Below, one piece after another: positions 1 to 32,866 of a stretch of DNA of 32,866 nucleotides; positions within the stretch are counted from its first letter, which is position 1, and each line of letters begins with the position of its first letter. The DNA lies in NCBI GenBank assembly GCA_947581715.1, contig CANPVK010000005.1:1-32866 (forward strand). The letters are read 5' to 3'. The notes beneath the pieces were generated by a model. It saw only the letters and a list, made by a program, of their open reading frames with translations, made no database searches and was not told where the DNA came from. Both the position numbers and the translations under genes were made by a program. Source of the DNA: an uncultured Bacilli bacterium. GTDB taxonomy: Bacteria > Bacillota_I > Bacilli_A > RF39 > UBA660.

Positions 1-389
1 GGTTTATTGGCTTCTACCGTTAATACGGTATTTAAAAGTAAAACTCCTTCTCTTGTCCATGGGACTAAACTTCCTTGTTCTGGAATAGGACATCCCAAAT
101 CATCATGCAATTCTTTGAAAATATTTTGTAAAGAAGGTGGTTTCTGTACTCCTACTTTTACGGAAAAGGATAATCCTTCTGCTTGATTTACTCCATGATA
201 AGGGTCTTGTCCTAAAATAACGACCTTCGTATCTTGATAAGAAGTATTGCGAAACGCTTTAAAAATATCCGTTTGCTTAGGATAAATTGTTTTGGATTGA
301 TATTCTTTCTGAACAAAAGAGATTAACTTGAAAAAGTATTCCTTTTCCATTTCTTCTTTTAAAATAAAGTCCCAATCATTACCAATCAT
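1..389 (-). CDS. ung: Uracil-DNA glycosylase, family 1 (UNG), N-terminal part; runs off the window edge
   Basis: This gene is absent from the ORF track because it is cut by the window edge. Translating the minus strand from the ATG at 389 gives about 129 residues starting [13 protein letters not shown]. They include the family-1 UDG water-activating motif GQDPYHG (with the catalytic Asp), followed by GLSFSV and later [11 protein letters not shown], all in the order expected of UNG. The enzyme removes uracil from DNA in base-excision repair and acts in the cytoplasm. The start is supported by an AGGTGGT ribosome-binding site about six bases upstream. The C-terminal half, including the catalytic HPSP-type loop, lies outside the window. 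It follows the AGCS symporter gene by 46 bp on the same strand and may be co-transcribed. Identification is secure; completeness cannot be judged. Confidence 0.93.
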
Positions 390-435
390 ACTACTACCAC
401 CTATTACTAGTTTAACATAATTTACTTCTTTCGTA

Positions 436-1734
436 TCATTTATTATATTTCTTTTGGTTTTGATAATCAACGATAATTTCCTTTCGTAAGCCAATTAAAG
501 CATACATATTTAAAATCGCTAAAATAGCTACCAGAAGGTCTACAAGCTTCCATAGTAAAGTAGCACTAGTAACACTACCAATCAATAAAAGTATTACAGT
601 TACTATTTTTAAAAGAAAAAGATGTTTATTTTTTACATTTTTAAGAATATATTTTAGATTACTTTCTCCATAATAATATCCAGCTACAATAGTAGAATAA
701 GCTAAAGCAATCACAGAAATCATTAAAACAAATATTCCAAACTTGCCTAAATGATAAGAAAAAGCGTATTGTGTTAATTCAATACCATTGAGATTAGGAA
801 ATGTAAAAGAAGTATAATCGGAAGTTAAAATTAATAAAGCAGTAGAAGTACAAACAATAAAAACAGTAAAATAAATTCCTAAAATTTGAATTAATCCCAA
901 ACTAACGCGATGAGAAGAATAAGAACAAGAAGAAGCAATGGAACCAGTACCTAATCCAGATTCCGTAGAAAAAACTCCTCTTTGAATACCAATCATAAAA
1001 GTAGAAAGAACTCCTCCACGAATGGCTTTTCCTTGAAATGCTTGGGCAAAAATAGTAGAAAGAACTCCAGGTATTTTTTCAACATTAAATAAAACAATTC
1101 CAAGACTTAATAAAACATAGAAAGCACCCATAAGAGGAACTAATTTACTAGTAATATTAGCAATTCGATCTAATCCTTTCAAAATAGAAAAAAAAGAAAT
1201 AATAGCTAAAACAATGCCAATCAAAAAAGGAGAAAATCCATAATATTGATGAATCGATGTCGTAATCGTATTCGCTTGAATCGTCATAAAACCAACAATA
1301 TAAGAAAAAAGAATCAAAACAGCATAAAGAATCGCTAACTTTCGATGATGAAGTCCCTTCTCCATATAGAAAGAAGGTCCACCTTGATAATTATCCCCAT
1401 CTTTTACTTGATATTTTGCTCCTAAATAACTTTCACAAAAGGCATTGATAGAAAGTAAAATTCCTGTTACCCAAATCCAAAAAATAGTACCAGCTCCACC
1501 AATATAAATAGCTAAGGCAATTCCTGCTAAAGAACCTACTCCTACTCTAGCAGCTAAAGACATCGTTAAACTCCGAAAAGGAGAAACCTTACTTTTCGGA
1601 TCACGATGGAACCCTTGAAATAACGAACGAAACTTTAGTTGAGGAAATCCCAACTTGATACTGAAATAAATTCCGCCACCCAATAAAAAAATAGTAGCAA
1701 TACTCCATAAAATATCCGTTAGTACTGTAATCAT
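436..1734 (-). CDS. Sodium:alanine (AGCS family) amino-acid symporter
   Basis: The 432-residue protein is an integral membrane carrier of the alanine or glycine:cation symporter family, which imports alanine, glycine or related small amino acids with sodium. It shows about ten hydrophobic helices. AGCS-type signatures include [13 protein letters not shown] followed by [13 protein letters not shown] near residues 61-92, and [13 protein letters not shown] in the C-terminal third, matching the family pattern of a small-residue helix ending in YYGE. The length is close to the usual 440-480 residues. The start has an AGGTGA ribosome-binding site four bases upstream. It lies 73 bp downstream of the XRE regulator gene on the same strand. 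The exact substrate, and whether it prefers alanine, glycine or glutamine, cannot be told from sequence. Confidence 0.92.
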
Positions 1735-1807
1735 GGTATCACCTACTACTATTATAAAATGAGAAAAAGAAAAAATATGTCAAAAAAATACTTGTTTCCT
1801 AATATTC

Positions 1808-2161
1808 CTATTTCTTTAATTGATTAGAAATATCACTAATAGCACGTTGTGGATCTCTTAAAAACTTCTCATATAAAACACTATCTTTCTTTAAAGCTTC
1901 AATAATTAGTAAATCTTCTTCTGATAAATTCACAATTCTATTTTTTCCCCTTGGTATTTCAACTTCCATTCCAATGAGCCATAAAAAATCCACTTCTAAA
2001 AAATGAGCTAAACGAATTAACACATCAATAGGAGGTGTCCTTTTTCCATTTTCATACAAGCAAATTTCTTGTTTGCTTAAATAAATTCCTTTCCCTAGAG
2101 TTTCCTGTGTCATATCTCTTTGTTCTCTGATCTCTTTTAATCTTTTCTGAAACACTTGCAT
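1808..2161 (-). CDS. XRE-family transcriptional regulator (HTH_3)
   Basis: The ORF track starts this at 2290, but the first 43 residues have no regulator-like character. The ATG at 2161 has a good AAGGAAG ribosome-binding site eight bases upstream, giving a 117-residue protein starting MQVFQKRLKEIREQRD. Residues 5-60 form a classic Cro/C1-type helix-turn-helix (MTQETLGKGIYLSKQEICLYE, then NGKRTPP and a following amphipathic helix). The C-terminal half is a short helical region with a possible dimerisation role. It would bind DNA as a repressor or activator; the targets are unknown. It lies upstream of the AGCS symporter on the same strand and could regulate that gene or the divergent-free region behind it, but nothing in the sequence proves this. 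Confidence 0.85.
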   Translation of the reverse strand: MQVFQKRLKEIREQRDMTQETLGKGIYLSKQEICLYENGKRTPPIDVLIRLAHFLEVDFLWLIGMEVEIPRGKNRIVNLSEEDLLIIEALKKDSVLYEKFLRDPQRAISDISNQLKK

Positions 2162-2186
2162 ATAATCAACTTCCTTGCTTAAGTTA

Positions 2187-2192
2187 ATTATA
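2187..2192 (-). promoter_or_regulatory. Possible -10 element upstream of the XRE regulator
   Basis: A perfect TATAAT lies 26 bases before the ATG at 2161. The hexamer 17 bases further upstream (CCCAAT) is a poor -35. A second candidate further up reads TTGGAA, 18 bases, TATACT. The 274-bp gap between this gene and the sulfatase also carries one perfect TTATCCACA at 2332-2340. Confidence 0.35.
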
Positions 2193-2402
2193 AGTAAATC
2201 GTTTTTTGAATTGGGAAAAGTTAACGGATAGTATACATAAAAATATTGACTTCTTCCAAATAAGAAAAAGTTACAAGTTTTCACAATCACTTACTAAATA
2301 TGATTACAATTTTAATATTTTATTGGTAATGTTATCCACAATGATGGGGAAAACTTTTCTGTAAAAATCTATCCCTATAAAATCCTTCTATTTATTTAAA
2401 AA

Positions 2403-2430
2403 AGAACCTTCCCAAACACAAGGAAGGTTT
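2403..2430 (-). terminator. Bidirectional rho-independent terminator after the LtaS-like gene
   Basis: The arms AACCTTCC and GGAAGGTT form an 8-bp stem with a nine-base loop. On the minus strand it is followed by a CTTTTTT run and sits six bases past the stop codon of the sulfatase gene. On the plus strand it is followed by TTTTCT, so it could work both ways. Confidence 0.85.
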
Positions 2431-2435
2431 TTCTA

Positions 2436-4382
2436 TTAAGGATTTAAATACTGATAATAATTATTTCCCATAATCATTTTACTCATATTCATACGATTTT
2501 GTACAACTTTTTTCATATAAGAAACATAATCATCTTCTACTGTCATTCCTTCTTTTAAAACAAATTGACCAGTAGAAGCAAAATAAGTTCCATAATCACT
2601 AACCCAACTTCTATTTTCAAAAATCGCAAGTCCTGGTTCCGTACTTAAGATATCCTTTCCAATAATAACTCTAGAATCATAATCGATACCAAATAAATTA
2701 TAAAGAGTTGGTAAAACATCAATCTGACTTCCTACTTTATCTATTTCAATTTTATCCATTTCACTATTCCATAAAATAAAATTACTTCGATTTACCTCTA
2801 CAACACTATCTTTTCGATAACTTGCTACTTCATTCACTTCATCAATAGATAAATAGTAAGGATAATGATCACCCACTAAAGCAATAACGGTATCTTCTAG
2901 TACTCCTGCTTCTTCTAATTTTTGAATTAATAATTCCAAAGCATGATCTAATTCAATTTGAGTTGCAAGATAAGCTTTCACTTTTTCACTATAAGGTAAA
3001 TGTTCTACTTCTTTTCTCCTCTTAGTAGCAATCGAGTTTCCAGACCATTCATAGTTTCCATGTCCACTAACAGTTACATAATAAGTAAAGAAAGGTTGAT
3101 CACTTGGACTAGATAAAAAATCAGAAGCAGTAACATCAATCATATCAATATCACTAGCAGGCCAACGATTACAGTTCATTAATTTTTCTAACCCATTTCT
3201 ACATCCTTTAAAATTACGAAATCCTAAAGCAGCTAAATATTGATTTCGATTTTGAAAATAAACACTATTATTATGATAAGCAAACGTTTGATATCCTTTT
3301 TGTTCAAAACTAGTAGCGATTCCAAAAGGGAAACTATTTTTTCCACTTTTCCAAGGAGAAAGAAATCCGGATGCAGCAATCATTCCCGTTAATTCCTGAA
3401 ATTCACCGCCAATCGTACTACTGATGGTAGGAGTATAATAATTCTGAAAAACAAAACCATGGTTTACTAATTGATATAAAGTTGGAGTTAAATCTTCTCG
3501 AACAGCAATTTCATTAAAAGATTCTGCCATAAATAAAATCAAATTTTTACCGGCAAACATGCCAGTGTATTCATTTTTAAGAGTTCCCTTTTCATTTTTA
3601 AAATACTCATGCATACTACGAATATTAGAATTTGTAGTAGCTTGTATCAAAGAATCAAAATCATAATCTAAATAATTAGGTTCATAAACAATAGGTTCTT
3701 CTTTTTCTGGTTCTTTGTTTTCAGAATGAGATAAATCAAAATGAATTTTTTCGGAAAAGCCAAAAATAGTTCTTTTTAAATCCAAAGACAAACTACTGAA
3801 AACTCCCATTTTTTGGATGGTTAACTCGGGATTATTGACATCATAAAATAATTCATATTCTTCTCCTTTGGGAAAGTAAAGAAGTAAATGAAAATTTGCA
3901 AAACAAAAGATTCCTAAAACAAGATAAACTCCAGCTTCCAACCAATTTCTTTGCATGACAGGAAGATGTCGGTAGAAAAGGATTGCTAAAACTGCTGGAA
4001 AAAAGAAGAAAATAATTCCTAAAAAGTGATGAAAAATCAGTTGTACTCCATCTTTAGAAAACTCTGCAACTTGTCCTGCTGCGGATAACAAAGAAAAATT
4101 AAAGTAAAAACCAAACATTTTAAAAACATAAAACTGGATACAAAACCAAAGACCAAACAAAAATAACACAACAATAAAAAAGATTCTTTGTATTTTCTTT
4201 GGTAAAAATAAAGTAATCAAAGTAAAAATACAAGCAATGCACATACTAGAAAATAAAAGGAAAAGAATGTTTTTTTGAAAAACAGAATGCCCCGTTAAAA
4301 ATTCAAAACTAATTTCCAAAAACAAACTTGCTAAAAAATAAAAAAATAAGAGATAAACTTCTTTAAAACGAAATTCTTTCAT
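2436..4382 (-). CDS. LTA synthase family protein (alkaline-phosphatase/sulfatase superfamily)
   Basis: The ORF track begins at 4436. I prefer the ATG at 4382 (MKEFRFKEVYLLF), which has a GGTGG ribosome-binding site eight bases upstream and removes a hydrophobic leader that overlaps a TATAAT element. The 648-residue protein has five N-terminal membrane helices (about residues 8-28, 35-58, 62-90, 115-140, 148-172) and then a large extracellular sulfatase-fold domain. Visible active-site features are LILFMAESFNE (metal ligand Glu), the STIGGEF segment carrying the probable catalytic Thr, VTVSGHGNYEW, and the metal-binding GDHYP. LtaS enzymes transfer glycerol phosphate from phosphatidylglycerol onto teichoic-acid chains. 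Other family members are phosphoethanolamine or phosphoglycerol transferases, so the exact product is uncertain. It is a single-gene unit closed by the hairpin at 2403-2430. Confidence 0.85.
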   Translation of the reverse strand: MKEFRFKEVYLLFFYFLASLFLEISFEFLTGHSVFQKNILFLLFSSMCIACIFTLITLFLPKKIQRIFFIVVLFLFGLWFCIQFYVFKMFGFYFNFSLLSAAGQVAEFSKDGVQLIFHHFLGIIFFFFPAVLAILFYRHLPVMQRNWLEAGVYLVLGIFCFANFHLLLYFPKGEEYELFYDVNNPELTIQKMGVFSSLSLDLKRTIFGFSEKIHFDLSHSENKEPEKEEPIVYEPNYLDYDFDSLIQATTNSNIRSMHEYFKNEKGTLKNEYTGMFAGKNLILFMAESFNEIAVREDLTPTLYQLVNHGFVFQNYYTPTISSTIGGEFQELTGMIAASGFLSPWKSGKNSFPFGIATSFEQKGYQTFAYHNNSVYFQNRNQYLAALGFRNFKGCRNGLEKLMNCNRWPASDIDMIDVTASDFLSSPSDQPFFTYYVTVSGHGNYEWSGNSIATKRRKEVEHLPYSEKVKAYLATQIELDHALELLIQKLEEAGVLEDTVIALVGDHYPYYLSIDEVNEVASYRKDSVVEVNRSNFILWNSEMDKIEIDKVGSQIDVLPTLYNLFGIDYDSRVIIGKDILSTEPGLAIFENRSWVSDYGTYFASTGQFVLKEGMTVEDDYVSYMKKVVQNRMNMSKMIMGNNYYQYLNP

Positions 4383-4474
4383 TACTACAACCACCATTAT
4401 CATTATTATAACACGAATTAAAAAAAGTAATACCAAAAATAAAAAGAATGTATAGTAACATTCTTCTATTGAAT

Positions 4475-5278
4475 TTAACGAAGCATTTTCCGAATTTCTT
4501 CTTCTGTATATCCTGTCTTTCTAGAAATTTTTTCGATTGCTTCCTCACGTTCTAGTTCACGTCCTTCTTTCATTCCAAGCTCATGGCCTTCTTTCATTCC
4601 ACTTTCTTTTCCTTTTCGAAATCCCGTTTGTTCAAATTCTATTCTTGCTTGCCTATTTGCTTCTTCTATATCATAGTATCCTACAAATCTGGGATCTCTG
4701 CTTAAGTCTTCTACTCTTCTAATTGCCGCCATATACATTTCATCTCCTTGATATGCTTTTTTCATCTCTTCAATATTCTTCTTCAACAATAACTCTATCG
4801 TCTTCTTAATTACTTCATCTTGATTATACTCTTTGTTAACTATATTTTCAAGAATTAAATGATAAGATTGATAGATTTTTGTCTCTATATGTCCTTCTTC
4901 ATCTCTTAATAAAAAATGTAAGATAGGTTCCTTCGTATGGAAACGATTAAAGTTATCTAAGTTAATTAAAAATATAAAAGGATATTTTTGAGTTCGAATC
5001 GGAATAGATTCCGAAAGAACAGAAAAAGCATAACTAGCATTTTTATCAAAAATAGTATCTGTTGGATATTGATTCATCTCTAAAATAATCATATTATGAT
5101 TTTCTATCTTAATAATAATATCTGCTGTTTTTCCTTTTTCATAAAGTTTCTTTTTAGGAATTTCCCCTCCTTGATAATCTGCCTTCTTCAATAATTCTTC
5201 ATCAATTCCTGTAATATGACTTTAAAAAGCTGCTACCATTTTTCTTGCTTCTATACTGCGAAACAAAGCTTTAAACAT
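4475..5278 (-). pseudogene. Rpn-family (PD-(D/E)XK) recombination-promoting nuclease, interrupted by an in-frame stop
   Basis: The ORF track shows 238 residues from a TTG codon with no ribosome-binding site. Reading upstream in the same frame gives a natural start at 5278: an AGGTG site, then MFKALFRSIEARKMVAAF, a TAA stop at 5222-5224, and SHITGIDEELLKKADYQGG continuing into the listed ORF. N-terminal and remaining parts are collinear with Rpn/PDDEXK-transposase-like proteins, whose N-terminus commonly has this kind of short helix before a TGID-like segment. The core TADIIIKIEN followed by IILEMNQ is the nuclease-type Asp and Glu region. The C-terminus carries the usual repetitive tail (GMKEGHELGMKEGREL) and a TGYTEEEIRKML helix. 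Such proteins are tied to mobile-element or recombination functions. One base change would restore the frame, so decay is recent, or this is a sequencing error. Confidence 0.75.
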
Positions 5279-5420
5279 AGCATCACCTAATAAATTAATC
5301 GTTTCTAATTTTTTTCTTTTTATTTTCAAAAAACTTCCTCCTAATTCTTTTTTTCGTACGAATGAGTACACTGTAACAGAAAAGAGAAAAGTTGTAAAAT
5401 GAGGAATTTAGAGAATTCCA

Positions 5421-5480
5421 AAGAAAAAATAGATAGAATTTTAGAAATTCCCAACAGGAAAATCAAAAATTCTATCTATT
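5421..5480 (-). terminator. Rho-independent terminator of the ABC transporter operon
   Basis: The arms AATAGATAGAATTTT (5428-5442) and their complement (5466-5480) form a 15-bp AT-rich stem with a 23-base loop. On the minus strand the stem is followed at once by TTTTTTCTT, and it lies about 45 bp past the permease stop codon. The rest of 5279-5525 holds nothing else that I can recognise apart from the start region of the nuclease remnant. Confidence 0.7.
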
Positions 5481-5525
5481 ACTGTGAATCTTAAAGAAAA
5501 ATACAAGTTTTTTCAAAAAATGAAC

Positions 5526-8063
5526 TTAAATATTTTCTTCTCGTAAAGCTTCTAATATATTTTCATGTCGAATCTTTCTAGTAGCATAGAAAGTAGAAAT
5601 AATAATCACGATAAATACCCCAAAAATAGAAATCCAAATACTATCATACGGAATTAATATTGTTCCAAATTCAGTCATATCATCAAAAGATAAATATAGA
5701 AGATAAAGAACCCCAAAACTAACAGGTAAAGCATAAAGAATCGATTTTATTCCGAAGAAAATACTTTCAAAAAGTAAAGTCTTATAAAATCCTTTCTTCG
5801 ATAATCCAATACTTCGTAACATCGCAAATTCTTTTCTACGTAAATGCATACTAGTATGAATCGTATTAAATACACTAGTAACTCCAATTAAGGTAACTAA
5901 AGAAATAAATCCATAAACCAACAATTTAACACAAAAAACAATATTTCTCGTTAAACGAATATCTTCAGAAAAATTAGAATACTGATAATAATCGATGGAA
6001 TAACTCTTACCCAAACTCTCTAAACTATTTTCAAAATCATCATCATGATCAATAGAAAGAACCATTTCAGAAACCGCAAATGCATCATTATAAATTTGAT
6101 CTAAATTTTCCAAATACCCCATTGGAATTAGAAAAACAATAGAAGAAGCACAATCAACAATATCCTCATCTCCATAAAAAGTAAAATCTTCAATATAATA
6201 ATCATCTAATTGGTAACTACATACCTCTTGTTCAGAATCTGTATAACACAAATCAAAAGAAGGATGAAAATGAGAGGAATATTTTGGAATCACATAACTT
6301 TTACGATTATTATTTTCATATTTTACCGTTTCAAAATGATTATAAAGAATTGGTTTTTCCTCTTTTTTCCCAAGTTGTTTTAAAATATCTTGATAAGAAT
6401 CTCTATCGATTTCCATTAAAATAATAGAAGGTTCTTCGAAAGTTTCAGACGAATCTCTAACAAACTCATAAAAGGAATCAGAAAAATATTCTTTTTTCGA
6501 AACATCAGTAGAGCTATAAAAATCATAGTAAAGATGATAATAAAGTGATTTTTTCAAATCAGGATGCTTTCTTACTTCCTTCATAAATTGATTTGTATTT
6601 TGATAATCCGGATTTCTAACATATAAAGTAGCATCATAATCTGGTAAAGAGGCATAACTATCAATCAGTCCAGAAAACATATATTTCATAAATCCCGAAA
6701 AAGAAACAAATAACACAATACTCACAAATAAAGATAAAACAGTAATACGATATTTCTTTTTATTTCGCTTCATATTTTTAAAAGCAATTTCTGCTTCCAT
6801 TCCGAATATATTACGAATCCACTTTGGAGATTTGACTTTTTTCCCTTTGATTTTAATATCATCATTTAAACGAATGGCTTCAATCGGAGTAATTCGACTA
6901 GCACTTCTAGCTGGTAAAAAAGAAGAAATTAAAATGGTTACAATCATAAAGAGAACTGGTACCAAAATAAAAATAGGATAAGTAACTAATCGTAGCGGTG
7001 CATCAAAAAAATTAGGAAGTAAATAATTAATAATCGCTAAAACACAACCAATTCCAAAATAAGCGGATAAAATTCCTAATGGAATACCAATCATTCCAAC
7101 CACAAAAGCTTCAAAAAAGACCGTATGTCGTATCTGTTTTTTTGTAGTTCCAATACTAGATAGTAAACCAAATTGTTTTTTCCTCTCTAAAACACTAATT
7201 GCAAAAGAATTATAAATAACGATTATACAAGCAATCGATAATACTGTTAAGACAACAACCAAGGAACTGAAAATAGAACGAATAAAATTATTATAACGAC
7301 TAGAACCATATAAAGTTAATAAAGCATCATTTGTTTTCACTTGATTCGTAGAAAGTTGATTTTCTTGAATAATCTGATCGACCAGATCATAAGTATCTTT
7401 CATTTTTTGAAAATTAAGATAAATGGTATAATCCTGATAAGTACTAATACTTCGTGTTGTATAAAAATAAAGTCCCACATCGGAATAGGGTTGATAAATA
7501 TTCTTATCGATAATACCAACAACTTGATAGCTTTTCGTTTCTTTATTTTTTAAAGTTTCTTCTTCATACCTTTCATAGTCCTCTACTGGATCATCACCAA
7601 GATATCGCTGTCCAATTTCTAAGGTAATTGTATCTCCAATTTGATAAGGAATATTTTTATCATCCGGAATTAAAATTTCGGTTTCATTTTGAGGTAGTTT
7701 TCCTTCTTTTAAAGAAAGATGTTGAAAGAAAGTAGAATCGGCAGAATAAATCTTAAAATAATCATAATAATAATCTTCTAGATTGGTATCCGCATATCCT
7801 AATTCTCTTAAAACCTGTTCTTCTTGAATTTCCGGAAGTTTAGAAATATTCTCATACTGTTCTAAATTAAGATTGTAAAAAACGACATGATGAGTACCAC
7901 TTTCTGCTTTCGTAATATCAATCATATTTTCTCTCATCGTAGACATTAAAAGTCCAATTCCTACCATTAAAGCAGTAGATAGAATGATTCCAATAATAGA
8001 AACAATAGTCCTTTTCGGATTCATTTTCAAATGTTTTATCGTTAACTTATTTAATATATTCAT
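5526..8063 (-). CDS. ABC transporter permease with two FtsX/MacB-type modules
   Basis: This 845-residue membrane protein has two FtsX-like modules in tandem. Module one has TM1 (about 18-38), a roughly 220-residue outer domain and TM2-4 (about 265-390). The link AEIAFKNMKRNKKKYRI introduces module two, with TM5 (about 437-458), a roughly 250-residue outer domain rich in Asp, Glu and Tyr, and TM6-8 (about 705-840). The motifs SVLERKKQFGLLSSIGTTKKQI and LRRKEFAMLRSIGLSKKGF are the cytoplasmic coupling segments typical of the family. It pairs with the ATPase gene that ends two bases before it. The architecture differs from BceB-type permeases, which have ten helices and one outer domain. Substrate is unknown; the linked two-component system suggests antimicrobial-peptide or envelope-stress export, by analogy only. 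Confidence 0.88.
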   Translation of the reverse strand: MNILNKLTIKHLKMNPKRTIVSIIGIILSTALMVGIGLLMSTMRENMIDITKAESGTHHVVFYNLNLEQYENISKLPEIQEEQVLRELGYADTNLEDYYYDYFKIYSADSTFFQHLSLKEGKLPQNETEILIPDDKNIPYQIGDTITLEIGQRYLGDDPVEDYERYEEETLKNKETKSYQVVGIIDKNIYQPYSDVGLYFYTTRSISTYQDYTIYLNFQKMKDTYDLVDQIIQENQLSTNQVKTNDALLTLYGSSRYNNFIRSIFSSLVVVLTVLSIACIIVIYNSFAISVLERKKQFGLLSSIGTTKKQIRHTVFFEAFVVGMIGIPLGILSAYFGIGCVLAIINYLLPNFFDAPLRLVTYPIFILVPVLFMIVTILISSFLPARSASRITPIEAIRLNDDIKIKGKKVKSPKWIRNIFGMEAEIAFKNMKRNKKKYRITVLSLFVSIVLFVSFSGFMKYMFSGLIDSYASLPDYDATLYVRNPDYQNTNQFMKEVRKHPDLKKSLYYHLYYDFYSSTDVSKKEYFSDSFYEFVRDSSETFEEPSIILMEIDRDSYQDILKQLGKKEEKPILYNHFETVKYENNNRKSYVIPKYSSHFHPSFDLCYTDSEQEVCSYQLDDYYIEDFTFYGDEDIVDCASSIVFLIPMGYLENLDQIYNDAFAVSEMVLSIDHDDDFENSLESLGKSYSIDYYQYSNFSEDIRLTRNIVFCVKLLVYGFISLVTLIGVTSVFNTIHTSMHLRRKEFAMLRSIGLSKKGFYKTLLFESIFFGIKSILYALPVSFGVLYLLYLSFDDMTEFGTILIPYDSIWISIFGVFIVIIISTFYATRKIRHENILEALREENI

Positions 8064-8064
8064 G

Positions 8065-8745
8065 TTAACCTACCTTCTCATCTGAAACGATTTTTCCATC
8101 ATCAATCGTAATAATACGATCTGCAGAAAGAGCTAAATTATAGTCATGAGTAATCATAATAATAGTTTGTTTATATTTTTGATTCGATACTTTTAATAAT
8201 TCGATAATATCTTGACTGGCTTTACTATCCAAATTTCCGGTTGGTTCATCAGCAAGTAATAAAGCAGGTCGATTCATTAAAGCTCTCCCAATAGAAACTC
8301 TTTGTTGCTGTCCACCAGATAATTCATTGGGTAAATGATTGACTCTATTCTTTAAATTTAAAATATCGATTAGTTCTTTTAGGTACTCTTGATCCGGAGT
8401 TCTACCATCTAATAAAATAGGTAAGGTAATATTTTCTTCTACATTTAAAATCGGAATTAAATTATAAAACTGATAAATAAGTCCTACTTGTCTTCTTCGA
8501 AAAATAGCTAAATTATTCTCATTAAGTTTATAAATATTTTCTCCATCAATAATAATTTCCCCACTCGTTGGTCGATCTACACCACCAAGTAAATGAAGCA
8601 ACGTACTTTTTCCACTTCCACTTGCTCCAACAATCGCAACAAACTCTCCTTTCTCTACCGAAAAACTAACATGGTCTAATGCTTTAACCAAGGTATTTCC
8701 TTTTCCATAGTTTTTACACAAATCTTTTACTTTTAAAATTTCCAT
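8065..8745 (-). CDS. ABC transporter ATP-binding protein (LolD/MacB/BceA type)
   Basis: The listed start at 8760 gives MQGGFMEILK. The ATG at 8745 is preferred because AAGGAGG sits five bases upstream, giving 226 residues. All ATPase motifs are present: Walker A GASGSGKST, Q-loop around LIYQFYNLIP, signature LSGGQQQRVSIGRAL, Walker B LLLADEPTGNLD and the switch ITHDYNLA. This matches the family of ATPases that energise FtsX-type permeases. It is followed by the permease with a one-base gap, so the two are translationally coupled. It is separated from the upstream kinase gene by 75 bp that carry a possible regulator site and a promoter. Confidence 0.95.
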   Translation of the reverse strand: MEILKVKDLCKNYGKGNTLVKALDHVSFSVEKGEFVAIVGASGSGKSTLLHLLGGVDRPTSGEIIIDGENIYKLNENNLAIFRRRQVGLIYQFYNLIPILNVEENITLPILLDGRTPDQEYLKELIDILNLKNRVNHLPNELSGGQQQRVSIGRALMNRPALLLADEPTGNLDSKASQDIIELLKVSNQKYKQTIIMITHDYNLALSADRIITIDDGKIVSDEKVG

Positions 8746-8765
8746 AAATCCTCCTTGCATTTCTC

Positions 8766-8819
8766 ATGATACCAAACCAAACTAACTATTTCGTGACTTT
8801 TTCCTTACAAAATAGTCAC
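8766..8819 (-). promoter_or_regulatory. Candidate response-regulator-controlled promoter for the ABC genes
   Basis: The 75-bp gap between the kinase and the ATPase contains the inverted pair GTGAC (8793-8797) and GTCAC (8815-8819), 17 bases apart. On the minus strand it reads GTGACTATTTTGTAA. About 36 bases downstream is a -10-like TATCAT (8766-8771 on the minus strand) without a good -35, which is what an activated promoter looks like. A similar TGACTAATTTGTCA lies upstream of the regulator gene. The site is inferred, not shown. Confidence 0.4.
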
Positions 8820-8820
8820 T

Positions 8821-9822
8821 TTATTTCTGTTGATAAAAACGAATTTGAAAACAAGTTCCCTTCTTACTAGAAGTAACTTGAATCTCTCCTTTTTCTAAAG
8901 TAATAATCTTTTTCGCCATATAAAGTCCAATTCCAATACTATCAGAAGTCTTTTTTCCTTTATAAAAACGTTCAAAAATATGTGGTAAATCTGTAGGAGA
9001 TATTCCTTCTCCATTATCGGAAATTTGAAATTCTGTAAAAAGAGGAGTATCACGACAAGTAATCGTAATGGTTCCATTTTCTTTGGTATGTTCATGAGCA
9101 TTTTTTAAGATATTAACAAAAGCTTCTACCGTCCAATTTTCATCGATCATCAGAGTAATAGAGGAATCTTCCGGAAGAATTAAAGTTTGATTTTTTAATT
9201 CAATGGGAATAGATAATGGTGCTACTACTTTTTTTAAAAATTGTTGACAAGAAACAGGTTGTAGATGTAATACTTCACTTCCACTATCTAAACGTGACAT
9301 TTTTAACAAAGAAGAAACTAACCATTCAATTCGTTCTAATTGAGCTCTATTTTTCATTAGAAATTCTTTCTTCTTTTCTTCTTCTAATTGGGAATCTGTA
9401 AGTAAAATATCATTCATAACATACATACTAGTAAGTGGTGTTTTTAATTGATGGGAAATATCAGATAAAACATCTTCTAAATATTTTTTATCGTTGATGG
9501 CTAAAGAAGACTGTTCTTTCAATTTTACTGTCATTTTATAAATATCGTTCTTTAAATTACTCAAGTCTCCTTCTTGATAATCTCGAATATCGAGAGAATA
9601 ATCGTTATTTAAAATTCGATTCATATACTGAGATAAATGTTGAATTTTTTGATGAAGTCGAAATAAATAAAGAAAGAAAAGAAGATTACTCAAAAAAAAG
9701 AAAAGGAAAAAGAGAAAAAGAACAGAATGAGAGACAGAACCAAAAAGGAGGAGAAAAAAGAAAAGGATTCCAACTACTAGTTCGAAAACAAATAATTTTT
9801 TAATATCTGAATCTCTAAACAT
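8821..9822 (-). CDS. Sensor histidine kinase with a short extracellular loop
   Basis: The 333-residue kinase has two closely spaced membrane helices (about residues 9-29 and 33-54) with only a few residues outside, so it probably senses within the membrane or through a partner transporter. A linker leads to HisKA, with the phospho-acceptor His124 in DISHQLKTPLTS, and then to HATPase_c with N-box NILKNAHEH (237-245), G1 ISDNGEGIS, F-box and G2 SIGIGLYMAKKII. The start overlaps the last eight bases of the response-regulator gene, and AGGTGAT lies just ahead. Together with the regulator and ABC pair it forms a four-gene sensing and export module. Kinases of this layout often detect cell-wall antibiotics through the cognate permease; that is analogy, not evidence from this sequence. 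Confidence 0.92.
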   Translation of the reverse strand: MFRDSDIKKLFVFELVVGILFFFLLLFGSVSHSVLFLFFLFFFLSNLLFFLYLFRLHQKIQHLSQYMNRILNNDYSLDIRDYQEGDLSNLKNDIYKMTVKLKEQSSLAINDKKYLEDVLSDISHQLKTPLTSMYVMNDILLTDSQLEEEKKKEFLMKNRAQLERIEWLVSSLLKMSRLDSGSEVLHLQPVSCQQFLKKVVAPLSIPIELKNQTLILPEDSSITLMIDENWTVEAFVNILKNAHEHTKENGTITITCRDTPLFTEFQISDNGEGISPTDLPHIFERFYKGKKTSDSIGIGLYMAKKIITLEKGEIQVTSSKKGTCFQIRFYQQK

Positions 9823-10498
9823 TCATATCACCTAACTTATAACCAATTCCTCTTACTGTAACAATAATTTTGGGATGAGTAGAATCTTCTTCTAATTTTT
9901 CACGAATTCTTTTGATATAAACAGTAAGAGTATTATCATTAACATAATTTTCATCTACATCCCAAATATTGGCTAAGATTTTTTCTCTTGTAAAAACAGT
10001 ATTAGGATTTAAGAAAAAGGTTAATACGATTTTATATTCTAAGGCGGTTAAAAATACATCTTTTCCATCTTTTAATACTCTTGCCCCATTCATATCTAAA
10101 GTAATATTTTGAAAATGAATCAAGGAGTTAGAAGAATTTCCTTTTTTACGAAGGCAATTATGAATTCTAGAGATTAATTCCCTAGCTCGAAAAGGTTTGG
10201 TAACGTAATCATCAGCACCCATATCTAATCCCATTACAATAGAGGTTTCTAAATCATCTGCTGTAAGAAAGATAACAGGAATATCTTTTCTTTTTTTAAT
10301 TTCGGAAAATAAGGTAAATCCATTGCAATCTGGTAAATTAACATCCAACAAACAAATAGCTAAATCTGGATTTTGTTCTAAACAAGATAAGGCATCTTTT
10401 CCATTATCTACTTCTAATACGATAAAATCTTCTTGTTCTAAATAATATTTTAATCCTACACGAATGGCTTCATCATCTTCAATCATCAATATCTTCAT
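9815..10498 (-). CDS. OmpR/PhoB-family response regulator
   Basis: The 227-residue protein has an N-terminal receiver domain with acidic pocket EDD (7-9), phospho-acceptor Asp52 in CLLDVNLPD, a Thr at about 79, and Lys101 in VTKPF. It is followed by a winged-helix DNA-binding domain (about 130-224) ending in the characteristic VRGIGYKL. It is the partner of the kinase encoded next, whose start overlaps this gene. A ribosome-binding site GGAG lies ahead of the start. It would control the downstream ABC genes and perhaps its own promoter. Confidence 0.96.
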   Translation of the reverse strand: MKILMIEDDEAIRVGLKYYLEQEDFIVLEVDNGKDALSCLEQNPDLAICLLDVNLPDCNGFTLFSEIKKRKDIPVIFLTADDLETSIVMGLDMGADDYVTKPFRARELISRIHNCLRKKGNSSNSLIHFQNITLDMNGARVLKDGKDVFLTALEYKIVLTFFLNPNTVFTREKILANIWDVDENYVNDNTLTVYIKRIREKLEEDSTHPKIIVTVRGIGYKLGDMNV

Positions 10499-10517
10499 AG
10501 TCTTCTCCTTTTTTCTT

Positions 10518-10560
10518 ATTATACACGAAAGAAGAAAAAGAAAAATGACTAATTTGTCAC
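10518..10560 (-). promoter_or_regulatory. Possible promoter and operator of the response-regulator operon
   Basis: The minus strand has TATAAT at 10518-10523, 20 bp before the regulator start, with no convincing -35. Immediately upstream, 10545-10560 reads TGACTAATTTGTCA, an imperfect dyad that resembles the site ahead of the ABC genes. The gap 10499-10739 is the divergent promoter region between the minus-strand operon and the plus-strand block. Confidence 0.4.
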
Positions 10561-10659
10561 AATTACAAAATGAATAATAAGTTGAAAAAGGAGAATTTGA
10601 TTTTTAATAAGAAAGATAGTATATTAAAAGTAGCTGATAGTTTGAAAAACACATTTTTC

Positions 10660-10688
10660 TTTACATAGTTAACAAAATGTGATATAAT
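10660..10688 (+). promoter_or_regulatory. Sigma-A promoter of the adenylate-forming enzyme gene
   Basis: TTTACA, 17 bases, TATAAT, with an extended -10 TGA in front. The -10 lies about 50 bp before the ATG at 10740, and GAGG provides the ribosome-binding site eight bases ahead of the start. Confidence 0.8.
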
Positions 10689-10739
10689 AACACCAATTTC
10701 AAGCAGTATCAGAAATTAGAAAGATATGAGGAATATATT

Positions 10740-12467
10740 ATGGATGAAAAAGAATTAATAAAAATACAACAAGAAACATTTAAATCAAAGTATAATAGAA
10801 GTGAGCCAATTAGAAAATTTAATGTAGATGATACATTGTATAATACTGTTATGAAAACAAATGAAAAAAATATGAACTTAAAATATTCAAAATATTTTAT
10901 GTTTGAAAAAAATTTTTACAATTTAAAAGATGAAACTGATAGACTTGCTACAGCTCTTAAAAGAGATGGAGTAAAAAAAGATGATAAGGTAGGAGTAATG
11001 CTATTAACAGTTCCGCAAGTAGATTCCACCTTACTTGCAATAAATAAATTAGGTGCAATATCATATTGGATGGATGCAAGTCTAAAATCTAATGATATAC
11101 TTCACTATATTATAGATAATAATATAGAAGAAATGATTGTATCAGATCCATTTAAGCAAACTTTTGATGAAATTATAAATAAAACTAATTTAAAAAGGGT
11201 AATTTTTGTACCTGTAAATCCATTTAATATTAAAAAAATAAAATCAAAAGATGACAGATTCATTGACTATCGAGATTTCATAAATATTAAGATAGATCAA
11301 TCAATTCAATGTACCAAATATGATAGGGAAAAGCCATCAGTAATTGTTCAATCAAGTGGAAGTACAGGTAAATCAAAATCAATAGTACATACTGATTATA
11401 ACTTTAACAATGCTATTTTAAAAATGGCCTATACAGATTTACCCTTTCATCTAGGCAAAAGAGGTTTTGTATGCGCACCTCCTTGGGTAATTTATGGACT
11501 TGTAAATTCGATTTATTCTGGATTAGTTCTTGGAAATCAAACCATATTTTCTTTAAAACCTGAGGAAGATATGATTTTTAAACATATTGGTGAATTTGAC
11601 TATGTGTATGCAGTACCAGTTTATTTACGTTATGTTTATAATAAAATGAATGAATATCTTCATAGTGGAAATATAAAAGAATATGAAAAAATTCGAAAAA
11701 AATTAGATAAAGTTGAAATGTTCATTTCTGGTGGCGATAAAATACTAGAGGAGGAACTAATTAAATGGGAGTTGATGTTTAACACTCCAATCATAAATGG
11801 GTATGGTAATAATGAACTTGTTGGTGCTGCTGTAGTTTCACCACTATTTGCCAATAAACCAGGTTCTATAGGGGTACCAATGTATGGAAATATAGCTAAA
11901 ACTTTTAATCCTGAAACTAATGAAATGTTAGAAAATGGGCAAGTAGGAGAACTTGCTATTAGTACCGATTCAATGTTTTTAGAATATTTAAATAATCAAG
12001 AAGAAACTGATAGAATCAAAAAATTTCATGATAATAGATGGTGGATACATACAGGAGATTTAGCAAGTATTGATCAAGATAATTATATTTTCCTAAAAGG
12101 AAGATCTAAAAGATTAATAATTGATAAACTTGGATATAAAATTTCACCAGATAATGCCGAAAAATTAATATCAATGAACCCTTATGTTGAAGAGTGTGTT
12201 GTAGTTGGTGTAGAGATAGAAGAAAATAATACTGTACCAATGGCATTTATTGAATTAAAAGATGATTATAAAGGAAATAATAATATAATTGAAAGTATTG
12301 ATATATTTTGTCAGGAAAATATGAAAGATTATGAAAGACCTAAAATATTTACTGAAATTGATAAAATACCTCATAAAGAAAATGGTGGAAAACAAAATTT
12401 CTTATTGCTTGAACAATTAGCAAAAGAATTTGTTACTACTAATAAAACGAAAAAGCTTACTTTATAA
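10740..12467 (+). CDS. ANL-superfamily adenylate-forming enzyme (acyl-CoA-synthetase-like)
   Basis: The 575-residue protein is a full-length class I adenylate-forming enzyme that would activate a carboxylic acid with ATP. The P-loop SSGSTGKSKSIVHT is at about residues 206-219, and INGYGNNE (A5), WIHTGDLASID (A7), GRSKRLIIDKLGYKISP (A8) and PHKENGGKQN (A10, with the catalytic C-terminal Lys) follow in order. All catalytic positions look intact. Whether the acyl group goes to CoA, to a carrier protein or stays as adenylate cannot be read; no carrier protein, thioesterase or NRPS gene lies near. It opens the plus-strand block and precedes the hybrid kinase by 207 bp, with a terminator between, so the two are neighbours rather than one operon. 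Codons are rich in ATA and AGA. Confidence 0.9.
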   Translation: MDEKELIKIQQETFKSKYNRSEPIRKFNVDDTLYNTVMKTNEKNMNLKYSKYFMFEKNFYNLKDETDRLATALKRDGVKKDDKVGVMLLTVPQVDSTLLAINKLGAISYWMDASLKSNDILHYIIDNNIEEMIVSDPFKQTFDEIINKTNLKRVIFVPVNPFNIKKIKSKDDRFIDYRDFINIKIDQSIQCTKYDREKPSVIVQSSGSTGKSKSIVHTDYNFNNAILKMAYTDLPFHLGKRGFVCAPPWVIYGLVNSIYSGLVLGNQTIFSLKPEEDMIFKHIGEFDYVYAVPVYLRYVYNKMNEYLHSGNIKEYEKIRKKLDKVEMFISGGDKILEEELIKWELMFNTPIINGYGNNELVGAAVVSPLFANKPGSIGVPMYGNIAKTFNPETNEMLENGQVGELAISTDSMFLEYLNNQEETDRIKKFHDNRWWIHTGDLASIDQDNYIFLKGRSKRLIIDKLGYKISPDNAEKLISMNPYVEECVVVGVEIEENNTVPMAFIELKDDYKGNNNIIESIDIFCQENMKDYERPKIFTEIDKIPHKENGGKQNFLLLEQLAKEFVTTNKTKKLTL

Positions 12468-12540
12468 TTCAAGCAAAATAAAATTATATATAAATATTAC
12501 AAAATATAGCATTCATTAAGTTAAAATAATAATTGATAAT

Positions 12541-12571
12541 AAGTGAATTTGTGTTTTCCACAAATTCACTT
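12541..12571 (+). terminator. Rho-independent terminator after the adenylate-forming enzyme
   Basis: AAGTGAATTTGTG and its complement form a perfect 13-bp stem with a five-base loop. The following T-run is short, so termination strength is uncertain. It lies 73 bp past the stop codon. Confidence 0.7.
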
Positions 12572-12613
12572 TTAGCATAAATAGAATATAAAAACTCCAT
12601 AAAAATATATATC

Positions 12614-12663
12614 TTTATTTTTTCAATAGAAAATTATATAATGATATATAGAATATAAGGAGG
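12614..12663 (+). promoter_or_regulatory. Probable promoter and ribosome-binding site of the hybrid kinase
   Basis: TATAAT at 12637-12642 has a weak TTTATT 17 bases upstream. AAGGAGG at 12657-12663 is a perfect ribosome-binding site but stands 11 bases from the ATG at 12675, longer than usual. Confidence 0.5.
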
Positions 12664-12674
12664 ATAATAAATAT

Positions 12675-15089
12675 ATGAATAGCAGTTTCTATTTTAATGG
12701 TAGCTTCTATTTATCATTAGCTACCTTTGCTTATATAATAATATTAAGTGTTTTATATTTTAAAAAAGAAAGGATTAGTACAATCGAAAATAAAATATAT
12801 TCTAAATTGTTAATCGTAACTCTTATTTCTTTAGTTAGCGAAATAATGTTAGCTATACTCTATGTAAAAGGTAAAATAATAACGGAAATAACAATGAGAA
12901 TTTTTTTACTATGTTGCATTACGTGGATATCATTACTCTTTATGTATTTAGTTACGACCTTTTATAGTAAAAAATTATGTAAACACTTTCAATTAGGTAT
13001 ATATGTTTTATTTATTATTGCTTTAGTGGGAATTTTTTGCTTACCAATTAAATATGTGTATGATGATAATGGCGTATTATTATATTCTATGGGGAGTTGC
13101 ATTAATCTTATTTTTGGATTAGGTGGTATGCTTATAGTTTTTATGTGTATTTTATCATTTTCTAATTTTCAGATTGTTAAACAAAAAAAATATAAACCAA
13201 TTTTTTGGTTTATACTACTATTAACAATAGCAACTATAATTCAAAAATTAAATCCTTCTTATCTATTAATAAACTTTGTATTTGGATTAACTGTTATGTT
13301 GATGTACCATACTATAGAAAACCCAGATATTAAAATGATTGCTGAATTAAATATAGCAAAAGAAAATGCTGAAAAAGCTAATCATGCGAAAAGTGATTTT
13401 TTAAGTAGTATGTCACATGAGATTAGAACACCATTAAATGCTATCGTTGGTCTATCAGAAGATATGGAATCTCGTAATAATTGTCCAGAAGATATGAAAG
13501 AAGATTTGAAAGACATTGTTGCTGCTTCTCATACATTACTAGAAATTGTTGGTAATATTATGGATATTAGCAAAATCGAAAGTGATAAAATGGAAATTAT
13601 TCAAATCCCATATAATTTCAAAGAAGAAATATCCACTCTTGCCAGAGTAAATGGAACTAGAATTGGTGATAAACAAATAGAATATAGAATTAATTTAGCA
13701 AATGATATTCCTTATGAGTTGATAGGAGATCGTGGGCATGTAAAAGAAATTGTCAATAATTTACTTTCTAATGCTATTAAATATACGGAAAAAGGATTTA
13801 TTGAATTAAAAGTAAATTGTATTAATGAAAACGGTATCTGTACCTTATTTATAACAGTAAAAGATTCCGGTCGTGGAATTAAAGCAGAAAATATTAATAA
13901 ATTATTTACAAAATTTGAACGATTAGATGTAGAAAGAAATACAACAACAGAAGGAACAGGATTAGGATTAGCTATTACTAAGAAATTAGTAGAAATGATG
14001 GGTGGAAAAATCAATGTGGAAAGTACTTATGGACAAGGATCAATCTTTATGGTTACCATCCCTCAAAAAATAAGTAAAATGAATCCTGATTTAACAAATA
14101 CACAAATCATTAATACTGCAGAAATTAACTTAAAAAATAAAGAATTAAATTTAAGCTCTAAAAAAATATTAATTGTAGATGATAATAAGTTAAATATCAA
14201 AGTAGCAAGACGTAGTCTAGAACCATTTTCCTTTGAAGTAATTGATGAATGTTATAATGGGGAAGAATGTTTAAATATCATAAAAAGTGGAAAAACTTAT
14301 GACTTAATTTTAATGGATATTATGATGCCTGTTATGAGTGGAGAAACAGCAATGTTAAAGCTAAAAGAAATGGAAAACTTCCATACACCAGTAATTGCAT
14401 TAACAGCAGATGCCGTTGCTGGAGCAAAAGAAAAATATTTACAAGAAGGATTTATTGATTATATCCCAAAACCATTTAATAAAGATCAAATCAAAATAAA
14501 ATTGGATAGTATTTTTACTAAAGCAAAAGAAAACAATAAGAAAATTAATTGGGATGAAGTTCCAGCAACAGTAATTGTTGGAAAGAAAGAAGATGTATTG
14601 ATTCCACAAGAAAAAATAGAAGAAACTACTAATAATTCTCCAAAAACCTTTGAAGACTTACCAAAAGAAATCTATGAAGTAGGAAATCAAGACAATATTC
14701 AAGAAATGATTACCCCTAAAAATCAAGAAATAACAAAAGGAGACTTTCTAAAAGAAAAAGGAATTGATTTAGATAATGCTTTATCATTATTAGGAGATTT
14801 AGAAATGTATCGAGAAACATTAAAAGATTTCTACGATAACTTAGAATCTAGAATAGAAAAAATAAAGAATTTAAAAGAAGCCAAAGATTTACCAAATTAC
14901 GCAATAGAAGTCCATGCTTTAAAAAGTGATTCTAAATATTTAGGTCTTACAAAATTAGCAGAACTTTCTCTAAATCACGAATTAAAAAGTAAAGAAAATG
15001 ATATAGGATATGTAGAAGAACATTATCAAGAACTGGTGGATGAAGTAAATAAGGAAAAAGAAATCATTAAAGAATACTTTGAAAAATAA
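12675..15089 (+). CDS. 7TM hybrid histidine kinase with receiver and HPt domains
   Basis: The 804-residue protein begins with seven membrane helices (about 11-30, 43-64, 72-97, 106-124, 137-162, 173-190, 195-212). A coiled linker ([22 protein letters not shown]) leads to HisKA with His248 in [13 protein letters not shown]. HATPase_c follows (N-box [10 protein letters not shown] about 361-370, G1 KDSGRGI, G2 [11 protein letters not shown]). A receiver domain (about 496-614) has the acidic pair VDD and Asp548 in LILMDIMMP. After a low-complexity linker there is an HPt domain with His748 in [13 protein letters not shown]. The whole phosphorelay is therefore on one chain, ready to pass phosphate to a separate output regulator, which is not encoded nearby. 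The ligand is unknown; an adenylate-forming enzyme is encoded just upstream. The start is the only one with a suitable ribosome-binding site. Confidence 0.92.
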
Positions 15090-15128
15090 AACAAAGAAAT
15101 AGGTATAGTTGTAAATAATATGAAACCC

Positions 15129-15168
15129 AAAAAGTAGACAAATCAAAAAAGAATCAGCCTACTTTTTT
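15129..15168 (+). terminator. Possible terminator after the hybrid kinase
   Basis: AAAAAGTAG and CTACTTTTT form a nine-bp stem with a 21-base loop, followed by a T-run, 40 bp after the kinase stop codon. The long loop makes it a weaker call. Confidence 0.5.
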
Positions 15169-15242
15169 GATACAATAAAATAGAAAAGAATAAAAAGAAG
15201 AATATAGCATATAATATATAATGACAATGTAATGAAATTGTA

Positions 15243-15271
15243 TTGACATAAAAATAAATTTTAATTATAAT
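15243..15271 (+). promoter_or_regulatory. Consensus sigma-A promoter of the toxin-antitoxin pair
   Basis: A perfect TTGACA, 17-base spacer, TATAAT lies 26 bp before the antitoxin ATG. No clear operator dyad was found around it, although such modules usually repress themselves. Confidence 0.85.
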
Positions 15272-15296
15272 AATGTCAGAAAGTGAAGGGAAAACT

Positions 15297-15581
15297 ATGG
15301 ACAATATATCAAATTCTACAAATTTAAATATTAGATTAGATAGCAATTTAAAAAAAGAGGCAGAAGATTTATTTAAAAGATTAGGATTAAATATGAGTAC
15401 TGCTATCAATGTATTTCTAACACAAAGTGTTAGAGAACAAGCAATTCCTTTTCAAATAAAAGAAGATAAACCAAATAAGAAATTATTAAAGGCACTAAAA
15501 GAAGCAGAAAAAATAGCTCATGACCCTAAGATAAAAGGATATCACAATATGTATGAATTAATGGAGGATTTAAAAAAATAA
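15297..15581 (+). CDS. RelB/DinJ-family antitoxin
   Basis: The ORF track starts at 15273, which overlaps the region just after the -10. The ATG at 15297, with AAGGG five to nine bases ahead, gives 94 residues starting MDNISNSTNLNIRLDSNLKKEAEDLFKRLGLNMSTAINVF. This is the ribbon-helix-helix fold of RelB/DinJ antitoxins, which bind DNA and neutralise the toxin. The C-terminal part (EKIAHDPKIKGYHNMYELMEDLKK) is the toxin-wrapping tail common in this family. The stop overlaps the first base of the toxin gene, as is usual in such pairs. The antitoxin itself looks complete, in contrast to its partner. Confidence 0.92.
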   Translation: MDNISNSTNLNIRLDSNLKKEAEDLFKRLGLNMSTAINVFLTQSVREQAIPFQIKEDKPNKKLLKALKEAEKIAHDPKIKGYHNMYELMEDLKK

Positions 15582-15856
15582 TGATACTCGATTTAAAAGA
15601 CACTAAATGTGAAGTTAAATTTTCAAATTCCTTCAAAAAAACATATAAAAAAATGTTAAAACAAGGAAAAAAGGAAGAAAAATTTTTAGAAGTATTAGAA
15701 AAATTAGCAAATTTAAAAGAATTAAAAGAAAAATACAAAAATCATGCCTTACAAAATAGTAAAGATTATAAAAATTGTTATAAATGCCATATAGAACCAG
15801 ATTGGTTATTAGTATACCAATATATTGATAATAAATTAGTTTTATTATTGGTATAA
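15581..15856 (+). pseudogene. YafQ-type mRNA interferase toxin, C-terminus cut off by a stop codon
   Basis: The 91-residue reading frame matches YafQ-type RelE-superfamily toxins: FSNSFKKTYKKMLKQGK, then LKEKYKNHALQ, CHIEPDWLLVYQY and KLVLLLV. The family normally continues from LVLTLV into R-T-G-(T/S)-H-S-D-L-F, which carries the last catalytic His and a terminal Phe. Here a TAA stands at 15854-15856 exactly where the Arg codon belongs. The next in-frame codons read TGSHSDSF and then TAG at 15881. The lost piece includes the catalytic His and Phe known from E. coli YafQ, so the product is expected to be inactive unless the stop is read through. The antitoxin gene overlaps the start by one base. 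The remaining residues (His, Asp-Trp of HIEPDW) are intact. Confidence 0.8.
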
Positions 15857-15883
15857 ACCGGCTCTCATTCAGACTCGTTTTAG

Positions 15884-15908
15884 AAAACATCAATTTGATG
15901 TTTTTTTG
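15884..15908 (+). terminator. Rho-independent terminator of the toxin-antitoxin pair
   Basis: AAAACATCA and TGATGTTTT form a nine-bp stem with a three-base loop, followed by a T-run. It begins one base after the second stop (TAG) of the toxin frame, which fits the original, longer toxin gene. Confidence 0.8.
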
Positions 15909-15936
15909 TTTTAAAAAATGAAAAAACTGCTCATAT

Positions 15937-15989
15937 ATCTTGATGATAATTTTTCATTTTTTTATCTTGATGATAATTTTTCATTTTTT
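15937..15989. repeat. Tandem direct repeat, two copies of a 27-base unit
   Basis: The unit starting ATCTTGATGATAATTTTTC occurs at 15937-15963 and again at 15964-15989, differing only by one T in the terminal T-run. The arm TTTTTCATTTTTT also pairs with AAAAAATGAAAAA at 15913-15925. It lies just ahead of the next promoter. Confidence 0.85.
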
Positions 15990-15990
15990 A

Positions 15991-16019
15991 TTGAAATAAT
16001 TAGAAAATAGTAGTATAAT
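15991..16019 (+). promoter_or_regulatory. Sigma-A promoter of the metallopeptidase operon
   Basis: TTGAAA, 17 bases, TATAAT, with the -10 ending 25 bp before the ATG at 16044 and GAGGG as ribosome-binding site. The -35 begins two bases after the tandem repeat. Confidence 0.85.
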
Positions 16020-16043
16020 ATGCACTAAAAAAAGAGGGATATT

Positions 16044-17186
16044 ATGGAATATGCTTGGAATTATAAAAAGTTAGAAAAATTAAAAAAAGAAACTTATGAT
16101 TTATTAAGAAAAACACAAGGTTTAACAAAAGAAGAAAAAGAAACAATTAAGATTATAATTCAATATATCAAAGACTTAGAAGAAGTAATAAAACCGAAAA
16201 GAAAAATTGTTTTACCAGAAAGAATAAAATATTTAGACAAACAAAAATTATTATCTCAAATTACTTATGAAGAATATGATAGTATTCCTTATTTTATCAA
16301 GGAAATCATTCTAAAAGCCACTTACTGTTTAAAAGATTTACAAGATACCTATCAAGGAATAGAATTACCAAAAGTAAATATTTCTCCAAAAGGATTAGTA
16401 GAATTATGCCATGATTTTTATGAATGGTTACCAAATAAAAACTATATCAAAGAAGTAGATCATTATTTAAATCCAAAAAACAATTTGATACAATTCATTC
16501 CCAAAACAAGTGACCCTTTGATGGGAGAAACTACTTTCTTTTATTATCCAACTTATCAACCTTATTTTTTAATAGAAAGAGAAAACACTATCAATGATCT
16601 GATTACCCTCAATCATGAAATTGCACATGGTATCTTTAAAAAATTAGATACTACCAAAGATACGAATGGAAATCACTTTTATTTGATGGAATTAGAAGGA
16701 AGTTTTTTTGATTTTTTAACCATAGAATATTTAAAAGAAATACTACCAATGGATCAAATAAAACAATTAGAATATCAAAATTTTATAACATCATTTGAAA
16801 GCTTTTCCGAATTCTTTATGACAGATTCTGCTATCAAACTATTGGAAAAGAAAAAAGAAATATCAATCATTCCTATTCAAAAAAGAATTCTAAAATTAGA
16901 TTTACCATTTTATCTAGATGAAAGCATATTAATCGCATCGTTAGAAGAAAATCCTGCAAATTTAGCAAAATATCTATTTTCTTATCTTACCAGCTTAGAT
17001 TTACAAGAAATCTACCAAAACGATCCAGAACAAGCCTTAAAAAAATTAGAAACAATTCGCAACAATAAAACAAATAACATCTATCAAAATCTAGAATCAA
17101 ATCAGATTAATTTTATAGGGGAAAAAGAAAATTATAAACCGCTCCAAAAAACAATCCAAAAAATCAATCACTTAGGAGAAAAATAA
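16044..17186 (+). CDS. Putative M3-like zinc metallopeptidase (short form)
   Basis: The 380-residue protein has the zinc-binding motif HEIAH at residues 191-195, within LITLNHEIAHGIF. A candidate third ligand, Glu218 in MELEGSFFDFL, lies 23 residues after the second His. This resembles the HEFGH and E-x-P-S pattern of M3 oligopeptidases (thimet/PepF type). M3 enzymes are normally about 550-700 residues, so this is a shortened relative with a roughly 190-residue helical N-terminal part and a helical C-terminal part. No signal peptide or membrane segment is seen, so a cytoplasmic role is likely. It is followed one base later by a gene of unknown function, suggesting a two-gene operon. Family placement is moderately sure; the substrate is unknown. 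Confidence 0.7.
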   Translation: MEYAWNYKKLEKLKKETYDLLRKTQGLTKEEKETIKIIIQYIKDLEEVIKPKRKIVLPERIKYLDKQKLLSQITYEEYDSIPYFIKEIILKATYCLKDLQDTYQGIELPKVNISPKGLVELCHDFYEWLPNKNYIKEVDHYLNPKNNLIQFIPKTSDPLMGETTFFYYPTYQPYFLIERENTINDLITLNHEIAHGIFKKLDTTKDTNGNHFYLMELEGSFFDFLTIEYLKEILPMDQIKQLEYQNFITSFESFSEFFMTDSAIKLLEKKKEISIIPIQKRILKLDLPFYLDESILIASLEENPANLAKYLFSYLTSLDLQEIYQNDPEQALKKLETIRNNKTNNIYQNLESNQINFIGEKENYKPLQKTIQKINHLGEK

Positions 17187-17187
17187 G

Positions 17188-17925
17188 ATGATAGAAAATT
17201 TAAAAATGGACAATTATTTATTTCACAGCATCAAACCTTATCATCTAAAGATAGAAGGCAGTGAAAGTATACATGAAAAATATATAAAATACAGCTGTGA
17301 AATTATGAAAAAAATTTTAAAAACAGGAGCTATATTACCTAGAAATGACTTAAAAAAAATATTAACAGAAGAAGAATATACTATTTTTGAAAAAGACCAT
17401 CACATTAATTGGAATAAAAATAATAACGTATCCATCTCATTTCACCCAAATAAACTTGATTTTAATTCTGATGAAAACGCTTTTGAAACTTATGTTAAAA
17501 GATATCCAACTTTCATTTTAAACACAGAATTATTAAATCATTTATCCATCTGTAAACATCCTTACCGCAAAATGATAGATGAAATTCAAATTGAAGAAAA
17601 AATTCCTACTTCTTATATTGTTGGAATTGCCTTACCAAACATTTATTTAGAAGAACATTTACATGAAATGAAAGAATATATAAAAAAACCTATAAAATGG
17701 GAAAAAAACTATCCTTATTACTTAGATATGATGAAAGAAGATTTAAAAAAAGAAAAAACAGAAAAATTTTTAAAAGATTACTACTTAGAAGTAATTATTT
17801 TAGAAGAAATGTTAAATGAAATAAATTCTAACTTAAGATTGTATCATACTTTAACGGGAATTCCAATTACCTCTAGTAATGAATTACTAATAAAAATAAA
17901 AGAATTACAAAGGCAACTATTTTAA
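17188..17925 (+). CDS. Protein of unknown function, partner of the metallopeptidase
   Basis: I do not recognise this 245-residue protein. It has no signal peptide or membrane helix and is rich in Lys, Glu, Ile and Tyr. The N-terminal part reads NYLFHSI, then KILKTGAILPR and NNVSISFHP, a spacing that loosely recalls ADP-ribosyl-transferase-like folds (a His followed by a serine or threonine, an I-L-x-x-G-I-L helix, then a serine strand). No conserved Arg-Ser-Glu set can be assigned, so this is only a hint. The C-terminal third is helical. It starts one base after the peptidase gene, whose final codons include the GGAG ribosome-binding site, so the two are co-translated. A strong palindromic terminator follows. 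Confidence 0.75.
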   Translation: MIENLKMDNYLFHSIKPYHLKIEGSESIHEKYIKYSCEIMKKILKTGAILPRNDLKKILTEEEYTIFEKDHHINWNKNNNVSISFHPNKLDFNSDENAFETYVKRYPTFILNTELLNHLSICKHPYRKMIDEIQIEEKIPTSYIVGIALPNIYLEEHLHEMKEYIKKPIKWEKNYPYYLDMMKEDLKKEKTEKFLKDYYLEVIILEEMLNEINSNLRLYHTLTGIPITSSNELLIKIKELQRQLF

Positions 17926-17934
17926 AAAAACTTA

Positions 17935-17970
17935 AAAGATACTAAAAATTTTTAGTATCTTTCTCTTTTT
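17935..17970. terminator. Convergent-gene terminator, perfect 28-base palindrome
   Basis: AAAGATACTAAAAA is followed directly by its complement, and then by TTCTCTTTTTT on the plus strand. It closes the plus-strand operon ending at 17925. It also lies 40 bp past the stop of the minus-strand lectin-like gene, so it may serve both. Confidence 0.85.
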
Positions 17971-18000
17971 TACCTTATCAATAAATGATGATCTACACAA

Positions 18001-19794
18001 CTATGGTATCAAAACAATACGAAAAGAAACAATAGGATCTGCACCACCGAGATAATGTCCAAATGCGAAAACACCAGTCATCACACCATCATACCAAAGA
18101 CCTCCACGAAAAAACCAGGGAAGAGATGAAAAAATAAAGTCAGCATAATCTTTATACCAACTACTTTTACTACGTAAATACTTATCTGGATCCTCTTCCT
18201 GACCAAATGGTCCCATCTCTCCTGTTGCATCTCCTAAAATTCGATTATTATATTGTAAACTGATGGTAGTTGTATAATTATCATAATATTTTTTCCATTT
18301 TTCATCATTGAAAAATTCTGGATAATTGTTAGTAATTTCACTATTTCCTCCAAAATACGTTGCATTAATGGTATATCCCATCACATATTCCCAAGCTCCT
18401 CCACTCATATCATAAACCCCTGTGATATTTCCAGTGGTAGAGGCATGATATCCTTCTATCGTATTATACATTTTTGTATTTGTCCCATTTTTATTGAGTT
18501 CTGTACCTTCTACATGATTTTCCGGCATATCCTCTCCATTATTATATCCTAATGTTGGTTCTTCTGTTCCTGCATAGCCTGTAATAAGAGATTTATTATT
18601 ATTGATCCTTACACTTTCGTGAGAACCATATTTAGAATGTTGTAGGTAGGCTACTGCTCCCCATTCGGTATTCTTCATCATATGACTCTCTTCATTTCTT
18701 AAATATTCATAGGATGCTTGAAATGCATTTCCGATACTAATATTTCTCCAACTATAAACATTTGGTTTAATGATGATTTTATCTGATTTTGCTTCATTGA
18801 TTTGAGCCTCTGTTGTTTGTTTTGCTCCCTCATATCCTGTTTCAAACTTTCCTACCCAAAATCCGTTTCCTCCAAATGCTAAAAAGGCTGGATGTGTCAT
18901 ATAATTTCCTTTTTGACAAGAACCTATAGAGCCTGCTATTCTTGGGGTTAGACACTCTCCTACTATTTTATCCGAAGTATTAGTAATTCCAAACTGTATC
19001 TCAATTGTTGGTGGTTTATCGGTTGTAAAACTTGTTAAATTACTATATTCTTCTATATTAAATAACTGATATTTATACTTTGGTATCCAAACAAAATAAC
19101 TTTCTATGTCACTCTCTGGTATTACTTCATCATTTTCATACTTTTTATTCTCATCTTTTAATACTACCGCATTTGCCCATCTCTTGTTTTCATATTGATA
19201 CCAAATATCATATAAATTAGCTTTCTTTACAGTTCCATCATCCGCAAGTTTTACTGGAATTAAGTGATCTGTTAATTCTGGATTTGCTCCATTTAAAATA
19301 TTTTCTGCATAATAAGATATTTCTGATATATGATATCCTTTTTTTAATGCTAAATCATGATTCTGGAATCCCCCTTCTACTCCAAAAGTAATCGTTTGAT
19401 CTTGATTAGAATAATTACGAATATAAATGGTTATCTTCTTTTTCCCACTAGCTTCTATCTCTCCAGTTGGCAAATCCGTTGTATTACTTGTATACCCAAT
19501 ATCGAACTGAGCAGAATTATTTTCTATTTCATAAAATAATTCATATTCCGAACCAATCGTATTCAAAGAAGTAACAGTAATTACTATTTCTTTTGTGGTA
19601 CTAGCTGGTATTATAACCTGATGATTTACTAGATCACTACTTTCTAATTGATAATCCAAAGTTCCTACTACCAAATTTAATTTCCCATGTTCTTCGATTT
19701 GATGTGTAAAAAAGGCATAAGAATAGTAAGCAGTAGATATCAAGAAAATAAATAATATCAATAAACTAAAATAAATCATTTTCTTTTTCATCAT
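18001..19794 (-). CDS. Exported protein with C-type-lectin/FGE-like C-terminal domain; possible DGR target
   Basis: The 597-residue protein has an N-terminal hydrophobic segment (about residues 5-27) that is a signal peptide or anchor. A beta-rich domain follows (about 35-150, KLNLVVGTLDYQLESSDL onwards), then a long domain with ESYFVWIPKYKYQLF, GFWVGKFETGYEG, EWGAVAYLQHSKYG, GVYDMSGGAWEYVMG and a final FFRGGLWYDG ... SFRIVLIP. This set is typical of formylglycine-generating-enzyme/C-type-lectin folds, which are used as variable ligand-binding surfaces in diversity-generating retroelements. The catalytic role of true FGE is not suggested. Two consecutive ATGs are possible (19794 or 19791). 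The AGGT ribosome-binding site touches the first, so the second is favoured. It is a single-gene unit on the minus strand, next to the plus-strand accessory block. Confidence 0.75.
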   Translation of the reverse strand: MMKKKMIYFSLLILFIFLISTAYYSYAFFTHQIEEHGKLNLVVGTLDYQLESSDLVNHQVIIPASTTKEIVITVTSLNTIGSEYELFYEIENNSAQFDIGYTSNTTDLPTGEIEASGKKKITIYIRNYSNQDQTITFGVEGGFQNHDLALKKGYHISEISYYAENILNGANPELTDHLIPVKLADDGTVKKANLYDIWYQYENKRWANAVVLKDENKKYENDEVIPESDIESYFVWIPKYKYQLFNIEEYSNLTSFTTDKPPTIEIQFGITNTSDKIVGECLTPRIAGSIGSCQKGNYMTHPAFLAFGGNGFWVGKFETGYEGAKQTTEAQINEAKSDKIIIKPNVYSWRNISIGNAFQASYEYLRNEESHMMKNTEWGAVAYLQHSKYGSHESVRINNNKSLITGYAGTEEPTLGYNNGEDMPENHVEGTELNKNGTNTKMYNTIEGYHASTTGNITGVYDMSGGAWEYVMGYTINATYFGGNSEITNNYPEFFNDEKWKKYYDNYTTTISLQYNNRILGDATGEMGPFGQEEDPDKYLRSKSSWYKDYADFIFSSLPWFFRGGLWYDGVMTGVFAFGHYLGGADPIVSFRIVLIP

Positions 19795-19880
19795 ACCTAA
19801 CCTAGTTTTTAAGTAATGTACTTAAAAACTAAAGAATAAATAAAAAAACTTTATTCTATATTAGATATATGAATATATCT
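19795..19880 (-). promoter_or_regulatory. Leader of the lectin-like gene, with three successive dyads
   Basis: The 300-bp gap 19795-20094 has no gene. Reading towards the lectin-like start on the minus strand there are three dyads. AGATATAT/ATATATCT spans 19863-19880 with a two-base centre. AGAATAAA/TTTATTCT spans 19833-19857. A 13-bp stem with a three-base loop, TAGTTTTTAAGTA and complement, spans 19803-19831 and ends eight bases before the start codon. I found no convincing -35/-10 pair. The dyads may be operators or a structured 5' leader. Confidence 0.5.
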
Positions 19881-19956
19881 GATCATTTTTAAGAAAAAAT
19901 AAATTTTAAAGAGAATTCATAATATATTAGAGAAATATGGCTTTTCTAAAAATAAA

Positions 19957-19990
19957 AAAGGATTTAAGTACATTACTTAAATCCTTTCTA
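19957..19990 (-). terminator. Terminator downstream of rlmH (14-bp stem)
   Basis: AAAGGATTTAAGTA and its complement form a 14-bp stem with a three-base loop, followed on the minus strand by TTTTTTATTTTT. It lies about 105 bp past the rlmH stop. The core TTAAGTA-loop-TACTTAA is shared, in opposite orientation, with the dyad at 19803-19831. Confidence 0.75.
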
Positions 19991-20094
19991 TTTTTCTATT
20001 TTTAGTATAGCATACCTATTATCTATTGTCTAGTTTTTAAAATGACTTCTATACCAATACAAAGATATTCATCATTCTTTCATAAAGCAAAAAA

Positions 20095-20550
20095 CTATTT
20101 ATGGTATTTTTCATGATTTAAAATTTTATAACTCCTAAAAATCTGTTCTAATAATAAAATTCGAAAGAGTTGATGAGGAAAAGTCATAGAAGAAAAAGAT
20201 AAATGAAACTGTGCCCTTTCTTTCAAATCTGGATGTATCCCATAAGAACCACCAATTAAAAAAGTAATATCACTATGGGATAAAAAGATTTGATCTAATT
20301 TCTGAGAGAATTCCATAGAAGATAACATCTTTCCTTCTATTTCTAAAGTTATCAAATATTCCTTACCCGTTAAATGTCTTAATATTTCTTCTTTTTCTCT
20401 TTCTAAAGCGATTTTCTCCTCATCAATCATACAATCAGGTACTTCTATGATTGATAAATTTGTATACTTCTGAATTCTTTTATAATATTCCGCTTGGGCT
20501 TCTTTCCAATAACCTTCTTTTAATTTTCCAACACAAATAATGCGAATCAT
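20095..20550 (-). CDS. rlmH: 23S rRNA (pseudouridine1915-N3)-methyltransferase RlmH
   Basis: The 151-residue protein matches RlmH in full length (usually 155-160). RlmH is a SPOUT-fold dimeric methyltransferase that modifies pseudouridine 1915 in helix 69 of 23S rRNA using S-adenosylmethionine. The start MIRIICVGKLKEGYWK, the SAM-binding loop FLIGGSYGIH, and the C-terminal FPHQLFRILLLEQIFRSYKILNHEKYHK are diagnostic. The stop of walJ lies two bases before this start and GAGGT lies five bases ahead, so it is the last gene of the gdpP-like/rplI/dnaB/M23/walJ run. In staphylococci the 3' end of this gene is the SCCmec attachment site; no recombinase or att-like repeat is seen here. Confidence 0.97.
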   Translation of the reverse strand: MIRIICVGKLKEGYWKEAQAEYYKRIQKYTNLSIIEVPDCMIDEEKIALEREKEEILRHLTGKEYLITLEIEGKMLSSMEFSQKLDQIFLSHSDITFLIGGSYGIHPDLKERAQFHLSFSSMTFPHQLFRILLLEQIFRSYKILNHEKYHK

Positions 20551-20551
20551 T

Positions 20552-21310
20552 TTAAACCTCTATTTCTTCCAAAGATTCATATTGTTTAGCGACCAAAATT
20601 CGTTTAAAAATCTGATTTGCTTCTAATAAATCATGAGTAGTTTGAAAAGCTAACTCTTCTGTATTATTATTTTCACTAATATGTGCTAAAACAATACATT
20701 TTGTTTTCTCACCTACTAATTTCAATAAATAACCAGCTGTTGTAGCATTAGATAAATGACCTTTATCCCCAACTACTCTCTGTTTTAAAATATAAGGGTA
20801 ATCTCCTTCCATTAACATTTCTTCATCATGATTACTTTCAATAATATAAACCTCTTTATTTTGCATGAATGGAAAATATCGTTCATTAATATAACCAGTA
20901 TCGGTAATATAAACACAAGAATGTTGATTTTCTTCTAAAATAAACCCTACTCCTTCCACATCATGTGAAATACGAATCAACCGGATGGATAAATCTCCTA
21001 TTGCAAAATAATCTTGATAATAAAGAAATTGATTACTTGGTATCTTTTTGCCTAATTCCACGGCCATTTCTTCTAAAATATAAACTTTGGCATTTGTTTT
21101 CTTTAAAAAAGAAGCAAGTCCTTTCATATGATCACCATGAGTATGGGTTAAAAAAACAAAGGAAATATCTTGGGGAGTTAAGTTGACTTTCTCTAGTTCC
21201 GAAGCTAAGCTTTGATAAGGAATTCCTAAATCAATTAAGAAAGAAAAGGAATCAGTCTGTACTAACGTAGAATTTCCTTTCGAACCACTTGCTAATACTT
21301 TAACTTTCAT
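20552..21310 (-). CDS. walJ: MBL-fold metallohydrolase of the WalJ/YycJ family
   Basis: The 252-residue protein starts MKVKVLASGSKGNSTLVQTDSFSFLIDLG and has the metal-binding THTHGDHMKGL motif, plus later ligands in ISHDVEGVGF, YITDTGYI and VLAHISENN. These are the marks of the WalJ (YycJ/VicX) branch of the metallo-beta-lactamase fold, proposed to act as an exonuclease or phosphodiesterase in DNA processing. In Bacilli walJ closes the walRKHIJ operon and is followed by rlmH, as it is here. The walR, walK, walH and walI genes are not present upstream; an M23 peptidase gene overlaps the start by one base instead. The length is slightly below the usual 260-265 residues. Confidence 0.93.
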   Translation of the reverse strand: MKVKVLASGSKGNSTLVQTDSFSFLIDLGIPYQSLASELEKVNLTPQDISFVFLTHTHGDHMKGLASFLKKTNAKVYILEEMAVELGKKIPSNQFLYYQDYFAIGDLSIRLIRISHDVEGVGFILEENQHSCVYITDTGYINERYFPFMQNKEVYIIESNHDEEMLMEGDYPYILKQRVVGDKGHLSNATTAGYLLKLVGEKTKCIVLAHISENNNTEELAFQTTHDLLEANQIFKRILVAKQYESLEEIEV

Positions 21311-22854
21311 TATCTAAAAATGGTAGTAAGTGGATTCATTGCTACCCCTCCTCGAAATGGATAACCATTATATAAACCAAAATGTAAATGTACACCAAAA
21401 GCATATCCTGTTTTCCCCATTGTACCAATTAAATCATTTGCCATCACAATATCTCCTACCCTTTTCGTTCTAGAAGCCATATGAGCATATATCGTATAAT
21501 AACCGTTTTGATGTTTAATAATAATATAGTTTCCGTTTGTATCTGTATAACCAGATTCTACTACTAACCCATTATTAGCAGCTCGAATAGCACTACCATA
21601 CCCACAACCACTAATATCTAGTCCTTCATGTTGTTTCTGCCAACGATAACCATATCCACTACTAATAGAATTACAAGTAGCTGGCCATACCCAACTTCCT
21701 ATACCAACAGGTACATCAATATTAGGAGTTACTACTTGATAATGTCTCGTTCCTCTTACCACAACTTTATTAATAGAAGGAACCAACTCTACATTTTTTA
21801 CATTCACAATATCTTTAATTTCACCATTAATTAGCTGAACTTTTGTCGTAACTAATTCCACACCTGCTTGTCCTGCTTGTTCTACTTTTTCATATCCTAC
21901 ATATTGAGTTGGATCATCTTTATATACTGTCTGAATAGGAGTAGACTCTCTAGCTACTCTATGTTCTATTTCAACTAAATCAAACTGAGGAATAATAATA
22001 CCAAGCTTCACTACTTGTCCTGGATAAAGCAAATCTTGACTAGTTTTAAATTCGTTATTAGCAATTAAAAATTCTTCTACAGAAAGCTTATTTTCTTCCG
22101 CAATTGTAGCAATTGTATCACCCGGTTTAACGGTATAATTCTTTTGTTCTTCCAAAGTACCAAATAATAAAAACTTACTTAATTCATCTTCTGATAAATA
22201 AATTTTTTCTCCAGCAGGAATACGTTCTTGCGAAATTGTAATATCGTTTTCAATATATAAATTTTCTAATAAGCTACCTTCTTCATTTTCTTCTAATTCC
22301 TCTTGGGTATCATTCAAATATTCTTCATAAACAATTGGATCAATAAAAGCTGTAATAGTTTTATCAACAGAATTCGTAAATACATCTTTATCTAAAACAT
22401 AAAGTGTTAAATCATCAGTTTTTGTAACTGTACCATCCTCATTATTTTTTTCTAATCCTTGAATAAAAATCTTATATCCATCAATCGTAAAGGAAGAAGT
22501 TCCCTTTAAATCAATAATTTTTTGATAAACTTCCTGCGTAGTAGAAATTTCTTCATCATAAGTAATTTCTTTCACAATATCTAAATCATTAGGAGCATAA
22601 ACACGATCAACTTGATACATTTGTTTTAATTGATTTTGAGTGCTATCGATATAATTTTCTAAATCTTTTTTCGATTCAATAATACCAATAGATTCTCCCG
22701 CTAAATAAACATGATAAAGCTGTCTGGGAGCAGATTTTAAGGAAGATATTCCTAATATTTTATTAGAAAATGTATTAGGATTAGAACCAAATAAAATAAG
22801 AAAACAAGAAATCAAAAGCGAAATCCCTATCACTAGTATCTGTTTTTTATTCAT
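21310..22854 (-). CDS. Membrane-anchored M23 peptidoglycan endopeptidase with LysM and G5 domains
   Basis: The ORF track starts at 22872. The ATG at 22854 is better, with GGAGG five bases ahead, giving 514 residues starting MNKKQILVIGISLLI. A signal-anchor helix (about 5-25) is followed by a long extracellular region. LysM follows (NYTVKPGDTIATIAEENKLSVEEFL and YPGQVVKLG, about 240-285), then a G5-like domain (about 290-380, IEHRVARESTPIQTVYKDD to RGTR). A C-terminal M23 domain holds the zinc motifs HEGLDIS and HLHFG, with the YAHM strand. It would cut peptidoglycan cross-links outside the cell. The dnaB stop overlaps this start by eight bases and the walJ start overlaps its stop, so it is embedded in the operon. 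M23 enzymes are known WalRK targets in other Bacilli. Confidence 0.92.
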   Translation of the reverse strand: MNKKQILVIGISLLISCFLILFGSNPNTFSNKILGISSLKSAPRQLYHVYLAGESIGIIESKKDLENYIDSTQNQLKQMYQVDRVYAPNDLDIVKEITYDEEISTTQEVYQKIIDLKGTSSFTIDGYKIFIQGLEKNNEDGTVTKTDDLTLYVLDKDVFTNSVDKTITAFIDPIVYEEYLNDTQEELEENEEGSLLENLYIENDITISQERIPAGEKIYLSEDELSKFLLFGTLEEQKNYTVKPGDTIATIAEENKLSVEEFLIANNEFKTSQDLLYPGQVVKLGIIIPQFDLVEIEHRVARESTPIQTVYKDDPTQYVGYEKVEQAGQAGVELVTTKVQLINGEIKDIVNVKNVELVPSINKVVVRGTRHYQVVTPNIDVPVGIGSWVWPATCNSISSGYGYRWQKQHEGLDISGCGYGSAIRAANNGLVVESGYTDTNGNYIIIKHQNGYYTIYAHMASRTKRVGDIVMANDLIGTMGKTGYAFGVHLHFGLYNGYPFRGGVAMNPLTTIFR

Positions 22855-24208
22855 GATTACCTCCTTCATCATTTTTGATAAAATTTAAAAAAGTGCTAGT
22901 ATTTTTACGAAACAATAAATCTATTTTTCCGGTAGTACCTTGACGATGTTTTCCAATAATTAATTCACTTAGACTAGGGTCTGGTGCATCTCCAGAATCT
23001 TTTGGAGTTTGATAATAATCATCACGATATAATAAAGCTACAATATCGGCATCCTGCTCAATGGATCCAGATTCTCTTAAATCGCTCATTTTAGGTCTTT
23101 TATCTTCACGAGATTCTACACCACGTGATAACTGAGCTAAGGCTACAACTGGAATTTTTAATTCCATTGCCATCTTTTTGAGATTTCTAGAAATATCCGT
23201 AATTTCTGCTTGACGATTATTTCCATAATTTCCTCCCATGGTTAGAAGTTGTAGGTGGTCAATGATGACTAAGTCTAACCCATCTTCACTAGTAGCCAAA
23301 CGCCTACATTTTGATTTAATATCACCAACAGTAACACTAACATCATCGGAAATATAAAGTTTTGCATTCGCGAGTTGGCTTTTGGCTTCTGTTACTCTTT
23401 TCCAATCGTCATTTAATAAATTTCCACTAGTTAACTTCATTCCATCAATCTGTCCTAAAGAAGAAATCATACGGCTAGCCAATTGTTCCGCACCCATTTC
23501 TAAAGAAAAGATGGCTACTGTTTTATGAGATTGGATTGCCGCATTAGTGGCAAGATTCAAAGCAAAAGCAGTTTTTCCCATAGCCGGACGGGCTGCTAAA
23601 ATAATTAATTGATTTTCATGAAGTCCAGAAGTAATACGGTCTAATTCATACCAACCTGTGGAAATTCCAGTAACTTCTCCTTTGGAAGAAGCTAACTTTT
23701 CCAAATTTTCTTGTACTTCTGTTAATACTTCTTGAATCGGTCTAAATTCAGAAGAGCGACGATTTTTAATAATTCCAACAATCTTACTTTCTACTTGATC
23801 TAAAATATCACTAACCTCTCCATCGTGTTCATAAGCTAAAGTCGCAATATCAGTAGAAGTTTGAATAACACTTCTTAACATATAATTATCTTCTACAATT
23901 TGAATATAAGAATCAATATTAGCAGCAGTAGGAACGGTATTAATTAATTCTGTTAAATATTCTACCCCACCAACTTCATTCAAATTTTTACTTTGATTTA
24001 ATGCTGCCGTAATAGTCGTAATATCAATAGGTTCTTTTTTATCATGCAAATCCACAATGGTTTGAAAAATAATACCATGTTTTTCTAAATAAAAAGATCC
24101 TGCAAATAATTTATCTACTGCTTTTTCAATTGCTAGAGGAGATAAAAACATTGCTCCCAAAACAGATTGTTCAGCGACATCATCATGAGGAATTGTTTTC
24201 ATAGCCAT
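22847..24208 (-). CDS. dnaB: Replicative DNA helicase DnaB
   Basis: The 453-residue protein is a complete DnaB helicase, the hexameric motor that unwinds DNA at the replication fork (called DnaC in B. subtilis). The N-terminal domain starts with PHDDVAEQSVLGAMFLS. The RecA-like domain has Walker A ARPAMGKTAFAL (about 206-217), IFSLEMGAEQLASRM, Walker B DLVIIDHLQLL, VVALAQLSRGVE and DLRESGSIEQDADI. GAGGTG lies six bases ahead of the start. It lies ten bases downstream of rplI, in the conserved gdpP-rplI-dnaB order of Bacillota. No intein or insertion is present. Confidence 0.97.
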   Translation of the reverse strand: MAMKTIPHDDVAEQSVLGAMFLSPLAIEKAVDKLFAGSFYLEKHGIIFQTIVDLHDKKEPIDITTITAALNQSKNLNEVGGVEYLTELINTVPTAANIDSYIQIVEDNYMLRSVIQTSTDIATLAYEHDGEVSDILDQVESKIVGIIKNRRSSEFRPIQEVLTEVQENLEKLASSKGEVTGISTGWYELDRITSGLHENQLIILAARPAMGKTAFALNLATNAAIQSHKTVAIFSLEMGAEQLASRMISSLGQIDGMKLTSGNLLNDDWKRVTEAKSQLANAKLYISDDVSVTVGDIKSKCRRLATSEDGLDLVIIDHLQLLTMGGNYGNNRQAEITDISRNLKKMAMELKIPVVALAQLSRGVESREDKRPKMSDLRESGSIEQDADIVALLYRDDYYQTPKDSGDAPDPSLSELIIGKHRQGTTGKIDLLFRKNTSTFLNFIKNDEGGNHE

Positions 24209-24218
24209 AATATCACCT

Positions 24219-24659
24219 CTATTTTACTAATTGAACTTTTAACTCAGCTACAATATCCTTATATAAGTGAATATGTACTTTATGAAATCCTAAAGATTGT
24301 AAAAAAGTAATTAGTTCTATTTGTTTTTTATCAAAAGAAAATCCTTTTTTCCCTAATTCTTCTTTGATTTGTTTTACACTAATACTTCCAAAAACACGAT
24401 CTTTTTCACCCGTTTTCACTTTAAAAACTAAAGTTAACTTTTCTAATTCTTGTTTTAATTTTTCTGCTTCCAAAGAAAGTTGTTTTTCTTCTTCCATCTT
24501 TTCTTGTCTTTCTTTTTCAACAAGCTTTAAATTCTTTTCCGTATAAGCAACGGCATACCCATTTTTGATTAAATAATTTTGCGCATATCCGTCTTTTACT
24601 TCTTGAATTTCTCCTTTTTTAGCCTGTTTTTTGAAATCTTTGACAAAAATAACTTTCAT
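24219..24659 (-). CDS. rplI: 50S ribosomal protein L9
   Basis: The 146-residue protein has the L9 N-terminal domain, starting MKVIFVKDFKKQAKKGEIQEVKDGYAQNYLI, with the conserved GYAxNYLI segment. A long basic and acidic connecting helix (about 45-80) and the C-terminal RNA-binding domain (FGSISVKQIKEEL onwards) follow. It binds 23S rRNA near the L1 stalk and helps keep reading frame. The start has AGGAGG seven bases upstream. It lies ten bases downstream of the mini-GdpP gene and ten bases upstream of dnaB. Confidence 0.97.
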   Translation of the reverse strand: MKVIFVKDFKKQAKKGEIQEVKDGYAQNYLIKNGYAVAYTEKNLKLVEKERQEKMEEEKQLSLEAEKLKQELEKLTLVFKVKTGEKDRVFGSISVKQIKEELGKKGFSFDKKQIELITFLQSLGFHKVHIHLYKDIVAELKVQLVK

Positions 24660-24669
24660 ACAAAACCTC

Positions 24670-25626
24670 CTATTTTAAGTAACTACGAAGTTTTTCCTCT
24701 ACCTCTGTTAAAGTCATATTTTTGATTTGACTAGCTGCATCATTCATATCTCCTCCACCACCGAAAGCTTCTGCAATTTTACCAACATGAATACTTCCAT
24801 CGCTTCTAGCACTAAGACCTACACCACCATCTACACGATTTCCTAATACAAAAGAAGCATGAATATGATGAAACTGTAATAAAGTATCTGCTATTTTGGC
24901 TAACTCTTCACGTTTATAAGAAATTTCTTTAGGAGCAACAGATAAAGCATATTTTCCATGAAGAACCTTTACTTCTGTAATTACCTTTTGTCTTATTATA
25001 TAATCATTTATATCCTGTTTCAAGTAATATTGTACTTTTCTAGGACTAGCCCCAGATTTTGCTAAAAAATAAGCAGCATGATACGTCTCTACATTCGTTT
25101 TCACAACAAAATTATTCGTATCTAAAACAATTCCTGCTAATAAACAAGTAGCATCTTGACAATCTAAAGAAAAATGATAAGAACGAATTAATTTCGTTAC
25201 GATTTCACTTGCACTAGAGGCATTTTCATCAATAATATGACAAACATTAGGAATTGTTTGTTCTGTTTCTTGATGATGATCTAAAATCAAAATAGAAAGA
25301 AAAGAAGAAAGAATTTGATCATTTTGAAGAAGTTGTGGTTTATTCGTATCGGTAATAATTAAAATACTACCTTTTTGAAGATATTGAGGAATTTCTTTAC
25401 TAGAAATAATAGTATGACTACCCTCTATTTCCTTTAAAACTTTTTCTACGCCTAATTCGTGTTTCGAATCATCAATAATGATATAACACTTTTTATGAAA
25501 ATGTTTACAAATAGAAGAAACACCAATACAAGAACCAAGTGCATCTAAATCTAAATTTTGATGTGCTACCACAAACACATTTTTACTTTTAATAATTTTC
25601 CATTTTATTCTTTTTTCTATTCTCAT
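24670..25626 (-). CDS. Stand-alone DHH/DHHA1 phosphodiesterase at the gdpP position
   Basis: The 318-residue protein is a DHH-DHHA1 phosphodiesterase. Metal ligands are visible in VAHQNLDLDALGS (about 20-32), IITDTN, the name-giving LILDHHQE, and GIVLDTNNF. The C-terminal DHHA1 domain ends with GLSARSDGSIHVGKIAEAFGGGGDMNDAAS. In most Bacillota the gene before rplI-dnaB is gdpP, a roughly 650-residue c-di-AMP phosphodiesterase with two membrane helices, PAS-like and degenerate GGDEF domains ahead of DHH-DHHA1. Here only the catalytic part remains, and no such domains are encoded upstream. It may hydrolyse c-di-AMP, pApA or short oligonucleotides (NrnA-like); sequence alone does not decide. It is the first gene of the operon with a promoter directly upstream. 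Confidence 0.88.
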   Translation of the reverse strand: MRIEKRIKWKIIKSKNVFVVAHQNLDLDALGSCIGVSSICKHFHKKCYIIIDDSKHELGVEKVLKEIEGSHTIISSKEIPQYLQKGSILIITDTNKPQLLQNDQILSSFLSILILDHHQETEQTIPNVCHIIDENASSASEIVTKLIRSYHFSLDCQDATCLLAGIVLDTNNFVVKTNVETYHAAYFLAKSGASPRKVQYYLKQDINDYIIRQKVITEVKVLHGKYALSVAPKEISYKREELAKIADTLLQFHHIHASFVLGNRVDGGVGLSARSDGSIHVGKIAEAFGGGGDMNDAASQIKNMTLTEVEEKLRSYLK

Positions 25627-25647
25627 AATTGTTCTCCATCTACTAAA

Positions 25648-25677
25648 ATTATACTACAGATTACCCCTTAGATGCAA
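25648..25677 (-). promoter_or_regulatory. Promoter of the DHH/rplI/dnaB operon
   Basis: The minus strand reads TTGCAT, 18 bases, TATAAT, ending 21 bp before the ATG at 25626, with GGAG as ribosome-binding site. It lies between the terminator of the SGNH gene and the DHH gene. Confidence 0.6.
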
Positions 25678-25700
25678 ATAGAACCAACTCAATTTACAAA

Positions 25701-25729
25701 AGAAAAAAGAAGAAAACAGTATTTTCTTC
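25701..25729 (-). terminator. Rho-independent terminator of the SGNH hydrolase gene
   Basis: GAAGAAAA and TTTTCTTC form an eight-bp stem with a five-base loop, followed by TTTTTTC on the minus strand. The stem begins within the stop codon of the SGNH gene. Confidence 0.75.
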
Positions 25730-26450
25730 ATTTCGGATTTTGAAAATAGCTATGAATAATTTCCTGTGAAATAGCATGGTATCCTTCTAAATTAGGATGA
25801 ATATCATTGGGATTAGGTAAATAACTAGAATTATTTTTAAATAATTGATAAATAGAAACATAACTACATTGATATTTTTTACAAATTTTCTGGTATTCCG
25901 AATCAATATAAGCAAATAAATAATCTAGATCATTCCCATTAAGATTAAAAAGAAAAGGAATAGGATTATAATAACCAATAACGACAATATCTTCTTTTGC
26001 ATACTTTCGGATATTTTTCATACATTCATCAATTTTAGGAAAAATCTCTGCTACTTGTTCTTTTAATTTTTTGATTTGTTGAACATCAATAGAATCAAAA
26101 GTAAATTGTTGTAATAAATCATTTGCTCCGATGTCAACTGTTACCAAATCAGATTCTCTTAAATCTTTTTTGAGTGTTGAATTCATTTCAATTTCTTGCA
26201 TTAAATCAAAAGTAGTATAACCACTACTAGCATATTCTTTTGTATAAAAAGACAACATATTTTTTTTCTTTAAATAATCTGCCAAATAATCGGTATAACT
26301 ATATCCAAGTTCTCCATAAGGATTCATTCCTTCTGCCAAAGAATCCCCTAAAGCAATATAGTTCAATTGATCAGTCTTAAAAATGGTATAAATACCAAAT
26401 ACAAGAAGTAATAAAACAACCAAAACGACATATTTGATATATTTTTTCAT
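25728..26450 (-). CDS. SGNH/GDSL-family lipase or esterase, membrane-anchored
   Basis: The 240-residue protein has an N-terminal hydrophobic segment (about 6-24), so it is exported or anchored. An SGNH hydrolase domain follows: block I ALGDSLAEG (nucleophile Ser), a Gly in SSGYTTFD, block III GANDLL, and block V DIHPNLEGY with the catalytic Asp and His. This is a full set. The family includes lipases, esterases and peptidoglycan or teichoic-acid deacetylases; the target is not clear. A murA terminator stands 11 bases before the start, so its transcription must begin within or run through that hairpin. The ribosome-binding site is AGGTGAAA. Confidence 0.9.
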   Translation of the reverse strand: MKKYIKYVVLVVLLLLVFGIYTIFKTDQLNYIALGDSLAEGMNPYGELGYSYTDYLADYLKKKNMLSFYTKEYASSGYTTFDLMQEIEMNSTLKKDLRESDLVTVDIGANDLLQQFTFDSIDVQQIKKLKEQVAEIFPKIDECMKNIRKYAKEDIVVIGYYNPIPFLFNLNGNDLDYLFAYIDSEYQKICKKYQCSYVSIYQLFKNNSSYLPNPNDIHPNLEGYHAISQEIIHSYFQNPK

Positions 26451-26460
26451 GTTTCACCTC

Positions 26461-26486
26461 AAAAAAAGAATAGATATTCTCTATTC
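26461..26486 (-). terminator. Terminator of murA, directly ahead of the SGNH ribosome-binding site
   Basis: GAATAGA and TCTATTC form a seven-bp stem with a five-base loop, followed by seven T on the minus strand. The last T is only about ten bases before the SGNH start codon and touches its AGGTGAAA site. Confidence 0.8.
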
Positions 26487-26525
26487 CTAGTTTATTACGA
26501 AATATTTTTTTTAGACATATTTCTT

Positions 26526-27779
26526 CTATTCTTCTTTTAATTTTATTTCAGCTCCAACATCAGTTAATTTTTCCACAATGTTTTCATATCCTCTTAAAAC
26601 ATGCTCGATATGAATAATTTGTGTTTTTCCTTCTGCAATTAATCCAGCAAGTACTAAACAAGCTCCTGCTCTTAGGTCCGTAGCTTCTACTTGACAACCT
26701 TTGAGAGGAGTAGGCCCATTTACTTTAATTTTTCTTTCATGTATTTCTATATGAGCACCCATTTGATTGAGGAAAGAAACATTTTGAAAACGATTTTCAT
26801 AAATCGTTTCTTCTAACGTAGAAACTCCTTCACATTGTGTTAACAGCGTAGTGATAGGTTGTTGTAAATCTGTAGCAAATCCCGGATAACCTTGTGTCTG
26901 AATTTTTATCGGTTTTAAATGCTCGCTTTTGGAAACAATAACACTATCCGCACCAACCTTAATTTTAACACCCATTTCTTGTAATTTTAAAATTAACGTT
27001 TCCACGTGTTCAGGAATAATGTTATCAATCTTTAAATTTTCTCCCATCAATGCTCCCGCAATAATGTAAGTACCAGCTTCAATTCGATCAGGAATTACTT
27101 CCGTATAACATCCTTTTAATTTCTGTACTCCTTTAATTCGAATTTCACTTGTGCCTGCTCCAGTAATCTTAGCACCCATTCCATTTAAAAAAATCGCTAC
27201 ATTCACAACTTCTGGTTCTTTTGCTGCATTTTCAATAATCGTTTCTCCTTTTGCCTTTACTGCAGCAAGCATAGCATTAATCGTTGCTCCAACACTTGGC
27301 ATATCCAAATAAATATGAGCACCTTTTAATTCATCAGCAGATATAATATAACGATTATCTTCTTCTACAATAGTAGCTCCTAATGCTCGAAAACTTTTTA
27401 ACGTTTGATCAATTGGTCTAGCACCTATGTTACATCCACCAGGAAAATACATTTCTACATACTTATACTTTCCTAAAAGGGCTGCCATAAAATAATAAGA
27501 AGCTCTTAATTTAACAGATAATTCTTTTGGAATTTCCTTATTTTCAATCGTTGTTGGATCAATTAAAATACTTTCACTAGCCCTTTTTACATTTGCACCC
27601 AAATATTTTAAAATTTCAGTTAACGCATCAGTATCTGTAATTTCAGGAACGTTACAGATTGTCACTTCACTATCTGCTAAAATAGCAGCAGGGATCAAAG
27701 CAACAGATGAATTTTTAGCACCACTAATACGAATCGTACCAGTTAATTTTTTGCCCCCTTGAATTTCTAACAACTTCAT
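26526..27779 (-). CDS. murA: UDP-N-acetylglucosamine 1-carboxyvinyltransferase MurA
   Basis: The 417-residue enzyme catalyses the first committed step of peptidoglycan synthesis, transferring enolpyruvate from PEP to UDP-GlcNAc in the cytoplasm. The start MKLLEIQGGKKLTGTIRISGAKNSSVALIPA contains the conserved KN pair. The active-site Cys116 lies in FPGGCNIGARPID, and it is this Cys that fosfomycin would alkylate. PDRIEAGTY and GFATDLQQP are also present. The length matches the family. GGAGG lies seven bases ahead of the start. It is closed by the hairpin at 26461-26486. Many Bacillota carry two murA copies; which paralogue this is cannot be told. Confidence 0.97.
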   Translation of the reverse strand: MKLLEIQGGKKLTGTIRISGAKNSSVALIPAAILADSEVTICNVPEITDTDALTEILKYLGANVKRASESILIDPTTIENKEIPKELSVKLRASYYFMAALLGKYKYVEMYFPGGCNIGARPIDQTLKSFRALGATIVEEDNRYIISADELKGAHIYLDMPSVGATINAMLAAVKAKGETIIENAAKEPEVVNVAIFLNGMGAKITGAGTSEIRIKGVQKLKGCYTEVIPDRIEAGTYIIAGALMGENLKIDNIIPEHVETLILKLQEMGVKIKVGADSVIVSKSEHLKPIKIQTQGYPGFATDLQQPITTLLTQCEGVSTLEETIYENRFQNVSFLNQMGAHIEIHERKIKVNGPTPLKGCQVEATDLRAGACLVLAGLIAEGKTQIIHIEHVLRGYENIVEKLTDVGAEIKLKEE

Positions 27780-27917
27780 ATATACCTCCAGTAACTTCTA
27801 CTATATTGTATTTATTTTGAAAACATTCGTTCTTTATTTCTAAATCTAATATATCATAATTTAAAAAAATAATCATTTAATTTTAAAGATTTTACAAAGA
27901 ATATAAAAAAAGAAATT

Positions 27918-28448
27918 CTACAAAAAATAACTAATTCCTAGAAAAATTAAAATAAAAGAACCAATCAATGTAGTAATATTTCCAAACCGATTCTGTAATT
28001 TTTTCCCAAGTAAAGCCCCTAAATAAGTAAAAATACCACTAACGAAAGAAAAAATAAAACATGGTAAAATAATATTAATCCCCATAGCACCAAAACCTAT
28101 TCCAATGGAAAAACTATCAATACTAACAGTAAAGGCAAAAAAGAAAACAGAATAAATACTAGTTAATAATTTTACTTTCTCCTCTTCTTTTAAAGAAAGT
28201 AACATTTGAATTCCCAATATAACAAAAATAACCCCAACTAATATTTCTGGATCAATAGGAATTAATTTTAAAATAAATTCTCCTATTTGATAACCTAAAA
28301 TTGGCATAAAGAAATGAAAAACGCCAACCATGATACTCATCAGTTTTCTCATACTACTTTTCAAATCTAAAGTACCATAAATCATAGCCAAAGAAAAAGC
28401 ATCCATACTAAGTCCAATTGCCAAAACGAAAAGAATGAATAATGACAT
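27918..28448 (-). CDS. mntP: MntP/YtaF-type six-helix membrane protein, putative manganese exporter
   Basis: The 176-residue protein has six membrane helices in two related halves. Each half begins with an acidic motif: GLSMDAFSLAMIYG at about 12-25 and VSIDSFSIGIGFG in the second half. This is the MntP pattern, in which the Asp residues help pass Mn2+ out of the cell; the sporulation protein YtaF is a relative. AGGAGG lies just ahead of the ATG. It follows the PHP gene by 34-35 bp, probably in one transcript. In B. subtilis mntP (ywlD) also lies near spoIIR and prmC, which supports the name. The 138-bp gap to murA contains no clear promoter. Confidence 0.85.
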   Translation of the reverse strand: MSLFILFVLAIGLSMDAFSLAMIYGTLDLKSSMRKLMSIMVGVFHFFMPILGYQIGEFILKLIPIDPEILVGVIFVILGIQMLLSLKEEEKVKLLTSIYSVFFFAFTVSIDSFSIGIGFGAMGINIILPCFIFSFVSGIFTYLGALLGKKLQNRFGNITTLIGSFILIFLGISYFL

Positions 28449-28482
28449 AAAAAAGCCTCCTACTTAAGAATATGTAGAAGGT

Positions 28483-29232
28483 CTAAAGTTTTATTCGTTT
28501 TCTTTTTTGATAAATAACTGGTTGAAAACCTAATTCTTTTGTAATCAATTCTGCCTGTTCCAAATTACTTACTAATTCGTTTTCTCGATGAGCATCTGTT
28601 CCAAGCACAATTTCATTTTTGATAAGCTTATATCTAACTAATTTTTCTAAACTTGGAAAAGTATTCAAATGACATCTTCTTTCAGCAGAAGTATTCATTT
28701 CTAATATCATATCATATTCTTTCAACAAAGAAAAAATATCCGAAAGTTGCCTATAAAAACTATAATCCTTTCCATAATACCGATTAATATAATCTAAATG
28801 GCCTACTACATCAATTTGATTTGCTTGAATCATCTTAATAACTTCTTTATAATAACGATAATAAACATCTTCTCTTTCGTATTTAGACTCTGCATTTCGA
28901 GGAATGGAATGAATACTTCCCATAATAAAATCTAAATCCTCAACTTTTTCTAATTCCTTTACCTCATCTGGATACCAATGAGGCTCAGAAATTTCTACTG
29001 CTTTTAATAAAATTAACTTTCCTTGATACAATTGGTTAATATGGTTAATTTCTTCATTTCGTATATTTAATCTTTTAATAACACTTAAAACATCCTCTCG
29101 ATCAAATTCAACATGATCAGTAATAGCCCCATACGAAATATGATTTTCAACTAAAATATGAGCAATAGTATCTAAATTTAATTTAGAATCCCAAGAATAA
29201 CTAGAATGAATATGCATATTTTGTCTTATCAC
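28483..29232 (-). CDS. PHP-domain phosphoesterase (histidinol-phosphatase-like)
   Basis: The ORF track starts at a GTG (29241) that overlaps the AGAGG ribosome-binding site. The next in-frame GTG at 29232, eight bases from that site, is more likely, giving 249 residues starting (M)IRQNMHIHSSYSWD. PHP metal ligands are visible: MHIHSSYS, AITDHVEFD, MGSIHSI, VVGHLDYI, LEMNTS and LGTDAH. This pattern fits HisJ-type histidinol-phosphate phosphatases and related PHP phosphoesterases. No histidine-biosynthesis gene is near, so another substrate is possible. A promoter in the 3' end of spoIIR drives it. Confidence 0.85.
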   Translation of the reverse strand: MIRQNMHIHSSYSWDSKLNLDTIAHILVENHISYGAITDHVEFDREDVLSVIKRLNIRNEEINHINQLYQGKLILLKAVEISEPHWYPDEVKELEKVEDLDFIMGSIHSIPRNAESKYEREDVYYRYYKEVIKMIQANQIDVVGHLDYINRYYGKDYSFYRQLSDIFSLLKEYDMILEMNTSAERRCHLNTFPSLEKLVRYKLIKNEIVLGTDAHRENELVSNLEQAELITKELGFQPVIYQKRKRIKL

Positions 29233-29253
29233 AGCAAACACCTCTTAAAATTT

Positions 29254-29282
29254 ATTATAAATTTATTTCAAATATTTGTCGA
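29254..29282 (-). promoter_or_regulatory. Promoter of the PHP-mntP pair inside the end of spoIIR
   Basis: The minus strand reads TCGACA, 17 bases, TATAAT. The -35 lies within the last codons of spoIIR and the -10 in the 30-bp gap. It would let the PHP and mntP genes be expressed in growing cells independently of spoIIR. Confidence 0.65.
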
Positions 29283-29793
29283 TAAGTTCTTTAATAAAAA
29301 ACTGGTATTCTACTTCTGTTGTTTCTTCTGTTTCCTCGGCTTCTAACAAACACAATGGAGGAAATAACACACACCACCAATTATCTCCTAATCCATCCCC
29401 AAGAGTAACCACTAATGATTCATAATAACCATCTTCATATTTAACCCCCTTATATATTTTTTCTGGAAAATAATGAAGTCCATAACGAACCGCATAAGTA
29501 GATGTAATTTGATTGGACAATAAAGTGTCTTCTACAATTTCTTCATATTGGCTTACATTTGATTGAAGTTGATGTCTTGCATCTAATAAATTATCTATTT
29601 CACTAACATCTTTCACAAGTTGCTTTTGAATCTGATTTCGAACTAATATCTTGGTCTTTTGATCTTCCTTACTATTACTATTCGCAATAACTCGAAAACG
29701 AATAGCCTCCGGAGGAATTAAAATTTCTTTTGATTCCTGCATAAAAAATCCCAATGTAATAAACAAAGCTATCAAAATAATAATTTTTTTCAT
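29263..29793 (-). CDS. spoIIR: Stage II sporulation protein R
   Basis: The 176-residue protein has a signal peptide (about 1-18) and the SpoIIR core: IRFRVIANSNSKEDQKTKILVRNQI (about 31-55) and GDNWWCVLFPPLCLLE near the C-terminus, both diagnostic. In B. subtilis SpoIIR is made in the forespore under sigma F, crosses the septum and triggers SpoIIGA to process pro-sigma E. The core region is intact, so this lineage sporulates or did so recently. It lies next to prmC and mntP as in B. subtilis. Upstream there is a GTATA resembling a sigma F -35, but no GG-type -10 at the right distance, so its promoter is not assigned. AGAGGGTG serves as ribosome-binding site. Confidence 0.93.
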   Translation of the reverse strand: MKKIIILIALFITLGFFMQESKEILIPPEAIRFRVIANSNSKEDQKTKILVRNQIQKQLVKDVSEIDNLLDARHQLQSNVSQYEEIVEDTLLSNQITSTYAVRYGLHYFPEKIYKGVKYEDGYYESLVVTLGDGLGDNWWCVLFPPLCLLEAEETEETTEVEYQFFIKELIDKYLK

Positions 29794-29898
29794 TCAATCA
29801 CCCTCTGCTTATATCTTGATAGAAATTGATATGTTTTATACAAGAATTGATTCATTCATAAAAGAATCACGTTAAAACTTAAAAAATAGGAAAAAGAA

Positions 29899-29926
29899 AA
29901 AAGGCATTTTTTAAAATGTCTTTTTT
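29899..29926 (-). terminator. Bidirectional terminator between prmC and spoIIR
   Basis: AAAAGGCATTTT pairs with AAAATGTCTTTT, with one G-U wobble and a two-base gap, flanked by T-runs on both strands. On the minus strand it ends the prfA-prmC transcript. The rest of the 283-bp gap 29794-30076 holds nothing else I recognise. Confidence 0.65.
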
Positions 29927-30076
29927 ACTAATATTTATATACAAATATTCATAGTTTTACAGAAATCACTTTTCACCAAAATTTTAGAATAATATCATAT
30001 AACACGAATAATTAATAATTATTCCGAATTCATATCTTTATTCATAAATTTAAAATTAAGCACACCAACAGTTTTT

Positions 30077-30898
30077 TTATTTTTGAAAAATAAAAATCAT
30101 ACGATCCCTTCCCTGCAAATCTTTCTTTGCTTCAATCGTAGCAGTAGGAAGAGTAGTTTTAGCCAAAGTAACAATTGCCTCCCTTTGATCTTCTCCAATT
30201 TCTAAAGCGATTAAAAAAGAAGCAGAAACACAAGAAAGTGCTTTCAAAAAAATCTTTCGATAATAATCCAAACCATCTTCTCCACCATATAAAGCAAGAG
30301 GTGGTTCATTTTGAGATACCAAAGGATCAATTTTTTCTAAATCACAAAGATAAGGAGGATTCGAAATAATAACATCAAATTTTTCATGAATATTTTCTAA
30401 CATATCTCCTTCTATAAAAGAAACAGAAACCCCTAAATTGTTAGCATTTTTTTTAGCTACTTCTAAAGCAAGTGGACTAATATCTAATAATGTAACATTC
30501 AAAGAAGGAATTTTTTTCTTTAAAGTAATTCCTATACAGCCACTACCACATCCCAAATCAATCACTTTTAAATCACGATGATCAAATAATTTTTCAATAT
30601 AAGACAAAGTATTCTCTACTAATTCTTCCGTTTCAAATCTAGGAATCAATACATTTTCATCAACCAAAAAAGAATATCCATAAAAATTAACATTCCCAAT
30701 CACATATTGAATTGGCTTATTTTCCATTAATTTTTGAATTTTTTGCTGATACAACAAAACACAATTATCATCTACTTTTTGATCTAAAATAGTAAGAAGT
30801 TCAAGAGTGCCAACTCCTAATATGTCAGCTAAAATCATTTTAGCATGAGTGGAATGAACATACTTTTTGCCTTCTATAATTAATTCTTCTACTGTCAT
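30077..30898 (-). CDS. prmC: Release-factor glutamine N5-methyltransferase PrmC
   Basis: The 273-residue protein has the N-terminal helical domain of PrmC (residues 1-80) and a class I SAM-methyltransferase domain. VIDLGCGSGCIGITL is motif I, and VIISNPPYL carries the NPPY active-site motif that binds the glutamine side chain. IPRFETEELVE is also typical. The enzyme methylates the GGQ glutamine of release factors RF1 and RF2. Its substrate gene prfA is two genes upstream in the same transcript. It starts two bases after the zinc-ribbon gene. Length and motifs are complete. Confidence 0.96.
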   Translation of the reverse strand: MTVEELIIEGKKYVHSTHAKMILADILGVGTLELLTILDQKVDDNCVLLYQQKIQKLMENKPIQYVIGNVNFYGYSFLVDENVLIPRFETEELVENTLSYIEKLFDHRDLKVIDLGCGSGCIGITLKKKIPSLNVTLLDISPLALEVAKKNANNLGVSVSFIEGDMLENIHEKFDVIISNPPYLCDLEKIDPLVSQNEPPLALYGGEDGLDYYRKIFLKALSCVSASFLIALEIGEDQREAIVTLAKTTLPTATIEAKKDLQGRDRMIFIFQK

Positions 30899-30900
30899 TT

Positions 30901-31134
30901 TTATTCCTTAATTAAATGAAAGATATATGTATCAAGTGGTTTATAAATAGAGTCTGTTAATTGTTTCTTCAACATTTTAATATCTTTTGTAGCAATATGT
31001 TTTGTTTCCATTCCACATCGTGGACATATCATTGATTTTTGTAAAACAATATAAGGTGCGTTTCCAAGATACCCCAAATCAGTACGAACTTGTACTTTTC
31101 CACACCTTAAACAAATAGCCATTTGTTTATTCAT
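30901..31134 (-). CDS. Small zinc-ribbon protein of unknown function, between prfA and prmC
   Basis: The 77-residue protein has two CxxC knuckles, CLRCG (about 8-12) and CPRCG (about 37-41), 25 residues apart, which would bind one zinc ion. A basic helix follows. No named family can be assigned with confidence. The start overlaps the last eight bases of prfA, with GGGGGAT ahead, and the stop lies two bases before prmC, so it is translationally coupled to both. That position between a release factor and its methyltransferase suggests a translation-linked role; this is inference from context. The ORF is real, judged by its tight packing and zinc motifs. Confidence 0.8.
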   Translation of the reverse strand: MNKQMAICLRCGKVQVRTDLGYLGNAPYIVLQKSMICPRCGMETKHIATKDIKMLKKQLTDSIYKPLDTYIFHLIKE

Positions 31135-32191
31135 TGGAATCCCCCATCAACTTTCTTTTTTGATCTTCCTCAATCAAAGCTTCAATCAATTCATCTAAAC
31201 TACCATTCATAATCCTATCAAGATTATTAGTAGTATAGCCAATTCTATGATCTGTCACACGATTTTGAGGATAATTATATGTTCTAATTTTTTCAGCACG
31301 ATTTCCTGTGCCAATCTTATTCCTTCTTTCAGTTCCTAATTCTTGTTCTTGTCTCTGTAGTTCTTGTTCATAAAGCCTAGCTTTTAGTACTTTCATAGCT
31401 TGCTCTTTATTTTGAATTTGACTTCTCTCATTTTGACAAGTTACTACCGTATTCGTAGGAAGATGAGTAATACGAACAGCAGAATCGGTAGTATTGACCC
31501 CTTGTCCACCACATCCACTAGAACGATAAATATCAATTCTTAAGTCGCTTGGATTAATTTCAATATTAACATCTTCAACTTCTGGCATTACTAAAACAGT
31601 AGCAGTAGAGGTTTGAATTCTTCCTTGAGATTCTGTTTCAGGAACTCTTTGTACACGATGAGAACCACTTTCATATTTTAATTTAGAGTAAGCTCCATCT
31701 CCTTTTACCATAAATTCAATCTGGGAAAAACCTCCAGCTTCTCCTTCTTCTGCATTAATCAGTTCTGTTTTAAACCCTTGTTTTTCGGCATATCTAGAAT
31801 ACATACGATACAAATCACCAGCAAAAATATTGGCTTCATCACCACCAGCAGCACCACGTATTTCCACAATAACATTTTTATCATCATTAGGATCTTTTGG
31901 AATTAATAAAATTTCTAATTTCTCTTCCAAATTCTTTTTCTGTTCTTCCAAAGATACTAATTCTTCTTTCGCTAATTCTCCCATTTCAGGATCTTTTACC
32001 ATATCTTCCGTATCAATAATATCATGAAGTACTTTTTGGTACTCATGAAAAGTATGAACTGTCTCTTCTAAATCACTAGCCTCTTTAGATAAAGATTTCA
32101 TTTTGTTTCTGTCATTATATACTTCTGGTTTCGCTAATTCATTTTGTAATTCTTGATATTTCTTTTCGATTACTTCTAATCTTCCTATCAT
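31127..32191 (-). CDS. prfA: Peptide chain release factor 1
   Basis: The 354-residue protein is RF1, which recognises UAA and UAG and triggers hydrolysis of peptidyl-tRNA. The GGQ motif is at about 228-230 in SSGCGGQGVNTTDSAVR. The codon-reading PxT-type tripeptide appears as PET (184-186) in HRVQRVPETESQGRIQTS, the position that is usually PAT or PVT in RF1. GAAGGDEA is also conserved. The length is normal. The start has AAAGGA nine bases ahead and lies 27 bp after the coiled-coil zinc-protein gene. It is followed by the zinc ribbon and prmC in one transcript. Confidence 0.97.
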   Translation of the reverse strand: MIGRLEVIEKKYQELQNELAKPEVYNDRNKMKSLSKEASDLEETVHTFHEYQKVLHDIIDTEDMVKDPEMGELAKEELVSLEEQKKNLEEKLEILLIPKDPNDDKNVIVEIRGAAGGDEANIFAGDLYRMYSRYAEKQGFKTELINAEEGEAGGFSQIEFMVKGDGAYSKLKYESGSHRVQRVPETESQGRIQTSTATVLVMPEVEDVNIEINPSDLRIDIYRSSGCGGQGVNTTDSAVRITHLPTNTVVTCQNERSQIQNKEQAMKVLKARLYEQELQRQEQELGTERRNKIGTGNRAEKIRTYNYPQNRVTDHRIGYTTNNLDRIMNGSLDELIEALIEEDQKRKLMGDSNE

Positions 32192-32218
32192 AAAATCAAT
32201 CCTTTCTATTTTCTAGTA

Positions 32219-32665
32219 TTAAAAAGTGTAATTTAATTTTCTTTCCAATACATTGATTTTTTCTTGATCACTACGAACGTCTTCTTTTACTTTTTCTAAT
32301 ATTTCATCCTCATGAAGAGTAGGATTTTGATTCGCATATTGAAGCCATAAATCACGAATTTCCTGAAGCCTTCCTAATCTTTGTTCCTCCATTGCTCCAT
32401 TGGAATAACGCGTTTTTTTATAATAAACAGCATCTATACAAGGAAGATAAGAATCTAATACTTTTTCCCCACAAAATAAACACATTTCCTCTACTGCATC
32501 ACGATAAGGATAAGAACCATGAAACCCTAAAATAACCTTAACATGATTACAAGTTTTTTGTTGCTTCTCAATTTCTTCTTTTACCATTTTTAACTGTTTT
32601 TCTAAGCGAATTTGATTTTTTAATAGCGCCTCATTATATTTTAACATGAAAATTCTATTTTTCAT
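32219..32665 (-). CDS. Coiled-coil protein with a zinc-binding Cys/His set, unknown function
   Basis: The ORF track starts at 32695. The ATG at 32665 has AGGTGG about eight bases upstream and is preferred, giving 148 residues. An N-terminal coiled coil (about 5-38, ALLKNQIRLEKQLKMVKEEIEKQ) is followed by TCNH and then MCLFCG, which could bind a zinc ion. A second helical segment follows, with QRLGRLQEIRDLWLQY and a final charged helix. There is no signal peptide or membrane segment. I do not recognise a family. It precedes prfA by 27 bp on the same strand and probably shares its transcript. A link to translation is possible from context only. Confidence 0.7.
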   Translation of the reverse strand: MKNRIFMLKYNEALLKNQIRLEKQLKMVKEEIEKQQKTCNHVKVILGFHGSYPYRDAVEEMCLFCGEKVLDSYLPCIDAVYYKKTRYSNGAMEEQRLGRLQEIRDLWLQYANQNPTLHEDEILEKVKEDVRSDQEKINVLERKLNYTF

Positions 32666-32757
32666 AAAACACCACCTATTCGAAACAAATTTCATGATGA
32701 TATCAGATTTTTATAACAAACCTACTAACTAGGAATATTTCAATAACCCTTATTATA

Positions 32758-32866
32758 TCACTTTTCCTGATTTTGTATATTTTTTTGTGCTTGCACTACG
32801 GTAATTGCCACAACACCCACAATATCATCCACACTACAACCTCTAGATAAATCATTAACAGGATAG
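32758..32866 (-). CDS. pta: Phosphate acetyltransferase, C-terminal end only
   Basis: The ORF track does not list this because it is cut by the window. The minus strand from the edge reads YPVNDLSRGCSVDDIVGVVAITVVQAQ, ending at a TGA at 32758-32760. The segment PVNDLSRGCS followed by an acidic pair and ITxxQAQ is the typical C-terminus of Pta, which interconverts acetyl-CoA and acetyl phosphate. Only 36 residues are visible, so the call rests on this motif. The 92-bp gap to the next gene has a weak extended -10 (TGTTATAAA) and no clear terminator. Confidence 0.75.
   Translation of the reverse strand, partial: YPVNDLSRGCSVDDIVGVVAITVVQAQKNIQNQEK

Follow-up and report, generated by a model that had tools for sequence, protein, structure and literature searches.

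The window, a 32,866-nt stretch of a contig from an uncultured Bacilli bacterium, carries a gene for a surface-type protein with an N-terminal hydrophobic segment and a domain common to many proteins of the same genome (Table 1). The N-terminal part recurs on contigs C40, C77, C27, C7, C20, and C49, and the open reading frame (ORF) ends in ...FFRGGLWYDGVMTGVFAFGHYLGGADPIVSFRIVLIP. Elsewhere in the window, two adjoining small ORFs read like a RelB/DinJ-type antitoxin and a YafQ-type toxin.

Table 1. Features of the window and of locus L077, a related diversity-generating retroelement (DGR) with reverse transcriptase (RT), template repeat (TR), and variable region (VR) target
Sequence	Feature	Position	Strand	Basis
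Window	Surface-type protein gene, 597 aa	18001..19794	(-)	ORF
Window	FGE-type C-type-lectin-like domain (predicted), residues 300-597	18004..18897	(-)	AlphaFold2, Foldseek, HMM profile
Window	14 codons upstream of VR, YNNRILGDATGEMG	18211-18252	(-)	
Window	VR, YKDYADF...SFRIVL, span common to relatives' TRs	about 18010-18156	(-)	Alignment with 21 TRs
Window	First VR codon at a TR-AAY column, Y550 (TAT)	18145..18147	(-)	TR alignment
Window	TR-AAY-column codons in between: D552, F555, L558, F562, L566, Y568, D569, M572, A577, G579, H580, Y581, L582, D586, I588		(-)	TR alignment
Window	Last VR codon at a TR-AAY column, V589 (GTT)	18028..18030	(-)	TR alignment
Window	Two small ORFs, 102 and 91 aa, putative antitoxin and toxin	15273-15856		
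L077	Target ORF	3-1343		
L077	TR, NSNFVNSGNPWFNRGGNYNNGVLAGPFNFNNNTGGANGNIGFRLV	about 1609-1760		
L077	MutS-I-like ORF	1951-2361		PF01624, 1.8e-7
L077	bAvd	2362-2718		PF22296, 2.2e-20
L077	RT	2691-3734		PF00078, IPIGNYTSQ motif

Matches of the whole window protein to Pfam and NCBIfam all fall below cut-off, and matches to the FGE-sulfatase family are weak and present in 12 of 18 family members. An AlphaFold2 model of the lectin domain, built from an alignment with 49 relatives, has a pTM of 0.83 and a mean pLDDT of 77.8; an earlier prediction from 18 sequences (pLDDT 45) was discarded. Foldseek comparison of the model with the PDB places TaqVP (5vf4, 5.3e-6) at the top, followed by weaker matches to Mtd (1yu1, 0.013) and FGE (6muj, 0.085), and the superposition on TaqVP is partial, with a TM of about 0.45. 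The family HMM profile also matches 5vf4 among PDB sequences (E=1.2e-4). Structure 5VF4 is TaqVP, a DGR variable protein (PMC6328139), and it is the closest solved structure both by profile and by predicted fold. The window protein is predicted to have a C-type-lectin fold with a C-terminal VR, which stops two codons short of the last residue.

A search of GTDB genomes recovers 441 relatives, the best 80 of which are mostly from uncultured gut Bacilli. Locus L077 (MAG SIG197, contig SVAH01000021.1) is a complete DGR of the window class with TR and target adjacent, and its VR differs from its TR at 17 of 36 adenines and at 1 of 102 other positions. Its MutS domain I stands alone as an accessory ORF between TR and bAvd. 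The SIG197 target is homologous to the window protein, with the same framework and VR position and 49% identity over the C-terminal part, but it differs in having the TR, MutS-I-like ORF, bAvd, and RT beside it and VR-TR mismatches almost exclusively at A. The window protein is also homologous to other TR-adjacent targets. TRs of the window class number 21 in our set and come from across the bacterial family; in ten loci the adjacent target has 0 to 2 non-A mismatches of about 105, and at three further loci the closest target, with 13 to 19 such mismatches, is older. When the TRs of the closest relatives are compared with the window VR, for which no TR of its own was found, 24 to 35 of about 100 non-A positions differ. 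Across 291 family genomes, 31 have both the VR class and an RT, 29 the VR only, 17 the RT only, and 214 neither, a strong association of VR class and RT (p=1.2e-13).

The VR framework is common to five genes in the window genome, the others being on contigs C3, C57, C35, and C60; contigs C23 and C60 have overlapping end sequences and so probably each carry half of a single gene. None of the five has an in-frame stop in its assembled parts, and they are therefore probably still made. Some paralogs (those on C57 and C23) have an extra insert of ∼200 aa, LamG/concanavalin-type by look, that separates the lectin domain from the N-terminal part, and the window gene is without it. In the five-paralog codon alignment, framework codons are kept, and the variable codons have bases 1 and 2 scrambled with base 3 mostly T or C, as in the columns GAC, CAC, AAC, TAC, TTC and CTT, CTT, GAT, CAT, CGT; some variable codons (ATG, GGA, and GAA) break this NNY pattern. 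To relate these columns to templates, a column was called TR-AAY if a third or more of the relatives' 21 TRs have AAY there, with columns set from the relatives and then applied here, and hypervariable if it has three or more residues among the five paralogs. TR-AAY columns account for 15 of the 23 hypervariable columns and for 2 of the 26 that are conserved (Fisher p=2.6e-5), and codons ending in T or C make up 79 of 85 at TR-AAY columns, compared with 45 of 80 at other variable VR columns (p=2.6e-8) and 50 of 95 at variable upstream columns (p=5e-10); these p values are indicative only, because the five paralogs are kin and the AAY threshold was chosen by the analyst.

The first-pass annotation had read the 3' end of the window gene as a DGR-type variable region, and both its reading of the terminal residues (WYKDYADFIFSSLPWFFRGGLWYDGVMTGVFAFGHYLGGADPIVSFRIVLIP) and the claim itself hold up, the latter through homologous complete DGRs in the same family and through the codon pattern. 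Its list of variable codons stands in part: L566, Y568, D569, Y581, D586, I588, and V589 fall where half or more of the relatives' TRs have AAY, and H580 and L582 where 38 to 43% of them do, but at P587 the figure is 5%, and the Gly on the list belongs wholly or almost wholly to the framework. The VR also reaches further upstream than that list, which missed the variable sites D552, F555, L558, and F562. Of the 17 TR-AAY-column codons in the window VR, M572 (ATG), A577 (GCA), and G579 (GGA) do not end in T or C, and A577 is identical in all five paralogs despite its TR-AAY column. The caveat in the first-pass annotation, that low-GC codon bias could lie behind the T endings, does not hold, as other variable columns are far less often T/C-ending; A/T-rich codon usage therefore does not explain the excess. 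That the window-gene 3' end is a DGR-type variable region, of DGR origin by homology, is strongly supported by these sequence comparisons, and DGR ancestry of the VR, taken alone, is very probable. The window gene descends from, and is built like, DGR targets, and in this assembly it does not belong to a complete DGR.

The genome searched for the rest of the element is a draft of 1.26 Mb in 94 contigs, estimated at 94.4% complete. No DGR-type RT is found in this draft; its sole RT, a 625-aa protein on contig C20, was rejected as a candidate because it is of the group II intron type, and the SIG197 RT used as a query gives only 13 bits. Searches of the genome for a TR with the VR DNA return coding paralogs and short chance matches only, a TR-like protein query returns only the five VRs, and there is no TR in the assembled 3' flanks of all five VR genes (1.5 kb each). 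The bAvd model PF22296 has no match in this genome and is above cut-off in the genus only in G001, although this negative is weak alone because the model also missed the DGR-bearing genomes G005, G015, and G016. The check for a TR and RT that accompanied the first-pass annotation thus yields neither, within the reach of a 94%-complete draft, which counts against current activity and not against ancestry.

The same components are missing more widely in the genus. The other five VR-rich species (G006, G007, G012, G013, and G014) have no bAvd match and no TR of the window class, and the six VR-rich species together have no DGR RT save a TAG-rich one in G014. That DGR-like RT (L148, G014:C2) was rejected as the missing element, as it has seven in-frame TAG codons, phage-like ORFs alongside, and no TR of the window class; its frame has no TAA or TGA within the match and a holin-like ORF adjoins it, possibly reflecting a TAG-recoded phage. 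DGR-type loci of the sister species G001, G005, G015, and G016 and the RT locus of G008 were likewise rejected, as their templates are of another class. In these loci (L033, L032, L039, L034, and L037, respectively, for G001, G005, G015, G016, and G008), N-rich template-like repeats, WSLSPN..GVRP-like or ..GVAPDF, lie beside RTs mostly with the DGR-type TSQ motif, and none of the five genomes has a VR of the window class. A phage DGR on viral contigs L188/L189 is unrelated, and no relatives of the window domain were found in viral contigs or phages. Among other VR-rich family genomes, 6 of 21 are likewise without an RT at the threshold used, which makes one missing RT weak evidence. A TR is present in at least one of the six, G096, and some RT absences are therefore gaps of assembly or threshold. 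Absence shared across the genus is stronger evidence than absence from a single genome.

The VRs themselves also appear old. Freshly homed VRs of relatives depart from their TR almost only at A. Pairwise third-base divergence among paralogs at TR-AAY sites is 0.35 in this genome and 0.49 to 0.64 in the five further VR-rich species of its genus, but 0.08 (SIG197) and 0.00 (Lapin-027 bin69, two genes) in genomes that have a TR. Same-residue framework codons differ in 35% of pairwise comparisons in this genome; framework synonymous divergence was set aside as an age measure, as it gives no clean split of DGR-bearing genomes (0.33 in SIG197) because these keep old targets too. In G176, 20 sampled targets of one TR have 0 to 29 non-A mismatches of about 89, with 8 of the 20 having at most 1, and VRs therefore age when they are not re-homed; the VR set of the window genome resembles the aged class. 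G176 (loci L218-L237, TR in L168) and G037 (loci L238-L257, TR in L166) each have one TR and at least 20 dispersed targets of its class, in genomes of 1.3 to 1.6 Mb, and the mismatch gradient in G176 looks as if the targets were homed at different times. The one syntenic ortholog of the window gene, beside rlmH in G013, is identical at 24 of 51 positions in the VR span, compared with 87 of 119 in the conserved core. Two further loci show decay of VR copies in the genus: in L145 (G012) the conserved Trp of the VR is replaced by an in-frame stop, and L144 (G013:C1:24135-24269, around 1500) has a VR-like fragment between genes, PWFDRGGDWNNGSYVGVFAFNTYTGGMTSHLSFRIVLAP, closely preceded by a stop and followed by a guanylate-kinase-like gene.

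These observations are probably best explained by DGR loss that left the VR family orphaned and ageing: mutagenic retrohoming in an ancestor would have written the VR, and the lineage would then have lost its RT, Avd, and TR. The main competing explanation is that an active DGR is missing from the draft or lies on an unbinned mobile element and diversifies the genes in trans. The fragmented and incomplete assembly leaves room for this, and multi-target trans DGRs do exist in the family, as the G176 targets with at most one non-A mismatch illustrate. It is nonetheless unlikely, given that the six VR-rich species have no TR of the window class, no bAvd, and no DGR RT other than the TAG-rich one, that the flanks of all five VR genes are assembled and TR-free, that the domain has no relative in viral contigs or phages, and that both framework and third positions have diverged between paralogs. 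Drift of the VR framework is too extensive to support recent homing from a single template, and the suggestion in the first-pass annotation that an element acts at a distance finds no support in the searches for RT, bAvd, and TR.

A second alternative is that these are ordinary paralogous C-type lectins whose ligand-facing residues were diverged by selection, with a DGR never involved. Lectin loops are able to diverge in this way, no TR is found in this genome, and some variable codons are not NNY, but the variable columns coincide with the AAY columns in the TRs of homologous DGRs, T/C third bases are far above those at other variable columns of the same genes, and intact DGRs within the bacterial family target the homologs, making this explanation very improbable. 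Just as improbable is diversification through recombination or gene conversion involving the 3' ends of paralogs and partial cassettes: there are several paralogs, the 14 codons upstream of the VR are DNA-invariant in all five although the neighbouring sequence has diverged, and G013 has an orphan VR fragment, but the paralogs differ at single codons dispersed over TR-AAY columns of a common framework and not in blocks. Contigs C23 and C60 break at this invariant stretch.

In the favoured explanation, the window gene codes for a surface protein whose C-terminal FGE-type lectin domain belongs to a large DGR-target family of uncultured gut Bacilli. In the DGR-bearing relatives, the mechanism is legible in the sequence: an error-prone RT with bAvd copies a TR that has AAY codons and lies beside a target gene, adenines are randomised, and the cDNA takes the place of the 3'-terminal VR in a single target or in many dispersed ones. 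In the window lineage, loss of the RT, Avd, and TR appears to have followed target diversification, and the window gene and at least four paralogs would persist as a fixed set of differing, putatively ligand-binding surfaces that now evolve by ordinary drift and selection. The sequence comparisons directly show the homology, the coincidence of variable codons with TR-AAY codons, the intact DGRs of relatives, the failure to find DGR parts in this assembly, and the framework drift; from these we infer that a DGR once acted in this lineage, that the element was lost and not simply left unassembled, and that the VR binds ligands. More tentatively, the mutator may have been lost in an ancestor of about six related species, with many targets kept, mostly in frame, and diverging slowly, such that a hypermutated repertoire became a fixed, inherited one and non-A differences could serve as a clock since the last homing.

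TaqVP of Thermus aquaticus (PDB 5VF4) and Mtd of phage BPP-1, the best match and the next by fold, likewise have a C-terminal VR on an FGE-type lectin fold, but the window genome differs in having no detected RT, Avd, or TR and a VR framework that has drifted between paralogs. A closer parallel is found in Treponema denticola, in which DGR targets with VRs remain in isolates without RT and TR and are read as leftovers of lost DGRs (PMC4891356). There, the TR of a sister isolate still differs from the VR mostly at A, whereas the window gene and its paralogs have no close TR known, their VRs have drifted, and the absence extends over about six species of one genus. The window gene would be a further case of such leftover targets, in an uncultured Bacilli family and with an absence of the element that seems common to a group of species in the genus. 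Metagenome surveys that require a VR next to an RT overlook such genes, a limit stated in PMC8144416. DGR-shaped genes are recognisable after loss of the element when the relatives' TRs are used as a yardstick, and this bacterial family, whose small genomes each have many dispersed DGR targets, offers a way to trace across species how diversified surface proteins are retained and age.
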